Of a stretch of 64,000 nt of DNA, positions 1 to 64,000 are shown one piece after another. The notes beneath the pieces are model-generated. The model had not been told where the DNA came from and made no database searches. It saw only the letters and a program-made list of their open reading frames with translations. Made by a program: the position numbers and the translations under genes. The stretch comes from Casimicrobium huifangae (GTDB lineage: Bacteria > Pseudomonadota > Gammaproteobacteria > Burkholderiales > Casimicrobiaceae), in NCBI RefSeq assembly GCF_009746125.1, contig NZ_CP041352.1:3766436-3830435 (forward strand). Direction: 5' to 3'. The first letter of the stretch is position 1, and each line of letters starts with the position of its first letter.

Positions 1-713
1 AGATCGTGGTCCGGCAGCGGTGGCGGCTTCTTGGCGAACACCGTGTTCGGCTCCAGCGTCAGTTGGTAGAACGACAGGTGCGGCGTGCCGAAGGCGAGCG
101 CCGCCCGCACATCGATCTCGCACTCCACCATAGTTTGCGCCTCGCCCCCGGTGCGGCTGGCGGGCAGCGCGAACATCAGGTCAAGATTCACGTTGCCGAT
201 GGTGGCGAGGCCGATCTCGATCGCGCGCCGCGCCTCGGTGCCGTTGTGAATGCGGCCCAGCGCATGCAAATGCGCATCGTTGAAACTCTGGATGCCGATG
301 GAAAGCCGCGTGACGCCCGCCTCGCGAAAGCCTGCAAACTTCTCCATTTCAAATGTTCCGGGATTCGCCTCCAGCGTGATCTCCGCCTCCGGCGACAGCC
401 GCGTCCGTGCCCGCACCCCGGCGAGCAGATCGGCTATCGCCTGCGCCGAAAACAGACTGGGCGTGCCGCCACCGATGAAGACCGTGTGGATCGTGCGGCC
501 CCAGAACTCGGGCAGTTGCACTTCGAGATCGCTCATCAGCGCGTCGATGTATTCGCGTTCCGGTACGCCAGTGGAACCGTCAGGCCGCTCATGCGAATTG
601 AAGTCGCAGTAAGGGCACTTGCGCACGCACCACGGGATGTGGATGTAGAGCGAGAGCGGCGGCAGAGCGGTGAAGTGGGGGCCGAGCATCGTTAGCGGCG
701 CTTGCAGCGCCAT
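1..713 (-). CDS. hemW: HemW-like radical SAM protein (heme chaperone), C-terminus outside window
   Basis: Radical SAM enzyme of the HemW / oxygen-independent coproporphyrinogen oxidase-like family. HemW proteins bind heme and are thought to deliver it to target proteins. The reading frame is open from the ATG at 713 down to base 1, so only about the first 237 residues are present. Near the N-terminus 'LYIHIPWCVRKCPYCDF' carries the CX3CX2C cluster motif, followed by 'FIGGGTPS' and 'GIQSF', all typical of the family. No clear ribosome binding site precedes the ATG, which sits at the edge of a CGTCACT-type heptamer repeat; a second Met eight codons in is the alternative start. In many Proteobacteria hemW lies beside rdgB and rph, as it does here with panB and yceH between. 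Confidence 0.9.
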   Translation of the reverse strand, partial: MALQAPLTMLGPHFTALPPLSLYIHIPWCVRKCPYCDFNSHERPDGSTGVPEREYIDALMSDLEVQLPEFWGRTIHTVFIGGGTPSLFSAQAIADLLAGVRARTRLSPEAEITLEANPGTFEMEKFAGFREAGVTRLSIGIQSFNDAHLHALGRIHNGTEARRAIEIGLATIGNVNLDLMFALPASRTGGEAQTMVECEIDVRAALAFGTPHLSFYQLTLEPNTVFAKKPPPLPDHD

Positions 714-745
714 GACGAGTGACGAATGACCAATGACGTTTGCTG
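714..745 (-). repeat. CGTCATT/CGTCACT heptamer array before hemW
   Basis: Read on the minus strand the bases before the hemW start are near-perfect 7-bp units (CGTCATT, GGTCATT, CGTCACT, CGTC). The same units recur before the holin-like gene (about 9752-9816) and before the livM-like gene (about 36161-36186). Function unknown. Confidence 0.6.
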
Positions 746-752
746 ACGGCGA

Positions 753-1625
753 TCAGTAGCCATGAATCGCATTGTCGGGAAAAGTCTTCGCCTTCACTTC
801 AGCAACGTAACTGCGGATCGCATGCTCGATGCTGTCATTGCCCGCCATGAAATTCTTTACAAAGCGCGGCAGCTTGCCGCGCGTGATGCCGAGCATGTCG
901 TGCAGCACCAGCACCTGCCCGGAGCAATCCACACCCGCACCGATGCCGATGGTCGGGATTGGCAGCGACGCGGTGACTTCTGCTGCGAGCGCCGACGGAA
1001 TCAGCTCCAGCACCAGCAGCGTGGCCCCTGCGTCGGCGAGCTCCCGCGCATGCGTCTTCAGCGTCGCGGCGGCCTCCTCGGTCTTGCCCTGAATGCGGTA
1101 GCCGCCAAGCGCGTGCACGGACTGCGGGGTTAGCCCGAGATGAGCGCACACCGGTACGCCGCGCTCGGTGAGAAAGCGCACGGTCTCCGGGGTCCAGCCA
1201 CCACCTTCGAGCTTGACCATCTGCGCGCCCGCCTGCATCAGCGTGGTGGCACTCGCCATCGCCTGCTCGCGCGACTGCTGATAACTGCCGAACGGCAGGT
1301 CACCGATGACAAACGCCGTGCGGTTGCCAGCGGCGACACAACGCACGTGGTAAGCCATGTCCTCCAGCGTCACCGGCAGCGTACTGCTGCGGCCCTGCAG
1401 CACCATACCCAGCGAGTCACCCACCAGCAGCAGCTCAACACCGGCGTCGTCCGCCACGCGCGCAAAGCTCGCGTCGTAGCAGGTGAGCATGGTGAGTTTT
1501 TCACCAGCGGCGTGCAGCTCACGCAGGCGGAGCAGGGTGATCGGTTTGCGTGCGGCGGGGTTGGTGGTGGCTTCCGGCGGGTGGGACGACATCGGCGTAG
1601 GCATGGGTGGCAAACGGGTCGCCAT
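753..1625 (-). CDS. panB: 3-methyl-2-oxobutanoate hydroxymethyltransferase
   Basis: Cytoplasmic first enzyme of pantothenate synthesis: it transfers a hydroxymethyl group from 5,10-methylenetetrahydrofolate to alpha-ketoisovalerate to give ketopantoate. The 290-residue product has the family motifs '[30 protein letters not shown]' region (residues about 45-75, with the metal-binding Asp of VGDS), 'GDLPFGSY', 'KLEGG', '[14 protein letters not shown]' and 'IGIGAG'. The first 25 or so residues are a Pro/Thr-rich extension not needed for the fold, so internal Met codons are possible starts. A distant PanE-like reductase (43.0-44.0 kb) and CoaX (30.7 kb) belong to the same CoA route but are not linked in an operon. 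Confidence 0.96.
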
Positions 1626-1705
1626 TATGCGGAACTCGCGGATGTCGTGAAGGCGCGGCTGCCTGCGTCTACTGAATCACGTCAGCCCATCTGCTGGAGA
1701 CCGCC

Positions 1706-2563
1706 ATGCAACTTCGCCTTTTCCACACCGCCCACAGCCGCGATTCGATGCTGATGCCCATGGACGACCGTCAGTTGAATCTGATGCTGCAGTTCAAGAT
1801 CCAGCTGATTCGCTGCGAGCCGACCACGCACTTCAACGCTGCGGGCACCTACTGCACTGGCAACGGCATCCTGCATGACGGTTCCTACGGCCAGTTTCAC
1901 CTCGAAGCCTGGACTGACCGCGAGTGGAGCGACTTCAGCCGCAACTTCGCCAACATCATCACCCGTTACTGGGATGACAAGTTCGAGCTCACGCCGAACC
2001 AGCCCTGGTATTCGCCGCGCCCGAACGTCACAACCCCGGCGACCATTGATTGCCATCTCTCGCTGGCGCTGGTGACGACGGCTGCGGAGGCGCATCACCG
2101 CTACTACATCATCAAGCCGCGCGAAACCACCTTCCGGTCGTTCGCTGCCGCCGACCGTCGACTTGGCCTGTTCACCCATCGCGATCTGGCCTACGGCTGG
2201 AATGACCGCCGCACGCGCGTCGGCAGCGAGCGCCATCGGGTCAGCTATCTGCAAAGTACGGTGCTGCACGAGTTCGGGCACACACTCGGCTTGGGTCACG
2301 TCAACGGGTCAGGAAACAGCGATGCCAACTACGGCGTGTCGCTGCAGCAGCGTGAGGACCTGATGGGGATGGGTGACCACCTCACGGCGCGTCACGCGCA
2401 ACCCTGGCGGTCACAGTTGCGCCACCACCTGATTCCCGGGCACAACCGTACCGATGCCGCGCTCCGCTTCACGGCGCGGGTAACAGAGCCACAACTCATC
2501 ACCTACTGGGATAACGACTGGCATCCGGCGACGCCGGCGACCGGCCGCGCGGGCCATCCGTAG
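1706..2563 (+). CDS. Metzincin-like zinc metalloprotease, orphan
   Basis: 285-residue protein with no recognisable signal peptide or membrane segment. Residues 188-198 read HEFGHTLGLGH, the full metzincin zinc site (three His ligands and the catalytic Glu), and about 20 residues later 'DLMGMGD' fits the Met-turn that defines metzincins. The N-terminal half has no family I recognise. It is the only plus-strand gene between minus-strand panB and yceH, with a ribosome site-like TGGAGA eight bases before the ATG. Export without a Sec signal, or an intracellular role, are both open. Zinc peptidase activity is well supported by the motif; the substrate is unknown. Confidence 0.8.
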   Translation: MQLRLFHTAHSRDSMLMPMDDRQLNLMLQFKIQLIRCEPTTHFNAAGTYCTGNGILHDGSYGQFHLEAWTDREWSDFSRNFANIITRYWDDKFELTPNQPWYSPRPNVTTPATIDCHLSLALVTTAAEAHHRYYIIKPRETTFRSFAAADRRLGLFTHRDLAYGWNDRRTRVGSERHRVSYLQSTVLHEFGHTLGLGHVNGSGNSDANYGVSLQQREDLMGMGDHLTARHAQPWRSQLRHHLIPGHNRTDAALRFTARVTEPQLITYWDNDWHPATPATGRAGHP

Positions 2564-2597
2564 CGGCACGTCGCGCGAGCCGTCAACCGTTAGCCGC

Positions 2598-3239
2598 TCA
2601 GGCGCCCAGTTGCACGCGCAACGCGGTCAGCGCGTCCTCAAGCTCGGCGACCTTCGCCTCCAGCGCAGCAACGCGTTCGACGAGCGCGGTTTCACGATCG
2701 GCTTTCGACGGCGGCAGCGCAGGCGCGTCGGCTGCTGGCAGTTCACCACCGAACAGCATGTGCTGCCACTTCGCGGCGCGGGCGCCGGCCTCACGTGGCA
2801 ATTGCACCACCAGTGGCGGCGTCAGCTCGCCCATTGCCTTGAGCGTGATCTCCACCTCGGCCAGATCGGCGAAGGCGTGCATGCGTTCGGCGCGGGAACG
2901 CAGTTCACCGGGCATCTGCGCGCCGCGCAGCATCAGCTCGCACAGTAGGGCAGACTCGCGCGGCGACAGACCGAGCTTTTCGCAAAAGGTCTCGGCGTAC
3001 TTGGGCACCCGTGTCGCAGCGCCGGTGTAGAGGCTGGTAAAGCCGCGCTCACGCAGGCGCTCCACCGCGCTGGTGACTTCGCTCTCACTCAGCGCAGTAA
3101 CGGGCGCGCGGTTATTGGACTGGTTGCAGCCGTTGACCAGCGTGTTGATGGTGAGCGGATAGCTGTCCGGCACCGTGATGCGCTTTTCGATCATGGTGCC
3201 GATCACGCGTGCCTCGATGGCATCAAGCACGGCCTGCAT
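2598..3239 (-). CDS. YceH family (UPF0502/DUF480) protein
   Basis: 213-residue protein of the YceH/DUF480 family, whose members contain two winged-helix-like domains; the exact role is not established. Recognisable segments are '[26 protein letters not shown]' region at the N-terminus, 'NGCNQSNNR', and '[22 protein letters not shown]'. The last 35 residues form a heptad-like coiled coil ([21 protein letters not shown]). Its start overlaps the 3' end of rdgB by 17 bp, so the two are probably cotranscribed and translationally coupled. Confidence 0.88.
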
Positions 3240-3843
3240 CGTGCACTCCCAGTCGTTCAGTCAATTCGATCACCAGTTTGGCAAAAGCGCGGCCGCGGTG
3301 CGAGCGCGTGCCCTTCTGGTCAATCGGCATCTCGGCGCCGGTCAAGCCAATTTCCGGGTCGAGGAAGTACGGGTCATAACCGAAGCCGCCATTGCCGCGC
3401 GGTGTGTCGATCACCTCGCCGTACCAGCGCCCCTCGGCGATGATCGGTTCCGGGTCGTCCTCGCGCATGACGAGTGCGAGGACTGCCGTGTAATGGGCGC
3501 CGCGATCCGCCACATCGCGTAAATCAGCCATCAGTTTCGCGTTGTTATCGGCATCGCTTTTCTGCGATCCAGCGTAGTACGCGGAGTTCACGCCGGGATT
3601 GCCACCGAGCGCGTGCACGCAGATGCCGGAATCGTCCGCCAGCGCCGGCAAACCCGTGTGCCGCGCCGCGTTACGCGCCTTGACAAGCGCGTTTTCGAGG
3701 AAGGTGCAATGCGGCTCCGGCGCTTCCGGCACGTTGAATGCGCTCTGCGGCAGCACTTCGATGCCCAGCGGCGCCAGCAGGCGTTCGAATTCCTTGAGCT
3801 TTTTCTGATTGCCGGTGGCGATGACGAGTTTTTGCAGATTCAT
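3223..3843 (-). CDS. rdgB: dITP/XTP pyrophosphatase (RdgB/HAM1 family)
   Basis: House-cleaning enzyme that hydrolyses non-canonical purine nucleoside triphosphates (dITP, XTP) to monophosphate and pyrophosphate, keeping them out of DNA. The product has the family N-terminus '[15 protein letters not shown]', the '[15 protein letters not shown]' loop with acidic metal ligands, and the C-terminal 'FGYDPYF' and 'SHRGRA' signatures. I start it at the ATG at 3843 (206 residues). A longer frame beginning at 3861 would add six residues encoded by the flanking repeat and is less likely. It lies between rph and yceH on the same strand, the classical rph-rdgB order. Confidence 0.95.
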
Positions 3844-3846
3844 ATC

Positions 3847-3903
3847 TTGTAGGTCGGGCATTGGCCGACTGGTGCGCGACGGCGGGCATTGCCCGCCCTA
3901 CAA
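3847..3903. repeat. GTAGGGCGGGCA-type palindromic intergenic repeat
   Basis: Two inward-facing copies of TGTAGG..GGGCA(A)TG flank the rph-rdgB junction. On the minus strand GGCGGGCA-A-TGCCCGCC is a perfect hairpin, and the outer ends TGTAGG/CCTACA also pair. It may act as a transcript-stabilising or attenuating hairpin between rph and rdgB; this is inference. Confidence 0.6.
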
Positions 3904-3935
3904 ATCACTTGCGATCAATCGCATGCCTCAACTGG

Positions 3936-4691
3936 TCAAGCCGATGCAATCGCCGCGTTCTGCGCCGCCGTCAACTGCTTCAGCCCATCGGCCGCCAGCG
4001 CCAGCAGCGCATCCATTTCGGTGCGACTGAATGGCTTGCCTTCAGCGGTGCCCTGCACTTCGACGAAGCCGCCATTGCCGGTCATCACCACGTTCATGTC
4101 GGTCTCGCAGTTGGAATCTTCGTCGTAATCGAGGTCGAGCACAGGCGTGCTCTCGAAAACGCCGACTGACACCGCAGCGACCGAATCGGTGAGCGGCGAA
4201 ACCGGCAGTGCGCCCGCAGCGACCAGCTTGTTGCAGGCAATCGCCAGCGCCACGTAGGCGCCGGTGATCGACGCGCAACGGGTTCCGCCGTCTGCCTGCA
4301 ACACGTCGCAATCGAGCGTGATCTGGCGTTCGCCGAGCTTTTTCAGATCGACCACCGCGCGTAGCGACCGCCCAATCAGACGCTGGATTTCCTGCGTGCG
4401 GCCGCTCTGCTTGCCGCTGGCCGCCTCACGCCGTGACCGCGTGTGCGTGGAGCGCGGCAGCATGCCGTACTCCGCCGTCACCCAGCCCTCGCCCGAGCCC
4501 TTCTTGTGGCCCGGCACGCCGTTTTCCACACTCGCGGTGCAAAGCACGCGGGTATGCCCGCATTCGATCAGCACCGAGCCTTCAGCGTGGCGCGTGAAGT
4601 GCGGCGTGATGGCGACGGTGCGCAGTTGGTCGGGTTTTCGCTGGGAGGGACGCATGTGCTGGTTCTGGTAGTCGGTCTTGTCGGCAGCCAT
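3936..4691 (-). CDS. rph: Ribonuclease PH
   Basis: Phosphorolytic 3'-5' exoribonuclease that trims tRNA 3' ends, acting as a hexamer in the cytoplasm. The core begins at '[12 protein letters not shown]' and includes '[20 protein letters not shown]', '[17 protein letters not shown]', '[16 protein letters not shown]', '[13 protein letters not shown]' and '[23 protein letters not shown]', matching the family along its whole length. Either the ATG at 4691 (251 residues) or the one at 4658 (240 residues, the usual family start) is used; neither has a clear ribosome site. The frame stays open further upstream to 4814 but that part overlaps the preceding glycosyltransferase gene and is not family sequence. 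Confidence 0.95.
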
Positions 4692-4725
4692 TGTAGGTGG
4701 CGACAGCAAGGCATCCGGCAGCCTG

Positions 4726-5595
4726 CTAAAGCCAGCGCCAGCCGTGCGTGTTGAAAAAACGCAGGCCACTACGCAGGAACAGGCGCAGATGCGCGAGGCC
4801 CTTCCTGGCTGCATGCCCGCCGTGATGGATCAAGGTAACGCCGGGGTCGCTGACCACGCGCCCCTGGGCGTGCATGCGCAGCGAGAGATCAAGATCCTCG
4901 AAATGCAGGAAGTAACGCTCATCGAAGCCGCCGACCGCCTGCAGGGCCGACGTTCGCGCCAGCATGAAAGCTCCCGAAACGAGCGTGACATCACTCACAC
5001 GATCCGAAGGCAGGTCGCGATACTCGTAGTGCGCGAGCCGTGCATCGAAGCGGCGCTTCAGCCACGCGGGCGCGAAGCCGCGCAGGAAGAACGTCCACAT
5101 GCTGGGCATGCGTTTGGACAGATAGCCGGGCCGGCCATCGGCGTCACGCCCCACCGCGCCGACCAGCACCACCTCTGGTGAAGCGAGCGTGGCAAGGCCA
5201 CCGCTCAGCGCATCGGGATCTAGTTCCACGTCAGGGTTCAGCACCAGATGCGCTGCGTCGGCCGACGCGAGGATGGCAAGGTTGTGCCCGGCGCCGTAGC
5301 CCACGTTGCCATGACCGGAAAGCACGCGCGCACCCGGCCAGCCCGATTGCTGCGCCAGTGCCCGCAATGCTTCGCCGAGTTCGCTGGCGTCGCTGTTGTC
5401 GATCAGCACCAGACGGACCTGTGTGGCGGGCTGCCGTTGCGCGGCGACGCCCAGCGTTTGCAGATTGCGCAGCAGCTCATCGCGATGCAGCCGATGCACC
5501 ACGATGCTTACGGTCAGCGATTCGGCCAATGCGGGCGCGGCAGAAACGGGGTTCGCGACAGGCGGTGGCGACGGCGTAGCATTGGCGGACAACAT
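4726..5595 (-). CDS. Family 2 glycosyltransferase (rhamnosyltransferase-like)
   Basis: GT-A fold nucleotide-sugar transferase resembling WbbL/rhamnosyltransferase proteins that build cell-surface polysaccharide; the sugar and acceptor cannot be read from sequence. After a Pro/Ala-rich N-terminus come '[14 protein letters not shown]', '[10 protein letters not shown]' (nucleotide binding), '[10 protein letters not shown]', 'LVLNPDV' (the DxD-like position) and '[13 protein letters not shown]' (the ED-acidic motif of this group). The ATG at 5595 (289 residues) leaves 27 bp to the divergent dehydrogenase start; the longer frame to 5652 would run into that gene. It stands alone, not in a polysaccharide cluster. 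Confidence 0.82.
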
Positions 5596-5622
5596 CCGCG
5601 CGAGTGTAGGGGAAGGACAGCA

Positions 5623-6708
5623 ATGAGCCAGGCAGCGATCGATGGCAATCATGGCAGCGGCCGTTATCCGGCAGCGAGCCTGGTGGACTTTTGCGCGGCG
5701 CTCTACCGTGCGTACGGGATGCGCGAGGACATCGCTGCAGTCAGCGCGCGTCTACTGCTCGAGGGAGACCTGCTCGGGCACAGCACGCACGGCTTGGCGC
5801 TGCTGCCGGGCTACCTGAAGGCGCTCGCCGACAGCAGCCTGCGCGCGGCAGGCGATCCGGTGGTGGAAAACCGGCGCACCGTGAGCGAGCTGTGGCACGG
5901 GCAGCGGCTGTCCGGTCTGTGGCTGACCGAGCGCGCGATTGCGCGCGCCAGCGACATGGCGCGCGAGCACGGCACGGGCACCGTCGTCATCAAGCACGCC
6001 CACCACATCGCCTGTCTGGCCGCTTACCTCGAAGCGCCCGCTCGTGCCGGCTTGCTGGTGACAGTGCAAAGCTCCGATCCCTCGGGCGCGAGCGTGGCGC
6101 CGCATGGCGGCATCACGCCGATCATGACGCCCAACCCGATTGCGGTCGGCATCCCGACGGGTAGCGACCCGATCATGATCGACATCTCCAGCTCGATCAC
6201 CGCCAACGGGCCATCGCAGCGGATGATGAAGGAAGGGCGCCGCGCGCCGGGCATCTGGTACGTCGATAGCGACGGTCACGGCAGCACCGACCCGGCGGTC
6301 GCCTTCACCGAACCGAAAGGCGCGCTGCTGCCGCTCGGCGGGCTGGACGCCGGCCACAAGGGCTTCGGGCTCGGGTTGATGATCGAGGCGATGACCGGCG
6401 GCCTCGCCGGCTTTGGCCGCGCTGACCCGCCCGAAGGCTGGGGTGCGACGGTGTTTGTGCAGGTGATTGACCCCGAGGCCTTTGGCGGGCTCAAGGCCTT
6501 CGCGCGGCAGGTCGATCAGTTGCGCGATGCCTCGCACGCGAGCCGCCCGCGACCGGGCGTGGAACGCGTGCGCCTGCCCGGTGAGGGCGGGCTGGCGCGC
6601 AAGGCGCGGCACCTGCGCGACGGCTTGGCACTGCATCCAGCGATCATGCCGGCGCTGCGGCCGCTGGCCGTGGAACGGCATGTCCCGCTGCCGGTGGAAT
6701 CGCCATAG
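5623..6708 (+). CDS. Ldh family NAD(P)-dependent oxidoreductase (malate/L-lactate dehydrogenase type)
   Basis: Member of the YlbC/ComC/MdhC-type dehydrogenase family, which reduces 2-oxoacids with NAD(P)H and is unrelated to Rossmann-fold lactate dehydrogenases. Visible signatures are 'GHSTHGLALLPGYLKAL', 'VVIKHAHHIACLAAYLE' (catalytic His region), 'TPNPIAVGIPTG', 'IDISSSITANG' and 'GHKGFGLGLMIEAMTGGLAG'. The ATG at 5623 follows a good ribosome site (GGGGAAGGACAGCA) and gives 361 residues, the normal family length; the frame upstream to 5248 is antisense to the glycosyltransferase. Substrate may be malate, lactate, ureidoglycolate or sulfolactate; context does not decide. Confidence 0.9.
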   Translation: MSQAAIDGNHGSGRYPAASLVDFCAALYRAYGMREDIAAVSARLLLEGDLLGHSTHGLALLPGYLKALADSSLRAAGDPVVENRRTVSELWHGQRLSGLWLTERAIARASDMAREHGTGTVVIKHAHHIACLAAYLEAPARAGLLVTVQSSDPSGASVAPHGGITPIMTPNPIAVGIPTGSDPIMIDISSSITANGPSQRMMKEGRRAPGIWYVDSDGHGSTDPAVAFTEPKGALLPLGGLDAGHKGFGLGLMIEAMTGGLAGFGRADPPEGWGATVFVQVIDPEAFGGLKAFARQVDQLRDASHASRPRPGVERVRLPGEGGLARKARHLRDGLALHPAIMPALRPLAVERHVPLPVESP

Positions 6709-6717
6709 CCCTGTTTC

Positions 6718-6833
6718 AGCTTTTCGCTGGAAGCCTCATTGGAAAAGGGCAAAGCGCCGTGAAAGCGGCTCAATCGACTTTCTCCAATTTACGGAGCTGA
6801 GCCCAATGCTAGTGGGCGTCTTCGCAGAAAGTC
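6718..6833. repeat. GTCGACTTT-centred inverted repeat, copy A
   Basis: Lies between convergent genes. It opens with AGCTTTTCGC, has GGCTCA-atcgacttt...-TGAGCC around the centre with an inner CTCC/GGAG pair, then GCCCAATGCTAGTGGGC, and closes with CGCAGAAAG. Same layout as copies near 16.6, 40.6, 42.9, 49.1, 52.6 and 62.1 kb. Confidence 0.65.
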
Positions 6834-6894
6834 ATAGCGCAATTTGCTGGCACGCGCTGCCTGTCGCCAGACGCGGCGCGGGCAGGATCTCCGG

Positions 6895-7296
6895 TCAGAC
6901 CACCACAATCGCTTCGATCTCAAACTGCGCGCCTTTCGGCAGCGACGCCACGCCAACCGTCGAGCGTGCCGGATAGGGCTTGGGCAGCAGCGCTTCCAGC
7001 TTGCCGTTGACCACACCAAAGTTGCCGAGATCGGTGAGGAACAGCGTCAGCTTGACGATGCCGGACAGATCACCGCCAGCGGCCTTGATCACCGCCTGCA
7101 TGTTGGCCAGCGCCTGATCAACCTGCGCCTCGAAGCCATCGCGCAGATTGCCGGTCGCCGGGTCCAGCCCGATCTGGCCAGAACAGAACACGACGGTGCC
7201 CTTGAATGCGAAATTGGCGCTGACCGCTTGTGAATACGGGCCGATCGCGGCTGGCGCCTGATCAGTGTGGATAGGGTGAAGGGCGCTGTTGCTCAT
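6895..7296 (-). CDS. ridA: RidA family reactive intermediate deaminase
   Basis: 133-residue RidA/YjgF/UK114 protein. RidA hydrolyses reactive enamine/imine intermediates released by PLP-dependent dehydratases, sparing other PLP enzymes. Motifs visible are 'AIGPYSQAV', 'VFCSGQIGLDPATG', 'FLTDLGNFGVVN' and 'YPARSTVGVASLPKGAQFEIEA', which includes the conserved Arg that binds the substrate carboxylate and the Glu near the end. It is 21 bp downstream of metF on the same strand and probably part of that transcript, but RidA genes sit in varied contexts so this says little about a specific partner. Confidence 0.93.
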   Translation of the reverse strand: MSNSALHPIHTDQAPAAIGPYSQAVSANFAFKGTVVFCSGQIGLDPATGNLRDGFEAQVDQALANMQAVIKAAGGDLSGIVKLTLFLTDLGNFGVVNGKLEALLPKPYPARSTVGVASLPKGAQFEIEAIVVV

Positions 7297-7317
7297 GGGG
7301 AATGCTCCTGTCGATGG

Positions 7318-8142
7318 TTAGCTGCGAAGGCGCTTGACGATGTCTGCCGTCAGCGCCGACTGATTCATGGTGTAGAAGTGAATGCCGGGCGCGCCACCAT
7401 CGAGCAGGCGGCGACAGAGGCTGGTGATGACGTCCGCTCCGAAAGCGCGGATCGACGCCGCATCATCCATGAAGCCTTCCATCTTTAGCGCAATCCAGCG
7501 CGGGATGTCGATGGAATCTTTCGCCGCGAAGCGTGCAATTTTCGAAAAGTTGTGAAACGGCATGATGCCGGGCACGATCGGAATCGTCACGCCGCGCTTG
7601 CGCACTTCGTCGACAAAATGGAAGTAGGCATCGGCATTAAAGAAGAACTGCGTGATCGCCGAGTGAGCGCCGGCCTGCGCCTTGGCGACGAAGTTGTTCA
7701 GATCAGCCTCGGCGTAGCGGCACTGCGGGTGGTACTCGGGGTAGGCGGCGACTTCGATGGTGAAGTCATCGCCGTGACGCTCGCGGATGAAGCGCACCAG
7801 ATCAGTGGCGTAAGTGAACTCGCCAATTGAGCCCATGCCGCTCGGCAGATCACCACGTAGCGCGACGATCCGCGTGATGCCCTTTGCTTTGTACAGATCG
7901 AGCGTCTCGGCGATGCTCTGTTTCGTCGCACCGATGCACGACAGATGTGGCGCAGCGGCGTGACCCGCGTCGATGATCTCAAGAACGGTAGACAGCGTCT
8001 TCTCACGCGTCGAGCCACCGGCACCATAGGTGACACTGAAGAACTCCGGTGCCAGCGCACCGAGCTCCTGCGTCACGGTGCGCAGCTTGACGGTGCCCTC
8101 CGGAGTGTTAGGCGGGAAAAATTCGAAGGAGATGTTGTTCAT
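7318..8142 (-). CDS. metF: 5,10-methylenetetrahydrofolate reductase
   Basis: FAD-dependent TIM-barrel enzyme producing 5-methyltetrahydrofolate for methionine synthesis. The family N-terminus 'SFEFFPPNTPEG' begins two residues after the ATG at 8142, and 'FFSVTYGAGGSTREKT', 'RIVALRGDLPSG', 'AAYPEYHPQC' and 'ITQFFFNADAYFHFVDEVRKRG' follow. Length is 274 residues, typical for bacterial MetF. The frame remains open upstream to 8403 but this is TfoX-like sequence in another frame. The start codon overlaps the TfoX-like stop codon (ATGA). With ahcY 1.7 kb upstream on the same strand it forms a methionine/SAM-cycle neighbourhood. Confidence 0.96.
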   Translation of the reverse strand: MNNISFEFFPPNTPEGTVKLRTVTQELGALAPEFFSVTYGAGGSTREKTLSTVLEIIDAGHAAAPHLSCIGATKQSIAETLDLYKAKGITRIVALRGDLPSGMGSIGEFTYATDLVRFIRERHGDDFTIEVAAYPEYHPQCRYAEADLNNFVAKAQAGAHSAITQFFFNADAYFHFVDEVRKRGVTIPIVPGIMPFHNFSKIARFAAKDSIDIPRWIALKMEGFMDDAASIRAFGADVITSLCRRLLDGGAPGIHFYTMNQSALTADIVKRLRS

Positions 8143-8600
8143 GCGGACGGTTTCTTTTTGTTCGCTGTTGTTGTCTTGATTCCAGCGGGTTGCTTGGCGG
8201 CAGGCTTCTTCACCGACGCCTTCGGTTTGTTCTTGCCCGCCGCCGCGCGCAGTGCCGCGCCCCAGGCCAGCTCCGCCCAGGGCCGCATCAGGGCGGAGGA
8301 TTCCATGGCGTCGGGCGGCACGGTGTAGTAACCCATCGTGCGCGTCTTGCCGTCCGCTTCGTAAGTGAAGATGCCACAGCCGGCCTCCTCGAACGCGCTG
8401 CACGATTCCTCGTCAGCCTTCAGCCAGAGCTGGTCGAAGGCGATGATCGCGAAGGTCTTGCCGTCCATCGAGAAGCCGGTGCCGCCGAACATGCGGCGCG
8501 CCACGATACCGGCCACGCCACCGCGCGGAGCGAGCTGGGAGAGCAGCTCCAGGCAATAGTCGCGGAACTCATCGGCGGCGGCGCGGGATGGTTTGCTCAT
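8139..8600 (-). CDS. TfoX N-terminal domain protein with Lys/Ala-rich tail
   Basis: 153-residue protein whose first 110 residues match the TfoX N-terminal domain: 'FRDYCLELLSQLAPRGG', 'VARRMFGGTGFSMDGKTFAIIAFDQLWLKAD', 'GCGIFTYEADGKTRTMGYYTVPPDAME'. The C-terminal domain of true TfoX/Sxy competence regulators is absent; instead there is a basic tail rich in Lys and Ala (about 30 residues), which could bind nucleic acid. It overlaps tlyA by 4 bp upstream and metF by 4 bp downstream, so the three are translationally coupled. A role in competence is not supported by context. Confidence 0.85.
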   Translation of the reverse strand: MSKPSRAAADEFRDYCLELLSQLAPRGGVAGIVARRMFGGTGFSMDGKTFAIIAFDQLWLKADEESCSAFEEAGCGIFTYEADGKTRTMGYYTVPPDAMESSALMRPWAELAWGAALRAAAGKNKPKASVKKPAAKQPAGIKTTTANKKKPSA

Positions 8601-9361
8601 GGGTGTTCGGCGTTACGCTGCGCGTAAAGAAAGAACTCGTGATTGCCGTCGCTACCGGTGATCGGGCTTTCGAAGTAGTCGAGCACCTTGAGCCCGGCCA
8701 CAGCGCAAGCCTCACGGATTGATGTCTCGACCATCGCGTACAGCGACGCGTCGCGCACGATGCCACCACGGCCAATGTTTTCCGCGCCCACTTCAAACTG
8801 CGGCTTCACCAGCGACAGGACGTGTCCGCCCAGCGCCAGCAGCGCCGGCCATTGCGGTAGCACCTTGGTCAGCGAGATGAACGAGACATCGGCGACGACC
8901 AGGTTGAAACCGCCGGCAATACCGGTTGTCGCGCTGGTCAGTTCGCGCGCATTCACGCCTTCGAAGTACGTCACGCGCGGCTCGCTGCGCAGCGATGGAT
9001 GCAATTGATCATGCCCAACATCGACACCCACCACCTGACTGGCGCCACGTTGCAGCAGGCAATCGGTGAAGCCGCCGGTTGATTGCCCCACATCGAGGCA
9101 GCGCATGCCCGTCACGTCGAGACCGACACGGTCGAGCGCGCCGTCGAGCTTGAGGCCGCCGCGCGAGACGAAGCGATTGAGTTCGCTGGCTTCGACTTCG
9201 ATAGCGATGTCGTCATCGAGCGTGACGCCCGGTTTGGTCAGCGCGACGCGCGTGCCTTTACGACCCACGCGGGTGAACACATGCCCACCCGCGATCAGGC
9301 GCTGCGCGGCAGTACGCGACGGCGCGAGTCCGCGCTCGACGAGCAGGATGTCAGCGCGCAT
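8597..9361 (-). CDS. tlyA: TlyA family rRNA 2'-O-methyltransferase
   Basis: SAM-dependent ribose methyltransferase of 16S/23S rRNA (also called hemolysin A). Residues 1-60 are an S4 RNA-binding domain ('RADILLVERGLAPSRTAAQRLIAGG'), followed by an FtsJ-type Rossmann domain with 'FVSRGGLKLDGAL', the SAM motif 'CLDVGQSTGGFTDCLLQRGA', and 'VVADVSFISL', then 'SLVKPQFE'. These hold the Lys/Asp/Lys/Glu positions used by this family. Length of 254 residues is normal. Placement directly upstream of a TfoX-like gene and metF links a SAM-consuming enzyme to the SAM-cycle cluster. Confidence 0.93.
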   Translation of the reverse strand: MRADILLVERGLAPSRTAAQRLIAGGHVFTRVGRKGTRVALTKPGVTLDDDIAIEVEASELNRFVSRGGLKLDGALDRVGLDVTGMRCLDVGQSTGGFTDCLLQRGASQVVGVDVGHDQLHPSLRSEPRVTYFEGVNARELTSATTGIAGGFNLVVADVSFISLTKVLPQWPALLALGGHVLSLVKPQFEVGAENIGRGGIVRDASLYAMVETSIREACAVAGLKVLDYFESPITGSDGNHEFFLYAQRNAEHP

Positions 9362-9373
9362 CTGAAGCCGCGG

Positions 9374-9727
9374 CTACTTCTTCTTGCCGAATGGAATGAT
9401 CAGCGCCAGCAGCCACGAGATCAGACCGTAGAGCAGGCCGCCAAACACTGCCGCCCAGAAGCCGTCGACCGTGAAACCTTCGAGCACCTTGCCGACCATC
9501 CAGAACAACAGGCCATTCAGCACCAGGTAGAAGAAACCCAGCGTCAGCACCGAAATCGGCAGCGTGAGAAAGGTCAGCACCGGGCGGATCAGGGTGTTGA
9601 CCAGCCCCAGCGCAAATGCGGCGAGCAAGGCCGAGACGAAACTCGTCACCTTGATCGACGGCATCAAATAGGCCACCGCCATCAGCGCAACGGCGTTGAG
9701 GATCCAGACGATCAGCAATCGAGTCAT
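9374..9727 (-). CDS. Phage holin family 4 / YvlD-like small membrane protein
   Basis: 117-residue integral membrane protein with four hydrophobic segments: near residues 1-20 ('LLIVWILNAVALMAVAYLM'), 28-50, 55-80 ('LPISVLTLGFFYLVLNGLLFW') and 90-112. The 'NTLIRPVLTFLTLPISVLTLG' motif is the signature of the YvlD/DUF360 family, named holin-like but mostly chromosomal and of unknown function; no lysis genes are next to it. The ATG at 9727 has a clear ribosome site (AGGGAGAACACC); the longer frame to 9802 is made of heptamer-repeat sequence and is not credible. Confidence 0.88.
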   Translation of the reverse strand: MTRLLIVWILNAVALMAVAYLMPSIKVTSFVSALLAAFALGLVNTLIRPVLTFLTLPISVLTLGFFYLVLNGLLFWMVGKVLEGFTVDGFWAAVFGGLLYGLISWLLALIIPFGKKK

Positions 9728-9751
9728 GGTGTTCTCCCTGGGCAATGAACA

Positions 9752-9816
9752 GTAAATGACGGATGACCAGTGACGAATGACGAACGCGCCGTCACTCGTC
9801 ATTCGTCTTTCGTCAT
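9752..9816. repeat. Inverted heptamer (TGACGAA/TTCGTCA) array between ahcY and the holin-like gene
   Basis: Tandem TGACGAA-type units run in one direction (9764-9786) and then in the inverse one (9791-9816), giving a potential hairpin with GTGACGAATGACGAA pairing to TTCGTCATTCGTCAC-like sequence. Related arrays precede hemW and the livM-like gene. Confidence 0.65.
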
Positions 9817-9820
9817 GCGG

Positions 9821-11251
9821 TTAGTAGCGATACGAATCCGGCTTGTACGGCCCGGTCTTCGCCACGCCAATGTACGCCGCCTGTTCGGTCGTCAGCTCGG
9901 TCAATTGTGCGCCAAGCTTTGACAGTTGCAGACGCGCGACCTTCTCGTCGAGGTGCTTCGGCAGCACGTAGACCTTGCCGGCCTCATACGCGTCAGGCTT
10001 GGTGAACAGCTCGATCTGCGCGATGGTCTGGTTGGCGAAGCTCGACGACATCACGTAGCTCGGATGACCCGTGCCACAGCCGAGGTTCACGAGGCGACCC
10101 TTGGCGAGCAGGATGATGCGTTTGCCGTCGGGGAAAATCACGTGATCAACCTGCGGCTTGATCTCTTCCCATTGCAGCTTTTCGAGCGAGGCGACGTCGA
10201 TCTCGTTGTCGAAATGGCCGATGTTGCAGACGATTGCCTGATCCTTCATCGCAGCCATGTGAGCGCCGGTGATGACGTCCTTGTTGCCGGTGGCGGTGAC
10301 GAAGATGTCGGCCTTGTCGGCGGCGTAGTCCATGGTGACCACGCGATAGCCTTCCATGCAGGCCTGCAGCGCGTTGATCGGGTCAATCTCGGTGACCCAC
10401 ACCTGCGCCGATAGCGCGCGCAGTGCCTGTGCCGAACCCTTGCCCACGTCGCCGTAGCCGGCAACGACGGCCACCTTGCCGGCGACCATCACGTCGGTGG
10501 CGCGCTTGATGCCGTCCACCAGCGATTCACGGCAGCCGTAAAGGTTGTCGAACTTGCTCTTGGTGACCGAATCATTGACGTTGATGGCGCGGAACAGCAG
10601 CGTACCTTTCGCACTCATCTCGTTCAGGCGATGCACGCCGGTCGTGGTCTCTTCGGTCACGCCGATGATGTGCTTCGCCTTGCGCTCGTACCAGGTCGGG
10701 TCTTCGGCCAGCTTGGCCTTGATCGCGGCGAACAGGCAGCGCTCTTCTTCGCTGGTCGGGTTGGCGATCAGCGAAGCATCCTTGGCGGCCTTCTGTCCAA
10801 GATGCATCAGCAGCGTGGCGTCACCGCCGTCGTCGAGAATCATGTTGGGGCCTTCGCCTTCGCTGCCTTTCGGGCCAAAGTCGAAGATGCGATGCGTGTA
10901 GTCCCAGTAGTCAGCCAGCGTCTCGCCCTTGACCGCAAACACCGGCGTGCCCTTGGCGGCGATGGCGGCGGCGGCGTGGTCCTGCGTCGAGAAGATGTTG
11001 CACGAGGCCCAGCGCACGTCGGCACCGAGTGCCTGCAGCGTCTCGATCAGCACGGCGGTCTGGATCGTCATGTGTAGCGAGCCGGTGATGCGCGCGCCCT
11101 TGAGCGGCTGGCTCTTCGCGAATTCTTCGCGGATGGCCATCAGGCCCGGCATCTCGGTCTCCGCAATGCGGATTTCCTTGCGTCCCCAGTCGGCCAGAGA
11201 CAGGTCGGCGATCACACAGTCAGTAAAAATCTTGTCAGCAACGGCATTCAT
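9821..11251 (-). CDS. ahcY: Adenosylhomocysteinase
   Basis: NAD-dependent tetrameric enzyme that reversibly splits S-adenosylhomocysteine into adenosine and homocysteine, relieving product inhibition of methyltransferases. The 476-residue product matches the family throughout: '[21 protein letters not shown]', '[17 protein letters not shown]', '[19 protein letters not shown]', the NAD site '[18 protein letters not shown]', and the C-terminal '[10 protein letters not shown]' tail ending in the conserved Lys-x-x-x-Tyr-Arg-Tyr. A TTGGAGTGA ribosome site precedes the ATG. The leader holds an SAH riboswitch, so expression is expected to rise when SAH accumulates. Confidence 0.98.
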
Positions 11252-11346
11252 TGTTCACTCCAATCGGAGGTGACGAGAGCCAATGCCGGGGGAGACGGTT
11301 GCAACCGTGCACCGCTCGCAAGCATTGTGACTGCCGTCACCAAAAC

Positions 11347-11436
11347 TGCGAGCGCCGTTGCCACTGAGAAATCGTTCGAGCCTAGCCGGCGGGGTGTGAG
11401 GACCTCGCGCCGGTTGCAGCGCTCCTCGAACGTGCC
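11347..11436 (-). promoter_or_regulatory. S-adenosylhomocysteine (SAH) riboswitch
   Basis: On the minus strand, about 95-185 nt before the ahcY start, CGTTCGAG (11424-11431) pairs with CTCGAACG (11373-11380) to form P1. The 5' side continues GAGGAGCGCTGCAACCGG and the 3' side reads CCGGCTAGGCTCGAAC, the conserved core of the SAH riboswitch, with a variable P2 stem. Further downstream AACGGCGCTCGC (11348-11359) can pair with GAGCGCTG to form the pseudoknot of this class. SAH riboswitches activate ahcY in response to SAH. The match is by eye, but the conserved elements, their order and the gene all agree. Confidence 0.9.
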
Positions 11437-11494
11437 GCGATTCTATCGGCTTCTGCGCCGCCGCGCGACCCGGTAGCAAACGGGACCAGGCCGG

Positions 11495-12328
11495 TCAGGC
11501 GGCCAGCTTCTCGTACATCCCGGTAACCGTCTCGAACACTTCCAGGATGCGTTCACTGCTGTTGGCGACATTCTGCCGCCGGATCAGGTCGGCTTTTGAT
11601 TTCAGCGAAGCCTCCACCGCGTTGTCGAAGAACAGCCACTGCGTTTCCGCCAGCCCGAGCTGGGTGCGGATGTCCTCGCTGGTCTCGGGATCGATGCGCA
11701 GCGTGTGGAGCGCCGTGCGGAACTCGGCGCGCGCGGCGTTGAGTTCGCCATCGACCGCTTTCGGCAGCCCCCATTCGCGGAACATGAAGAACTTGGCGAT
11801 GCGCTGTGAAAGCATGCGCTGGCGCCCTGACACGTTGACCAGCCGGCCAATGGTGGTTCCGGCGTGGCGCTCAAGTTCACCGGCGCCGCGATTGGCAATG
11901 CGCAGCACGATCTCGTTCTGTTCCTGCACCTGCGCGCCGCTGTCGGGGTTCGGTGCCGTCGCCAGCAGGTCGCGGAAGGTCTTCCACGCGCCAGACAGCT
12001 CGCTATAGGTTCTGGCGATTTCGGCCGTCGGCGCGAAGCTCGCCAGTTCGTTCTGGTGCGCGTCGAATAGCGCGATCGAGTCGTTCATGATCTTGAACGC
12101 GCGATCCGGCAGCAGGCCGAGGCCCATCTGGGCGTAGGCCTTGGCCATGCGCTGCGACAGCATGCGCTGCCTGCCAGCCTTGTTGATGGCGGCGCCTATC
12201 GTGGTGAGCGTGGGCTTCGCGGCATTGACAGCCCCGCGCGGGGCGCCCGCCGACTGGGCGAGCGCCCCGGCAATGGGTGAAATGAGGGGAAGGCTGACCA
12301 TTGCGATCAGCACATTGCGACGATCCAT
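11495..12328 (-). CDS. Exported protein with two PilJ-type (type IV pili MCP N-terminal) repeats
   Basis: 277-residue protein with an N-terminal export signal (DRRNVLIAMVSLPLISPIAGALA; the twin Arg could make it a Tat substrate). Two copies of a helical sensor motif follow: 'INKAGRQRMLSQRMAKAYAQM' near residue 50 and 'VNVSGRQRMLSQRIAKFFMF' near residue 165. This motif defines the PilJ N-terminal domain family, also seen in nitrate/nitrite sensor proteins. No methyl-accepting or kinase domain is attached, so the protein is a free periplasmic sensor-like module. Upstream is an AT-rich leader with a possible FNR-like site. The downstream neighbour is ahcY, with no evident functional link. Confidence 0.8.
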   Translation of the reverse strand: MDRRNVLIAMVSLPLISPIAGALAQSAGAPRGAVNAAKPTLTTIGAAINKAGRQRMLSQRMAKAYAQMGLGLLPDRAFKIMNDSIALFDAHQNELASFAPTAEIARTYSELSGAWKTFRDLLATAPNPDSGAQVQEQNEIVLRIANRGAGELERHAGTTIGRLVNVSGRQRMLSQRIAKFFMFREWGLPKAVDGELNAARAEFRTALHTLRIDPETSEDIRTQLGLAETQWLFFDNAVEASLKSKADLIRRQNVANSSERILEVFETVTGMYEKLAA

Positions 12329-12435
12329 GTTGACTCCGAAATTGACATTGATGAATAAGACGTTTCCTATTCCATTGTCATTAACGAAGAAAACAATTGA
12401 TTCAGTTAAAGAATTCCAAAAATCGTCGCAGCAAC

Positions 12436-12449
12436 TCGACTTGCGTCAA
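12436..12449 (-). promoter_or_regulatory. Possible FNR/Anr-like box before the PilJ-domain gene
   Basis: Minus-strand TTGACGCAAGTCGA is a nearly symmetrical TTGAC-N4-GTCGA, close to the FNR/Anr consensus TTGAT-N4-ATCAA but with mismatches. It lies about 108 bp before the start codon in AT-rich sequence. Weak candidate. Confidence 0.25.
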
Positions 12450-12481
12450 ATGGCGTGGGCCGGTGAACGGCAGAGTGCTGG

Positions 12482-13441
12482 CTACAGCTTCGCGCCGCTC
12501 GCCTTGATGATTGGCGCCCATTCGCTGATCTGGCTAGCCACGAGCGCGGCGTATTCCGCCTGCGTCATCTTGTGATAGACGATGCCCAGGTCCTCCAGCT
12601 TTTTCAGCACGGCGGGCTGGGTCAGCACCTCGGCGAGCGCGGCGTAGAGCCTGTCGGTCACCTCCTTCGGCAACCCGGCCGGACCGGAGACGCCGAAGTA
12701 GTTGTCCACGCGCAGCTTCGGGTAGCCTGCCTCGGCCGTCGTTGGCACCTCGGGCAGCAGTGGCGAACGTCCCGCCGAAGTCACAGCCAACCCCTTCACT
12801 TGCCCGCCCTTGACCAGCGGCACAAAAGCGGTGATGACGTCGATACCCACCGGAATCTGACCGCCGAGCAGATCCGTCGTCATCGGCGCGCCGCCCTTGT
12901 AGGCAACGTGCTGCATGTTGCCCTTCGCAAGCGCCTTGAAGAATTCGCCGCTGATGTGGCCGATGCTGGCGGGCCCGCCGCTGCCGAATGAAATGCCGTC
13001 CTTGCTGGTAGCCTGTTTGGCCAGATCCGCCAGCGAATTGATGCCGGCTTTGGGGCTGGCCATGAACAGCACCGGCGCCGAACCAGCATAGAAAACGTGG
13101 GTGAACTGCTTGACCGGGTCGTACGGCTGCCTGTCGAGCACAAACGGACCGATCGACAGCGGTGTGGAATTAGCCATCATCAGCGTGTAGCCGTCAGCCG
13201 GCGCCTGCACAGTGGCGAGGCCGCCGACGCTGCCGCCAGCGCCGGGCCGGTTGTCCACCACCACGGGCTGGCCAAGCTTTTGCCCCAGCGGCTCGGCAAT
13301 GGTGCGTGCCACGATATCGCTGGCGCCGCCCGGCGCAAAGGTGACGATCAGCTTGATCGGCTTGTCTGGCCAGGCCGCATGGGCGCTGGCGCAGAGGGTG
13401 GCAACGAGCGCTGCGGTCTGCAGGCGGGTGATCAGACTCAT
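12482..13441 (-). CDS. Bug/TctC family tripartite tricarboxylate transporter receptor
   Basis: 319-residue periplasmic binding protein of the Bug family, hugely expanded in Burkholderiales, which captures carboxylates for TctAB-type carriers. A Sec signal (about residues 1-22, ending ASAHA) is followed by the family start 'AWPDKPIKLIVTFAPGGASDIVART', then 'VVDNRPGAGGSVGG', 'YTLMMANSTPLSI', and 'FGVSGPAGLPKEVTDRL' in the C-terminal lobe. The ATG at 13441 has a GGGGAA ribosome site; the longer frame to 13537 lacks one. No tctA or tctB is nearby, so it is an orphan receptor; the ligand cannot be told. Confidence 0.93.
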   Translation of the reverse strand: MSLITRLQTAALVATLCASAHAAWPDKPIKLIVTFAPGGASDIVARTIAEPLGQKLGQPVVVDNRPGAGGSVGGLATVQAPADGYTLMMANSTPLSIGPFVLDRQPYDPVKQFTHVFYAGSAPVLFMASPKAGINSLADLAKQATSKDGISFGSGGPASIGHISGEFFKALAKGNMQHVAYKGGAPMTTDLLGGQIPVGIDVITAFVPLVKGGQVKGLAVTSAGRSPLLPEVPTTAEAGYPKLRVDNYFGVSGPAGLPKEVTDRLYAALAEVLTQPAVLKKLEDLGIVYHKMTQAEYAALVASQISEWAPIIKASGAKL

Positions 13442-13560
13442 GAATGTTCCCCGAGGTTTGTCGATTTGGTGTGGCAAGCAAAGCCCTTGCCAACAGACGC
13501 ACCAAGCGCTTCCATTACGCTTGCGACTGACGATCAATCTTATGGCGATGCGGTGGTTTC

Positions 13561-14571
13561 ATGCCTGATTTCTGGGCTTCTACGGGTTATAAGCTCCTGC
13601 ACAAGCAGGGCGACGCGCTCACCGTAAGCGATGACTTTCTGCGCAGCCTGTTCCTGCGGCCAGAAGTGGCGCCGGTCGCAGAATCCTGCGATGCCGAGCT
13701 GCGGCTGCACGATGCGCTGATGGCGACCCCTCGCCGCGCGGTCGCCGGCGGCGAATTGCTGTCTATCGCCGACCCCGACGCCCAGGCCAACTATCGTGTG
13801 CTGCTGCGCTTTCGCGACCGCTTGCTGGCGGCGCCAACGCTGGAGGCCGCCTACGTCAACCTGTTCCGCGGTGACGGGGTCGACGTGCCGCCCATCTTTG
13901 TCTTCCTGCTCACCCAGATCTTCCTTCAACACATCCTTGGTCAGGACGCCGATCCGCTACAGGCGCGTATGGCGGAGTGCCTGTTCCGCGTGCAGAAGAT
14001 CTCGGTGCTCGACGATGGTGCCGTGATGGCGGCAGACGATGAAACTGTCGAGCGTCTCGCCGAGACCGGCGGCTTTGGCTCGCTCGGCGAACTGCTGCGC
14101 AAGCAGAACACCCCGACGCGATCCATCGATCTTGATGTGCTGTCGGCAGACAACGCCGAAATCTACTGGCAACGCGACGAGCGCTTCGATCTCGCGGTCA
14201 GCCTCAATCGCGGCCAGCCGGCGCTGGATGCGCTAATGCGCGTGCTGGAGCGCTGGGTGAAACACTTTCTCGGCGTCGGTGTCAGCATCCAGCACCGCCG
14301 CGAGATCGACGACAAGCAGTGGGTATGGCATGTCGGGCTCGACGCCGTCGCCAGCAGCGTACTCAACGATCTCTACAACCGCGAAACAGTGGAAGACGGT
14401 CGCATGGAGCAGCTGCTCTGCCTGTTCGAGCTGCGTTTTGACGATCCGGCCGACATGCGCCCGGCGATTGCCGGACGTCCGGTTTATCTGGCGATGGCAA
14501 TCGACAGCGAGAATCATCTGAAACTGAAACCGCAGAACCTGCTGCTCAACCTGCCGCTCAACCGGGCCTGA
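13561..14571 (+). CDS. DUF6352-like protein of unknown function
   Basis: 336-residue soluble protein beginning 'MPDFWASTGYKLL', a start I associate with the DUF6352 family of Betaproteobacteria, for which no function is known. It shows no signal peptide or membrane helix and no catalytic motif I recognise. Helical stretches rich in Leu/Arg dominate residues 30-150, followed by an acidic segment and a C-terminal beta-rich part ('FDLAVSLNRGQPALDALMRVLERW'). It precedes kup on the same strand by about 100 bp. The family label is from memory of the N-terminal pattern and should be treated as likely, not certain. Confidence 0.7.
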   Translation: MPDFWASTGYKLLHKQGDALTVSDDFLRSLFLRPEVAPVAESCDAELRLHDALMATPRRAVAGGELLSIADPDAQANYRVLLRFRDRLLAAPTLEAAYVNLFRGDGVDVPPIFVFLLTQIFLQHILGQDADPLQARMAECLFRVQKISVLDDGAVMAADDETVERLAETGGFGSLGELLRKQNTPTRSIDLDVLSADNAEIYWQRDERFDLAVSLNRGQPALDALMRVLERWVKHFLGVGVSIQHRREIDDKQWVWHVGLDAVASSVLNDLYNRETVEDGRMEQLLCLFELRFDDPADMRPAIAGRPVYLAMAIDSENHLKLKPQNLLLNLPLNRA

Positions 14572-14675
14572 ATAAAACACTTTCCTGCGATGACATTGGC
14601 AATTTTGCTGCGCCGCACAAAAGCGAAAAATCAGGCATACAATTCGCGCTCTTTCCTCCGAGAAGAACAAGAACC

Positions 14676-16583
14676 ATGAGTTCTCATGCGTCGCAAGACG
14701 CAAAGCACATGAGTGGCAAACACCTCGCCGCTCTGGCGCTCGGTGCGGTCGGCGTGGTCTACGGCGACATCGGCACCTCGCCCCTCTACACAATGAAAGA
14801 GGTGTTCTTCAACAAGGCGCACGCGATTGCCTATACCGAGGCCAACGTGCTCGGCTTGCTGTCGCTGATCTTCTGGGTGCTGACCATCGTGGTGGCGATC
14901 AAGTACGCCCTGGTCATCCTGCGCGCCGACAACCAGGGCGAAGGCGGCACCATGGTGCTGCTGGCGATGGCCCTGCGCACCGCCAGCAACGCCAAACGAC
15001 GGCGCTGGCTCACGCTGCTTGGCATCTTTGGCGTGTCGCTGTTTTTTGGCGATTCGATTGTGACGCCGGCCGTGTCCGTGCTCGGCGCGATGGAAGGGCT
15101 GAAGGAAATCAACGAGGACTGGCTGGTCGCGGTGGTGCCGGTTACTGTGGTGATCCTGATTGGCCTCTTCTATGTGCAGCGCACCGGTACTGGCAAGGTC
15201 AGCGCCTGGTTTGGCCCGATGATGGTGCTCTGGTTTGTGGTGCTCGGCGGACTCGGCATCTTCCACATCGCATCCAACCCGCGCGTGTTTTTTGCGCTGA
15301 ACCCGTGGTACGCGCTGGCCTTTCTGGCGCACAACCCCGGCCTCTTCATCGTAGTGCTGGGCTCGGCGGTGCTCGCCGTCACCGGCGCCGAGGCACTTTA
15401 TGCCGACATGGGCCACTTTGGCCGCAAGCCGATCCGCGTGGCGTGGTTTGTCTTCGTGATGCCGATGCTGGTGCTCAATTACTTCGGGCAGGGCGCGCTG
15501 ATCCTGAAGACCTGCGGTGAGCAGGCGAAATGCACCATGCACCCGTTTTATGACCAGGTGCCGCATTCATTCCTGATCCCGATGGTGATCCTCGCCGGGC
15601 TGGCGTCGATCATCGCCTCGCAGGCGGTCATCTCGGGCGCGTTTTCGATCGCGCGACAAGGCATTCAGCTCGGCTTCCTGCCACGCATGCAGGTGATCCA
15701 CACCTCACACCGCTCCGAAGGGCAGATCTACCTGCCCGCAGTAAACTGGACGCTGTTCGTGCTGGTGCTGATCGTGGTGCTCGCCTTCCGCAGTACCGAC
15801 AACCTCGCGGCTGCCTACGGCCTGGCAGTGACGGGGGCGATGTGCATCGACACCGTGCTCTTTGCGGTGGTCGCCTACGGTTTGTGGAAGTGGCACAAGT
15901 TGGCCGCTGCAATCGCTGTTGCCGTGTTTGCCATTGTCGACGTGTCGCTGCTGGCGTCCACCGTGATCAAAATCCCCGACGGTGGCTGGTTTCCGCTGCT
16001 GATCGCTGCCGTGGTGCTGGTGTTCATGACCACCTGGAAGCGCGGCCGCAACCTGATGGCCGAGCAGCGGCAGCAGACCGCGCTGCCGCTGGCGCCGATG
16101 ATTGAGGCGCTGTCGCGTGACGCGTCGCGGGTGCAGGGCACAGCCGTGTTCATGACCTCGGCCCCCGACGAGATGCCGGCCGCGATGCTGCATAACCTGA
16201 AGCACAACAAGGTGCTGCATGAGCGCAACATCGTGCTGCATGTGCAGTTCGAGGACGTGCCACTGGTGACGCGGGCGAAGCGGCTGGAGGTGACCGACCT
16301 CGGTCACGGCTTCTACCGCATGATCGTGCGCTATGGCTTCATGAACGCGCCGGACATCCCGAAGGCACTGGCGCACGCCAAACAGCACGGCATCGATTTC
16401 GAGATGATGGATACCTCGTTCTTCGTCTCGCGCGAAGTGCTGGTGCCCAACCCCTGCACGCGGATTTCGATCTGGCGGCAGCGCCTGTTCAGCGTGATGT
16501 CACGCAACGCGCAATCGGCTACGGCGTACTTCCAGATCCCGACCAATCGGGTGCTGGAGCTGGGTGCGCAGGTGAAGTTTTAG
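14676..16583 (+). CDS. kup: Kup-type low-affinity potassium uptake protein
   Basis: Inner-membrane K+/H+ symporter of the KUP/HAK/KT family, constitutive potassium uptake in many bacteria. The 635-residue product begins with the family signature 'GVVYGDIGTSPLYT' (residues 26-39), contains 'GEGGTMVLLAMALR', 'FFGDSIVTPAVSVLGAMEG', 'ALYADMGHFGRKPIR' and about 12 hydrophobic segments up to residue 450, then a cytoplasmic C-terminal domain ('VPLVTRAKRLEV', 'FEMMDTSFFVSRE'). Length is standard. It has its own leader, with a TACAAT -10-like box near 14637. The convergent transporter gene downstream is separated by a GTCGACTTT-type inverted repeat. Confidence 0.96.
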   Translation: MSSHASQDAKHMSGKHLAALALGAVGVVYGDIGTSPLYTMKEVFFNKAHAIAYTEANVLGLLSLIFWVLTIVVAIKYALVILRADNQGEGGTMVLLAMALRTASNAKRRRWLTLLGIFGVSLFFGDSIVTPAVSVLGAMEGLKEINEDWLVAVVPVTVVILIGLFYVQRTGTGKVSAWFGPMMVLWFVVLGGLGIFHIASNPRVFFALNPWYALAFLAHNPGLFIVVLGSAVLAVTGAEALYADMGHFGRKPIRVAWFVFVMPMLVLNYFGQGALILKTCGEQAKCTMHPFYDQVPHSFLIPMVILAGLASIIASQAVISGAFSIARQGIQLGFLPRMQVIHTSHRSEGQIYLPAVNWTLFVLVLIVVLAFRSTDNLAAAYGLAVTGAMCIDTVLFAVVAYGLWKWHKLAAAIAVAVFAIVDVSLLASTVIKIPDGGWFPLLIAAVVLVFMTTWKRGRNLMAEQRQQTALPLAPMIEALSRDASRVQGTAVFMTSAPDEMPAAMLHNLKHNKVLHERNIVLHVQFEDVPLVTRAKRLEVTDLGHGFYRMIVRYGFMNAPDIPKALAHAKQHGIDFEMMDTSFFVSREVLVPNPCTRISIWRQRLFSVMSRNAQSATAYFQIPTNRVLELGAQVKF

Positions 16584-16597
16584 AACTGCTGGCTATC

Positions 16598-16713
16598 AGC
16601 TTTTTAGTCAAAGCCCGGTTGGATAAGGGCTCATGGGTATAAACGCCGGCAAGTCGATTTCAGGCGTTTTACCGCCATGAGCCCAATTCGAATGGGGATC
16701 TCCATCGAAAGCC
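16598..16713. repeat. GTCGACTTT-centred inverted repeat, copy B (best stem)
   Basis: Between convergent kup and the symporter gene. The core is a long hairpin: GGGCTCATGGGTATAAACGCC (16627 onward) pairs with GGCGTTTTACCGCCATGAGCCC (to about 16684), with a 15-nt loop containing AAGTCGATTT. Flanks read AGCTTTTTAGTCAAAGCC on the left and TCGAAAGCC on the right. Confidence 0.75.
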
Positions 16714-16752
16714 ATTAACCGTGAATGCCCGGCTGCGGCGCTGCGTTTGCGG

Positions 16753-17643
16753 CTAGCCGCTCGCCGGAAGCGCCGCCGATCGGGCGTCAATTCGTCGCCA
16801 GTAGAGCGCGCAGGTCATGCCGCTGACAATGTGCCAGATTCCCCAGAGGCTGGCGATGATGACCATGCCAAGGTCGGAGTTGAACTGCACCGCGATGATG
16901 CCCAGCGCGAGGCCGGAGTTCTGCATGCCGCCCTCAATCATCACGGCCCGGCGGTCGCGCACGCTGACGCCCATCGCAACGCTGGTCAGCCAGCCGAACA
17001 GCAAACCGCTGGCGTTGTGCAGGATCACGATGGCCAGCATCGGCAACAGGCCCAGCGTGAGCAGTTGCCGCTCCTTCACCAGTCCAAGCACGATGAAAGC
17101 GAGCAGCGCTGCCAGCGAAAAGTTCGCCAGCGGCTTCTGAATCCGGCCCGTCAATGACGGAAAGCGGTGCGAGAACAGCAAGCCGAGCGCCATCGGGATC
17201 GCCAGCATCACCAGCAGGCTGACCCAGATGCCGGACGCGTCGAGATTCAGCTCGCGCAGCCAGCCCGCCGTCGCCGGGTTGGTAGCGATCATCCAGCCAA
17301 AGTTGAACGGCGTGGCAAACAGCGCAATCACCGAGGCCACCGCTGACACGCTGACCGAGAGCGCGGTGTTGCCGCGGCCGAAGTGCGTCACCACGTTGCT
17401 GAGGCTGCCACCAGGGCAGGCAGCAACGAGGATCATCGCGGCCTCCACGTTGGCGGGCAAATCGAGCGCCAGCGTCGCCAGCCAGGTGCCGATCGGCAGC
17501 AGGATGAACTGCGGGATCAGCCCGCAGAGCACGGCTTTCGGCGTCTGCAGCACGCGGCGGAAGTCGTCCACGCGGAGTTCGAGCGCCACCGAAAATACCA
17601 TCAGTGCCAGCACCGTGCTGAGCACAATTTGTTGCGTCGTCAT
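16753..17643 (-). CDS. Bile acid:sodium symporter-like (SBF) family transporter
   Basis: 296-residue inner-membrane protein with about nine hydrophobic helices, of the BASS/SBF family. Characteristic segments are 'MVFSVALELRVDDFRRVLQTPKAVLCGL', 'LVAACPGGSLSNVVTHFGRGN' (the conserved core near helix 4), and 'EGGMQNSGLALGIIAV' near the C-terminus, where the paired sodium sites lie in this family. The ATG at 17643 follows an AGGGGGA ribosome site. Bacterial members import varied organic anions such as pantoate or 2-keto acids; the substrate here is unknown. It is divergent from the KefB-like gene. Confidence 0.9.
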   Translation of the reverse strand: MTTQQIVLSTVLALMVFSVALELRVDDFRRVLQTPKAVLCGLIPQFILLPIGTWLATLALDLPANVEAAMILVAACPGGSLSNVVTHFGRGNTALSVSVSAVASVIALFATPFNFGWMIATNPATAGWLRELNLDASGIWVSLLVMLAIPMALGLLFSHRFPSLTGRIQKPLANFSLAALLAFIVLGLVKERQLLTLGLLPMLAIVILHNASGLLFGWLTSVAMGVSVRDRRAVMIEGGMQNSGLALGIIAVQFNSDLGMVIIASLWGIWHIVSGMTCALYWRRIDARSAALPASG

Positions 17644-17829
17644 CAATCCCCCTGTTGCGGACCACCCCGGATCATCGGTGCCCGGCGCTCAACGATAACC
17701 GCGAACGGCCATCGCCTCAAAACTGCGGGCCGCCACGCCAATGTTGTCGAGCTGGCAGCGGCGGACCGGTCGAGCGTTTCGAAATTGCTTCGCGAGCTCA
17801 GACGTGCAAACCTCTGCTAGATTCGAGTC

Positions 17830-19818
17830 ATGAATTCGCCGCTTGCCCTTGTCGTCGTCGTGCTTGCCGCCAGCGTGCTGTCGGTCGGCGTCTGTCGCCG
17901 GCTGGGGCTGCCGTCATTGCTGGGCTATCTGACCGTCGGCATGCTGCTGGGGCCGCAGGCGTTCAAGCTGATCCCCGATTCGGCGCAGGCGCGCGCGATT
18001 GCGGAATACGGCATCGTCTTCCTGATGTTCTCGATCGGGCTCGAATTTTCGTTGCCACAGTTCCGCTCGATGCGGCGGCTGGTGCTGGGGCTCGGCTCGG
18101 CACAGTACCTGCTCTCCCTGCTGCTGTTTGCGCTGATTGCGCTGGCGCTGGCGCAGAGCTTCGCCTCCGCCGTGGTGCTCGGCGCTGCGCTGGCGATGTC
18201 GTCAACGGCGATCGGCATCAAGCTGCTGGCCGAGCGCAACGAGCTATCCGCGCCAGTGGCGAAACCGGTGATCGGCGTGCTGCTGTTCCAGGACCTCGCC
18301 GTGGTGCCGCTCTTGATCGTGCTGCCCGCGCTCGGCGTGGGCGCGCAGACGAGCATGGCCGAAACCGGCTGGCTGATCACCAAAGTCGTGGTGCTGCTCG
18401 GCCTGCTGCTTGGCTTTGGGCAGCCGGTGCTCCGGGCGTGGTTCCGTATCGTGGCGCAGCGCAAGACCGGCGAGCTGTTCATGCTGAACGTGCTGCTGGT
18501 GACGCTGCTGCTGGCCTGGCTGTGCCACATCGCAGGGCTGCCGCACGCGCTGGGCGCCTTTGTCGCCGGCATGCTGATCGCCGAGACCGAATACAAGCTG
18601 CAGGTGGAAGATGACATCCGTCCATTCCGCGATGTGCTGCTGGGCATGTTCTTCATCTCGGTGGGCATGCAGCTCGACGGCGGCATGGTGCTGCAGCAGT
18701 TCGTCTGGGTTGCGCTGGCAGTGGTATTGCTGATCGCCGGCAAGGCAGCGGTGCTGCAACCGCTGGCGCGCTACTTTGGCCTGAAAACGGCGGACGCCAA
18801 CATCGCCGCCGCGCTGATCGCGCCCGGTGGCGAGTTTGGCTTTGTGTTGCTGACGCTGGGGCTGACGACCGGCGCGCTGCCCTCTCAGGCGGCACAGGTG
18901 GCCATCGCAGCGATGCTGATTTCGATGCTGCTGGCGCCCTTCCTGCCGCGCATCGCCGAACGCATCAACAAGCGGATCACGGCCAACGACTTCCTCGCCC
19001 GCTCCGCCGACATCTTCAAGATCGCCTCGGAAAGCATGGGCCGGCAGGACCACGTCGTCATCTGCGGTTTTGGCCGCAGCGGGCAATATCTGGCGCGGCT
19101 GCTCGACACCGAGGGCGTCAGCTTCGTCGCGCTTGATCATGACCCGGAGCGCGTGCGCGAAGCCATCGGCAGTGTTGGCGATACCGCCGGCCGGACTCAT
19201 GACGTGGTGTTCGGCGACGCCCGCCGGCGCGAGGCTCTGATCGCCGCCGGTGTCGAGCGGGCACGCGCGCTGGTGGTGTCGTTTGCCGATCTCGAAGCCG
19301 CGCTGAAAATCGTCGGCACCACGCGCGCGATACGCACCGATCTGCCAATCGTGGTGCGCACCACTGACGAGGAACCGATTGAGCGGCTGCTGGCCGCCGG
19401 TGCCACCGAGGTAGTGCCGGAAGTGCTCGAAGGCAGCCTGATGCTGGCCTCGCATTCGCTGCTGCTGCTCGGCACACCGCTATCAAAAGTGCTGCGCCGC
19501 ATCCGCGCAGTCCGGGAAGAACGCTACAGCCTGTTTCAGGGCTTTTATCGCGGCGCCAGTGACGGCAACGAAAACGAGGATGACGCCCGTCTGCTTCACA
19601 CCGTGCATCTTGGCAGCGGCGCCAACGCCGTGGGCCGCACCTGGGGCGAGGTCGCCGCCGCCTTCCGTGGCGGCGATGTCGAGGTCACCCAGATTCGTCG
19701 CGGCGGTACCCGGCTGCCGCGCCCGGCGGATGAGTTCGTGTTCGAAAGCGGCGATGCCATCGTATTGCTCGGCACCCAGCGGGGTGTGTCGTCACTTGAG
19801 CTGCATCTGATCGGCTAG
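17830..19818 (+). CDS. CPA2 family cation/proton antiporter with TrkA-N and TrkA-C domains (KefB/YbaL type)
   Basis: 662-residue inner-membrane protein. Residues 1 to about 385 form the Na+/H+ exchanger fold with some 12 hydrophobic segments ('MLLGPQAFKLIPDSAQARAIAEYGIVFLMFSIGLEFS', 'FQDLAVVPLLIV', 'HALGAFVAGMLIAETEYK'). A cytoplasmic TrkA-N/RCK domain follows with the nucleotide-binding 'VVICGFGRSGQYLARLL' near residue 411, then a TrkA-C domain from about 575. Such proteins mediate K+ or Na+ efflux in exchange for protons, in some cases gated by glutathione adducts. No KefF/KefG-like ancillary gene is adjacent. With kup it makes this stretch a potassium-transport neighbourhood, though separately transcribed. 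Confidence 0.93.
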   Translation: MNSPLALVVVVLAASVLSVGVCRRLGLPSLLGYLTVGMLLGPQAFKLIPDSAQARAIAEYGIVFLMFSIGLEFSLPQFRSMRRLVLGLGSAQYLLSLLLFALIALALAQSFASAVVLGAALAMSSTAIGIKLLAERNELSAPVAKPVIGVLLFQDLAVVPLLIVLPALGVGAQTSMAETGWLITKVVVLLGLLLGFGQPVLRAWFRIVAQRKTGELFMLNVLLVTLLLAWLCHIAGLPHALGAFVAGMLIAETEYKLQVEDDIRPFRDVLLGMFFISVGMQLDGGMVLQQFVWVALAVVLLIAGKAAVLQPLARYFGLKTADANIAAALIAPGGEFGFVLLTLGLTTGALPSQAAQVAIAAMLISMLLAPFLPRIAERINKRITANDFLARSADIFKIASESMGRQDHVVICGFGRSGQYLARLLDTEGVSFVALDHDPERVREAIGSVGDTAGRTHDVVFGDARRREALIAAGVERARALVVSFADLEAALKIVGTTRAIRTDLPIVVRTTDEEPIERLLAAGATEVVPEVLEGSLMLASHSLLLLGTPLSKVLRRIRAVREERYSLFQGFYRGASDGNENEDDARLLHTVHLGSGANAVGRTWGEVAAAFRGGDVEVTQIRRGGTRLPRPADEFVFESGDAIVLLGTQRGVSSLELHLIG

Positions 19819-19863
19819 GGCCGATCCGGCCGTATCGGTAATTTCCGATACTGCAGGCCGTTC

Positions 19864-19884
19864 CGGCGCAATCTTCTTGCGCCG
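19864..19884. terminator. Hairpin downstream of the KefB-like gene
   Basis: CGGCGCAA-TCTTC-TTGCGCCG is a perfect 8-bp stem with a 5-nt loop, 46 bp after the stop codon. There is no T tract after it, so it may protect a 3' end or act with Rho instead of being a simple intrinsic terminator. Confidence 0.45.
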
Positions 19885-20011
19885 CAAATTAGGGATTTCC
19901 CGCAGTCCCGCGCTCGTACACCCGCGTTTTTTGAAATCCGTATCATGGCATGCCGTTTGCGTATGCAGCTGATAGCAATCTCTGGTGTAATGCCCGCCGA
20001 ACAGGCGCAGC

Positions 20012-20044
20012 GGTGTCACAGGCTGGACACGATGGTGTCACAGG
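20012..20044. promoter_or_regulatory. Paired GGTGTCACAGG direct repeats before aapJ
   Basis: Two identical 11-bp sequences start at 20012 and 20034, exactly 22 bp (two helical turns) apart, about 70-100 bp upstream of the binding-protein start. This spacing is typical of a regulator binding two adjacent sites on one DNA face. The regulator is unknown. Confidence 0.4.
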
Positions 20045-20115
20045 AAGGACGCCGTGATGTATTGCATGGCTGCGCTCGTGTTTCATTTCGCTCAAATTGA
20101 AGGAGAACCCAAACA

Positions 20116-21147
20116 ATGATGATTTCCAAGACCAAGGTGGCGCTTGGTGCGCTGCTCGCGATCGGTGCACTGGCGTCAGTTCCGGCCCATGCTGGTGCAA
20201 CGCTCGACAAGATCAAGAAAAATGGCCAGGTGGTTTGCGGCGTCAACACCGGTCTCGCCGGGTTCTCGCAGGCGGATGCATCCGGCAACTGGACGGGCCT
20301 TGACGTTGACGTGTGCAAGGCAATCGCCGCGGCCGTGCTGGGCGATGCCAACAAGGTGAAATGGGTTCCGCTCAACGCGCAGCAACGCTTCACCGCGCTG
20401 CAATCCGGCGAAGTGGACATCCTGTCGCGTAACACGACCTTCTCGCTGACGCGTGATGCTTCGCTCGGTCTGCATGTCACTGGCGTCACCTACTATGACG
20501 GCCAGGGCTTCATGGTCACCACCAAGTCGAAGATCAAGGACGCCAAGCAGCTCAAGGGGCAGACCGTCTGCGTGCAGTCCGGCACCACGACCGAGAAGAA
20601 CCTGACTGACTTCTCCAAAGCCAACGGCCTCGGCATCAAGCCTGTCGTGTTCGAAAAAGTGGAAGCCGCCACCGGCGCCTACTTCTCGGGTCGCTGCGTG
20701 GCTTACACCACCGACGCATCCGGTCTCGCCTCGGTACGCAACAAGGAAGCGAAGAACCCTGACGAGCACGTGATCCTGCCGCAACTGATCTCGAAAGAAC
20801 CGCTCGGCCCGATGGTCCGCCGTGGTGATGACGAGTGGTTCGCGATCACCAAGTGGGTCATCCACGGCCTGCTCGAGGCGGAAGAGTACGGCATCACGCA
20901 AGCCAACGTCGATCAGCAGAAGTCGAGCCAGGACCCGGTGGTGCAACGCATCCTCGGTACCACGGAAGATACGGGCAAGCTGCTCGGTCTCGACAAGGAA
21001 TGGATGGCCCGTGCGCTGAAGGCGACCGGTAACTACGGTGAGATCTTCGAGCGCAACGTCGGTCCGAAGTCGGCGCTCAAGCTGCCGCGTGGTGCGAACA
21101 ACCTCTGGAACAAGGGCGGGCTGATGTACGCCTACCCTGTTCGCTAA
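20116..21147 (+). CDS. aapJ: General L-amino acid ABC transporter substrate-binding protein
   Basis: 343-residue periplasmic binding protein of the AapJ/BztA group (SBP family 3). A Sec signal (about residues 1-24, ending VPAHA) is followed by 'TLDKIKKNGQVVCGVNTGLAGFSQADASGNWTGLDVDVCKAIAAAVLG', the typical opening, and 'VDILSRNTTFSLTRD' and 'YFSGRCVAYTTDASGLAS', which are AapJ hallmarks. A strong AAGGAGA ribosome site lies ten bases before the ATG. It leads the operon with two permeases and an ATPase, and a long hairpin directly after its stop codon probably raises its level over the membrane components. Confidence 0.94.
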   Translation: MMISKTKVALGALLAIGALASVPAHAGATLDKIKKNGQVVCGVNTGLAGFSQADASGNWTGLDVDVCKAIAAAVLGDANKVKWVPLNAQQRFTALQSGEVDILSRNTTFSLTRDASLGLHVTGVTYYDGQGFMVTTKSKIKDAKQLKGQTVCVQSGTTTEKNLTDFSKANGLGIKPVVFEKVEAATGAYFSGRCVAYTTDASGLASVRNKEAKNPDEHVILPQLISKEPLGPMVRRGDDEWFAITKWVIHGLLEAEEYGITQANVDQQKSSQDPVVQRILGTTEDTGKLLGLDKEWMARALKATGNYGEIFERNVGPKSALKLPRGANNLWNKGGLMYAYPVR

Positions 21148-21150
21148 GAC

Positions 21151-21247
21151 TTGCTGCGCGGGCGCATTGCGTCGTTGCTTGCCGGCTCGCGTACACCAGT
21201 ACGCGTCGCCGACAAGCGCCTGGCACTGCATCCCCCTCGCTGCGTCT
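21151..21247. repeat. Long hairpin element after aapJ, copy 1 of 2
   Basis: Starts four bases after the aapJ stop codon. The core (21173-21218) folds as CGTTGCTTGCCGGCTCGCGTAC / GTACGCGTCGCCGACAAGCG with an ACCA loop. A second copy, alike along some 95 bp, follows the other binding-protein gene at 38651-38750. Confidence 0.75.
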
Positions 21248-21285
21248 GAACCTTGGTTCGATTCGGCAGTTAATGTCGAACCAAT

Positions 21286-21306
21286 CCTCTCCCCGTCCGG
21301 GAGAGG
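21286..21306. repeat. CCTCTCCC/GGGAGAGG hairpin
   Basis: CCTCTCCC-CGTCC-GGGAGAGG, an 8-bp stem in the aapJ-aapQ spacer. Related G-rich/C-rich palindromes lie at 53300-53341 (inside a gene) and 62700-62820. Confidence 0.55.
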
Positions 21307-21409
21307 GTTAGCGAGAAGGCGTTGGTGGCGTTGCCATCAGCTCATTCCCTCTAACAGGATCAGCAAGAAATCCTGATTGCCGGATAACAAAACCATAGCG
21401 GGGAAATGC

Positions 21410-22591
21410 ATGGCAGTTGCACCACGAACTCCACCCAAAAAGCGTGACTGGTCCTGGCGCAGCCAAGCCTTCCGCGGACTTCTCTACCAGATCATCGCGG
21501 TCATCCTGATCGGCGGTGTCGCCTGGTTCCTGGCCCACAACACCGCCGAGAACATGCGGATCCGTGGCATTCAGGGCGGTTTCGACTTCCTGAAATCGCC
21601 GGCCGGTTTCGACATCGGCGAATCACTCTTCCATTTCGACTCCAACGACCCTTACTGGAAGGCATTCCTGATTGGTGTCAGCAACACGTTGCGCGTTGCC
21701 ATCGTTGGCATTGTGCTGACCACCCTCCTTGGCACCATGATCGGTGTCGGGCGCTTTTCGCGCAACGGACTCGTGCGTGGGCTTTGCCAGGCGTACGTTG
21801 AACTGTTCCGCAACGTGCCGGTGCTGATTCAGTTGCTCATGTGGTACCTGCTGTTCACCGAGCTGCTGCCCGAAATCTCGGAAGCAAAGAACATCGGTCC
21901 CTTCTTCCTGAGCAAGGGTGGCATGTCTTTCCCGATCCCGGAGTGGTCGGCCTCGCACTTGTCCACGATGGCTGGCGCTGCAATCGGGCTGGTGGCAGCC
22001 TGGCTGTTTCGTCGTCGCACGGTGAAACGATTTGAAGAAACCGGCCAGCTGGGCAGCATGTTTCTGGTGCCACTCATCATCGTAATCGCGGGTGCACTGG
22101 CCGGTTGGGTTGCAGGCGGCATGCCGACCACGTGGGTAGTGCCGAAGAAGGGTGAATTCGCAGTCGAAGGCGGCGGCTCGCTGACACCGGAATTCATGGC
22201 GGTGCTGATGGGGCTGGTCCTTTATACCGCCGCCTTCGTGGCCGAGGTTGTACGGTCGGGCATCCAGTCGGTTGCCCGTGGGCAAAGCGAAGCCGCGCAA
22301 GCGCTGGGCCTCAGCAAAGGCCAGGAAATGCAGAAGGTGCTGCTGCCGCAGGCGCTGCGCGTGATCATCCCGCCGATGACCAACCAGTATCTGAATCTCA
22401 CCAAGAATTCGTCGCTGGCGGTGGCGATCGGTTACCCGGACGTGGTGTCGATCTCCAATACGGCGCTCAATCAGACCGGCCGCGCGGTGGAATGCATCGC
22501 AATCATCATGCTGGTCTATCTCACCACGTCGTTGTCCACCTCGTTCTTCATGAATTGGTACAACGCAAAGTCAGCCATCAAGGAGCGGTAG
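21410..22591 (+). CDS. aapQ: General L-amino acid ABC transporter permease, first subunit
   Basis: 393-residue inner-membrane permease of the AapQ/BztB type, larger than simple HisM-like permeases because of an extra N-terminal domain. Hydrophobic segments start near residue 32 ('GLLYQIIAVILIGGVAWFLAHNT', then 'NMRIRGIQGGFDFL', a clear AapQ signature). The C-terminal half holds the transport domain with the EAA motif 'SEAAQALGLSKGQEMQKVLLPQALRVIIPPMTNQYL', which contacts the ATPase. The ATG at 21410 has a GCGGGGAA ribosome site; a TTG at 21377 in the same frame is less likely. It is followed nine bases later by aapM. Confidence 0.93.
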   Translation: MAVAPRTPPKKRDWSWRSQAFRGLLYQIIAVILIGGVAWFLAHNTAENMRIRGIQGGFDFLKSPAGFDIGESLFHFDSNDPYWKAFLIGVSNTLRVAIVGIVLTTLLGTMIGVGRFSRNGLVRGLCQAYVELFRNVPVLIQLLMWYLLFTELLPEISEAKNIGPFFLSKGGMSFPIPEWSASHLSTMAGAAIGLVAAWLFRRRTVKRFEETGQLGSMFLVPLIIVIAGALAGWVAGGMPTTWVVPKKGEFAVEGGGSLTPEFMAVLMGLVLYTAAFVAEVVRSGIQSVARGQSEAAQALGLSKGQEMQKVLLPQALRVIIPPMTNQYLNLTKNSSLAVAIGYPDVVSISNTALNQTGRAVECIAIIMLVYLTTSLSTSFFMNWYNAKSAIKER

Positions 22592-22600
22592 GAAAACATC

Positions 22601-23707
22601 ATGGCTGAAACCATCATCTTTCAATCGCTGCCGCCCCGCCCCGCCCCGGTCAAGACCGAAGGTCTGGTGCCGTGGATTCGCACCAACCTCTTCGGTAGCT
22701 GGCAGAGTACGCTGACCACCCTGATCGTTGGCGGACTGTTGCTTTACTTTCTGCCCAAGTTCCTCAACTGGGCGGTGTTCACGGCGACGACGGTTGCCAA
22801 CGCCGACGCCTGTCGCGCCGATGGCGTCGGTGCCTGCTGGGGTGTGATCAAGGAGAAGTACCGCCTGATCCTGTTCGGCCGATACCCGTTCGACGAGCAA
22901 TGGCGGCCGCTGATAGCCACGCTGCTGATGGTGGCGCTGGTGGTCGCAAGCTGTACACGCGTGTTCTGGAACAAGTGGCTCGCGGTGTTGTGGATCGTCG
23001 TGATCGCCATTTACTTTGTCCTGATGTCTGGCGGCTATTTCGGCCTCACCACAGTCACCACTGACCGCTGGGGTGGCCTGCCATTGACCATCATGCTCAC
23101 GACGATCTCGCTCGTGCTTGCGTTCCCGCTCGCTCTGCTGGTGGCCTTGGGCCGCCGCTCGCAACTGCCGGCGATCCGCACCTTTTGCACCATTTATGTG
23201 GAGTTGGTGCGTGGCGTGCCGTTGATCTCGGTGCTGTTCATGGCGTCGTTCATGTTCCCTCTGTTCATGCCGCAAGGGCTCACCATTGACGTGCTGATCC
23301 GTGCGCTGGCCGGCATCACGTTGTTTGCCGCAGCTTACATGGCCGAAGTCATTCGCGGTGGCCTGCAGGCGATGCCAAAGGGCCAAACCGAAGCCGCAGC
23401 GTCGCTGGGCCTGTCGTACTGGCAGACGCAGTTCAAGATCATCCTGCCGCAGGCGCTCGCGATGGTGGTGCCCGGCATCATGAACAACTTCATTTCGCTG
23501 TTCAAGGACACCTCGCTCGTCTCCATCGTGTCGATGTATGAGTTGACCGGGTCGCTGGGCCTTGCGCTCAATTCCGACGCCGACTGGCGGCCTTACAAAC
23601 TTGAGGGCTATCTGTTCATCGTGGCGATCTATTTCGCCTTCTGCTTCGCCATGAGCCGCTACAGCCTGTGGATCGAGAAGCAGGTCAATAAATCCAAACT
23701 GCGCTAA
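22601..23707 (+). CDS. aapM: General L-amino acid ABC transporter permease, second subunit
   Basis: 368-residue inner-membrane partner of AapQ. An N-terminal hydrophobic stretch with the family segment 'WIRTNLFGSWQSTLTTLIVGGLLLYFLPKFLNWA' region and 'ADACRADGVGACWGVIKEKYRLILFGRYPFDEQWRP' is characteristic of AapM/BztC. The transport domain contains 'CTIYVELVRGVPLISVLFMASFMFPLF' and the EAA loop 'TEAAASLGLSYWQTQFKIILPQALAMVVPGIMNNFI'. It has its own ribosome site (GGTAGGAAAACATC) and sits between aapQ and aapP, 15 bp from the latter, so all three are one translation unit. Confidence 0.94.
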   Translation: MAETIIFQSLPPRPAPVKTEGLVPWIRTNLFGSWQSTLTTLIVGGLLLYFLPKFLNWAVFTATTVANADACRADGVGACWGVIKEKYRLILFGRYPFDEQWRPLIATLLMVALVVASCTRVFWNKWLAVLWIVVIAIYFVLMSGGYFGLTTVTTDRWGGLPLTIMLTTISLVLAFPLALLVALGRRSQLPAIRTFCTIYVELVRGVPLISVLFMASFMFPLFMPQGLTIDVLIRALAGITLFAAAYMAEVIRGGLQAMPKGQTEAAASLGLSYWQTQFKIILPQALAMVVPGIMNNFISLFKDTSLVSIVSMYELTGSLGLALNSDADWRPYKLEGYLFIVAIYFAFCFAMSRYSLWIEKQVNKSKLR

Positions 23708-23722
23708 CCGGGGACGACCAAC

Positions 23723-24478
23723 ATGACAACCCAGGCACAAGACAACATCATCGTCTTCGACAAGGTCAACAAGTGGTATGGCAACAACTTCCACGTGTTG
23801 CGTGACATCAACCTGCAGGTGAAGCGCGGTGAGCGCATCGTGATCTGTGGGCCGTCCGGCTCCGGCAAGTCAACGATGATCCGCTGCATCAACCGGCTTG
23901 AGGAGCATCAGGAAGGTCACCTGATCGTCGATGGCACCGAGCTGACCGACGACGTCAAGGCCATTGACCGCATCCGCAAGGACGTGGGCATGGTGTTCCA
24001 GCAGTTCAACCTCTTCCCCCACCTCACGGTGCTGGAGAACCTCACGCTGTCACCGATGTACGTCGGCAAGGTGCCGAAGAAGGAAGCGGAAGAAAAGGCG
24101 ATGGCGCAACTCAAGCGTGTGCGCATCGCCGAGCAGGCTGGCAAATACCCGCTGCAACTTTCCGGCGGTCAGCAACAGCGGGTGGCGATCGCGCGCGCGC
24201 TGTGCCTGACACCGAAGATCATGCTGTTCGATGAGCCCACCTCGGCGCTCGACCCGGAAATGATCAAGGAAGTGCTCGACGTCATGGTGGAAATGGCCAA
24301 TCAGGGCATCACCATGCTCTGCGTCACCCACGAAATGGGTTTCGCCAAGGCCGTCGCCGATCGCGTGATCTTCATGGACCAGGGTCAGATCGTCGAGCAG
24401 AACAATCCGCACGACTTTTTCAATAATCCGCAGACGGATCGGTCAAAGGACTTCCTGTCGAAGATTCTCGGGCACTAG
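23723..24478 (+). CDS. aapP: General L-amino acid ABC transporter ATPase
   Basis: 251-residue cytoplasmic ATPase of the polar amino acid class (GlnQ/HisP-like) powering AapQM. Walker A is GPSGSGKST at residues 43-51, the Q-loop lies in '[26 protein letters not shown]', the ABC signature is LSGGQQQR, Walker B is '[14 protein letters not shown]', and the switch His is in '[28 protein letters not shown]'. It ends the operon; a perfect palindromic terminator begins 22 bp after its stop codon. Confidence 0.95.
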
Positions 24479-24499
24479 ACGAAACTCCGTACAGTCCTC

Positions 24500-24534
24500 A
24501 AAGACGGCCGCAATTGCGGCCGTCTTTCATTGTT
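24500..24534 (+). terminator. Intrinsic terminator of the aap operon
   Basis: AAAGACGGCCGCAA-TTGCGGCCGTCTTT is a perfect 28-bp palindrome followed by CATTGTTT. The A/T-rich ends make it usable in both directions, so it can also end the convergent M61-like gene transcript. Confidence 0.9.
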
Positions 24535-24561
24535 TCTGCGATTACGAAGGCTGTTATCGCG

Positions 24562-26004
24562 CTATCGCGTTACTGTGCGATACCGCCCCAGCGCCGTGGC
24601 AGGAGGAACACGTCCTTGGTTGACGAATCGATCAATGTCACCAGCAGCATCAGCAACACCTCCTGCGCCCATGACTTGTTCGATGACTTTGACATCAAGG
24701 GAAACGCGCTCGCCGCCGTCTGTGATTAGCCCACGTAACACGTCCCGGAGGCTCCGTGTGCCGTCCGACTTCTGCTGTATCTCGATGTCCCATAGCGCTG
24801 CAAGCAAAAGGCCGCGGTCGTATACCTGCCTGAAAGCGGACAAGTCCTTGTGAAACCGCTCGTCAAGCGCGGCGTAAGGCTCGGGGAACGCGATCTCACT
24901 CAGTCGCTGCCGCGCTTGAAGCAGAGCTTCCGACAGGGAGCCTTTACCCCTGATGCCGCTTTCTTGCAGCAACCAGTGTGTGACGTACTCCGTGAAGCCT
25001 TCGGTAAACCAAAAGAACTCCTTCTCGCGGCGACCACCCGGACTTAGCATGCGCTGCGGCAGCCAGGCGTGATTTAGCTCATGCATCCAGAGGTCGATCA
25101 GTTCGCTTCCCGCGCGGCTCGCTGTGGCAAACGTGAGAAAGACGTTGCCGAACGCCGAGCCTTTCATCGAACTTCTGCTGTCTGTGATTTCGCCAAAGTA
25201 GATAAGCTGGGTATCACTGGTGGAGCCCCAGTAGCCGTCAATCGCCTGCTTCACGACTGCGATGCTCCGCGCCATTGCGTCGAAATCGCGGCATGCTGGT
25301 TCGTTACCGCTGACGAGCAGAGTCACGCCGGCAGCGCCAGCGCCGGTACCGATGTGGTCGGTCATATGAGCCACATAGTCACCTGCGAACATGACACTGG
25401 CACCAATTGCTGCAGCACTCCAATGAAACTCAATTCGCTCGCCAGGCGGGCCAAGATTGGTTCGCACGAACATGGGCTCACCACGCGCGTCAAGAAAGCG
25501 CAACGACGCCGTACGACCTGTAAGCTGGGGTAGCAGTGGAATAACCAACGCCGTGTAGCCGAGCAATCTTGCGCGTTTCGGTTCGATCACGGGCAAATAT
25601 GTCGTCGATAGCTTCAACCCTGAAAGCTGGTCTGCGCCGGAAAGCAGCAAGTAGTTCACCGTCACGCGTTCGTTCACTTCGGTGTCAAGCCGCACTAGGC
25701 CGCTGTCGGCGGGTTTCAATTCAATAGGTTGCTTCCCGCTTGCTCGAAGTTCTCGCACTGCGGACACGGCCCCCGTGCTACCTGCATAGTCCGACGGGAG
25801 GCGAAGTGCGGTGGTGGTCAGCCGATCATTCGCAAATGTCAACTCAATGCGCAAACAGGGTTTCGAATCGCATGTTGCTTGCCGCAGCGTGTACTCAATG
25901 TCTGCAGAATTCGCAAAAACGGCGAAGCAAGCTGCGGCGGTAGCGATCAGATAACGTCGCGCTCGCACAACTTGTGTTGTGAACCATCGTTGAGTCATGC
26001 GCAT
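24562..26004 (-). CDS. Secreted M61-like gluzincin peptidase without PDZ domain
   Basis: 480-residue protein with an export signal (about residues 15-34, ending VFANSA). Residues 308-312 are HELNH and 335-340 EGFTEY, giving HExxH-(22)-E, a gluzincin zinc site; the spacing and the 'NHAWLPQRM' and 'EFFWFTEGFTEYVTHWLLQ' context most resemble family M61 glycyl aminopeptidases. The preceding 270 residues are beta-rich as in M61. The PDZ domain that usually ends M61 enzymes is absent. 'RFHKDLSAFRQVYDRGLLLAALWDIEIQQ' also fits the post-catalytic helix region. Classification is by motif, so a divergent M1/M61 relative is as far as I would go. Confidence 0.75.
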   Translation of the reverse strand: MRMTQRWFTTQVVRARRYLIATAAACFAVFANSADIEYTLRQATCDSKPCLRIELTFANDRLTTTALRLPSDYAGSTGAVSAVRELRASGKQPIELKPADSGLVRLDTEVNERVTVNYLLLSGADQLSGLKLSTTYLPVIEPKRARLLGYTALVIPLLPQLTGRTASLRFLDARGEPMFVRTNLGPPGERIEFHWSAAAIGASVMFAGDYVAHMTDHIGTGAGAAGVTLLVSGNEPACRDFDAMARSIAVVKQAIDGYWGSTSDTQLIYFGEITDSRSSMKGSAFGNVFLTFATASRAGSELIDLWMHELNHAWLPQRMLSPGGRREKEFFWFTEGFTEYVTHWLLQESGIRGKGSLSEALLQARQRLSEIAFPEPYAALDERFHKDLSAFRQVYDRGLLLAALWDIEIQQKSDGTRSLRDVLRGLITDGGERVSLDVKVIEQVMGAGGVADAAGDIDRFVNQGRVPPATALGRYRTVTR

Positions 26005-26043
26005 GGAGGAGCGGTTGAGATGACTGTGCGAGCCGCTGTGGCC

Positions 26044-27378
26044 CTACCAATACCGCATCGCCCCCTTGAACAGTTCCGCCAGCGAGGCTTTGGTCACGTC
26101 GCGCGGGGCGTTTTTGATGACGCGCTGTTGCGGGTAGGCACGGTCGGCGAGTGTGTCGGCGTCGGCTTCGGTGTAGCCCACGGCGTTGAGCCCGTTCGGG
26201 AAGTGCACGGCGCGCATCATCTCGATCAGCTTCTTCGCGACCACCTCGCCTGCGTCGGCTGTCGTGGCGCCACGCGTGTCTGCCCCGAGGAACTGCGCGC
26301 CTTCCAGGTGACGCTCCGGTGCCGCCTCGCCGGTGAAGCGGTAGACGCTGGGCGCATTGAGCACCACGCTCATGCCGTGCGGCACCATCGGCGCGTCCTG
26401 CGGGTAACCGGCAGGCGGTTTGTAGTCACGTACAAGCCCACTTACCGCGTAGCTCATGCCGTGTGGCAGATGGCAGCCTGCGTTGCTGAAGGTCATGCCG
26501 GCCACCAGCGCGGCATACATGACGGCGCCGCGCGCCTGCTCGTCGCTCGGGTCGTTAACCGCACGCACCAGGTTCTGCCCGATCAGGCGCAGTGCTTCGC
26601 GCGCACCCATGTCGCTCCACAGGTTGGCACCCTGGTTCATCGGGCGTCTGGCGCCGTCGAAGCCTTCGTAGTTCTTGGCCTTCGCGGAGTGCGGTCGCGC
26701 GGTGTAGCTCTCCAGCGCGTGTGACAGCGCGTCAAAGCCGTTGGCGGCGATGATCGCGGGCGACAGCGTGTGCGTAACCTCCGGGTCCACCAGCGCGCGC
26801 GACGGCAGCAGGTGACGCGAGAGGATGCCTGTCTTGCATTGCTGTTCGAGCAAGTCGAAGATGGCGATGCCGGTGACTTCACTTCCCGTGCCGCAGGTCG
26901 TCGGGCAGGCGATGTGCGGCTTGAGCGGCCCCGGCACCGCCTTGCCCTGCCCGATGGGCGCGTTCACGTAGGCGAGGAAGTCATCCGGATAGGTCGCATA
27001 GAGATTCGCGGCCTTGGTGGTGTCCATCACCGAGCCGCCGCCCACCGAGACGAAGCCGTCGAAGTTGCCCTCCTGCGCGAACTTTGCCGCCGCACGGAAC
27101 GAGCGATCCGTCGGCTCGACCTCGCATTCCCAGTAAATCGCCACCTCGCAGCCCGCCGCCTCCAGCGAACGCTTCACCGTCGCCACGTACGGCAGGGCGT
27201 TGACCTGCTTGTCGGTGTAGAGCGCCACGCGCCGCATGCCCAGCGCCCGCGCATGCGAGCCCGCCTCGCGCAGGCAACCAGGGCCAAACGTGAAGTGATT
27301 GACCTCAACCGTGAATGAGGCATCGCCCTCGTGACCGGTCAGCCCCTCAAGCCCGTAATAACGGCAGCAGGTGTACAT
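26044..27378 (-). CDS. Hydroxyacid-oxoacid transhydrogenase-like iron alcohol dehydrogenase
   Basis: 444-residue group III metal-dependent alcohol dehydrogenase. It resembles ADHFE1/HOT enzymes, which oxidise gamma-hydroxybutyrate to succinate semialdehyde while reducing 2-oxoglutarate. 'FTVEVNHFTFGPGCLREAG' opens the fold; 'DGFVSVGGGSVMDTTKAANLYAT' binds the cofactor; 'CPTTCGTGSEVTGIAIFD' follows. Metal ligands are supplied by Asp in 'ALVDPEVT', His in 'NGFDALSHALESYTARP' and His in 'AGCHLPHGMSYAVSG'. The length and the 'YEGFDGARRPMNQGANLWSDMGAREAL' insertion are HOT-like. It precedes an ABM monooxygenase and a GMC oxidoreductase on the same strand, possibly one catabolic unit. Confidence 0.88.
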   Translation of the reverse strand: MYTCCRYYGLEGLTGHEGDASFTVEVNHFTFGPGCLREAGSHARALGMRRVALYTDKQVNALPYVATVKRSLEAAGCEVAIYWECEVEPTDRSFRAAAKFAQEGNFDGFVSVGGGSVMDTTKAANLYATYPDDFLAYVNAPIGQGKAVPGPLKPHIACPTTCGTGSEVTGIAIFDLLEQQCKTGILSRHLLPSRALVDPEVTHTLSPAIIAANGFDALSHALESYTARPHSAKAKNYEGFDGARRPMNQGANLWSDMGAREALRLIGQNLVRAVNDPSDEQARGAVMYAALVAGMTFSNAGCHLPHGMSYAVSGLVRDYKPPAGYPQDAPMVPHGMSVVLNAPSVYRFTGEAAPERHLEGAQFLGADTRGATTADAGEVVAKKLIEMMRAVHFPNGLNAVGYTEADADTLADRAYPQQRVIKNAPRDVTKASLAELFKGAMRYW

Positions 27379-27425
27379 GATCTCTCCTTGTGGCGCGACT
27401 TTGCTCGCGACCTGTCACGTAATTG

Positions 27426-27752
27426 TCACCGCTTTCCGTACGCCCGCTCCACCTTCGCCACACGCAGCTCAAAATGCTCGTACCAGCGCTCGTGCCCATA
27501 CAGCTGTGCCAGCTGGTGTTCGGCGTTCTTCTTCCAGTTCGCGATGGACGCTTCGTCCTGCCAGTAGGAGACGGTGATGCCGAAGCCGTCAGCGTCGCGG
27601 GTGGATTCAACGCCGAGATAGCCGGGCTGCTGTGAGGCCAGCTCGACCATGCGGTCGGCCATGTCGCCGTAGCCATCCTCACCCGGCGTGCGCTTTGATG
27701 AGAAGATGACGGCGTAGTAAGGCGGGGCGGGGAGTTTGGCGAAGGGTGTCAT
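27426..27752 (-). CDS. Antibiotic biosynthesis monooxygenase (ABM) domain protein
   Basis: 108-residue single-domain protein of the ABM/dimeric alpha-beta barrel superfamily. 'YYAVIFSSKRTPGEDGYGDMADRMVELASQQPGYLGVESTRDADGFGITVSYW' region shows the typical order: strand, long helix, 'QPGYLGVES' strand, then 'DEASIANWKKNAEHQLAQLYG' helix. Members without cofactor oxidise quinol-like compounds or have heme-degrading or unknown roles; nothing here fixes the substrate. The gene lies 47 bp upstream of the transhydrogenase gene. Confidence 0.85.
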   Translation of the reverse strand: MTPFAKLPAPPYYAVIFSSKRTPGEDGYGDMADRMVELASQQPGYLGVESTRDADGFGITVSYWQDEASIANWKKNAEHQLAQLYGHERWYEHFELRVAKVERAYGKR

Positions 27753-27872
27753 TGCTGCAGTTCTCTGTGACTTTGCGCCGTGGGATCAAACTTCGCCGTG
27801 ATCGCTGCGGTGGTCGTTCGCTCCAACCCTGAAATTGACTGGGTGTGCCGGCCGATCGCGGCGTAGCCGCTC

Positions 27873-29489
27873 CTACAGTGCGTGCAGGTTATCGGCCTTG
27901 ATCATGTCGGCCGCTTTCTCCGCGATCATCACCACCGGAGCGTTGGTGTTGCCCGACACCAGCATGGGCATGATCGAACAGTCGATCACTCGCAGTCCGG
28001 CAACGCCGCGCACGCGCAGGCGGGTGTCGACCACGCCCATCGGGTCATCCGCCGGGGCCATCTTGCAGGTGCCGCTGGGGTGAAAGATGGTGGCGCCGTA
28101 CTGCCGCGCGAAGGCGAGCACTTCGTCGTCGCTCTCGGCGCTGTCGCCGGGGCGGTATTCCTCGCCAATCAGCGATTGCAGCGCCTGCGTTCGGGCGAGT
28201 TTGCGGGCGAAGCGGACGGACGCAATGGCGCAGCGGATGTCTGTCTCGCGCGACAGATAGTTCGAGTGCATCGCCGGCGGCAACAGCGGATCGGTGGATT
28301 TGAGCCTGATCTCGCCGCGCGACTCGGGGCGCAACTGGCACACCGAGAATGTGCAGCCGCTCCACGGGTGCGTGGGCGCGCCGGCCATCTCTGCCGACAG
28401 CGTAGCGAAGTGAAACTGGATGTCCGGCGTCGCTGACTCCGGCAAGACACGTGTGAACATGCCGCCGTGATTGATGCCGATCGCCAGCGGTCCAGCGCGA
28501 CGCGTGATCCACTTCCAGCCCATCTCGAACTTGCGCCAGCTGCTCTGCAGGTCATCGTTGGTGGTGATCGGCTTTTTAACCTTGAACATCAGGCGCAACT
28601 GCAGATGGTCCTGCATGTTTTGGCCGACACCTGGCAGTGCCTGTCGAATGGCGATGCCCTGCTCGCGCAGATGCGCCTCCGGCCCGATGCCGGAGAGCAT
28701 CAGCAACTGCGGGCTTTGCAGCGCCCCCGCCGTCAGCAGCACCTCGCGGTTGGCGCGCAGGGTAATGGTCTTGCCGTGCTGCACATACTCCACACCCACG
28801 GCGCGGGCGCCCTCGAACAGCACGCGCGTCACCTGCGCATTGACCTCGGTGCGCAGGTTTTTGCGCTTCTGCGCCGGGCGCAGATAGGCCACCGCCGTGG
28901 AGCAGCGCCAGCCGTTTTTGGTGAACAGCTGGTAGTAGCCCACGCCCTCCTGATCACCGCTGTTGAAGTCGATGGTGCGCGGCACGCCAAGCTCCTCGCC
29001 AGCGGCGGCGATCGCATCCATCAGCGGATGTGGCTCGGGAATGGTGGTGCCCCACAACGGGCCACCCTGCCCGTGCGTGCCATTGGCAACCAGCCTGGCG
29101 TCGCTGTTGTGCTCGCTCTTGATGAAGTATGGCAACACTTCGCGCCACGACCAGCCGTTGTTGCCGGCCTCGCTCCAGCGGTCGTAGTCAGCCGACTGGC
29201 CACGAATGTAGATAAGCCCATTGATCGACGACGATCCGCCCAGCCCGCGACCGCGCGGCCAGTAGATCTTGCGACCATTCATGTTCGCGTCCGGCTCGGT
29301 GTAGTAGCCGTAGTTGTAGACCGGGTGGAACATCGTCTTGGCATAGCCAATCGGAATGTGAATCCACAGATAGTTGTCGCGCGGGCCAGCCTCAAGCAGA
29401 CAAATCGAATTGCGGCCGTCCTCGGACAGGCGGTTGGCAAGCACGCAGCCGGCGGTGCCGGCGCCGACGATGATGTAGTCAGGATTCAT
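27873..29489 (-). CDS. GMC family FAD oxidoreductase (choline dehydrogenase-like)
   Basis: 538-residue flavoprotein of the glucose-methanol-choline family, oxidising an alcohol with FAD. 'YIIVGAGTAGCVLANRLSEDG' (residues 4-24) is the ADP-binding beta-alpha-beta fold; 'RGRGLGGSSSINGLIYIRGQSADYD' and 'LTAGALQSPQLLMLSGIGP' are the two GMC signatures; 'GATIFHPSGTCKMA' contains the catalytic His and 'VSGNTNAPVVMIAEKAADMI' closes the FAD domain. No signal peptide. Choline dehydrogenases, polyethylene-glycol and other alcohol dehydrogenases share this architecture; without betaine genes nearby I do not assign choline. Confidence 0.92.
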   Translation of the reverse strand: MNPDYIIVGAGTAGCVLANRLSEDGRNSICLLEAGPRDNYLWIHIPIGYAKTMFHPVYNYGYYTEPDANMNGRKIYWPRGRGLGGSSSINGLIYIRGQSADYDRWSEAGNNGWSWREVLPYFIKSEHNSDARLVANGTHGQGGPLWGTTIPEPHPLMDAIAAAGEELGVPRTIDFNSGDQEGVGYYQLFTKNGWRCSTAVAYLRPAQKRKNLRTEVNAQVTRVLFEGARAVGVEYVQHGKTITLRANREVLLTAGALQSPQLLMLSGIGPEAHLREQGIAIRQALPGVGQNMQDHLQLRLMFKVKKPITTNDDLQSSWRKFEMGWKWITRRAGPLAIGINHGGMFTRVLPESATPDIQFHFATLSAEMAGAPTHPWSGCTFSVCQLRPESRGEIRLKSTDPLLPPAMHSNYLSRETDIRCAIASVRFARKLARTQALQSLIGEEYRPGDSAESDDEVLAFARQYGATIFHPSGTCKMAPADDPMGVVDTRLRVRGVAGLRVIDCSIMPMLVSGNTNAPVVMIAEKAADMIKADNLHAL

Positions 29490-29509
29490 GGAAAGGAAGT
29501 GACGTGCGG

Positions 29510-29995
29510 TTACGCGGCGGGCACAAGATCGAGCGCCATGTACAGCACATCAGGTTCAGGGTTGTGGATGTAGGGCTCGCATTCGACGAACCCAAGTGTT
29601 CGATAGAGCGATATTGCCGCAGGCATGCGGCCACGCAGGGTGTCGAGTTTCATTCGAACATAACCTGCGTCACGCGCGAAAGCGATCGCCGTGGTCGCCA
29701 GCGTGCGCCCAAGGCCGCTGCCCTGAGTGCCGGGTTCCACCCACAGACGCTTCATTTCGCAATCGCTCGCGTCAATCGGACGCACGGCGATCACGCCTTT
29801 GGCAGCGCCTTCGCCATCGCGGGCTAGCCACAGCTGGCCCGCCGGAGGCACATATTTGCCGGGCAATGCGGCAAGCTCGGCGTCGAAATTCTGAAAGCAG
29901 AGGTTGACACCGGTCCATTCCGCATAGCGTCGCATCAGAGCGCGGGCGTCTTCAAGATCAGCTCCCGTCTGCGCCGGCGCGACGCGCCAGGTCAT
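29510..29995 (-). CDS. GNAT family N-acetyltransferase
   Basis: 161-residue single GNAT domain. 'LEDARALMRRYAEWTGVNLCFQNFDAELAALPGKY' is the N-terminal helix pair, 'KGVIAVRPIDASDCEMKRLWVEPGTQGSGLGRTLATTAIAFARDAGYVRMKLDTL' region contains motif A with the acetyl-CoA loop QGSGLG (Q/RxxGxG/A), and 'AISLYRTLGFVECEPY' is motif B. Acceptor unknown. Its start overlaps the SPOR gene stop by 4 bp, making it the last member of the birA-coaX-SPOR group. Confidence 0.9.
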   Translation of the reverse strand: MTWRVAPAQTGADLEDARALMRRYAEWTGVNLCFQNFDAELAALPGKYVPPAGQLWLARDGEGAAKGVIAVRPIDASDCEMKRLWVEPGTQGSGLGRTLATTAIAFARDAGYVRMKLDTLRGRMPAAISLYRTLGFVECEPYIHNPEPDVLYMALDLVPAA

Positions 29996-30654
29996 CCCTT
30001 GGCCTCCGGGCAGGCGCCCGTGTTGACCGTGCTGCCGGCAATCTGCGACTTCAGTTCTTCCAGTTTGCTGACTGTGGCCTGGGTGGGTTCTCGCAGCACG
30101 ATCATCGTCTGCGAGACGGTCTGTTCGCGCTGCCGGTAAGTGGCGGTCTTGATGCCATGCGCTTTCACGTCAGCCAGGCGTGCATCGGCCGCTTCCTTGC
30201 TGCGAAAGGCACCCAGCGAGATGGCGAAATTCCACTGCCCGCTTTCCTGAACGATGACGCCGTCGTTGACGTTGTTCTTTTTCAGTTCGGCGAGCGCCCG
30301 CTCGGCCGATGGCTTGTTGGGCTTCGGCGGGATATAGATCCAGTGTTCGGCGGTAACGTCGACGCGGCGGGTTGACAGTGTCCGGCCAAGCGCCAGCGGC
30401 TCCAGCAGTTTGACCGCGCGACCGCGATCCGACTCCGCAAATGGCCCCCATTCGGCACAAGCGAGTGTCAATTGCGCGACCTTGGCCGGCCCTAGTTTGG
30501 CGACCTGCTGGGCACTCAACACCTTCACCAGCTCGGGGTTGACCGGCTTGTAGCGATCGGCGCTGGCTTGCGCCGCACTGTTCATGCGGTCGACATAGGC
30601 GTAAGCGAAGAGCGCTGCGTTGGCCAGCAGCAGGAAGATAAACAGCTTTTTCAT
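29992..30654 (-). CDS. SPOR domain protein, membrane anchored
   Basis: 220-residue protein with one N-terminal hydrophobic helix (residues 3-20, 'LFIFLLLANAALFAYAYV') and a C-terminal SPOR-type repeat from about 135 ('QWNFAISLGAFRSKEAADARLADVKAHGIKTATYRQR'), the fold that binds septal denuded peptidoglycan glycans. Two Cys lie near residues 70 and 215. In Betaproteobacteria a SPOR protein commonly follows birA-coaX, as here; it starts 19 bp after coaX. Periplasmic location with a cytoplasmic N-terminus is expected. Confidence 0.87.
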   Translation of the reverse strand: MKKLFIFLLLANAALFAYAYVDRMNSAAQASADRYKPVNPELVKVLSAQQVAKLGPAKVAQLTLACAEWGPFAESDRGRAVKLLEPLALGRTLSTRRVDVTAEHWIYIPPKPNKPSAERALAELKKNNVNDGVIVQESGQWNFAISLGAFRSKEAADARLADVKAHGIKTATYRQREQTVSQTMIVLREPTQATVSKLEELKSQIAGSTVNTGACPEAKG

Positions 30655-30673
30655 TGCAAGGACGGTGAACTGC

Positions 30674-31414
30674 TCACGATTCTGCCAGCAGTCGCACCCC
30701 TTCCAGTACCAGCGAGTCGATCACCGAGTTTCCTTCGGGGAGGTGTGCCAGCAGACGATAGGCACTGCCACCGGTCAGGATGATGCGCGGTGTCAGCCGC
30801 GAGCCGCGCTCACGCAGCCGTTGCGTCAACCGCATGTGCCCGCGCTCAATGGCGCCGACCATCGCGTCAATGGCACCGGTGGCAAGCGCATCGCGGGTGT
30901 TGGTCGGTTGTGCGGCCCAGTCGCCCGCATCCACCGACAGCGCCGCTGTATTGCCGGCCAAGCCACCGAGCATGGCGTGATAGCCAGCAACGATGGCGCC
31001 GCCGAGGAACTGGCCGTTATCGTCAAGCTGATCGACGGTGAGTGCCGTGCCAGCGCACGCCACGATACAGGGCGCGTGGCCACGCTGCCATGCTGCCACC
31101 ATCGCGGCCCAGCGGTCGGTGCCGAGCCGCGCCGGGTCATCGTAACCATTGCGTACGCCGCACGCCGAGGCGCTGGACGCCACCCATTGCACCGTGCGGC
31201 CGAGGGCGGCGAATTGCCGCTCAACCCGCTCTTTCGACACCAGATTGGCCACATGGCTGCCGACCACACGCTCGGGCACGCGTGCCGCGAAACCCGCACG
31301 CTCGACGAAGTGCTCCACTTCGGCCAGAAAGATCGCGCCACGGGCGCCGATCTGTCCATTGTGGAATTCAGCCCACTTCAGTCGCGTATTGCCGATATCA
31401 AGAACGAGCAGCAC
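30674..31414 (-). CDS. coaX: Type III pantothenate kinase
   Basis: First step of CoA synthesis from pantothenate, in the acetate/sugar kinase fold and insensitive to CoA feedback in this type. The 246-residue product starts from GTG with 'LLVLDIGNTRLKWAEF' (phosphate loop), and has 'GTDRWAAMVAAW', 'IVACAGTALTVDQLDDNGQFLGGAIVAG' and 'ILTGGSA', all CoaX signatures. The conserved acidic residue of DIGNT and the Asp of 'GTALTVDQ' are present. It overlaps birA by 17 bp, the common birA-coaX pairing of Betaproteobacteria. Confidence 0.94.
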   Translation of the reverse strand: MLLVLDIGNTRLKWAEFHNGQIGARGAIFLAEVEHFVERAGFAARVPERVVGSHVANLVSKERVERQFAALGRTVQWVASSASACGVRNGYDDPARLGTDRWAAMVAAWQRGHAPCIVACAGTALTVDQLDDNGQFLGGAIVAGYHAMLGGLAGNTAALSVDAGDWAAQPTNTRDALATGAIDAMVGAIERGHMRLTQRLRERGSRLTPRIILTGGSAYRLLAHLPEGNSVIDSLVLEGVRLLAES

Positions 31415-32189
31415 GTACGGATACCTCCCCGGAGACGAGTGTATGCAATCCCCAGTCGCTGGCCAGCACTAGCGCACCGCGCGACGTAACGTCGGTCACG
31501 TGCCCCTGCAACTCGCTGCCATCCGGCAACTTTGCCGTCAACGGCGCATCACCGTAGGCGCGCGCCCGCCACCATGCATTGCGGAATGCCGCGAAGCCAT
31601 CCTGCGCGAAACGGGCAAGACCGATGTCGTAATGCACCAGCAGGGTTTCCAGCAGCGCATCTCGCTCAAATTTGGCGCTGATCAGGTCGTCAAGGCAGAC
31701 CGGTTGCAGCGCGCCGGGTGAAAGCGTTGCTGCCGGCACCGAGCGCAGGTTCAGCCCGACACCAATGACGGCTGTGCGAGTTCCGTCACCACTGGCAACG
31801 GTTTCGATCAATATGCCGCCAAGCTTGCCCAAGGTTGGCGGCGCATCGTCGGATTCTTGTGCGAGTACGGGCGCTGGCGCCAGGATGTCGTTCGGCCATT
31901 TCAGGCGCAAATCGGCGATGCCGAGCGACTGCAAGGCGTCAAGCGTCATCACGCCCACCGCCAGACTGAGCCCGTCCAGCGCGCAGCCGCGATGAAACTG
32001 CCAGGCAAGACTGAACAGGAGCGCGGCGCCCGGTGCCGCCAGCCATTGCCGCCCGCGTTGACCGCGTCCAGCAGTTTGTACGTCGGCGACGAGGCATCGG
32101 CGGTGGCAAGCGCCGGCCAGCGCCATCTGCTGCAGCCGCGAATTGGTTGAGTCAACCGTCGCTAGATGTTCAATCTGAAAACCGGGCAT
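31398..32189 (-). CDS. birA: Biotin--[acetyl-CoA-carboxylase] ligase
   Basis: Attaches biotin to the carrier subunit of acetyl-CoA carboxylase through biotinyl-AMP. The 263-residue product starts directly with the catalytic domain ('FQIEHLATVDSTNSRLQQMAL') and lacks the N-terminal helix-turn-helix of E. coli BirA, so it should not repress transcription. The catalytic motif GRGQRGRQW lies at residues 41-49, 'LRLKWPNDIL' binds biotin, 'GGILIETV' and 'VIGVGLNLRS' follow, and a C-terminal SH3-like domain ends the protein. The start at 32189 matches the family; the longer frame to 32300 does not. Confidence 0.94.
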   Translation of the reverse strand: MPGFQIEHLATVDSTNSRLQQMALAGACHRRCLVADVQTAGRGQRGRQWLAAPGAALLFSLAWQFHRGCALDGLSLAVGVMTLDALQSLGIADLRLKWPNDILAPAPVLAQESDDAPPTLGKLGGILIETVASGDGTRTAVIGVGLNLRSVPAATLSPGALQPVCLDDLISAKFERDALLETLLVHYDIGLARFAQDGFAAFRNAWWRARAYGDAPLTAKLPDGSELQGHVTDVTSRGALVLASDWGLHTLVSGEVSVRAARS

Positions 32190-32298
32190 GTCGTCAATTC
32201 TGTACCGTCCATGGCGACGGATCGGCGCCCCTCGTCGTACAACCGGAGACACGGAAATGCGCCTCCGCCGGCATTCATTAGTGATAACCCTAACGCTC

Positions 32299-32316
32299 AA
32301 GTCTTATATAAGACTT
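32299..32316. promoter_or_regulatory. Perfect 18-bp palindrome, candidate operator
   Basis: AAGTCTTATATAAGACTT reads identically on both strands. It sits in the divergent birA / acyl-CoA ligase spacer in AT-rich sequence, about 180 bp before the ligase start and 110 bp before the birA start. Size and symmetry suit a GntR- or TetR-type repressor; no regulator gene is adjacent. Confidence 0.55.
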
Positions 32317-32331
32317 AAACTTATTTTATTC

Positions 32332-32355
32332 CCGACCCTGCGGTCGGTTTTGTTT
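32332..32355 (+). terminator. Terminator-like hairpin in the ligase leader
   Basis: CCGACC-CTGC-GGTCGG with a 6-bp perfect stem followed by TTTTGTTT. It points toward the acyl-CoA ligase gene with no plus-strand gene before it, so it may act as an attenuator or block leaky transcription. Confidence 0.55.
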
Positions 32356-32495
32356 GCGCGGTCATTTTGTCGTTGTGCGCTGCACGACTGCTAAATTGTC
32401 AGCGCACAAAAAGAATGGCGGACAACGCGATGATGCTGTGCATCAAGCGTAGTCCGAAAGAACTGGTCAGCGGTGTCGAGGAGGATCGCCCTGTC

Positions 32496-34466
32496 ATGTC
32501 TGTAGTTTCTGGTGCTCCTGGCACAGCTACGCCCGATACCTTTCCGCGCCTGCTGCTGCAGCATGCTGCGGTTCGCCCGGATGCGCCCGCGCTGCGCGAA
32601 AAGTATCTCGGAATCTGGCAAAGCTGGACGTGGCGGCAAACCGCGACGGAAGTTCGCGAAATGGCGATGGGTCTGGCTTCGCTCGGGTTTCGGCGTGGCG
32701 ACAATCTCGCCATCATCGGCGACAACCGGCCGCGGCTCTACATGGCCTTCGCCGCCGCGCAGTCACTCGGCGGCGTCGCGGTACCGATGTATCAGGATGC
32801 CGTCGCTGCCGAAATGACCTTTGTGCTTGAAAACGCCACGATCCAGTTCGCTATCGTCGAGGATCAGGAGCAGGTCGACAAACTGCTGGAGGCACGCGAG
32901 ACGCTGCCGCAGATCGGCCACATCATCTACGAAGACCCACGTGGCCTGCGCAATTACGACGCGCCGGGGCTGATCAGCCTAGAGCAACTGCGTGAGCTCG
33001 GACGCAAGTCCGATGCTGCCAACGCTGGCCGCTTCGATCAGGAAGTCGCACAGGGAAAGGCCGACGATGTATCGGTCATGCTCTATACCTCGGGCACCAC
33101 CGGTAAACCCAAAGGCGTTTGTCAGAGCCATCGCGCCTTCATCACGGCAGCGCAGGGCGGTGTCGAGTTCGACCGGCTCAGCGCCGACGACAACGTGCTC
33201 TCGTATCTGCCAATGGCCTGGGTGGGCGATCACCTGTTCAGCTATGCACAGGCACTGGTCGCCGGGTTCACGGTGAACTGCCCGGAATCAGCCGACACCG
33301 TGATGACTGACTTGCGTGAGATCGGACCGACCTACTACTTCGCGCCGCCGCGCATTTTCGAGAGCGTGCTGACCAGCCTCAGCATCCGCATGGAAGACGC
33401 GAGCCGCCTGAAACAGCGCATGTATGACTACTTCATGCGCGTGGCCCGAAAATTCGGCGCCGACATCCTCGATGGCCGCCCGGTGCCTCTCACCGGGCGC
33501 CTGCTCTACGCGCTGGGCAATGTGCTTGTCTACGGGCCGCTGAAAAACACGCTCGGCATGAGCCGCATCCGCATCGCGTATACGGCGGGCGCTGCCATCG
33601 GGCCGGACCTGTTCCGCTTCTACCGCTCGATCGGCATCAATCTCAAGCAACTCTACGGCTCCACCGAGACCTGCGCCTATGTCTGCCTGCAGCCGGACGG
33701 CGAAATCAAGTTCGACAGCGTCGGCAAGGCGGCGCCAGGGGTCGAGGTGAAGATTGCCGACAATGGCGAAGTGCTGGTGCGCGGCGCGATGGTGCTCAAG
33801 GAGTACTACAAGCGGCCCGACGCCACGGCCGAGTCGATCGACAGCGCGGGCTACTTCCATACCGGCGATGCCGGTGTGTTTGACGCCGATGGCCACCTGA
33901 AAATCATTGACCGCGCCAAGGACGTGGGCCATCTCTCGACGGGCGAAATGTTTGCGCCGAATTACATCGAGAACAAGCTCAAATTTTTCTCGCATATCAA
34001 GGAGGCGGTCTGCTTTGGTCATCAGCGTGACCACGTCGTCGCCTTCATCAACATCGACCTCACGGCGGTCGGCAACTGGGCCGAGCGGCGCAACCTGGTG
34101 TATTCCGGCTACATTGATCTTGCCGGCAAGGACGAGGTGTACGCCCTCATCAAGGATTGTGTCGAGAAGGTCAACGCCGAACTGGCCACCGAGGGCGAGC
34201 TGTCGCATTCGCAGATCCAGCGCTTCCTCGTGCTGCACAAGGAGCTCGACCCCGATGACGACGAGCTGACCCGCACCCGCAAGGTACGTCGCGGCTTCAT
34301 CGCCGAGAAGTACGCCCCGCTGCTCGACGCGCTTTACTCCGACAAAACCGTGCAGCACATCGAAACCCAGGTGAAATTTGAAGACGGCCGCACCGGCAGC
34401 ATCGCTGCCGATGTCAAGATCGGCGACGCCCGCCGTCTGCCCATGTCCGACAAGGCGGCTGCATGA
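32496..34466 (+). CDS. Long-chain fatty acid--CoA ligase / AMP-binding enzyme
   Basis: Large (656-residue) acyl-adenylating enzyme of the long-chain acyl-CoA synthetase group, making acyl-CoA from acid, ATP and CoA. 'VMLYTSGTTGKPKGV' is the AMP-binding P-loop, 'LSYLPMAWVGDHLFSYAQAL' and 'LYGSTETCAYVCLQPDG' are the A4/A5 regions, and 'YFHTGDAGVFDADGHLKIIDRAKDVGHLSTGEMFAPNYIENKL' holds the A7-A8 hinge. The usual hinge '(D/K)RxKe' reads DRAKDVG. The ATG at 32496 follows GAGGAGG; the frame is open to 32367 but that stretch is leader. Its stop overlaps the LivG-like start by 4 bp, tying substrate activation to uptake by the ABC importer. Confidence 0.93.
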   Translation: MSVVSGAPGTATPDTFPRLLLQHAAVRPDAPALREKYLGIWQSWTWRQTATEVREMAMGLASLGFRRGDNLAIIGDNRPRLYMAFAAAQSLGGVAVPMYQDAVAAEMTFVLENATIQFAIVEDQEQVDKLLEARETLPQIGHIIYEDPRGLRNYDAPGLISLEQLRELGRKSDAANAGRFDQEVAQGKADDVSVMLYTSGTTGKPKGVCQSHRAFITAAQGGVEFDRLSADDNVLSYLPMAWVGDHLFSYAQALVAGFTVNCPESADTVMTDLREIGPTYYFAPPRIFESVLTSLSIRMEDASRLKQRMYDYFMRVARKFGADILDGRPVPLTGRLLYALGNVLVYGPLKNTLGMSRIRIAYTAGAAIGPDLFRFYRSIGINLKQLYGSTETCAYVCLQPDGEIKFDSVGKAAPGVEVKIADNGEVLVRGAMVLKEYYKRPDATAESIDSAGYFHTGDAGVFDADGHLKIIDRAKDVGHLSTGEMFAPNYIENKLKFFSHIKEAVCFGHQRDHVVAFINIDLTAVGNWAERRNLVYSGYIDLAGKDEVYALIKDCVEKVNAELATEGELSHSQIQRFLVLHKELDPDDDELTRTRKVRRGFIAEKYAPLLDALYSDKTVQHIETQVKFEDGRTGSIAADVKIGDARRLPMSDKAAA

Positions 34467-35248
34467 GTGAAGCACGCAAGATCGGGGACGTGATCCTCAA
34501 GGTCGACAACATCTCGCTGCGCTTTGGCGGCGTGAAGGCGCTGACCGACATTTCGTTTGACGTGCGCGAACATGAGATTCGCGCCATCATCGGCCCGAAC
34601 GGTGCCGGCAAGAGCTCCATGCTCAATGTCATCAACGGCGTCTACACACCGCAGGAAGGGACCATCACCTTCCACGGCCAGCAGCGCCGTGACATGGACA
34701 CCCACGAGGCAGCTGAGCACGGCATTGCCCGGACCTTCCAGAACATCGCGCTGTTCACCGGCATGACGGTGCTCGACAACATCATGACCGGCCGCAATCT
34801 GAAGATCAAGGCCAGCTTTGTTGAGCAGGCGCTGTGGATCGGTCGGGCCCGCCGCGAGGAAATGGAAAATCGCCGCGTGGTCGAAGAGATCATCGACTTC
34901 CTGCAACTGCAATCGGTGCGCAAGACGCCAGTGGCACGACTGCCCTACGGTATCAAGAAGCGCGTTGAGCTGGCGCGCGCGCTGGCGGCAGAGCCGTCGA
35001 TGCTGCTGCTCGACGAGCCGATGGCCGGCATGAACGTCGAGGAGAAGCAGGACATGTGCCGCTTCGTACTCGACACCAACGAGCAGTTCGGCACCACCAT
35101 CGTTCTGATCGAGCACGACATGGGCGTGGTGATGGACATTTCGGACCGCGTGGTGGTGCTCGATTACGGCAAGAAGATCGGCGACGGCACGCCGGACGAG
35201 GTTCGCAACAATCCCGAGGTCATCAAGGCCTACCTGGGGGCGCACTGA
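34463..35248 (+). CDS. Branched-chain amino acid-type ABC transporter ATPase (LivG-like)
   Basis: 261-residue ATPase of the HAAT (LIV) importer class. Walker A GPNGAGKS at residues 44-51, Q-loop region 'GIARTFQNIALFTGMTVLDNIMTGRNL' (LivG-specific), signature 'LPYGIKKRVELARALAAEPSMLLLDEPMAGMN', and switch 'IVLIEHDMGVVMDISDRVVVLDYG'. The C-terminal 'PDEVRNNPEVIKAYLGA' is typical of LivG. The signature is LPYGIKKR, as in LivG subfamily members found in operons with acyl-CoA ligases. Overlaps the ligase by 4 bp and the LivH-like gene by one base, so tightly coupled. Confidence 0.94.
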   Translation: MSEARKIGDVILKVDNISLRFGGVKALTDISFDVREHEIRAIIGPNGAGKSSMLNVINGVYTPQEGTITFHGQQRRDMDTHEAAEHGIARTFQNIALFTGMTVLDNIMTGRNLKIKASFVEQALWIGRARREEMENRRVVEEIIDFLQLQSVRKTPVARLPYGIKKRVELARALAAEPSMLLLDEPMAGMNVEEKQDMCRFVLDTNEQFGTTIVLIEHDMGVVMDISDRVVVLDYGKKIGDGTPDEVRNNPEVIKAYLGAH

Positions 35249-36144
35249 TGCAATTTTTCTTTGAAGTTCTCATCGCCGGCCTGCTATCCGGCGTAATGTA
35301 TGCCCTGGTGGCGCTGGGCTTCGTGCTGATCTACAAGGCGTCCGGCGTGTTCAATTTCGCCCAGGGTGCCATGGTGTTCTTCGCAGCGCTGACGACCGTT
35401 GGCCTGCAGGAGAAATTTGGCTTTTCGATCTGGGTGGCGATCCCGGTGACGATGGTGGTGATGGTGGCGCTCGGCTTCGTCACCGAGCGCATCGTGCTGC
35501 GACCACTGGTGAACCAGCACGACATCACGTTGTTCATGGCGACCATCGGTCTGACCTTTTTCATCGAAGGATTGGCGCAGCTGGTCTGGGGCTCCGAGGT
35601 TCGCAAGCTCGAACTTGGCATCGCCGATGAGCCGATCGAAGCGATCATGAACAGCACCGGCATGGTGGTGTCGAAGTTCGACGTCACCGCAGCGGTGATC
35701 TGCGGTGCGCTGGTCGCCGCACTGGCGTTCCTGTTCAACAAGACCAAGATCGGTCGCGCCCTGCGTGCGGTCGCTGACGATCATCAGGCGGCACTGACCG
35801 TGGGCATTCCGCTGCAGCACGTGTGGGGCGTGGTCTGGGCGGTCGCGGGCTTTGTCGCACTGGTCGCCGGTCTGCTGTGGGGCGCGCGCAACGGCGTGCA
35901 GTTCGCGTTGACCTTCGTCGCCCTGAAGGCGCTGCCGGTGCTCATCCTCGGTGGCTTCACTTCGGTGCCAGGTGCCATTGTCGGCGGCCTGATCATTGGC
36001 GCCAGCGAAAAACTGGCGGAGGTCTACCTCGGGCCAATGGTGGGCGGCGGCATCGAAGGCTGGTTCCCCTATGTGCTCGCACTGTTGTTCCTGCTCGTCC
36101 GCCCCGAAGGCCTCTTCGGCGAAAAGATCATCCGGAGAATCTGA
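35248..36144 (+). CDS. Branched-chain amino acid-type ABC permease (LivH-like)
   Basis: 298-residue inner-membrane permease with about eight hydrophobic segments. 'FFEVLIAGLLSGVMYALVALGFVLIYKASGVFNFAQGAMVFFAAL' is the classic LivH N-terminus; 'TKIGRALRAVADDHQAALTVGIPLQHVWGVVWAVAGFVALVAGLLWG' is the coupling-loop region; 'ALPVLILGGFTSVPGAIVGGLIIGASEKLAEVY' follows. The frame is open upstream to 35056 but the ATG at 35248, sharing its A with the LivG stop codon, is the natural start. Confidence 0.94.
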   Translation: MQFFFEVLIAGLLSGVMYALVALGFVLIYKASGVFNFAQGAMVFFAALTTVGLQEKFGFSIWVAIPVTMVVMVALGFVTERIVLRPLVNQHDITLFMATIGLTFFIEGLAQLVWGSEVRKLELGIADEPIEAIMNSTGMVVSKFDVTAAVICGALVAALAFLFNKTKIGRALRAVADDHQAALTVGIPLQHVWGVVWAVAGFVALVAGLLWGARNGVQFALTFVALKALPVLILGGFTSVPGAIVGGLIIGASEKLAEVYLGPMVGGGIEGWFPYVLALLFLLVRPEGLFGEKIIRRI

Positions 36145-36160
36145 CGTGCGTCCTCAACTT

Positions 36161-36186
36161 CGTCATTCGTCCTTCGTCACTCGTCT
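36161..36186 (+). repeat. CGTCATT/CGTCCTT/CGTCACT heptamer array before the livM-like gene
   Basis: Three to four tandem 7-bp units in the 57-bp spacer, related to the arrays before hemW and before the holin-like gene. It separates two permease genes that are normally almost contiguous. Confidence 0.6.
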
Positions 36187-36201
36187 TGCGCGGAGCGCAC
36201 A

Positions 36202-37260
36202 ATGATTTACCGCGAAGCAGGTCAGTTCAAGACGTCTTACATCAGGGACTCGCAGATTTTCCCGATCGCGCAGGACCGCTATGCGGTGCTGGCAATGCTG
36301 CTGGTGGCGTTCGTGGTGGTGCCGATGGTCGCCACGCCGTATGCGTTTTCGGCCATCCTGATCCCGTTCCTGATCTTTGCGCTGGCGACGCTCGGGCTGA
36401 ACATACTCACCGGTTACGCCGGCCAGCTCTCACTGGGTACAGCGGCATTCATGGCAGTTGGCGCTTTTGCCAGCTACAACTTCATGCTGCGCATTGAAGG
36501 CATGCCAATCCTGGTCGCCTTCATCCTCGGTGGTGTCTGTGCAGCGATGGTTGGCATCGTGTTCGGGCTGCCGAGCCTGCGCATCCGCGGCTTCTACCTG
36601 GCCGCATCGACGCTTGCGACACAGTTTTTTGTGGTGTGGTGCCTGACCAAGGTGCCATGGTTTACCAACAACAGCTCGTCGGGCGTGATCACCGCGCAGC
36701 AGATCGAGATTCTCGGTTTCAAGTTCGATTCACCGCAGGAGAAATATCTGCTGGTGCTGGGCATCGTGGCGGCCATGGCCCTGATGGCCAAGAACATGGT
36801 GCGCTCCACGGTCGGCCGCTCGTGGATGGCGGTGCGCGACATGGACGTCGCCGCCGAGGTCATTGGCTTCCGCATCATGCGCACCAAGCTCACGGCCTTC
36901 GCCGTCAGCTCGTTCTATTGCGGTGTCGCCGGTGCGCTCTATGCCTACTGTTATCTCGGCACCGTGGAGCCGGAGGCCTACAACCTCGATGTCTCATTCC
37001 GCATCCTGTTCATGGTGATCATCGGCGGGGTAGGGTCAATCCTCGGGTCTTTTCTGGGCGCAGCCTTTATCGTGTTGCTACCCATTGTTTTGTCGGTCAT
37101 CGTGCACTACACCGGCCTGCCGAACTCGGTCACGTCCAACCTTGAACTGATGGTGTTCGGCGCGCTGATCATCTTTTTCCTGATTGTCGAACCACACGGC
37201 CTGGCGCGGCTCTGGCAGATCGGGAAAGAGAAGCTTCGCCTGTGGCCGTTCCCGCACTAG
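36202..37260 (+). CDS. Branched-chain amino acid-type ABC permease (LivM-like)
   Basis: 352-residue inner-membrane permease. After a 30-residue hydrophilic N-terminus come about nine hydrophobic helices; 'FLIFALATLGLNILTGYAGQLSLGTAAFMAVGAFASYN' is the LivM signature and 'KNMVRSTVGRSWMAVRDMDVAAEVIGFRIMRTKLTAFAVSSFYCGVAGALYAYCYLG' is the coupling region facing the ATPases. 'SFRILFMVIIGGVGSILGSFLGAAFIVLLP' also fits. It follows the LivH-like gene with a heptamer repeat in between and a modest ribosome site (GCGGAGCGCACA). Confidence 0.94.
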   Translation: MIYREAGQFKTSYIRDSQIFPIAQDRYAVLAMLLVAFVVVPMVATPYAFSAILIPFLIFALATLGLNILTGYAGQLSLGTAAFMAVGAFASYNFMLRIEGMPILVAFILGGVCAAMVGIVFGLPSLRIRGFYLAASTLATQFFVVWCLTKVPWFTNNSSSGVITAQQIEILGFKFDSPQEKYLLVLGIVAAMALMAKNMVRSTVGRSWMAVRDMDVAAEVIGFRIMRTKLTAFAVSSFYCGVAGALYAYCYLGTVEPEAYNLDVSFRILFMVIIGGVGSILGSFLGAAFIVLLPIVLSVIVHYTGLPNSVTSNLELMVFGALIIFFLIVEPHGLARLWQIGKEKLRLWPFPH

Positions 37261-37327
37261 TCACTCGGTCCTAATCGTCATCCAGAATCGTTCAACGACA
37301 CGCTTGCTGTTTCTCCAAGGAGGATTC

Positions 37328-38647
37328 ATGAAATTCAAGCTCACCCGGTTGCTCGCCATGTCGGCGGTTGCAGCCACCACCGCGCTCACCGGCGCGCTTG
37401 CCTCGGCGCAAGACCAGTACGTCCCGATCCTGTCCTACCGCGTCGGCGCCTACGCCTCGGGCGGCTCGGGCTTCTTCGGTGGCGTGATCGACTACTTCAA
37501 CCTGGTCAATGCCAATGGCGGTATCAATGGCGTCAAGCTGTCGTGGGAAGAGTGCGAAACCGAGTACAACGCCTCCCGCGGCGTGGAGTGCTACGAGCGC
37601 CTGAAGAAGAACAAGGGCGGCGCCAGCCTTGTCGAGCCACTCGGCACCGGTATCGCCTACGGCATTCTTGACCGCGTCGCGGTCGACAAGGTGCCGATGA
37701 CCACGCTGGGCTACGGCCGCTCCGACGCTGCCAACGGCAAGGTGTTCCCGTATGTCTACCCGCTGATCACCAGCTACTGGTCACAGGCAGCCGGCATGAT
37801 CAAGTACCTCGGCGACAAGGCCGGCGGCATGGACAAGCTCAAGGGCAAGAAGATCGTGCATCTCTATCACGACTCTGCCTTCGGCAAGGAGCCGTTCCCG
37901 GTGCTTGAAGCCTATGAGAAGCAGCTCGGTTTCCAGCTGGTCAAGATCGCCGTGCCGCACCCCGGCAACGAGCAGAACTCGCAGTGGCTGCAGATCCGTC
38001 AGGCCAATCCGGACTACGTGATCCTGTGGGGATGGGGCGTGATGAACGCGGTGGCGATCAAGACCGCCGCCCGCGTCGGCTATCCGCGTGAGAAGATGCT
38101 TGGCGTCTGGTGGGCGGGCTCGGAGGAAGACACCATCCCGGCCGGCGATGCTGCCAAGGGCTACACCACGATGACGTTCAATACGCCGGGCAACTATCCG
38201 GTGATCGACGAGATCCGCAAGAAGGTCTACGGTGGCGGCAAGGGCAACCTGGCCGACAAGGACCGCATTGGCTCCGTCTATCACATGCGTGGCATCACGG
38301 CCGCAATGCTGTGGGTTGAAGGCATCCGCAATGCCCAGACGAAGTACGGCAAGGGCAAAGTGATGACCGGCGAGCAGATCCGCTGGGGCCTGGAGAACCT
38401 GAACGTTGACGAAGGCCGCCAGAAGGCGCTCGGCGCGTTCGGCATGTTCCCGACCGTGAAGACCAGCTGCGACGACCACGAAGGTTCCGGCGCCACCAAG
38501 GTGCAGGTGTGGGACGGCAAGGCCTGGAAGGCAATCACCCCGAACTGGGTGGTGGGTGACCGCGCAATGGTGCAGAAGCTGGTCGCCGAATCGTCAGCCA
38601 AGTACGCTGCCGAAAAGAAGATCACCGCCGCCTGCGCTGCTGGATAG
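37328..38647 (+). CDS. ABC transporter substrate-binding protein (LivK-like, type 1 periplasmic fold)
   Basis: 439-residue periplasmic binding protein. A Sec signal (residues 1-27, ending GALASAQ) precedes 'VPILSYRVGAYASGGSGFFGGVIDYFNLVNANGGINGVKLSWEECETEYNASRGVECYERLKKN', the HAAT-type receptor opening in the subgroup linked to acyl-CoA ligases. 'PNSQ'-like and 'DYVILWGWGVMNAVAIKTAARVGYPREKMLGVWWAG' segments form the second lobe. A strong AAGGAGG ribosome site lies five bases before the ATG. Given the ligase in the same operon, the ligand is more likely a carboxylic acid (fatty or aromatic) than a branched-chain amino acid. Confidence 0.92.
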   Translation: MKFKLTRLLAMSAVAATTALTGALASAQDQYVPILSYRVGAYASGGSGFFGGVIDYFNLVNANGGINGVKLSWEECETEYNASRGVECYERLKKNKGGASLVEPLGTGIAYGILDRVAVDKVPMTTLGYGRSDAANGKVFPYVYPLITSYWSQAAGMIKYLGDKAGGMDKLKGKKIVHLYHDSAFGKEPFPVLEAYEKQLGFQLVKIAVPHPGNEQNSQWLQIRQANPDYVILWGWGVMNAVAIKTAARVGYPREKMLGVWWAGSEEDTIPAGDAAKGYTTMTFNTPGNYPVIDEIRKKVYGGGKGNLADKDRIGSVYHMRGITAAMLWVEGIRNAQTKYGKGKVMTGEQIRWGLENLNVDEGRQKALGAFGMFPTVKTSCDDHEGSGATKVQVWDGKAWKAITPNWVVGDRAMVQKLVAESSAKYAAEKKITAACAAG

Positions 38648-38650
38648 GGG

Positions 38651-38750
38651 TGCTGCTGCGCGCGCGTGATGCGTCGTTGCCCGCCAGTTCGTGTACACAA
38701 GTACGCGTCGCCGGCGGGCGCCTCGCCTGACGCGCGCTCGCGACGCACTG
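38651..38750. repeat. Long hairpin element after the LivK-like gene, copy 2 of 2
   Basis: Begins within a few bases of the stop codon. Core (38675-38720): CGTTGCCCGCCAGTTCGTGTAC / GTACGCGTCGCCGGCGGGCG with an ACAA loop. Differences from copy 1 at 21151-21247 are often on both arms (GCTTG/CAAGC there, GCCCG/CGGGC here), so pairing is kept. Confidence 0.75.
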
Positions 38751-38850
38751 CACGATTGTTCGTGTCAGTGTGTTGCGGAAAACAACCGCCAGGGTTGTTT
38801 CCCGCAACATAGTGATCCGTTGAAACTTATCTCGAGTCCGCATCGCAACC

Positions 38851-39654
38851 ATGTCCGCCTATCTCAGCGTCAACAACATCGAAGTCATCTACGACCACGT
38901 CATCCTGGTGTTGAAGGGTGTGTCGCTGGACGTGCCGAAGGGCAAGATCGTGGCGCTGCTCGGGGCCAACGGCGCTGGCAAGAGCACCACGCTGAAGGCG
39001 ATCTCGAACCTGCTGCGCACCGAGCGCGGCGAGGTGACCAAGGGCTCCATTGAGTTCGATGGCCAGCGCACCGACAAGCTGACCACCAACGACCTCGTCC
39101 GCATGGGCGTGGTGCAGGTGATGGAAGGCCGCCACTGCTTTGGCCACCTGACGGTTGAGGAGAACCTGCTCACCGGCGCCTACACGCGCAAGCTCTCGCG
39201 TGCCGAGCTGAAAGACTCGCTGGAGAAGGTTTATCACTACTTTCCGCGCCTGAAAACGCGGCGGGCGTCACAGGCGGGCTATACGTCTGGCGGTGAACAG
39301 CAGATGGTCGCGGTCGGGCGCGCCCTGATGGCGAAACCATCGATGATCCTGCTGGATGAGCCGTCGATGGGTCTGGCGCCGCAAATCGTGGCCGAGATCT
39401 TCGAGATCGTGAAGGACTTGAACAGCAAGGAAGGCGTGAGCTTCCTGCTCGCCGAGCAGAACACCAACGTCGCGCTGAAATACGCCGACTACGGCTACAT
39501 CCTCGAAAGTGGCCGCGTGGTGATGGACGGCGCTGCGTCCGATCTCGCCAGCAATGAAGACGTGAAAGAGTTCTACCTCGGCATCTCATCGGGCGAACGC
39601 AAGAGCTTCCGCGACGTCAAGAGCTACCGCCGCCGCAAGCGCTGGCTGGCGTAG
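38851..39654 (+). CDS. Branched-chain amino acid-type ABC transporter ATPase (LivF-like)
   Basis: 267-residue second ATPase of the importer. Walker A GANGAGKST at residues 38-46; 'GVVQVMEGRHCFGHLTVEENLLTGAY' is the LivF-type Q-loop region; 'SGGEQQMVAVGRALMAKPSMILLDEPSMGLAPQIVAEIFEIV' holds signature and Walker B; 'SFLLAEQNTNVALKYADYGYILESGRVV' contains the switch, with Gln in place of the usual His as is common in LivF. A 25-residue basic extension (SYRRRKRWLA end) follows the usual end. It lies 200 bp after the binding-protein gene, behind the hairpin element, so may be expressed at a lower level. Confidence 0.93.
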   Translation: MSAYLSVNNIEVIYDHVILVLKGVSLDVPKGKIVALLGANGAGKSTTLKAISNLLRTERGEVTKGSIEFDGQRTDKLTTNDLVRMGVVQVMEGRHCFGHLTVEENLLTGAYTRKLSRAELKDSLEKVYHYFPRLKTRRASQAGYTSGGEQQMVAVGRALMAKPSMILLDEPSMGLAPQIVAEIFEIVKDLNSKEGVSFLLAEQNTNVALKYADYGYILESGRVVMDGAASDLASNEDVKEFYLGISSGERKSFRDVKSYRRRKRWLA

Positions 39655-39934
39655 TCTGGCTGATCAGCTTGTTGCCGCAAGCCGCATTCAACTTGGGCTA
39701 GCAGCGCGAATTTTTGATATGGCTTCAATCTGGCCGCGGGTTTCCGGTATCGGACGATTTTTAAATAATCGAAATATGTAACGATCTAAACCCGGAGCGG
39801 CAAGAGCGGCTTTTGGCTACGGCACGAGACTTGCCAACCGCTCAATAGGGCACTAAACCTAGCGCCAGAGCCCCATTCCCAAATGCACCGAAGCCTCCTA
39901 GATCGGGCAAGAAGTAAACGAAAGGAGCACGTCA

Positions 39935-40537
39935 ATGAAGCCCGCTAGTGCAGTTGTCTTGAGTCTCGGGCTGATCGTTAGCGGGTGCGGCTCCGTACCG
40001 CGCAGCGCTAAGGTACCTGTTACGGAATACTTCGCTGGCGGATTGAGCGATACACAGCTGTGCTCAGTTGCCGCAAATGGCCCGTGGACAGAGGCGGATG
40101 GCGTAATTCTGGTTGCCGAATATGAAAAGCGGGTGCGCGCCGGTAGGCTTACGCAGGATCGTTGTCAATCCATTCAAAGACAGGCGCTAATAGACGCTCG
40201 CGCTATAGCCAAAGCAAAGGAAGACGGCGCCGCTGCTGGCAGGCTAATGGGCGACATCATTGGTACCGTCATTGGTGCTGCCGCGGTTGGAGCGGCTGGC
40301 TACTATGGCGCCAAGGCCGGCGCACCAGCTCCAACCTACCAGATTCCCGCGCCAAGCCCTGTTCCGGCCGCCGTGCCGTATGTACCGCCACCACCGCTGA
40401 CCAAAATGCTGCTGACCAGGGAGCCGGACACGTATATGACACAGGGCATTTTCATGGTGACGTGTCGCTACGCAGCGTCATCTACCGTGATCCGCGTGCC
40501 GATGCACCAGCCGTGCCCGGAGAGCGTGCCGAATTGA
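39935..40537 (+). CDS. Small lipoprotein of unknown function
   Basis: 200-residue protein with a lipoprotein signal: hydrophobic residues 6-16 and the lipobox LIVSGC with Cys at residue 18. Residues 28-85 look helical and charged; 'AAAGRLMGDIIGTVIGAAAVGAAGYYGAKAGAP' (about 105-137) is a glycine-zipper-like stretch of the kind found in outer-membrane lipoproteins, followed by a Pro-rich linker and a small Cys-containing C-terminal part. No known family recognised. The preceding 280 bp are distinctly AT-richer than the surroundings, and an AAAGGAG ribosome site precedes the ATG, so it is probably a real, independently transcribed gene. Confidence 0.72.
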   Translation: MKPASAVVLSLGLIVSGCGSVPRSAKVPVTEYFAGGLSDTQLCSVAANGPWTEADGVILVAEYEKRVRAGRLTQDRCQSIQRQALIDARAIAKAKEDGAAAGRLMGDIIGTVIGAAAVGAAGYYGAKAGAPAPTYQIPAPSPVPAAVPYVPPPPLTKMLLTREPDTYMTQGIFMVTCRYAASSTVIRVPMHQPCPESVPN

Positions 40538-40569
40538 GGCGCCTTCATGACGATAGAAAGGACGCTTGT

Positions 40570-40650
40570 AAGCTTTCTGGATTTGAGGAAAGTCGACTTC
40601 TGGCATTTTGAGCGGTCAGCCCATGTTCAGTGGGCATAAAAGTCAATTGT
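40570..40650. repeat. GTCGACTTT-centred inverted repeat, copy C (short)
   Basis: Between the convergent lipoprotein and TPM genes: AGCTTTCTGG, then AAAGTCGACTTCTGG, then GCCCATGTTCAGTGGGC, closing with AAAAGTC. Shorter than the other copies; the left arm is partly missing. Confidence 0.55.
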
Positions 40651-40658
40651 CCGACGCC

Positions 40659-41915
40659 CTACTCCGACGACCCACCACCACCCGAGTCGCCGCCACCGCC
40701 GGAGTCGCTGCCGCCACCGGAATCACCTCCAGAGGAGCTGCTGGAGCTGCTCCATGACGAGTCACTGCTGCTTGACGAGTCGCTGCCGCCGCTGCTGCCG
40801 CTGAACGCCCGTACGGCCGACGCTGGCAGAAACGGAATGCTCATCTGGCCAGCCAGCCCCAATGCACCGATGGTGGCGAAAAAGCCGCCGGCAAGGCCGA
40901 GCGCGATGTGCTCGGCCCGAAACCAGTAAAGCGCGATCACCGCCGCCATCGCCAGCCACACCACCCACACATAGGGCACCCGTGGCTTCCAGTCAGTCTT
41001 CACCTCCTGCTTGCGGCTGGTGCCAGCTCGCGGTGGCACCTCCACCGGCGGCGGATACCGGAAGAACGATACCGCCAGCGCCAGCAATACCACCAGCCAC
41101 ACGCCCGCCGCCATGCGCACCGGATGCGGCCCGGCCGCCCACACGTACGCCGCTGCCGCGAGCGCTGCCAGCACAACGCACACCGCCGCCGCCGTGGCAC
41201 GCCGGGGTCGTTTGCTGAACACGCCAATCGCGATGAACATCAGGATGAAGTAGATGAAGGCGAGCGCAAACAGTTTGATCTCCGCCGGTGGTACTTCTGC
41301 TTCCTTGCGCCCGCTGTGGTCGGGCGTCACGCCGGCCGCAGTCAACGTCTTCTGGATCGCCTGTGCTGCCGCCGTGGCCGCGGCCGTGGCGCCGCCCTGG
41401 TCCAGCGCCGGTCTCACCTGCTCACCGAGAATGCGCCGTGCGGTGGCGTCGGGAATCGCGCCTTCGAGCCCGTAACCCACTTGCAGACGCGTCTTGCGCT
41501 GCTTGTTGTTCGGCGCCAGCACCAGCACCAGCCCGTCGTCGGCGCCCTTGCGGCCGGGCTTCCAGGTGGTGAACACGCGTTGCGCAAAGTTCTCGATCGG
41601 CTCCGGGTCGGTGTGATCGACGATCACGGTGAAGAGCTGGGCACCGGTCGACTGATTGATCTGCCGCGCCAGCCCAACCAGCCGCTCACGGTCAGCGGTG
41701 CTGACGCTGCCGGTGGTGTCCACGACATAACCCGCTGCGGCAGGAACGGGCGTCTCGTCATCCGCCCGCGTGCTGGCACATAGCAGCAGCGCCCCGGCAA
41801 CCAGCAGACCAGCAGGCAGCCACCATGCCTGGCGTCTGCGCTGCCCATCGATGCCGTCCGCCCGTCGCGCGGATGTGGCGACGCTGGCTACCCGAATGCG
41901 TGCAAAACAGTTCAT
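40659..41915 (-). CDS. TPM domain membrane protein with Ser/Gly-rich tail (YgcG-like)
   Basis: 418-residue protein. A signal or anchor helix (residues about 31-50) leads to a periplasmic TPM domain ('GYVVDTTGSVSTADRERLVGLARQINQSTGAQLFTVIVD', 'VFTTWKPGRKGADDGLVLVLAPNNKQRKTRLQVGYGLEGAIPDATARRIL'), the fold found in YgcG and photosystem repair proteins. Four to five hydrophobic helices occupy residues about 210-365, and the last 50 residues are a Ser/Gly/Asp tail ending SDSGGGGDSGGGGSSE. Function of the family is uncertain. The next gene upstream codes for a membrane protein with the same terminal residues. Confidence 0.88.
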   Translation of the reverse strand: MNCFARIRVASVATSARRADGIDGQRRRQAWWLPAGLLVAGALLLCASTRADDETPVPAAAGYVVDTTGSVSTADRERLVGLARQINQSTGAQLFTVIVDHTDPEPIENFAQRVFTTWKPGRKGADDGLVLVLAPNNKQRKTRLQVGYGLEGAIPDATARRILGEQVRPALDQGGATAAATAAAQAIQKTLTAAGVTPDHSGRKEAEVPPAEIKLFALAFIYFILMFIAIGVFSKRPRRATAAAVCVVLAALAAAAYVWAAGPHPVRMAAGVWLVVLLALAVSFFRYPPPVEVPPRAGTSRKQEVKTDWKPRVPYVWVVWLAMAAVIALYWFRAEHIALGLAGGFFATIGALGLAGQMSIPFLPASAVRAFSGSSGGSDSSSSSDSSWSSSSSSSGGDSGGGSDSGGGGDSGGGGSSE

Positions 41916-41976
41916 GGTTTTTCCCCTCGTTCGCCATCACCAGCGATTGCCCGACATTCGGCGGTCGAGAACGCCG

Positions 41977-42795
41977 TCACTCCGACGAACCACCGCCGCC
42001 GGAATCACCACCGCCCCCGGAATCGCTGCTGCCGGAATCGCCGCCGGAGTCGCTGCTCCAGCCGCTGTCGCCCGAGTAGTAGCTGTCGAACGATCCACTT
42101 GATCCCGGCACGCGAGGCCGCGGCATCAGGGCGTACACCATGCTGTTGCAAAGCATCAGCGCAAACACCGCCCACAGCAGCGCCGCGATCACCAGCAACA
42201 CAATATCGACCTCCGAGGTGCCAACAAACACGATCGCCAGGAAGCCGGCGACCATGCCCAGTCCGCCACGATGCGCCCAGCTCGGGCGGACGCCGCTGTA
42301 GCGTGCACTGAATGCATGCTGCGCCCGGCTGCGTAGCTTCTTGTGCCGCTTTGATTTCGGCGGTGGCGGTGGATGCAGTGCCAGCTTGCGCGCCGGCTGA
42401 GGTCGCCACGTTGCCCAGGTCAATAGCAGCAGCAGCAAAATCGCCGGCCAGCCCGCGGCCAGCCACGCGCGGGGCGCGCCAACCCCGGCGAACCAGTACA
42501 GCGCCGTCATTGCCGCGCAGGCAGCCACGCAAAGCAAGACGCGGGTAAAGATGGACGCGTCCGGCCGGGCGAGCATCAGCATCAACGGCAACACGATCAC
42601 CAGGTGGATGAAGATTCCCATCAGCAGATAACCGCCAGCGGAACCGGCCGCCAGCGTACCGGGGGTGGTCGGCGCAACGGTGTCGGCCGCACCTGCCAGC
42701 GACGCCAGCATGGCCAGACCCATGGCACAAACCACAGCAACACAGCGCCCGCCCCGAACCGTCGCTGCTTCGTCTGACCACGCGATACGTGCCAT
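41977..42795 (-). CDS. Membrane protein sharing the Ser/Gly tail of its TPM neighbour
   Basis: 272-residue integral membrane protein without a TPM domain. It has an N-terminal hydrophobic signal/anchor (about residues 16-36), helices near 55-80, 85-105 and 110-125, a basic Pro/Lys linker ('PPPPPKSKRHKKLRSR'), two more helices near 180-225, and a tail rich in Ser, Gly and Asp. Its last residues, SDSGGGGDSGGGGSSE, are identical to those of the TPM protein. The ATG at 42795 has a GGGGGAAGC ribosome site; a longer frame to 42879 does not. The pair is probably cotranscribed (61-bp gap). I do not recognise the family. Confidence 0.72.
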   Translation of the reverse strand: MARIAWSDEAATVRGGRCVAVVCAMGLAMLASLAGAADTVAPTTPGTLAAGSAGGYLLMGIFIHLVIVLPLMLMLARPDASIFTRVLLCVAACAAMTALYWFAGVGAPRAWLAAGWPAILLLLLLTWATWRPQPARKLALHPPPPPKSKRHKKLRSRAQHAFSARYSGVRPSWAHRGGLGMVAGFLAIVFVGTSEVDIVLLVIAALLWAVFALMLCNSMVYALMPRPRVPGSSGSFDSYYSGDSGWSSDSGGDSGSSDSGGGGDSGGGGSSE

Positions 42796-42907
42796 CGCTT
42801 CCCCCGTGTTCCGGGCTGCGCCGTTGCGTCGCAGCCGCGTCCGGTCGCCCTGTGAACGTCCGTGCCCGTGCAGACGCAAACGATCCCTGCACTGCGACGT
42901 CAGGGTA

Positions 42908-43027
42908 GCATCTTTTTCGTCAAAAGCGCAACGACATTGGGCTTGGCACGTGATTTACCACGTTATCGACTTTTCGGTGATTTGGCCAGTAAGCCCTTGT
43001 CGAATAAGGGTTTCAGCAAAAAGCTGT
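42908..43027. repeat. GTCGACTTT-centred inverted repeat, copy D
   Basis: Left end CATCTTTTTCGTCAAAAGC, right end CAGCAAAAAGCTG; between them GGGCTT...ATCGACTTT...AAGCCC and CCCTTGTCGAATAAGGG. Ends six bases from the PanE-like stop codon, between two genes on the minus strand. Confidence 0.65.
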
Positions 43028-43032
43028 CAAGC

Positions 43033-44040
43033 TCAATAAAGTCCGCGCACTCGCCCGGTGAGCCGTACCAGGCCGAACAGCGCGCTGGTGTAAGGCGTCG
43101 GCACACCAACTTTGGCGCCGATTTCGACCACCGCTGCCACCAGCGCATCAAGCTCGATGCTGCGGCCGGCCTCCACGTCCTGCAGCATTGAGGTTTTCAT
43201 GGCGCCAAGCTTGCGGGTGACGGCATGACGCTCGTCGGGCGATTGCGCGATCGGGATGCCAATCTGCTCGCCGATCGCCTTCGCCTCGCGCATCACCGCA
43301 GAGCAGAATTCGCGGGTCAACGGGTCGTCGAGAATCAGATCGGTGGTGGCGCCGGTGATCGCTGACACCGGGTTCATCGTCATGTTGCCCCACAGCTTGA
43401 ACCAGACATCGCGCTGGATATCCGCGCTCGCTTCGGACTCAAAGCCCGCTGTCGTGAGCGCTGTATGCAACGCCGACAGACGCGCGCTGATGCCGCCCTG
43501 CGCAACACTTTGCGCCGCTCCGTCCGGTTCGCCAATGATGAGCCGCGTACCCATCTTGTGCCGGATCAGCCCCGGCGCATCCACCGAACACGCAGCGTGC
43601 ACCACGCAGCCAATCACGTTGGCCGACGGAATGCTGGCGGCAATCTCACCGGTAGGGTCGATGCTCGCCAGCGCGGTACCGGCGAGCGGGCGGTCGCTGC
43701 GCTGGAAAAACCACCACGGCACGCCGTTCATCGCCGTTAGCACTATCGTGTTCGGTCCGATCAGCGGGTTCGCGGCCAGCGCCGCGTCACGCAACCCCTG
43801 CGATTTCACGGCGACGATCAGCAGGTCGGGAAATGCGTCCGCCGTGAGATCGCCCGGCTTGTCACTGGCCGCGACTTTTACCGCTGCCGTCTCACCCGCT
43901 TCGATCAAGCGCAGCCCTTCGGCGCGAATCGCCGCCAGCGTCGCGCCGCGCGCCAGCACGCTCACCGCATGCCCCGCCTGCGCGAGCTTGACGCCCATCC
44001 AGCCGCCGATGGCGCCGGCGCCCAGCACACAAACTCTCAT
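43033..44040 (-). CDS. Ketopantoate reductase family protein (PanE/ApbA-like)
   Basis: 335-residue NADPH-dependent oxidoreductase. 'VCVLGAGAIGGWMGVKLAQAGHAVSVLARG' is the N-terminal dinucleotide fold; 'LLIVAVKSQGLRDAALAANPLIGPNTIVLTAMNGVPWWFF' follows and the C-terminal helical domain contains 'FKLWGNMTMNPVSAITGATTDLI' (conserved Lys and Asn) and 'SMLQDVEAGRSIELDALVAAVVEIGAKVGVPTPYTSAL', with the catalytic Lys replaced by an equivalent position in many paralogues. Several PanE-like paralogues act on other 2-oxoacids; linkage to an FAD hydroxyacid oxidase (4-bp overlap) suggests catabolism rather than pantothenate synthesis. Confidence 0.88.
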   Translation of the reverse strand: MRVCVLGAGAIGGWMGVKLAQAGHAVSVLARGATLAAIRAEGLRLIEAGETAAVKVAASDKPGDLTADAFPDLLIVAVKSQGLRDAALAANPLIGPNTIVLTAMNGVPWWFFQRSDRPLAGTALASIDPTGEIAASIPSANVIGCVVHAACSVDAPGLIRHKMGTRLIIGEPDGAAQSVAQGGISARLSALHTALTTAGFESEASADIQRDVWFKLWGNMTMNPVSAITGATTDLILDDPLTREFCSAVMREAKAIGEQIGIPIAQSPDERHAVTRKLGAMKTSMLQDVEAGRSIELDALVAAVVEIGAKVGVPTPYTSALFGLVRLTGRVRGLY

Positions 44041-45446
44041 GCGAAATCTCCCAACGCCTTGCCCGGATTCATGATGCCCTGCGGATCAAGCGCCTGCTTG
44101 ATCGCGTGCATCAGTTTCAGTTCAACGGCTGATTTGTAGCGCGCCGCCTCGCCCCGACGCAGCACACCAAGGCCGTGTTCCGCCGACACCGAGCCGTTGA
44201 AGGCGTGCACGGCGTCATGGGTGATGCGGTTGACTGCGCCTTCGATCACTTCGAAGTCCTCGCCGCGTGTGCCCTTTGGCGGCGACACGTTGTAGTGCAA
44301 ATTGCCGTCACCGAGATGGCCGAACACGATCATGCGAACACCAGGAAACGCTTTGGCAATTGCCGCGTTGGTCTGCGCGACGAAATCGGCGATGCGCGAG
44401 ACCGGCACCGCAATGTCGTGCTTGATGTTTTTGCCGGCGCGCTGCTGCGCCTCGGTCATGTGCTCACGCAGGCTCCAGAACTCGCGCGACTGCGTCAGGT
44501 TGGCGGCAATCGCGGCGTCACTCACCCAGCCCGCTTCCATCGCGTGTTCCAGCAAGCCCTCCAGCGCCACGCGGCCGGCCGCTTCACTATCGGGATCGGA
44601 AAGCTCGATCAGCACGGCATCGGTGGCGCGCTCATCCATCGGCCAGCGCAAATGCGGCAGCTGTTCGCCGAGGATGTCGATGCACGGCGGCGTCAGCGCC
44701 TCGAACGCGGTGAGTCGTGCGCCGAGTGTGTTCTGCGCGCGTTCGAGCAGCTGCATCGCATGATGCAGCGAGGGCACGGCGGCCCACGCGGTCACCTTCG
44801 CCGCCGGCAGCGGGAACAGCTTCACCGTCGCCGCGGTGATGACGCCCAGCGTACCTTCAGCGCCAACGAAAAGATCACGCAAATCGTAGCCAGTGTTGTC
44901 CTTGCGCAGGCCGCGCAGGCCGTTCCAGATCTCGCCATCGGCGGTCACCACTTCGAGCCCGAGACAGAGCTCGCGCGCATTGCCGTAGCGCAGCACCGCC
45001 ACGCCACCGGCATTGGTCGACAGATTGCCGCCAATCGTGCACGAGCCTTCCGCGCCCAGCGACAGCGGAAACAGCCGGTTGGCATCGCGCGCCACGTCCT
45101 GCAGGTTTTGCAGAATACAGCCCGCCTCCACGGTCATTGTGTTGTTCAGCGCGTCAACTTCGCGCACGCGGTTCAGCCGCGTCAGCGACAGCAGCAGTGC
45201 CCGACCGGAACCGTCCGGCACACAGGCGCCGGACATGCCGGTGTTGCCACCCTGCGGCACGATCGGCACCTGATTGGCGGCACACCAGCGCACGACGGTG
45301 GCGACGTCCTCGGAGGTATCGGGCAGCGCCACGGCAATTGCCTTGCCCGTCCAGCGCTTGCGCCAGTCGATCAGGAATGGCGCCATATCGGCGGGGTCGG
45401 TCAGCAGGCGGCCAGAAAAGCTGCCTTGAAGGGAGTGGATTGGCAT
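44037..45446 (-). CDS. FAD-binding 2-hydroxyacid oxidase/dehydrogenase (GlcD / D-lactate dehydrogenase type)
   Basis: 469-residue flavoprotein of the FAD_binding_4 / FAD-oxidase_C family, oxidising D-2-hydroxyacids such as D-lactate, glycolate or D-2-hydroxyglutarate. 'VPIVPQGGNTGMSGACVPDGSGRALLLSLTRLNRV' and 'GTIGGNLSTNAGG'-like 'CTIGGNLSTNAGGVAVLRYGN' form the FAD site; 'DLRDLFVGAEGTLGVITAATVKLFP' follows; the C-terminal 'FGHLGDGNLHYNV' and 'SAEHGLGVLRRGE' supply substrate and metal-binding His residues, and 'ALDPQGIMNPGK' ends the domain. Start at the ATG at 45446, family-like. Its stop overlaps the PanE-like start by 4 bp. Confidence 0.92.
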   Translation of the reverse strand: MPIHSLQGSFSGRLLTDPADMAPFLIDWRKRWTGKAIAVALPDTSEDVATVVRWCAANQVPIVPQGGNTGMSGACVPDGSGRALLLSLTRLNRVREVDALNNTMTVEAGCILQNLQDVARDANRLFPLSLGAEGSCTIGGNLSTNAGGVAVLRYGNARELCLGLEVVTADGEIWNGLRGLRKDNTGYDLRDLFVGAEGTLGVITAATVKLFPLPAAKVTAWAAVPSLHHAMQLLERAQNTLGARLTAFEALTPPCIDILGEQLPHLRWPMDERATDAVLIELSDPDSEAAGRVALEGLLEHAMEAGWVSDAAIAANLTQSREFWSLREHMTEAQQRAGKNIKHDIAVPVSRIADFVAQTNAAIAKAFPGVRMIVFGHLGDGNLHYNVSPPKGTRGEDFEVIEGAVNRITHDAVHAFNGSVSAEHGLGVLRRGEAARYKSAVELKLMHAIKQALDPQGIMNPGKALGDFA

Positions 45447-45757
45447 GGAAACTGAAACTGGGAGTGCCGAATTACGTAGCAATGAACTGCGCTGCGGACT
45501 GCGGCGCAATATTTGCGTGAAGATGAGCTGATTCTATGGGCTTGATGTGATAATGGCCGAAGCGCGTATCGCCTTGCCAGGCAAGGGTTTGCGGCCGATG
45601 ACCGGGCGCAGGGCAGACGCGCAGCCGCTGCACGTCATGGCATCGACGAAAAATCAGACCGGGGTCCGCAGTATCGGGACTGTGGCCATCCGCTTGCCAG
45701 ACCATCGAACTGTCGAACCCGCAACACCGAAAAGGTACGAGGCGCCAGGGAACACGC
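45447..45757. other. Intergenic stretch without recognised feature
   Basis: 311 bp between the divergent FAD oxidase and diguanylate cyclase genes. It must hold both promoters. I see no strong palindrome, terminator or small gene; short open frames here lack ribosome sites. Confidence 0.5.
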
Positions 45758-47104
45758 ATGGCTGACACCAGTGAACTGATCAACGACAACGCGCTGCCGG
45801 CCCACCTGCCGCGCACGGCGCTGAACGCTGGTCTGTCGTTCGCCTCGCTGGGACGCATTCTCGACCACAATCTGGGCGCCATCGTCTCGCTGCTCGACCT
45901 CGACGCACGTCTGCATTACGTCAATGCGCGTTTTGCGAAATCGTTCAACATGACGCCGGCCGAGATGATCGGCAAGTCACTGTTCGATCTCTACACCAAG
46001 GAACATACCGACGCTTTCATGCCCTTCATCCGGCGTGCCTTCGCTGGCGAAGAGGTGTACTACGAACGGCTGGGGCCGGTGGTCGGCAGTGCCGGCATCT
46101 GGCACACGATTGCTGTCACCCCGTGGCGTGATGACACCGGCCGCATCATCGGCGCGGCGACGTCGTCGATGCGGGTACATGAGCTCAAGGTGAAGGTGGA
46201 AGCGCTGCGCGTGGCCAACGAGCGACTGTCTTCGCACTTCGACAACAGCCCGCTGACGGTGCTTGAGTTTGATGGCGCACTGCACATCACGCGCTGCTCG
46301 GCGCAAGTCGAATCGCTGCTGGGCATGGCACCAGAGCCGCTGCTTGGCCGCTCGCTGCTGCCCGTCCTTGGTGACGACCGCCAGATGCGACCGCTGGCGG
46401 ATGCCTTTGCGCGTCTGCAGCAAGGCTTCGAAAGGAGCAACCGCGTCGAGGTCACGCTGACCCATCGCAACGGCGCACCGGTCTACAGCGAGTGGTTCAA
46501 CTCGGCGCTGACCGACGCCAGCGGCCGGGTCAGCTCGATGATGTCGCTGGTGCAGGACGTGACCACGCGAACCATCGCCGAATTGCAACTGCGCAAGTTT
46601 GCAACCCATGACCCGCTGACCGGCCTCTACAACCGCCGCGCCCTCACCGACCGGCTTGAACAGGCAGTCGCACGACGCAAGCGCAACGGCTCGCTGATCG
46701 CACTGTTGTTCCTCGATCTCGACGAGTTCAAACTTGTCAACGACCAGCACGGTCACGGTGCCGGTGACGAAGTGCTCTGCGAAGTCGCGCGACGGCTGCT
46801 GGCCATTACCCGCGAGGCCGACGTCGTGTCACGCTTCGGTGGCGACGAATTCGTGGTACTCACCGAGACCGATGTGACCTTGCAGTCGATGAATGCACTC
46901 GCCCAGCGCATCCTGCGCGCACTTGAACATCCCTGCAATTTCGGCAGTGGTCGCGCCAAAGTCGGCGCCTCCATTGGTGTCGCGCTGTGCCCGGAAAGCA
47001 TCGGCCACGCCCGCGAGCTGATCCAGTGGGCAGACGACGCAATGTACGAAGCCAAACGCTCCGGCAAGGGGCGGGTGTGTCAGGCGAAGATGGCAGCGGC
47101 TTAG
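45758..47104 (+). CDS. PAS-PAS-GGDEF diguanylate cyclase
   Basis: 448-residue cytoplasmic signalling protein that should make cyclic di-GMP from two GTP. Two PAS folds occupy residues about 28-150 ('[42 protein letters not shown]') and 165-285 ('[38 protein letters not shown]'). The GGDEF domain follows ('[21 protein letters not shown]', '[25 protein letters not shown]'), with an intact active site RFGGDEF near residues 357-363. READ lies five residues before GGDEF, matching the RxxD inhibitory site, so product feedback is expected. No membrane segment. Its stop codon overlaps that of the convergent macro domain gene (TTAG). Confidence 0.95.
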
Positions 47105-47682
47105 ACGCTTTCGCTGATCGCGGTATCACCCTCGTTGATAGCCGCGTTGTAGAGCAGCAAGTCATCGTTGGAGAAACAGCAGAAGACCACAGTTTCCAGC
47201 CCGTCTGACTGGCGGCACACCGCACGCACGGACGCCACCGCGATGCTTGCCGCCGGCTGCTTCGGGAAGCCATAGATGCCCGTACTGATCGCCGGAAACG
47301 CGACGGTGCGCAAGCCATTCGAAAGCGCCACTTCCAGGCAGCGGCGATAGCACGACGGCAGCAGGTCTGCCTCACCATAACCGCCGCCCCGCCAAACCGG
47401 CCCGACCGTGTGGATAATGAATCGCGCGGGCAGTCGATATCCGTTAGTGAGTTTGGCATCACCCGTCTTGCATCCGCCCAGCAACCGGCACTCGTGCAGT
47501 AACTCCGGCCCTGCAGCGCGATGGATCGCACTATCGACGCCACCACCGCCGAGCAACGACGAGTTGGCTGCGTTGACAATGGCATCGACCGCAAGGGTGG
47601 TGATGTCGGCACGAATGGCTGACAACTTGGTACCGGTCACTCCGCCCAGTTGAGCGGTAGGTTCAGGCGAAATCGGTGGCAT
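47101..47682 (-). CDS. Macro domain protein (ADP-ribose / O-acetyl-ADP-ribose hydrolase type)
   Basis: 193-residue macro domain of the YmdB/MacroD class, which removes acetyl groups from O-acetyl-ADP-ribose or mono-ADP-ribose from proteins. '[66 protein letters not shown]' is the hallmark ADP-ribose-binding region with catalytic Asn and Asp ([13 protein letters not shown]), and '[19 protein letters not shown]' is the second loop. A TTG codon at 47700 extends the frame, but the ATG at 47682 is the better start. Confidence 0.92.
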
Positions 47683-47762
47683 CGTGCAGCGATAATGCAA
47701 TTAATGGACGGCAAGCGTAGCCGCTGCCCGTTCACCCGACAACGTATCGAACATCCGAGACC

Positions 47763-49049
47763 ATGCAGACCTTCCCCGATCCCCGCGAAACACGCGCTGC
47801 CAGCGAGCGCGAAGCCGAGCTGTTTTCCCGTCTTGGCCAACAGATTACACATGCCAAAGCGACGACTGCGGCATTCGCCAAATCGCTGGCGGGCGTTGAT
47901 CCGGCTAGCGTGACTTCACGGGCGGCCCTGGCGAGACTGCCGGTGATCCGCAAGAGTGAATTACTGGAGGCGCAGCAGGTTTCGCGCGCTGCCGGCGGTG
48001 ACCCGTTTGGTGGTTTCGCGGCGATTGGTTTTGCCGGCTGGGGCTCGCCCGCGCGGCGGGCTGCGCATGTGTATGCCTCGCCCGGTCCGATCTATGAGCC
48101 CGAGAGCGCCGAAGCGCATGCGTACCGGCGCACCGCGCGCGCGCTATACGCGGCGGGCTTTCGCGCGGGCGACCTGGTGCACAACACCTTCAGCTATCAC
48201 ATGACACCGGGCGGCTGGATCATGGACGCGGGCGCCGTGGCGCTGGGTTGCGCGGTGTTCCCGGCGGGCGTCGGCAACACCGAGCAGCAGATTGCCGCGA
48301 TGCATGACCTGAAGCCCGTTGCCTACACCGGCACGCCATCGTTCCTGCGCATCCTGCTGGAAAAAGCGGACGAGCTGGGCACGCCCATTACTTCGCTCAA
48401 AAAGGCGTCCGTCTCGGGTGAATACTTCCCGCCGCAATTGCGCGAGATGCTGAAATCGCGCGGCATCGTCGGCACCCAGACATACGGGACGGCTGATCTC
48501 GGCCTCATTGCCTACGAAGCGCCGGATGCCAACGGTAACGTGCAGGGCATGGTGATCGACGAGGACATCATCGTCGAGATCGTCCGCCCCGGCACTGGCG
48601 AACCGGTCGCCGATGGCGAGGTCGGCGAGATCGTGGTGACCACCTTCAACGCCGACTACCCGCTGATCCGTTTCGGCACTGGCGACCTCTCTGCGGTGCT
48701 CGCCGGCCCCTGCCCAAGCGGCCGCACCAACACCCGCATCAAGGGCTGGATGGGCCGCGCCGACCAGACCGCCAAGATCAAGGGCATGTTCGTGCATCCA
48801 TCGCAGGTGGATCAGGTCGCCAAGCGCTTCCCCGAGCTCGGGCGCGTGCGGCTGGTGATCACCAATCCGGATCAAAAGGACGCGATGGCGCTGCATGCCG
48901 AATGTGCAGCGCCCTCGGATGCGCTGAAGGCAAAGATCGTTGAGGCGCTGCGCGATGTCACCAAGCTTGGCGGCGACGTTGTGTTTGCGGGCATTGGATC
49001 ACTAGCCAACGATGGCAAGGTGATTGACGACGCCCGCAAATACGAATAG
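47763..49049 (+). CDS. Phenylacetate-CoA ligase (PaaK-like) family adenylate-forming enzyme
   Basis: 428-residue adenylating enzyme of the PaaK type. 'SRAALARLPVIRKSELLEAQ' opens the fold as in PaaK; the usual P-loop is degenerate ('FAGWGSPARRAAHVYASPGPIYEP'). 'GFRAGDLVHNTFSYHMTPGGWIMDAGAVALGCAVFPAGVGNTEQQI', 'YTGTPSFLRILLEKADELG' and 'GIVGTQTYGTADLGLIAYE' follow, then 'VTTFNADYPLIRFGTGDLSAVLAGPCPSGRTNTRIKGWMGRADQTAKIKGMFVHPSQVDQV', with Asp and Lys of the hinge. Substrate is an aromatic or other carboxylic acid; no paa genes are adjacent. A pause in conservation near the P-loop makes activity worth testing. Confidence 0.88.
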   Translation: MQTFPDPRETRAASEREAELFSRLGQQITHAKATTAAFAKSLAGVDPASVTSRAALARLPVIRKSELLEAQQVSRAAGGDPFGGFAAIGFAGWGSPARRAAHVYASPGPIYEPESAEAHAYRRTARALYAAGFRAGDLVHNTFSYHMTPGGWIMDAGAVALGCAVFPAGVGNTEQQIAAMHDLKPVAYTGTPSFLRILLEKADELGTPITSLKKASVSGEYFPPQLREMLKSRGIVGTQTYGTADLGLIAYEAPDANGNVQGMVIDEDIIVEIVRPGTGEPVADGEVGEIVVTTFNADYPLIRFGTGDLSAVLAGPCPSGRTNTRIKGWMGRADQTAKIKGMFVHPSQVDQVAKRFPELGRVRLVITNPDQKDAMALHAECAAPSDALKAKIVEALRDVTKLGGDVVFAGIGSLANDGKVIDDARKYE

Positions 49050-49059
49050 AGCGCTTAGC

Positions 49060-49165
49060 AGCTTTTTTCGCAGAAGCGCCATCACTCAGGGCATGGCGCC
49101 CGATTCATTGCCAGGTCGACTTTCATGAAAATGGGGCTTCAGGCCCGATGGCTGCTTGATTTCGG
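49060..49165. repeat. GTCGACTTT-centred inverted repeat, copy E
   Basis: Between the convergent PaaK-like and dockerin-like genes. Left end AGCTTTTTTCGCAGAAGCG; centre ATTCAT...GTCGACTTT...ATGAAAAT flanked by CCC/GGG; right part GGGGCTTCAGGCCCGATGG. Confidence 0.65.
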
Positions 49166-49166
49166 C

Positions 49167-49190
49167 CCGTAGCTGGTCTGCCAGCTACGG
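49167..49190 (-). terminator. Hairpin over the stop codon of the dockerin-like gene
   Basis: CCGTAGCTGG-TCTG-CCAGCTACGG, a perfect 10-bp stem. The TAG stop codon of the minus-strand gene is inside one arm. No T tract follows, so intrinsic termination is uncertain. Confidence 0.5.
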
Positions 49191-52100
49191 CATCAACCCG
49201 GCCAGCCACGCCTCAATCTCCATGGCAGTGGACCGCGCTCGTGGCGCCGGGCCCAACGCATCAGTGACCAGCGCATTGCCGCGCAGCCCGAGCATGTAGC
49301 GCAGGATCAGCAGGCCGTCGGTTGCAGCGTCAATCGAGCCGTTGCCGTCGATGTCGAGCAGCGTGTCCAGCGAGGCGAGATAGGTCGCGATCGCCACCGG
49401 GTCGGTAACTGCCGCACCGCTGACCGCCAGATTCGTAGTCAGCGCGCCGTTACGCAGCCCCTGCATGTAGCGCACGATGATCTGGCCGTCAGTGGGGCCG
49501 TGATAAAGCGTCGCAGCCGAACTGCCATCGACATTGAGGGTCGGCACAAAACGGGCATTGACACTCTGCGCCGCGGTGACATTGCTCAGCATGCAGGTGG
49601 AGCCGATGCAACTGCCGCTCCAGCCGGCAAACAGGTACGCCGGGTTGGCAACGGCCGTGCAGGTGGCGCTGCTGCCCTGGTTCACCGGGTTCGGCGTGCA
49701 GCTCGCCGTCCCGCCAGCGAGCGGGCTCACCGTCACCGTGATGTTGTAGGTATTGGGCGGCGTGGCGAATTGCACTTTCAGCGGTGCGAAGCCGAGGGTC
49801 GTCAGCACATCCTCGACGACGACATAGAGGTCGTAGGCGGTGTCGGCGGTCAGGCCAGTCACCGGGAAATTGGTCGCGACGCCCTGCGTCATGGCGCCAC
49901 TGCCGGACGCGACGATTGTGACACCGGCATAGGAAACCGCCGCTTTCACCTGGGCGAAGGTTGGCGCCTGCGCGTTGCGCGCGACGACGATCCACTCGCC
50001 CTTGCCGGTTTCGCGACTGGTCGCGGTCAAAGTCGTGGTGGTTTGGGTGGTGCCTGACACGGCAGCAGCAGCCAACACGGGCGGCAAATCGGTGTGCTGC
50101 ACCGTGCCGCTGCGATTGCCGGCGTGAAGCGTGCGCGCCGCTTCCTGTGCCTGCGCTACTGCGGTGAATTTGAGTGGCCCCTGCCCGGTGGCCTGCGGCC
50201 CGCTGCCAGTCCAGCCTGCCGTGATGCTGGACCAGCTGGCACAGCCATCGCCGCTCAGCGCAACGCCGGATTCGGTCCCCGCGACCAGCGTGCCCAAGGC
50301 ATCGATGCTGAGCGACAGCGTATTGGCACTGCCCGGCAGTGCGGCGCAGGCAGACCAGCTTGTGCCGCTGTCGGCGCTGACGAACACGCCGCCGCCCATC
50401 GTCGCCGCATAGAGCGTGGCAACCGCAGCCGGCTTGATCGCCAGCGCCGTGACGCGCAGGTTGGCGGGTTGCGCGGCTACCGCCGTCCATGCCGTACCGC
50501 CAGTCACCGTTCTGTAAATGCCCGCGCCGTCGACACCGGCGTAGAGCGTGTTGGCCGCCAGCGGATCGGGCAGCAGCGCAGTCACCGGCATCGTAGTGGC
50601 AACAGGCAGCCCGCTATTGGCGATACTCCAGTTGCCACAATCGTTTGACTTGAACACGCCCGCCTCGGTGCCGACGACCAGCGTGCCAGTCGCGTTCATC
50701 GCCATCGAATTGATGCGCAAGCTGCCCAGACCGGTACTGCCGCATGCGGCCCAGGTAGTGCCGGCGTTGGCACTCTTGTACACACCACCGCCACGCGACG
50801 CCGTGTAGTAGCGCGTACCGTTGGCAGGATCGACCAGCAGCGCCGTCAGCCAGAGATTGCCGGGCTGGGTGGTGGCTGCGACCCATGCGTTGCCGCCATT
50901 GGTGCTGCGCCAGATGCCGGAGCCATACAGCGCCGCGGTCACTATTTGCGGATTCACTGCGTCGACCACAATCGCCGTCACTGCGCGGCTGGTGTCAAAG
51001 GTCACACTGTTATCGGTGGAGGTGGACGCGGTGTTGAAGCTGCTGGTGCTGCGGTCAGTCGCCACACTGGCTGGAATGCTGGCGCGGATGGTCTCGCCGC
51101 TGGCGGCACCGGTCACGGCGACCGTAAAGTGCCGGTGGTCGCCGCTGTCGGTGACGGTCACGCCGGGCGCCGCCGCCATGCCGGAAATGACCACATCGGT
51201 ATTGATGAAGCCGTTCACCGGGGCACTGAAGACGACATCAAAATTGATCGGACTGGTCGAGGCGGGATCGGTCTGCGCGGCGGCCTGATTGATGGTGACG
51301 CTGAGTGGCTGGCAGGTGGCAGTCGCGTTGGCTACCTCAACCCCGGTATTGCTCTTGATGCGCACCGCGAGGGCGCCGTAGAGCCCGTTGATGGTCAGCA
51401 CCTGGGTGGCTCCGGGTGTGCCGGCGGCTGTCAGCAAAAACGGGCCGCTGGTGAGGAAAACGCTGTTCTGGTAAAGCTCCCACGTGTAGTTCACCGACAT
51501 TGCGCCGCCGATATTGGTGATGGCGAACTGCGAGTTGGCCGAGGCGTCGCAGGTGCCAGCCACCGTAATCACCGGCGGCGCCTGATAGACCACCGTGTTG
51601 TCGTTGGACGTGGACGCGAAGTTGCCAAGTCCATCGTTGACCGCCTGCGCCGCGTCTTGCGGAATGGTCACGCGGACAGTTTCGAGATCACGAACACCAT
51701 TGATCGCGATGGAAAACGTGCGCTGGTCGCCAGAATCCGTCAATGTCACGATGGGCGTATTGGCCATGCCAGTGATCACCAGGTCGCTGGCAGTGAAGCC
51801 GGTCACCGCCCGCGAGAAGACGGCGGTGAACATGATCGGCAGCGCATTCGCCGGATCAGCTTGACCCGCCGCCTTGTTGATCGTGACCCGCGGCCGTTCA
51901 ACGCAGGTGGCCGACGCGTTGGCCACCTGCGCGCCGTTCTGGTCCTTGACACGAACCTCGATAACACCGAACAGCCCGTTGATAGTGAGCACCTGGTGAT
52001 CGCCAGGCGTTCCGCTCGCAGTCAGCAGGAAGGGGCCGCTGGTGAGGAAAACACTGTTCTGGTAAAGCTCCCATGTGTAGTTCACCGTCATCGCGGTGCC

Positions 52101-52280
52101 GATATTGGTGATGGTGAAGGACGAATTTGCCAGCGTGTCGCAGGTGCCAGCCACAGTGATGATCGGCGCCGCTGACGCGCCGGATGCGGTCAATGCAAGG
52201 CACGCAGCAAGCAACGCAAGCGCGCTGCGCGCCTGTGCATGCAAACGGTTCAGCCAATCTTTAGCCCAGCTGTATGACAT
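49185..52280 (-). CDS. Large secreted multidomain protein with dockerin-like C-terminus
   Basis: About 1031 residues from the ATG at 52280 (GGGGAT ribosome site); the frame extends to 52334. A Sec signal (ending ASGASA) is followed by two tandem copies of an A+B module: A is a beta-sandwich around 'NYTWELYQNSVFLTSGPFLLTA', B an Ig-like domain with 'VTINKAAGQADPANALPI' and 'TVTDSGD'. Residues about 430-730 are BNR/sortilin-like propeller blades ('GIWRSTNGGNAW', 'GVYKSANAGTTW', 'GVFVSADSGTSW'), then a fibronectin-like domain, a 'GGTASCTPNPV...GWSGSC' bacterial repeat, and two dockerin type I-like repeats ('DIDGNGSIDAATDGLLILRYMLGL'). Likely extracellular adhesion or glycan interaction; no catalytic domain seen. 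Confidence 0.85.
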   Translation of the reverse strand: MSYSWAKDWLNRLHAQARSALALLAACLALTASGASAAPIITVAGTCDTLANSSFTITNIGTAMTVNYTWELYQNSVFLTSGPFLLTASGTPGDHQVLTINGLFGVIEVRVKDQNGAQVANASATCVERPRVTINKAAGQADPANALPIMFTAVFSRAVTGFTASDLVITGMANTPIVTLTDSGDQRTFSIAINGVRDLETVRVTIPQDAAQAVNDGLGNFASTSNDNTVVYQAPPVITVAGTCDASANSQFAITNIGGAMSVNYTWELYQNSVFLTSGPFLLTAAGTPGATQVLTINGLYGALAVRIKSNTGVEVANATATCQPLSVTINQAAAQTDPASTSPINFDVVFSAPVNGFINTDVVISGMAAAPGVTVTDSGDHRHFTVAVTGAASGETIRASIPASVATDRSTSSFNTASTSTDNSVTFDTSRAVTAIVVDAVNPQIVTAALYGSGIWRSTNGGNAWVAATTQPGNLWLTALLVDPANGTRYYTASRGGGVYKSANAGTTWAACGSTGLGSLRINSMAMNATGTLVVGTEAGVFKSNDCGNWSIANSGLPVATTMPVTALLPDPLAANTLYAGVDGAGIYRTVTGGTAWTAVAAQPANLRVTALAIKPAAVATLYAATMGGGVFVSADSGTSWSACAALPGSANTLSLSIDALGTLVAGTESGVALSGDGCASWSSITAGWTGSGPQATGQGPLKFTAVAQAQEAARTLHAGNRSGTVQHTDLPPVLAAAAVSGTTQTTTTLTATSRETGKGEWIVVARNAQAPTFAQVKAAVSYAGVTIVASGSGAMTQGVATNFPVTGLTADTAYDLYVVVEDVLTTLGFAPLKVQFATPPNTYNITVTVSPLAGGTASCTPNPVNQGSSATCTAVANPAYLFAGWSGSCIGSTCMLSNVTAAQSVNARFVPTLNVDGSSAATLYHGPTDGQIIVRYMQGLRNGALTTNLAVSGAAVTDPVAIATYLASLDTLLDIDGNGSIDAATDGLLILRYMLGLRGNALVTDALGPAPRARSTAMEIEAWLAGLMP
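51309..51575 (-). repeat. Internal direct repeat, second A module
   Basis: Encodes the second ~89-residue beta-sandwich module (starting ITVAGTCDASANSQ). DNA is near-identical over long runs to 51900-52166, for example around GGTGAGGAAAACGCTGTTCT, so the duplication is recent or homogenised. Confidence 0.85.
51900..52166 (-). repeat. Internal direct repeat, first A module
   Basis: Encodes the first A module (starting ITVAGTCDTLANSS). Partner of 51309-51575. The ~100-residue B modules between and after them are also homologous but more diverged. Confidence 0.85.
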
Positions 52281-52543
52281 GCTCATCCCCGTCATCGATT
52301 GCAAACCACCCGGCACCGTCGGCGCGGGCAGCATCGCCGCAGCAGCCTTAGTCTGGTGTGGCTCGCAACTATAGTGCGGCCATCGCCCAGCAGTGAGCCA
52401 GGCATGTCAAAACTGCATGGCTGGCAGAGCGTCTTCCGGGAAATAATGCGGTCGTGACATTGTTAGCGAAGCGTCGCATCGGCGGTCCGTCGCGCGCAGG
52501 CGACTGACGACCTGGGCGATCAAAGGCAATGCAAAAGCAGCGA

Positions 52544-52660
52544 CATCTTTTTCATGAAAGCATTATCCAATAGGGCATGCAGGTCGATTTCAATTGAAGT
52601 CGACTTTCTGGCTTTTACGCTATCCAGCCCTTATCCAGTAACGCTTTCGCAAGAGAGCCA
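52544..52660. repeat. GTCGACTTT-centred inverted repeat, copy F
   Basis: In the 395-bp divergent spacer between the dockerin-like and double-GNAT genes. Left end CATCTTTTTCATGAAAGC, inner TTATCCAATAGGGC / GCCCTTATCCAG, and a 22-bp near-perfect palindrome (52583-52604) built of GTCGATTTCAA and TTGAAGTCGAC. Right end CGCTTTCGCAAGAG. The rest of the spacer shows no gene. Confidence 0.65.
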
Positions 52661-52675
52661 TATCCGGAAACTGAC

Positions 52676-53848
52676 ATGACGACACCCACTACGCCCGCCG
52701 TCTGGCCCCCCGAAGTCACCCTCGAACGCGACGGCATCCGGCTCGAACCACTCACGCTGGCGCATGAGGCCGGCATCGCGGCGGCCGCAGCAGACGGCGA
52801 GCTGTGGAACATCCGCGTCACTTCCGTACCCGAGCCGCAGGAGACGCGCGGCTACATCGAGACGGCGCTCAAGCAGCGCGCCGAGGGCTCGCGCCTCGCC
52901 TTCGCAGTGATTGACGTCGCTGCCAACGACGGCAAAGGCAAGGTGATCGGCAGCACCAGTTATCACGACATCGTAGCCAACATCCGTCGCGTCGAAATCG
53001 GCTGGACCTGGTACGCGAAAAGTTACCAGCGCAGCAAGGTCAACACCCTGTGCAAACTGATGCTGATGCAGCACGCGTTCGAGACACTCGGTTGCGCGGT
53101 CGTTGGCTGGCGCGCCAGCCACATGAATTTCGCCTCGCAGCGCGCCATCGAGCGACTGGGCGCAAAACGCGATGGCGTGATCCGCCACCACTTGGGCATC
53201 CGCGACGGCAAGGTGCGCGACACGGTGATGTATTCAATGCTGGCCGACGAGTGGCCGGCGGCGAAGGCAAAGCTGGAAGAGCGGCTGCACAGTGACGCAT
53301 CCCCCTCTCCCCAACCCTCCCCCACGAGAGGGAAGGGAGGAGCCGATGTGCGCCTTGAGCCCATCACCAGCGACAACCTGCTCGCCGTTCTACGGCTGAC
53401 CCCCGGCGCCGTCGGCGAGCGCATGGTGGCGACCAATGCGGTGTCGATCGCGCAAGCGAGTGTGAGCGCCAACGCCGTGCCCCGCGCGATCATGGCCGGG
53501 GCCGGAGACGCGGCAAAACCGGTCGGCTTCATCATGCTTTACGACCCCACGCTCGATCCCGCGTTGGCCGCCAAGGATGAAGCGCACGCCGACAGCATCG
53601 ACATCTGGCGCCTGATGGTGGACTTTCAGCAGCAGGGGCGTGGCTATGGTGCCGCCGCGATCATCGGCGCTGCACGCTATGCGGCAACACGGCCCGGCAT
53701 CACACAGGTGCGGCTGTCGTACGTGCCGCGTGAAGGCAATCCGTCGCCGTTCTACAAGGCGATGGGGTTCACCGAGACCGGTGAGAAGGACGGCATCGAG
53801 ATCGTCATGGCGCAGCCGTTGGCGACGTTGCTACGGAACATGCCATAG
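52676..53848 (+). CDS. Fused double GNAT N-acetyltransferase with repeat-derived linker
   Basis: 390-residue protein of two GNAT domains. Domain 1 (residues about 15-195) is of the RimJ/RimL-like type ('IRLEPLTLAHEAGIAAAAADGELW', 'RRVEIGWTWYAKSYQRSKVNTLCKLMLMQHAFETLG', 'NFASQRAIERLGAKRDGVIRHHLGIRDGKVRDTVMYSML'). Domain 2 (about 225-385) is a separate GNAT ('VRLEPITSDNLLAVLRL', 'IDIWRLMVDFQQQGRGYGAAAIIGAARYA' with the acetyl-CoA loop QGRGYG, 'NPSPFYKAMGFTETGE'). Between them residues 209-222, SPSPQPSPTRGKGG, are the translation of a G/C-rich intergenic palindrome. This implies fusion of two formerly separate genes. Acceptors unknown. Confidence 0.88.
   Translation: MTTPTTPAVWPPEVTLERDGIRLEPLTLAHEAGIAAAAADGELWNIRVTSVPEPQETRGYIETALKQRAEGSRLAFAVIDVAANDGKGKVIGSTSYHDIVANIRRVEIGWTWYAKSYQRSKVNTLCKLMLMQHAFETLGCAVVGWRASHMNFASQRAIERLGAKRDGVIRHHLGIRDGKVRDTVMYSMLADEWPAAKAKLEERLHSDASPSPQPSPTRGKGGADVRLEPITSDNLLAVLRLTPGAVGERMVATNAVSIAQASVSANAVPRAIMAGAGDAAKPVGFIMLYDPTLDPALAAKDEAHADSIDIWRLMVDFQQQGRGYGAAAIIGAARYAATRPGITQVRLSYVPREGNPSPFYKAMGFTETGEKDGIEIVMAQPLATLLRNMP
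53300..53341. repeat. CCCTCTCCCC...GAGAGGGAAGGG palindrome inside the double GNAT gene
   Basis: The element CCCCCTCTCCCCAACCCTCC then CCCACGAGAGGGAAGGGAGG is of the class seen in intergenic DNA at 21286-21306 and 62700-62820. Here it is in frame and encodes the inter-domain linker. Confidence 0.8.
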
Positions 53849-54009
53849 ATACCGGCATAGGCACGAACGTTCGCGTGCGTGACGAACATCAGCTGCTGCA
53901 GGGATGCTATCGGCGCGGCCGCGCCTGGCGGGAGAGGACAAGACAGGCGCCGGAGCAGATACCCCGGCGCTTGCAACGACCGCTCAGCGCGCGTCGATTT
54001 GCGGCAAAG

Positions 54010-54351
54010 CTATTTCGCGCACTGACAGCCAACGCCGCGAGCGTCAGCTTCGACCTTCACATCTTCCCCCGCCTTGAATCGCAGATGCCCTTTCCCGGTG
54101 CGGGCGTGTGGGTACACAATGACGTCGCACTTGCCAATCGCCTTTACCTGACGTTCCTTGCCCGCCATTTTTGTGTCGGTGAACACCTTTGAGTAGTTCG
54201 GCTCTTCGCCTGTCAGGTTGGTGTTGAACCGGGTGAGATGGTTGTTTTGAATCACGCCCCCATCTGAAAATTTGCATTCAGCGTGGACATTCGCGCTCAT
54301 GCCTGCCACCAGCGCGGCGATACACAGCATCAGAGACTTTTTCTTCAACAT
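54010..54351 (-). CDS. Small exported protein of unknown function
   Basis: 113-residue protein with a clear Sec signal (KKKSLMLCIAALVAGMSANVHA, cleavage near residue 24). The mature 89 residues contain four Cys: 'ECKFSDGG', 'IGKCDVIVYP' and a terminal 'GVGCQCAK', suggesting disulfides or metal/heme binding; the final CxC is notable. A good GGAGGT ribosome site precedes the ATG. The motif 'KGHLRFKAGEDVKVEADARG' is beta-rich. No family recognised. It lies alone between two plus-strand genes. Confidence 0.75.
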   Translation of the reverse strand: MLKKKSLMLCIAALVAGMSANVHAECKFSDGGVIQNNHLTRFNTNLTGEEPNYSKVFTDTKMAGKERQVKAIGKCDVIVYPHARTGKGHLRFKAGEDVKVEADARGVGCQCAK

Positions 54352-54554
54352 TTTCAGTTACCTCCGTGAAACTATTGTTGTTTGCCGGGAACTCCGACGG
54401 TCATATTCAGCAGTTCCCGGTACTTCAGTCTAGCAAAGATAAGAACATACGGAGCGCCCTCGCGCGACTGGTTTTCAATTGGATGCCTCAGCTTGCGAAC
54501 CGGTGAGAGCAGCGCCGGGTGAACCCTGTCCGCGCGTTCTGCGAGAATCGCGAC

Positions 54555-55727
54555 GTGCTGCTCGACTTTTTCTACCACCTGCGTCACCGCGGCGTTAAGC
54601 CTTCGACGCGCGAGTTCCTGACGCTGCTGGAGGCGTTGAAAGAGGACGTGATTTCGCCGTCGATCGACGATTTCTACTATCTGTCGAAAGCGACGCTGGT
54701 GAAGGACGAGACGAAGTTTGACCGCTTCGATTTCGCGTTTGCGGAATACTTCAAGGGCGTGTCCGAGCTGGTCGATCTGAAGACCGCGATCCCGGACGAA
54801 TGGCTGCGCAAGGTCGTCGAGAAAATGCTGACGCCCGAAGAGCGCGAGAAGCTCAAGGCGCTCGACTGGAATGAGCTGATGGAGACGCTCAAGAAGCGGC
54901 TCGAAGAGCAGCAGGGCCGGCATCAGGGCGGCAACAAATGGATCGGCACCGGCGGCACCTCACCCTTCGGCGCCTACGGCGAAAACCCGGCTGGCATCCG
55001 CATTGGGCAGGACAAGAGCCGCAATCGCAGCGCCGTGAAGGTGTGGGACGAGCGGCAGTTCCGCGATTACGACGACAACGTCGACTTCAACACGCGCAAC
55101 ATCAAGGTCGCGCTGCGCCGCCTGCGCCGCTTCGCGCGTGAAGGGGCGGTAGACGAGCTTGACCTGCCGCACACGCTCGAAGAGACCGGCAAGAACGCCG
55201 GCATGCTCTCGATCCAGATGCGACCGGAGCGCCGCAACGCAGTAAAGGTGCTGTTGCTGCTCGACATCGGCGGCTCAATGGACGACCACGTTGAACAGGT
55301 CGAGGCGCTGTTCAGCGCGGCCAAGATGGAGTTCAAGCGGCTAGAGCATTTCTACTTCCACAACTGCCTGTACGACTTTGTGTGGAAGACCAATCGCCGC
55401 CGCACCACCGAGCGCACGCTGACGATGGACCTGCTGCACAAGTACGGCCCCGACTACCGCCTGATCTTCGTCGGCGACGCCGCGATGAGCCCGTACGAGA
55501 TCGAGATGGAAGGTGGCAGCGTTGAATACAGCAACAGCGAAACCGGCAAGGTCTGGCTGCAGCGAATGACCAACCACTTCAAGCGCGTCGCCTGGCTGAA
55601 CCCGATGCCCGAGCGCAGCTGGGAGTACACCTACTCCACCGACATCATCAAAAACGTGATGGGCGGAAGGATGTACCCGACGACGGTGCAGGGGTTGACG
55701 GATGCTATGAAGGCGCTGGCGAAGTAG
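54555..55727 (+). CDS. VWA domain protein (CoxE/YeaD-like)
   Basis: About 390 residues from the GTG at 54555, which gives the family-like start '(M)LLDFFYHLRHRGVKPSTREFLTLLEALKED'; an in-frame GTG at 54519 adds 12 residues. The N-terminal half is helical and charged; the C-terminal von Willebrand factor A domain has the MIDAS motif DIGGSMDDH (D-x-G-x-S), 'EVEALFSAAKMEFKRLEHFYFHNCLYDFVW' and 'DYRLIFVGDAAMSPYEI'. Such proteins usually work with a MoxR-type AAA+ ATPase encoded just upstream to assemble metal centres or complexes. No moxR gene is present here, so the partner must be elsewhere. Confidence 0.88.
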   Translation: MLLDFFYHLRHRGVKPSTREFLTLLEALKEDVISPSIDDFYYLSKATLVKDETKFDRFDFAFAEYFKGVSELVDLKTAIPDEWLRKVVEKMLTPEEREKLKALDWNELMETLKKRLEEQQGRHQGGNKWIGTGGTSPFGAYGENPAGIRIGQDKSRNRSAVKVWDERQFRDYDDNVDFNTRNIKVALRRLRRFAREGAVDELDLPHTLEETGKNAGMLSIQMRPERRNAVKVLLLLDIGGSMDDHVEQVEALFSAAKMEFKRLEHFYFHNCLYDFVWKTNRRRTTERTLTMDLLHKYGPDYRLIFVGDAAMSPYEIEMEGGSVEYSNSETGKVWLQRMTNHFKRVAWLNPMPERSWEYTYSTDIIKNVMGGRMYPTTVQGLTDAMKALAK

Positions 55728-55827
55728 CCACTTTGCTTTTTTGCCCGCGCAAAGTATGCACCGGTAAAAATTGCGTAACTCGGTAGAGATACGCGATAAG
55801 TCAATGGATTGCGTTTAGATTGTTCAA

Positions 55828-56373
55828 ATGACTTCACAGGCTATTCAAGCATTCAAACACGCGATTCAGGATTCCACTGACCTCCTCAAGCATTTCGATT
55901 CGCTGAACACAAAGCCGCCGCCCCCAGATATTGAGGTTCTCAAGCGCGCAAGCTTGGTTATGGCGCTTGCCGCGTTGGAAACGTATTTTGAGGATCGACT
56001 AACAGAGGCAGTTAACTCCATCTCCGGACCTAAGAGCGCCGTTTCAGACTTCTATCGCAACTCACTTGAAGTCGATCTCAAAACGTTCCACAGCCCAAAT
56101 ACAGAGAGAGTTCGGCAGATCTTCCAGAAATACCTTTCTATTGATATCTCTGAAGCGTGGAGCTGGAACAACTGCGATCCGACAATGGCAAGAGCCGAGT
56201 TAAGTCGGCTTGTTAAGAAGCGAGGAGACATAGCGCACCGCTCTCTACGTCCCACTTCCGGCGAAGCTCAACCAAAGCAGCATGCAGTGACGCGCGACGA
56301 TCTTCGTAAGCACATTCATTTCATTACCGAGATTGCCAACGCAACGGATAAGTACATGGCTGGGAAAATCTGA
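55828..56373 (+). CDS. HEPN domain protein (RiboL-PSP-HEPN-like), putative RNase
   Basis: 181-residue all-helical protein. 'ASLVMALAALETYFEDRLTEAVNSI' (residues 41-65) and the C-terminal 'LSRLVKKRGDIAHRSLRP' match the RiboL-PSP/MAE_28990-type HEPN pattern, with the RNase motif R-x4-H formed by Arg132 and His137 (RGDIAH). HEPN proteins act as metal-independent RNases in toxin-antitoxin, abortive infection and RNA processing systems. The gene is visibly less GC-rich than its neighbours with different codon choice (AAG/TTG/AGA use), pointing to horizontal gain. No MNT-type or other antitoxin gene is adjacent, so whether it is a toxin is open. Confidence 0.78.
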   Translation: MTSQAIQAFKHAIQDSTDLLKHFDSLNTKPPPPDIEVLKRASLVMALAALETYFEDRLTEAVNSISGPKSAVSDFYRNSLEVDLKTFHSPNTERVRQIFQKYLSIDISEAWSWNNCDPTMARAELSRLVKKRGDIAHRSLRPTSGEAQPKQHAVTRDDLRKHIHFITEIANATDKYMAGKI

Positions 56374-56454
56374 CGACTCTTGTGAAGCAAGTCGCCACCA
56401 AGTTACGACTTAGCTTATGCGCCAAGCCGCGTCCCGCCTTTCAATCGAGCAACC

Positions 56455-57093
56455 ATGACCAAAGTCTTCGTAAACATCGGCCTAACCCTCGACGGCTACC
56501 TGGCCCCAGATGGCATGAGCCTCGCACACTGGAGCGATCCAACCTACAAGAACTGGGGCGCGAAGTGGGGCGGGTTGATGGGCTGGATTCTCAAGCAGCA
56601 GTATTTCCGCGAGAACCTTGGCTTTGGTACGGGCGGGGAGACCGGTCCGGTGAACGACATGCTGCGCCATACGATGGAGCGCAGCGGTGTGAGCATCATG
56701 GGCAAGCGGATGTTTGAGCAGGGCGAGGTCAGCTGGCCTGCGGAGGCGCCGTTTCACACGCCTGTATACGTGCTGACGCAGACGAAGCGCGAGCCGTGGG
56801 TGCGGCTGGGCGGGACGACTTTTTTCTTTTGCAACGACGGGCCAGCAAAGGCGCTTGAGCAGGCCCGGGCAGTGGCTGGCGACCGCGACATCCGCATCTC
56901 GGGCGGGGCGAACGTGATCCAGCAATACCTGAGCATGGGCGTGGTGGACGAGCTGGAGATCGCGCTCGCCCCCATCCTGTTCGGCAGTGGGCGGCGGCTA
57001 TTCGAGAATCCGGGTGAAGCGCTGCCGCAGTTCCGCATCGACAGCGTGCTCAATACGCCGGACGCCACGCACCTGCGCTACGTGCGGGCGTAA
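56455..57093 (+). CDS. Dihydrofolate reductase / RibD C-terminal domain family protein
   Basis: 212-residue NADPH-dependent reductase-like protein. 'KVFVNIGLTLDGYLAPDGMSL' is the N-terminal strand and loop of the RibD_C family, 'RSGVSIMGKRMFEQGE' the cofactor-binding helix, and 'DIRISGGANVIQQYLSMGVVDELEIALAPILFGSGRRLFE' the C-terminal signature. These stand-alone proteins resemble the deaminating pyrimidine reductase domain of riboflavin synthesis but are mostly uncharacterised. It starts about 80 bp after the HEPN gene, with no obvious link. Confidence 0.9.
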   Translation: MTKVFVNIGLTLDGYLAPDGMSLAHWSDPTYKNWGAKWGGLMGWILKQQYFRENLGFGTGGETGPVNDMLRHTMERSGVSIMGKRMFEQGEVSWPAEAPFHTPVYVLTQTKREPWVRLGGTTFFFCNDGPAKALEQARAVAGDRDIRISGGANVIQQYLSMGVVDELEIALAPILFGSGRRLFENPGEALPQFRIDSVLNTPDATHLRYVRA

Positions 57094-57431
57094 GCGCCCG
57101 GGCGCGGATGCGTCCTTCTCGACTGAGATCGCATCCTGATCTTGCGACCGGTGCGCAAGATGTGGCTGCGCTGGTGATTTCGCCACGTCGGTGGAACACC
57201 AACTCACTGTCCGTCCTCTCCGTTTAACCACGCCAGAACACTCGACCACTGCGGTCGGGGCGCCGTTATCGCCTCCCACATTCGCGCGCCTCCCTTTGTC
57301 TGAATAGTCCAGCACCCGGTTTCGTTGCGCACGTTTCATGATAATGTCATTTCTCGTTACCAAAATCGGTAAACCAAACCATCACGACGACGGCCCTGCC
57401 TTGTACGGGCCTCACCCGCCACTCCTCCCCG
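57094..57431. other. Intergenic stretch without recognised gene
   Basis: 338 bp between two plus-strand genes. The last 80 bp become AT-richer (TTTCATGATAATGTCATTTC around 57336-57356) and probably hold the promoter of the GH19-like gene. A minus-strand open frame here overlaps the reductase gene and is not convincing. Confidence 0.5.
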
Positions 57432-58382
57432 ATGACCACACCGCAAACCGACTACAGCCACACCGGTGGCTTTGATGAAGCCAAGTTCCGCGCTGCCTTC
57501 GAGGCTCGCCGCAAGATGCATCTTTACTTCAAGGTGCGCTACACCAACGCGGCCGCGACCAACGCCTGGCAGCTGATCCAGATGATGCAGGCGGATTCAC
57601 GCGTGACCGACGTGCGCTGGATGGCCTATATGCTGGCAACCGCCTTCTGGGAGGCATCCCACACCATCACCGAGACCGTGCAGGTACCCAAACTTGGCAA
57701 GGGCAAAAAGCCTGTGCTGGGGCCGGACAAGCAGCCGCTGATGGTCGACAAGCACATCAAGGTGTGGGAGGTGATGGTGCCGATCGACGAGATTGCGGTG
57801 GCCAACAAGCGGCGGTACAAGGCGCCGGTGAAGATCAAGAAGATCGAGAGCGACGATGTTGTGCTGCTGGCGAAGCTGAGCAAAATCTTTCAGAGCGCCA
57901 GTGTGCTGGGCGGTGCCTGGATCGTTGAAAAGGACGGTGATCAGTTCGTGATCGGTGCGACGGGCACCGAAGTCTGGCACAGCAAGAAAGCCGCTGTCGG
58001 CGCGGCATTCGCAGGTGGCGCATCGGCCACCTACACCCACTTTCATGGCGACGAGCACGTCTACTTTGGGCGCGGCTACGTGCAACTCACGTGGTGGAAC
58101 AACTACGTGGCGGCCGGCGTATCGCTCGGGCGCGGCCTCGATCTGCTGTTCGACCCGCTGCTGGTGAAGCAGCCGCAGGTGGCCTATGACATCATGGCGC
58201 ACGGCATGCTGACCGGTGACGGCTTCGCCAACAAACACAAACTGGCGGACTACATCATTGGCAGCAAGACCGACTACTTCAATGCGCGCAAGATGGTGAA
58301 TGGTGGCGATGCGGCGTCGTATCAGCCGATTGCTGACATCGCCAAACTGTTTGAAGAGATGCTTCTCGAGGCAAAACTGTGA
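57432..58382 (+). CDS. GH19-like endolysin / lytic enzyme with a large insertion
   Basis: 316-residue protein related to family 19 chitinases and phage GH19 lysozymes, which cut beta-1,4 links in chitin or peptidoglycan. 'VRWMAYMLATAFWEASHTI' (residues 61-79) corresponds to the segment with the catalytic Glu (Glu74), and 'YFGRGYVQLTWWNNY' (211-225) is the GH19 hallmark. Between them lie about 135 residues, far more than the roughly 50 of ordinary GH19 enzymes, with Lys/Val-rich beta sequence. No signal peptide. The next gene overlaps by 4 bp (GTGA) and encodes an exported protein, so the two are translationally coupled. Endolysin, or effector of a contact or secretion system, are both possible. 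Confidence 0.8.
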   Translation: MTTPQTDYSHTGGFDEAKFRAAFEARRKMHLYFKVRYTNAAATNAWQLIQMMQADSRVTDVRWMAYMLATAFWEASHTITETVQVPKLGKGKKPVLGPDKQPLMVDKHIKVWEVMVPIDEIAVANKRRYKAPVKIKKIESDDVVLLAKLSKIFQSASVLGGAWIVEKDGDQFVIGATGTEVWHSKKAAVGAAFAGGASATYTHFHGDEHVYFGRGYVQLTWWNNYVAAGVSLGRGLDLLFDPLLVKQPQVAYDIMAHGMLTGDGFANKHKLADYIIGSKTDYFNARKMVNGGDAASYQPIADIAKLFEEMLLEAKL

Positions 58383-59164
58383 CAACCATCGGCACGAAGC
58401 TCCGTGCGTTGATTCACCTGACGCTGCTGTCGTTCGCCCTGCTCGGCGCGGCCGCCACGCCGGCGTTCGCGTTGGCGCCAGCGGCGGGCGCGTTGAAAGC
58501 GGTCACCGACAAGGCCTCGGGGCTGACCGGGTATCAGGACGCCAGCGGTGCGTGGGTGATCAGTCCGCGCTTCCGGTCGGGATCGGACTTCGACCACGGG
58601 CTCGCGATTGTTGAAGACCGCAGTGGCGAGTCGGCGCTGATCGACAGTCAGGGCAACGTCCGCCTGCAGGGCGTCGAAAGCGCGATCTGGGTGTCGCTGC
58701 CCACCATGACCGAGGCCAAGCTCAGCGAGGGCCTGCTGGCGCTGCGGGTGCAAGCCTCCGGCAAGGTGGGTTTTGTCGATGCCGAAGGGCGCTGGGTCAT
58801 CCGCCCGCGCTTTGCCGATGCGTTTGAGTTTCATGAGGGGTTGGCCGCGTTTCGCCTGCGCGAGAACGGGCCGGTGGGCTTCATCGACACGCACGGCCGT
58901 GTGGTGATCACTGCCAAGTTCGGTACCCGCTTCCGGTCACCGCCGGTGTTCGCCGAAGGGCTCGCTGCGGTCGGGCTGAATGACCTGTGGCCGCGAACCA
59001 ATCTCGATCCACCCGGCAAACTGGGTTACATCGACCGCCGCGGGCGCTGGGTGATTGCCCCGAAATACGCGAACGGCGAGTCTTTCAGCGATGGCCGGGC
59101 GAAAGTGATGCTGGATGAGCGCGAAGTGGTGATCACCAGGCCGGACGGCGCAGCCAAACGCTGA
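58379..59164 (+). CDS. Exported WG-repeat protein coupled to the GH19-like gene
   Basis: 261-residue protein starting from a GTG that overlaps the stop codon of the upstream gene. A Sec signal (residues about 8-31, ending ATPAFA) is followed by four WG repeats: 'GYQDASGAWVISPRF', 'GFVDAEGRWVIRPRF', 'GFIDTHGRVVITAKF' and 'GYIDRRGRWVIAPKY', each about 50 residues apart. WG repeats form beta structures used for binding; no catalysis is known. Periplasmic location plus tight coupling to a cell-wall hydrolase suggests an inhibitor or immunity role, which is inference. Confidence 0.85.
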   Translation: MTTIGTKLRALIHLTLLSFALLGAAATPAFALAPAAGALKAVTDKASGLTGYQDASGAWVISPRFRSGSDFDHGLAIVEDRSGESALIDSQGNVRLQGVESAIWVSLPTMTEAKLSEGLLALRVQASGKVGFVDAEGRWVIRPRFADAFEFHEGLAAFRLRENGPVGFIDTHGRVVITAKFGTRFRSPPVFAEGLAAVGLNDLWPRTNLDPPGKLGYIDRRGRWVIAPKYANGESFSDGRAKVMLDEREVVITRPDGAAKR

Positions 59165-59184
59165 ACCTCGTCCGTAGTACGTAG

Positions 59185-59204
59185 CCCGGATGCTCGCATC
59201 CGGG
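59185..59204. terminator. Hairpin between convergent WG-repeat and DUF4337-like genes
   Basis: CCCGGATG-CTCG-CATCCGGG, 8-bp perfect stem followed by TTTC, within a GTAGCCCGGATG...CATCCGGGTTTC element. Placed between convergent genes 20-37 bp from each stop, it may end both transcripts. Confidence 0.6.
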
Positions 59205-59221
59205 TTTCGATCTGTTTCCGA

Positions 59222-59803
59222 TCAGATGTGCATCACCGCCAGTGCGCCAATCACGCAGCCCAGGCCAGCAACGCCGTAAACGCCGTACTCCAGCCAGCGG
59301 CGCTTGGTAAGCAAAGCGATCGCCGCGAGGGCAATGGCAATTTGCAGCGCCGTGGTGGCCTGCGCCCAGCGATGATGCTGGTGCATCTCGTCATCGCTCT
59401 TCTTGTCCCATTCCTTCGATTCTGCTTCGAGCTTTTCGGCGTCCTTCTTGATGTCCGCCTTCTCTTTTTTGTAGCGGTTGATCTCTTCGGTGTAGAACGC
59501 TCTTTTGCTCTCGGGCGCCAGCTCAATGGCCAGCTCACTCAGGTTCTGCTTGCTGCTCTTGGCCTGGTAGTAGTTCCACTGGTTGGAGGCCTCGGTCTTC
59601 TTGATGGCCGCGTTGTTCTTGTAGAGACCTGCGTTGGCCTGGGTGGCGCCGCCCATGTAGGCGAACATGGCGCCCACCGTTGCAATGATTGCCGTGACCA
59701 CGGCAATGCCGCCAGCGTGGGAATCACCGTGCGAGCCGTGCTGCGCAGCGTGCTCCAGCTCGTGATCGTGGGGGCCGTGTACGTGAAATCCGCCGCCTGA
59801 CAT
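59222..59803 (-). CDS. DUF4337-like membrane protein with His-rich N-terminus
   Basis: 193-residue inner-membrane protein. The first 30 residues carry eight His ('FHVHGPHDHELEHAAQHGSHGDSH'), a likely metal-binding patch. One hydrophobic helix follows (residues about 33-53), then 'NNAAIKKTEASNQWNYYQAKSSKQNL', a segment I associate with the DUF4337 family, a charged coiled-coil stretch (about 90-130), and two further helices (about 148-165 and 172-192). Function unknown. A GAGGACACCC ribosome site precedes the ATG. Confidence 0.8.
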   Translation of the reverse strand: MSGGGFHVHGPHDHELEHAAQHGSHGDSHAGGIAVVTAIIATVGAMFAYMGGATQANAGLYKNNAAIKKTEASNQWNYYQAKSSKQNLSELAIELAPESKRAFYTEEINRYKKEKADIKKDAEKLEAESKEWDKKSDDEMHQHHRWAQATTALQIAIALAAIALLTKRRWLEYGVYGVAGLGCVIGALAVMHI

Positions 59804-59874
59804 GGGTGTCCTCGCTACGTCAAATTGAATGGCGGCTGAATGTTAGCGGGAATGCGTGACAGCTTGAACGTCTG

Positions 59875-60717
59875 TCAAAGTTCGGTGCGCACCTGCCAGA
59901 GCTCGGGGAACAGCACCACCTCCAGCGCGCGACGCAGGTAGCCCACACCGGTGGTGCCGCCGGAGCCGGTCTTGTGCCCAATCAGGCGCTCCACCGTGGT
60001 GACGTGATTGAAGCGCCAGCGGCGGAAGTTGTCTTCCACATCCACCAGTTTTTCGGCGAGGTAATACAGGTCCCAATGCGCCGCCGTGTTGCGGTAGACG
60101 GTGAGCCAGGCGGCGAGCACTTCGGGGTTGCTTTCGGTGACGGCGTCAAACGTGCTGCGCAGTGCGGACGCCGACAGCAGGCCGCGCTTGGCCAGCGCCT
60201 GTAAGGCGATGTCGTAGAGCGAGGGACTTTCGATGATCGCGGTGAGTTTGGCCAGATGGTCAGGCTGCTCGGCGAAAGGCTTGAGCATGTAGCGCTGGCG
60301 GTTGCCGAGCAGGAACTCCACCGTGCGGTATTGCCAGCTCTGGAAGCCGCTGGCCTTGCCGAAGGCACTGCGGAATTCGAGGTAGTCGGCGGGCGTCATG
60401 GTCTTCAAGACTTCCCACGCCGCACCCATCTGCTCCTGCGCGCGCGACACGCGGGCGAGCATTTTCATCGCCGGTTCAAAGTCACCGGCAGTGAGCTTGG
60501 CCATCGCGCCGGTGAGCTCCTTGATGATCAGGCTCATCCACACTTCCTGCACATGGTGGATGGTGATGAACAGCACTTCGTCGTGCGCGTCGGTCAGCGG
60601 CTGCTGGGCGGCGAGCAACTGTTCAAGGCGCAGATAGCTTGAATAGCTGAAGCTATCCTTGAACGACTGATGGGCGTTTTCGGCGCCCGCGATGGTGATT
60701 GCTGGTGGTGTGCTCAT
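59875..60717 (-). CDS. kynA: Tryptophan 2,3-dioxygenase
   Basis: Heme enzyme that opens the indole ring of L-tryptophan to N-formylkynurenine. The 280-residue product has the family features 'SYLRLEQLLAAQQPLTDAHDEVLFITIHHVQEVWMSLI' (distal His and substrate contacts), 'FRSAFGKASGFQSWQYRTVEFLLGNR', and the heme ligand His region 'AHWDLYYLAEKLVDVEDNFRRWRFNHVTTVERLIGHKTGSGGTTGVGYLRRAL'. Its start overlaps the kynU stop by 4 bp, so both are made from one message. Formamidase (kynB), which acts between the two enzymes, is not in this operon. Confidence 0.97.
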   Translation of the reverse strand: MSTPPAITIAGAENAHQSFKDSFSYSSYLRLEQLLAAQQPLTDAHDEVLFITIHHVQEVWMSLIIKELTGAMAKLTAGDFEPAMKMLARVSRAQEQMGAAWEVLKTMTPADYLEFRSAFGKASGFQSWQYRTVEFLLGNRQRYMLKPFAEQPDHLAKLTAIIESPSLYDIALQALAKRGLLSASALRSTFDAVTESNPEVLAAWLTVYRNTAAHWDLYYLAEKLVDVEDNFRRWRFNHVTTVERLIGHKTGSGGTTGVGYLRRALEVVLFPELWQVRTEL

Positions 60718-61979
60718 GTCACCTTGCTCCTGGCGCGGAATTCGGCGCGCTCATATTCGCGCAGCTTCATCACATCACGCAAATGACTGGCGGCCGCGAC
60801 GACATCGGCCTCAGTCACATACAGCGGCGTAAAGCCGAAGCGCAGGATATCTGGCGCGCGGAAGTCGCCGATCACGCCACGTGCGATCAGCGCCTGCATG
60901 ATGGCGTAGCCCTCGGCGTGACGGAACGATACCTGCGAGCCGCGAATGCTGGAATCGCGCGGGGTAGCGAGCGTCAGCCCCATGCCGCCGCAGTGCTGCT
61001 CCACTTCCGCGATGAAGCGCGTGGTCAGCGCGACCGACGCTTCGCGCACGAGGTTCATGTCTGCGCTGAGCCAGACATCGAGCGCCGCTTCGAGCGCAGC
61101 GAACTGCAGGATTGGCGGCGTGCCGACGGTGAAGCGTTCAACGCCACGCGCAACCCGGAATTTCGGGTCGAAGGCAAACGGCGCTTCATGCGCGAACCAG
61201 CCCGAAATGGGCGCCGGCACCGCGGCCGCATCAAGCGCATCAAGGTGCCGCTTGGCCGCGAACACAAAGGCTGGCGCGCCCGGCCCGGCGTTGACGTATT
61301 TGTAGGTGCAGCCCACCGCGAGATCGGCCTTGCAGGCATTGAGTGACACCGGGAAGGCACAGGTGGAATGGGCGAGATCCCAGAGCATCAGCGCGCCGTG
61401 TGACTGCACGACCTCGGTGACACCCTGCATCACATAGCGTCCGCCACTGCGATAGTCCACCTGCGTCAGCATGACGACGGCAGTACGCGAGCCGACCTCA
61501 CGCAGCGTGGCCTCAAGCTCGTGGCGTTTGACAAAACGCAGTTCAAGCTTGCGTTCGGCGAGCAGCGCCTGCAAGCCCTGCGCGATGTAGAGATCGGTCG
61601 GGAAGTTATCGATGTCGGAGACGATCACGTTGCGACCGGCCGCATCCGGTCGCAACGATTGCAGTTGCAGCGCCGTGACCAGTGCCTTGAACAGATTGAG
61701 CGAGGTGGAATCACAGGCGATCACTTCACCCGCGTCGGCGCCGATTAGCCGCGCGATCTTGTCGCCACAGCGGCGCGGCGCGTTGACCCAGTCCGCCGTG
61801 TTCCACGAGCGGATCAGGCCCTGCCCCCACTCCTCCTCCACCGTGCGCCGCACCGCCGTGATCGCCGCTTTCGGCAGCACGCCGAGCGAATTGCCGTCGA
61901 GGTAGATCACGCCATCGGGGATCACGAACTGATCGCGGAAGCCAGCGAGACTGGCCAATGCATTGTTTCCGGCAGTCAT
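60714..61979 (-). CDS. kynU: Kynureninase
   Basis: PLP enzyme that cleaves kynurenine to anthranilate and alanine (and 3-hydroxykynurenine to 3-hydroxyanthranilate). The 421-residue product has 'GVIYLDGNSLGVLPKAA', 'EVIACDSTSLNLFKALVTAL', 'MLWDLAHSTCAFPVSLNACKADLAVGCTYKYVNAGPGAPAFVFA' with the PLP-binding Lys in TYKY, and 'SGWFAHEAPFAFDPKFR'. Length is normal. It leads the kynU-kynA pair; a CTTTAG-GT-CTAAAG palindrome lies four bases before the start codon and could be the operator. Confidence 0.96.
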   Translation of the reverse strand: MTAGNNALASLAGFRDQFVIPDGVIYLDGNSLGVLPKAAITAVRRTVEEEWGQGLIRSWNTADWVNAPRRCGDKIARLIGADAGEVIACDSTSLNLFKALVTALQLQSLRPDAAGRNVIVSDIDNFPTDLYIAQGLQALLAERKLELRFVKRHELEATLREVGSRTAVVMLTQVDYRSGGRYVMQGVTEVVQSHGALMLWDLAHSTCAFPVSLNACKADLAVGCTYKYVNAGPGAPAFVFAAKRHLDALDAAAVPAPISGWFAHEAPFAFDPKFRVARGVERFTVGTPPILQFAALEAALDVWLSADMNLVREASVALTTRFIAEVEQHCGGMGLTLATPRDSSIRGSQVSFRHAEGYAIMQALIARGVIGDFRAPDILRFGFTPLYVTEADVVAAASHLRDVMKLREYERAEFRARSKVT

Positions 61980-61983
61980 AATG

Positions 61984-61997
61984 CTTTAGGTCTAAAG
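61984..61997. promoter_or_regulatory. CTTTAG-N2-CTAAAG palindrome at the kynU start
   Basis: Perfect 6-bp inverted repeat with a 2-bp spacer, beginning four bases upstream of the kynU start codon. Position fits a repressor site overlapping the translation start; the regulator (for example an Lrp-type KynR) is not encoded here. Confidence 0.4.
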
Positions 61998-62059
61998 TAA
62001 TTCTGCAAATGTTACCTGTTCGGGCCAGCTTTGTTGCTGGCGCGAAGCGGCTATTGCGA

Positions 62060-62179
62060 GATCAACTTTTGTCTGAAAGCCGCGCCCAATTTGGGCGCAG
62101 GCCGCCTTTTCGGCTTGGGTCGACTTTAGCCGGAATCGGGTTTTGAGCCCTAGCGCAATGCGACTTTTCGCAAAAAGCC
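62060..62179. repeat. GTCGACTTT-centred inverted repeat, copy G
   Basis: Between kynU and ccmG. Contains ACTTTTGTCTGAAAGCC, a perfect GCGCCCAA-T-TTGGGCGC hairpin (62081-62097), CGGCTTGGGTCGACTTTAGCCG at the centre, GAGCCCTAGC, and a right end TTTTCGCAAAAAGCC that abuts the ccmG stop codon. Confidence 0.65.
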
Positions 62180-62180
62180 G

Positions 62181-62693
62181 TTACTTCAGAAACGAGGCGA
62201 ATTTGGTCGCGAAGATTTCCGGCGAGATCGGGCCAACATGTTTGGCGCGGATGATGCCGTCGCGGTCGATCAGGAAGGTTTCCGGGGCGCCGTAGACGCC
62301 CCAGTCGAGTGCGGCCTTGCCGCCCGGGTCGAAGGCGTTCACCGTGTACGGGTCGCCGGTTTTGCGCAGCACGTCGAGACCGAGCTCCCGCTTGTCTTTG
62401 TAGTTAAGACCGATGATGGGCACCACGCTGCGCCGCTTCAGGTCCATCAGGTCCGGGTGCTCGTCCTTGCAGTTCGGGCACCAGCTCGCCCACACGTTGA
62501 GCAGCCAGACCTTGCCCTTCATGTCGGCCGGCGAGAACTTCGCCGCGGGATTGTCCAGCGTTTCCAGCGTGAACGCGGGCGCCGGCTTGCCGATCAGCGG
62601 CGACGGCACCTCGCGCGGATCGCGGAACAGCCCAAAGTAAAGCACTGCGGCGAGCGCAAAAAAGGCGATGGGAAGGAGAAGTTTCTTGTTCAT
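62181..62693 (-). CDS. ccmG: Cytochrome c maturation thiol reductase CcmG/DsbE
   Basis: Membrane-anchored periplasmic thioredoxin-like protein that keeps apocytochrome c cysteines or CcmH reduced for heme attachment. The 170-residue product starts at the ATG at 62693 with a single helix (residues 4-21), then 'PSPLIGKPAPAFTLETLD', the active site WCPNC (Cys72, Cys75) in 'LLNVWASWCPNCKDEHPDL', and 'DWGVYGAPETFLIDRDGIIRAKHVG', the DsbE-specific cis-Pro region. Family members often have WCxxC with VAC or VPC; PNC is a variant. It follows ccmE on the same strand after 130 bp of palindromic repeats; ccmF, expected between them, is missing, as is ccmH after it. Confidence 0.94.
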   Translation of the reverse strand: MNKKLLLPIAFFALAAVLYFGLFRDPREVPSPLIGKPAPAFTLETLDNPAAKFSPADMKGKVWLLNVWASWCPNCKDEHPDLMDLKRRSVVPIIGLNYKDKRELGLDVLRKTGDPYTVNAFDPGGKAALDWGVYGAPETFLIDRDGIIRAKHVGPISPEIFATKFASFLK

Positions 62694-62699
62694 ACGCAA

Positions 62700-62820
62700 A
62701 CTCCCTCCCCCCTCGTGGGGGAGGGCCGGGGAGAGGGGGCGGCCGTCGCACAGCGATCAGGACTGGGGCAGGCTTCACCCTCTCCGCTGGCCCCTCTCCC
62801 CTCAAGGGAGAGGGAGAAAC
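62700..62820. repeat. Two GGGAGAGGG/CCCTCTCCC palindromes in the ccmE-ccmG gap
   Basis: CTCCCTCCCCCCTCGTGGGG GAGGGCCGGGGAGAGGG (62701-62739) and CCCTCTCC...CCCCTCTCCCCTCAAGGGAGAGGG (62780-62817) face each other. The first provides a GGGGGAGGGAG tract some nine bases before ccmG that could serve as its ribosome site. Same class as 21286 and 53300. Confidence 0.75.
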
Positions 62821-62829
62821 TCATCGCGA

Positions 62830-63282
62830 TCATTGCTTGAGTGTCTTCGCCGCCATGTCGCGCGCCTTGTGGGCCTTTTCGATGGCGGTAGCGGCCTCGG
62901 GCGGCATGTAGTTTTCGTCGTGCTTGGCCAGCACTTCCTTGGCGCGGAATACCCCGTCGTCACCCAGCGAGCCCTGCGCAACCACACCTTTGCCCTCGCG
63001 GAACAGGTCCGGCAGGATGCCGCTATAGGCCACTGGCACCACCTGCGCGGTGTCGGTCACCTTGAACTGGACGTTGACGCCATCGCGCTTGACGCTGCCG
63101 GCCTCCACCATGCCACCAAGGCGGAAGGTGCGGCCGACCGGTGCCTCTTTGGCAACGATCTGCGAAGGCGTGAAAAAGAACACGAGATTCTGGTTGAACG
63201 CGGTCAACACCAGCGCCACGGCCACGGCGATGACGCCGAGGCCGCCGAGAATCAGTGCGAGTCGTTTCTGCTTAACTGTCAT
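62830..63282 (-). CDS. ccmE: Cytochrome c maturation heme chaperone CcmE
   Basis: Periplasmic heme chaperone tethered by one N-terminal helix; it binds heme covalently through a His and passes it to apocytochrome c via CcmF. The 150-residue product has a helix at residues 8-29, '[43 protein letters not shown]' (the beta-barrel start), '[21 protein letters not shown]' and the heme site [13 protein letters not shown] with His121 and Tyr125. An AGGAAGACC ribosome site lies in the end of ccmD, which it overlaps. Confidence 0.96.
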
Positions 63283-63436
63283 GGTCTTCCTGCAATGCCT
63301 GTAGCGCCGACTTTCGAGCTTGCCGCAGGCTCACAAGTTCCGCAATGACCGCTATCAACAAGGCGCCATAACTGCCCCAGACAAAGAAGCCACGGCCGCC
63401 CATGTCCCAGAACGCGCTCCACGATTCCCAGTTCAT
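63272..63436 (-). CDS. ccmD: Cytochrome c maturation protein CcmD
   Basis: Small 54-residue protein beginning '[24 protein letters not shown]', with one hydrophobic helix (about residues 16-33) and a charged C-terminal tail ('[18 protein letters not shown]'). CcmD links CcmC and CcmE, aiding release of holo-CcmE. The sequence '[11 protein letters not shown]' is typical. It is too short for automated calling but position and overlaps settle it: the ATG overlaps the ccmC stop (ATGA) and the stop lies 11 bases inside the ccmE start. Confidence 0.9.
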
Positions 63437-64000
63437 CGCAGCCATCCTTTCACCGCGTCGCGCAGCCAGGCAGCATTGCCCTCGCGCTCAATGATGCCGG
63501 TGCGCAGCCGGTGCATCGCTGCGGCAATGCTGTAGGCCCAGAAGGCGAAGGTCATGATCAGCATCGCGGCCAGCATGGTGGTGGCCATCGACGAACTGCC
63601 CGGCCGCACACTGGAGCCTTGGTGCAGCGTGTTCCACCACTTTACGCTGAAGTAGATGATCGGCACATTGATGGCACCGACCAGCGCGATCAGCGCCGAG
63701 GCGCGGTCGCCTTTCTTTTTGTCGTCGAACGACGCCGCCAGCGCCATGTAGCCGACGTAGAGGAAGAACAGGATCAGCGTTGAGGTGAGCCGCGCGTCCC
63801 ACACCCAGTAGGTGCCCCAGGTGGGTCGGCCCCAGAGGGCACCGGTCCAAAGCGAAATCACGGCCATGATGGCGCCGGTGGGCGCCAGCGCGTGACTCAT
63901 CATGAACGACAGCCGGGTGCCAAGCACCAGCCCGAGCAGCGACCAGAATGCCATCGCCAGATAAATCACCATGGCCATCCAGGCCGCCGGCACATGGATG
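63433..64000 (-). CDS. ccmC: Heme exporter CcmC, N-terminus outside window
   Basis: Membrane protein that hands heme to CcmE. The frame is open to the window end, with about 188 residues visible, and begins inside 'IHVPAAWMAMVIYLAMAFWSLLGLVLG', the first His of the family being encoded just at the edge. 'GALWGRPTWGTYWVWDARLTSTLILFFLYVGYMAL' is the WWD signature (here WGTYWVWDARLTS), and 'VPIIYFSVKWWNTLHQGSS' carries the second conserved His. Six helices are expected; four to five are seen. It begins the visible part of the ccmC-D-E-G set. Confidence 0.95.
   Translation of the reverse strand, partial: IHVPAAWMAMVIYLAMAFWSLLGLVLGTRLSFMMSHALAPTGAIMAVISLWTGALWGRPTWGTYWVWDARLTSTLILFFLYVGYMALAASFDDKKKGDRASALIALVGAINVPIIYFSVKWWNTLHQGSSVRPGSSSMATTMLAAMLIMTFAFWAYSIAAAMHRLRTGIIEREGNAAWLRDAVKGWLR

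Follow-up and report, generated by a model that had tools for sequence, protein, structure and literature searches.

The intergenic repeat beside kup in the 64,000-nucleotide stretch analyzed here (the window) is one copy of a near-palindromic, 122-bp element that is dispersed along the chromosome of the focal genome (G000; 4.47 Mb, single contig), and the members of this family look more like protein-bound, chromosome-organizing sites than like jumping repeats or folded RNAs. Judging from sequence comparisons, each element is probably a dyad-symmetric DNA site of fixed length for a putative protein, and its role would be architectural or topological. The elements share a fixed geometry, mirror symmetry, and position-specific conservation; they show no covariation in a fixed register in G000, occur in dialects whose base composition agrees in phase, are evenly spaced in G000, and keep their positions in a sister species (G011).

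The first-pass annotation described a dispersed intergenic inverted-repeat family with seven places in the window. Related sequence is present at all seven and is complete or nearly so at six. At 40570 to 40650 there is element sequence, but it is the right part of a copy whose left part lies at 39663 to 39717. The layout given then (a AGCTTTTT left end, AAAGC, GGGC, a TCGA center, GCCC, and a CGCAAAAAGC right end) was correct, and the stem sequences of the focal copy (GGGCTCATGG and CCATGAGCCC) are found there; the unit, put at about 80 to 120 bp, is tighter in the alignment, i.e., about 122 bp and nearly gap-free. The features are as follows (none is assigned a strand; signs in parentheses are strands of matches to R1, a sequence-only model built from aligned copies).

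16595..16716, focal element, 122 bp; R1, 73.4 bits (+) and 70.8 bits (-); E = 4.8e-21 and 3.2e-20
16600..16603, CTTT skeleton word, element positions 6 to 9; highly conserved columns in 79 copies
16611..16612, AA, positions 17 to 18, with A18 common to three dialects; focal sequence and column conservation
16627..16630, GGGC dialect word of the left arm, positions 33 to 36; alignment columns
16641..16643, A/T patch, positions 47 to 49, with a G+C fraction at 48 to 49 of 0.00 to 0.01; column composition
16654..16657, central TCGA, positions 60 to 63, dyad center; alignment columns
16668..16670, A/T patch of the right arm, positions 74 to 76; column composition
16681..16684, GCCC dialect word of the right arm, positions 87 to 90; alignment columns
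16708..16711, AAAG skeleton word, positions 114 to 117; alignment columns
6715..6836, element directly past the stop of a plus-strand gene ending at 6708; R1, 66.3 bits
39663..39717, left part of the split element; R1, 17.9 bits (+, positions 1 to 55) and 20.3 bits (-)
40580..40642, right part of the same split element; R1, 22.5 bits, positions 47 to 105
42907..43028, element 5 bp past the stop of a minus-strand panE-like gene (43033 to 44040); R1, 72.1 bits
49057..49177, element in a convergent gap, with a degraded right end; R1, 45.0 bits (+) and 28.2 bits (-)
52542..52662, element in a divergent gap; R1, 60.5 bits
62061..62182, element abutting the stop of a minus-strand dsbE-like gene; R1, 64.6 bits

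The window thus lists seven elements, one of them split by an insertion. The focal element starts 11 bp past the kup stop codon and, being near-palindromic, is matched on both strands. In the split element, approximately 865 bp (39716 to 40579) is inserted between the two parts, and the G011 counterpart is intact. The insertion holds a 200-amino-acid open reading frame (39935 to 40537) with no NCBIfam or Pfam match. A 1,049-amino-acid protein encoded at 49185 to 52334 (minus strand) has weak matches to F510_1955 glycosylhydrolase and InlB repeats, and the segment of about 3.5 kb that carries its gene is absent from the collinear place in G011. Farther on, at approximately 119518 to 119754 of the window plus the DNA that follows it (G000, about 3.886 Mb), self-alignments at 27-bp steps suggest a 27-bp tandem repeat.

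Thirty copies aligned over 122 positions almost without gaps (among 30 loci fetched by blastn, L013 and L026, with no element seen, the duplicates L020 and L027, and the half element L007 had been excluded before alignment). Full-length copies (n = 103) measure 122 bp in 51 cases, 121 bp in 41, 120 bp in 10, and 119 bp in 1. In the 30-copy alignment the words CTTT, GGGC, TCGA, GCCC, and AAAG form invariant or nearly invariant columns at 27-bp steps, and among 79 copies the information resides in such mirror-image words, the positions between them being near random. The mirror layout about TCGA comprises CTTT (positions 6 to 9), A18, and the A/T-only positions 48 to 49, each with its mirror image, and the element ends in terminal inverted repeats (CAGCTTTT/AAAAGCTG). 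Positions 48 to 49 and their mirror contain almost no G or C; in the left patch, A predominates in 47 copies and T in 32, and covariation between patches 47 to 49 and 74 to 76 was not significant (Fisher P = 0.067; 79 G000 copies). Most copies score nearly equally with R1 on either strand. The strongly conserved part consists of short words that mirror one another at fixed spacing, which is a symmetry at the level of DNA.

The focal copy alone retrieved 41 blastn matches from G000 at E values up to 10, including itself (best nonself match, E = 1.6e-6; 71% over 91 bases), and R1 gave at least 150 matches counting both strands (1,080 candidates; 150 scored), all with E values below 1e-14. In a 464-kb sample whose choice did not depend on the element (the window and 20 stretches, each of 20 kb), 90 matches corresponded to 45 places and 44 elements, two places being halves of one element. 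A contiguous 400-kb region (1.0 to 1.4 Mb) contained 31 elements (one partial), while the reversed sequence used as a control contained none. The skeleton CTTT-N49..51-TCGA-N49..51-AAAG occurred 194 times in G000 and twice in the backward control. From the sampled stretches, including 160 kb beyond the window and with overlaps removed, we estimated by hand approximately 380 elements per genome. The expectation of further copies, and of many per genome, was thus borne out by the counts (44 in 464 kb; 31 in 400 kb versus 0 in the control).

The predicted intergenic location also held. In the 464-kb sample, for which gene context came from a simple hexamer gene caller, 43 of the 45 places are clearly intergenic (19 tandem, 15 convergent, and 9 divergent), one lies inside a called gene, and one lies at a stretch edge. 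In two contiguous regions totaling 624 kb (the 400-kb region and 224 kb from the window onward, which share the window and two 20-kb stretches with the 464-kb sample), all 50 elements are intergenic; tandem gaps (n = 325) hold 20 of them, convergent gaps (n = 82) hold 17, and divergent gaps (n = 88) hold 13. Elements occupy 10% of all gaps there and, in the 464-kb sample, about 28% of gaps of at least 120 bp. A gene 3' end adjoins 37 of the 50 elements (median distance, 21.5 bp; 25 within 30 bp). Convergent gaps are overused for their length (chi-square P = 0.003; P = 0.0005 with element length subtracted). Within tandem gaps, the element is nearer the upstream stop in 16 of 19 cases in the 464-kb sample (binomial P = 0.004) and in 14 of 20 in the 624 kb.

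Along the G000 chromosome, the elements are more evenly spaced than expected by chance (i.e., underdispersed), as judged against random choice of intergenic gaps. The coefficient of variation (CV) of the distances is 0.56 for the 31 elements at 1.0 to 1.4 Mb (P = 0.0006; P = 0.0002 using gaps with a 3' end) and 0.54 for the 19 elements of the 224-kb region (P = 0.005; P = 0.006 using gaps with a 3' end). Counts in the 20 scattered 20-kb stretches, two of which lie within these regions, have a variance-to-mean ratio of 0.47 (P = 0.026). Even spacing was also found in G010, a genus member with a different dialect (CV, 0.61; 22 elements; P = 0.0098), and in G011 (CV, 0.61; P = 0.023), where it is not independent of G000; in G012, another genus member with its own dialect, spacing was not significantly even (CV, 0.72; 11 elements; P = 0.20). 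Mean distances are 12.4 and 11.5 kb in the two G000 regions, 8.9 kb in G010, and 18.3 kb in G012.

Most positions are retained in the sister species. The 19 elements of the 224-kb region include 15 in sequence collinear with G011 (blocks 74 to 92% identical), two at inversion breakpoints, and two outside the compared contig; the kup element, which lies outside it, has a counterpart in L031. Thirteen of the 15 collinear sites are occupied in G011 (12 through model matches and one, whose arm word differs, by eye), two are without an element, and one weak G011 match (17.9 bits; B185709) is without a listed G000 partner. In ungapped comparisons, the 12 ortholog pairs have identities of 0.80 in the core and 0.43 in the spacers, versus 0.71 and 0.33 for nonorthologous pairs; spacer identity exceeds a z score of 3 in 4 of the 12 pairs and not in the other eight. 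On the 3' side of kup, a CAGCTTT end lies 2 to 13 bp past the stop in 6 of 14 orthologs, and a longer variant is present in a seventh. On the 3' side of dsbE (approximately 157 bp; 17 orthologs), inspection by eye, which could miss other dialects, showed an element in six (one a variant) at varying offsets and none in 11.

Three arm-word dialects, represented by G000, G012, and G010, are built on one 122-position frame. Those of G012 (10 full copies) have GGTCGTT-type arms, and those of G010 (23 copies) have GGC-type arms and a weaker, TTTCGAAA-like center. The G+C profiles of the three dialects are correlated (r = 0.46 to 0.71) and agree in phase at 9.75 to 10 bp (P = 0.0018; block shuffle P = 0.003), and the G+C fraction at positions 48 to 49 is 0.0 in all three. 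Taken alone, the G000 profile peaks at 8.0 bp, with 9.75 bp close behind (8.25 bp with the main words masked). R1 matches (E = 0.001; filters lose weak matches) occurred in 16 of 17 genomes of the genus and in none of 43 others. Counts of the skeleton pattern far exceeded the control in 10 of the 17 genomes, equaled or slightly exceeded it in seven, and stayed at background in the 43 others (0 to 5, versus 0 to 4 in the control). No element was found in G016, and few were found in G008, G002, and G009. As far as the R1 and skeleton searches reach, the family appears to be limited to one genus; strongly diverged relatives could be missed.

Elements also lie at rearrangement junctions. A 73-kb inversion between G000 (3.908 to 3.981 Mb) and G011 contig C53 has elements at both breakpoints in both genomes, and, by our reading of the stretch compared with G012, three of four synteny junctions carry an element in one genome or both; for five of six junctions with an element, a hand-calculated binomial probability is about 0.01. 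This association is suggestive only, because 10% of all gaps, and about 28% of those of at least 120 bp, bear elements and operon borders are favored by both.

We infer protein binding, DNA wrapping, and an architectural role for the elements. The fixed length of about 122 bp corresponds to about 12 helical turns. The element is probably neither a folded RNA nor a currently mobile repeat. A symmetric protein assembly may bind the center and both arms and bend or wrap the approximately 122 bp, with A/T-rich patches in a phase of about 10 bp setting narrow minor grooves against the protein. A dimeric DNA-binding protein, with a specificity that varies from one species to another, would recognize the arm palindromes (i.e., the dialect word); such a dedicated protein would be the simplest addition to a reader of the skeleton. 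Sites about every 12 kb in G000, often downstream of genes and densest in convergent gaps, could then serve as nodes of chromosome architecture or supercoiling. A bolder version, which we offer tentatively, is a genus-specific architecture code in which approximately 380 evenly spaced 122-bp sites would be wrapped by a putative dedicated protein, the reader and the sites would switch dialect together, and the sites would act as hinges of rearrangement.

The family might instead be an old, nonautonomous one of the MITE or REPIN type that a transposase mobilized in trans, that expanded early in the history of the genus, and that later decayed or was domesticated, with each dialect reflecting a different mobilizer. 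Hundreds of intergenic copies, the terminal inverted repeats (CAGCTTTT/AAAAGCTG), the limitation to one genus, and the variation in presence and offset at dsbE between species would fit such a history, as would the distribution of Y1 (HUH) transposase genes, which occur in 15 of the 17 genus genomes and were not found in G016 (no element) or G008 (few elements). However, G002 and G009 have Y1 genes and few detected elements, and the positions are retained in G011. Among 103 distinct full-length G000 copies (the 79 copies and those of the 31 in the 400-kb region that are full-length, with duplicates removed), the best pair is 67% identical, the median is 52%, and no pair exceeds 80%; since no pair is above 67%, no recent copying is seen. 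The best pairs in G010 (66%; 23 copies) and G012 (60%; 10 copies) are no closer. Moreover, plain decay would not leave words and length intact next to near-random spacers. We regard a mobile origin of this kind as unlikely.

A REPIN/RAYT system in particular was ruled out. An element lies within 500 bp of only 1 of 21 Y1 matches (21 of 44 listed; contig ends truncated some loci, and models from other species were used for G003, G006, and G015), no closely similar copies are seen among the 103, and the GTAG/CGTC-type tag, which PMC3733652 places at the foot of a 20- to 40-bp palindrome, is absent from the symmetrized consensus of three species. The four Y1_Tnp (RAYT-like) matches of G000 (L236 to L239; about 4.155, 2.014, 3.571, and 3.284 Mb; one below the Pfam cutoff) also speak against a link: by our reading of the flanks, each has its own GTAG-headed palindromic repeat alongside, different at each locus, so that the genome apparently has four separate REP/RAYT systems. 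As a separate observation, G008 and G016, in which elements proved few or were not found and a Y1 transposase gene was not found, both have genomes of about 2.5 Mb.

A special case of the DNA-level reading, and included in the probability that we assign to that reading as a whole, is that the elements are strong DNA gyrase sites at which positive supercoils are removed downstream of genes. Gyrase wraps approximately 130 bp around the GyrA C-terminal domains (CTDs), and its cut at the dyad is staggered by 4 bp. The elements resemble such a substrate in their 122-bp length, 4-bp TCGA center, and arm periodicity of 9.75 to 10 bp over the three dialects together, and their 3' and convergent positions, even spacing, and presence at both breakpoints of the 73-kb inversion are compatible with it. 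The Escherichia coli gyrase motif, as described in PMC6379681, spans 130 bp, is symmetric about the 4-bp cut, and has arms with a 10.75-bp G+C periodicity; it is called degenerate there, whereas the element motif carries 85 to 99 bits. The GyrA CTD also hardly differs between dialects (0.972 for G000 versus G012). Since it is 97% identical between a type-1 and a type-2 species, gyrase by itself probably does not recognize the dialect word, and it could at most read the skeleton. Gyrase as the whole explanation is thus, in our judgment, distinctly unlikely, whereas a protein site in the broader sense is probable.

The copies had been described as differing in sequence while keeping their pairing. 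This claim largely failed. Over the 61 dyad pairs of 79 full-length G000 copies (11 of 90 unique copies were dropped as not full-length), standard pairs average 37.20, versus 37.19 with partners shuffled between copies, and per-pair Watson-Crick frequencies are close to the expectation from column composition. Pairing in G012 likewise equals the shuffled level (P = 0.80); weak exceptions are a small excess over all dyad pairs in G010 (P = 0.017; left arm, P = 0.007) and the right local arm in fixed register in G000 (P = 0.027). Judged by the refuting condition that the first-pass annotation itself set (no pairing-preserving substitutions), an RNA stem in a fixed register fails for G000 as a whole.

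Some copies nevertheless fold well. Against dinucleotide shuffles, four of six window copies (the split one was omitted) fold clearly better (z = -2.1 to -4.8, the latter for the focal copy) and two show no clear excess (z = -0.7 and -1.2), and the copies adopt different folds. The mean whole-element energy in G000 is -37.0, versus -34.0 and -34.7 for column-shuffled copies (P = 0.00015 and 0.0019); the corresponding P values are 0.0095 and 0.023 in G010 and 0.022 and 0.12 in G012, and the gain is 2.3 to 3.6 kcal/mol in G000 and G010. Swapping right halves between copies left the fold energy unchanged in G000 (P = 0.42; the values for G010 and G012 were 0.053 and 0.33). Other partner swaps (18 tests, uncorrected) had effects in G000 for the inner stem (P = 0.009), spacers 38 to 56/67 to 85 (P = 0.045), and local arms (P = 0.049 and 0.017), in G010 for local arms (P = 0.005 and 0.04), and in G012 for spacers (P = 0.048). 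The G000 excess sits within the halves, and we read it as weak arm-level palindromy. Since dyad pairing in G000 equals the shuffled level and the excess there lies within halves, the stem seen earlier is largely a consequence of the dyad-symmetric words.

A structured 3'-untranslated-region (3'-UTR) RNA that stabilizes or regulates mRNAs would fit this small folding excess, the copies that fold well, and the 37 of 50 elements that adjoin a gene 3' end. It accords poorly with the absence of dyad covariation, the different folds of different copies, the 13 of 50 elements in divergent gaps, the nearly equal matches on either strand, and the lack of any Rfam family at gathering score (the focal copy had one subthreshold match, at 19.6 bits versus the 88 needed). 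We consider it very improbable. The only Rfam match in the whole window was an SAH riboswitch elsewhere (RF01057; 62.9 bits; 11343 to 11433, minus strand), upstream of an ahcY-like gene (9821 to 11251). Intrinsic (bidirectional) terminators, suggested by the 3'-end position and by a few copies in the genus in which one arm has become a hairpin with a T-run (such as L154 of G003 and L187:1875 of G012), are extremely improbable and were ruled out as a class, because terminator-like sites in two 20-kb window pieces are not above shuffles (12 versus 16.5 and 16 versus 15.7) and touch only two elements there, and the G000 profile shows no T-run after the arm word. A single G000 copy at 3.981 Mb also has a terminator-like hairpin followed by a T-run in one arm word.

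Several observations count against the protein-site reading itself. The folding excess within halves and the dyad pairing in G010 (P = 0.017) leave room for hairpins or cruciforms; the G012 spacing, which is not significantly even (P = 0.20), the 8.0-bp peak of G000 alone, the weaker TCGA center in G010, and the spacers of 8 of the 12 ortholog pairs also fit it less well. Many dispersed bacterial palindromes have been explained as mobile elements or their remains, and the signature of this family is unusual: recent copying is not seen, individual words are constrained at set distances, positions are retained and evenly spaced, and the elements come in dialects. If a protein binds the elements, they would offer a natural system for measuring the spacing and function of chromosomal domain sites, and hundreds of binding sites would have changed specificity between close species.

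The view that this is not a described family was upheld: no Rfam match reached the gathering score, the focal copy had no blastn match in plasmids or E. coli genomes, and our literature search found nothing describing the 122-bp family. ERIC and RIME-type sequences are imperfect palindromes of approximately 100 to 130 bp in intergenic DNA, as is the element; a blastn comparison of the focal copy with 20,395 E. coli records gave no match at 1e-5 (divergent relatives could escape), and position-specific conservation and even spacing may set the element apart. As in MITEs, terminal inverted repeats are present, but recent copies are not seen. The E. coli gyrase motif and strong gyrase sites, compared here by description, share a length of approximately 120 to 130 bp, a dyad about a 4-bp center, and phased AT/GC arms, and they differ from the element in its high information, its species dialects, and a GyrA CTD that does not covary with them. 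A DNA uptake sequence is a short word, whereas the element is a 122-bp intergenic dyad. Like the element, uptake sequences are a genome-wide repeated signal with species dialects (PMC3630211). REP, BIME, and REPIN families likewise comprise hundreds of intergenic palindromic copies and a symmetric double unit, and E. coli BIME-2 holds gyrase cleavage sites (PMC6379681). REPINs are described as having invariant ends and compensatory changes in the hairpin (PMC3116915), whereas the G000 elements are without dyad-wide compensatory changes, and the element differs from all three families in having a fixed length of 122 bp, no GTAG head, no near-identical copies, and locations that are not beside Y1 genes.
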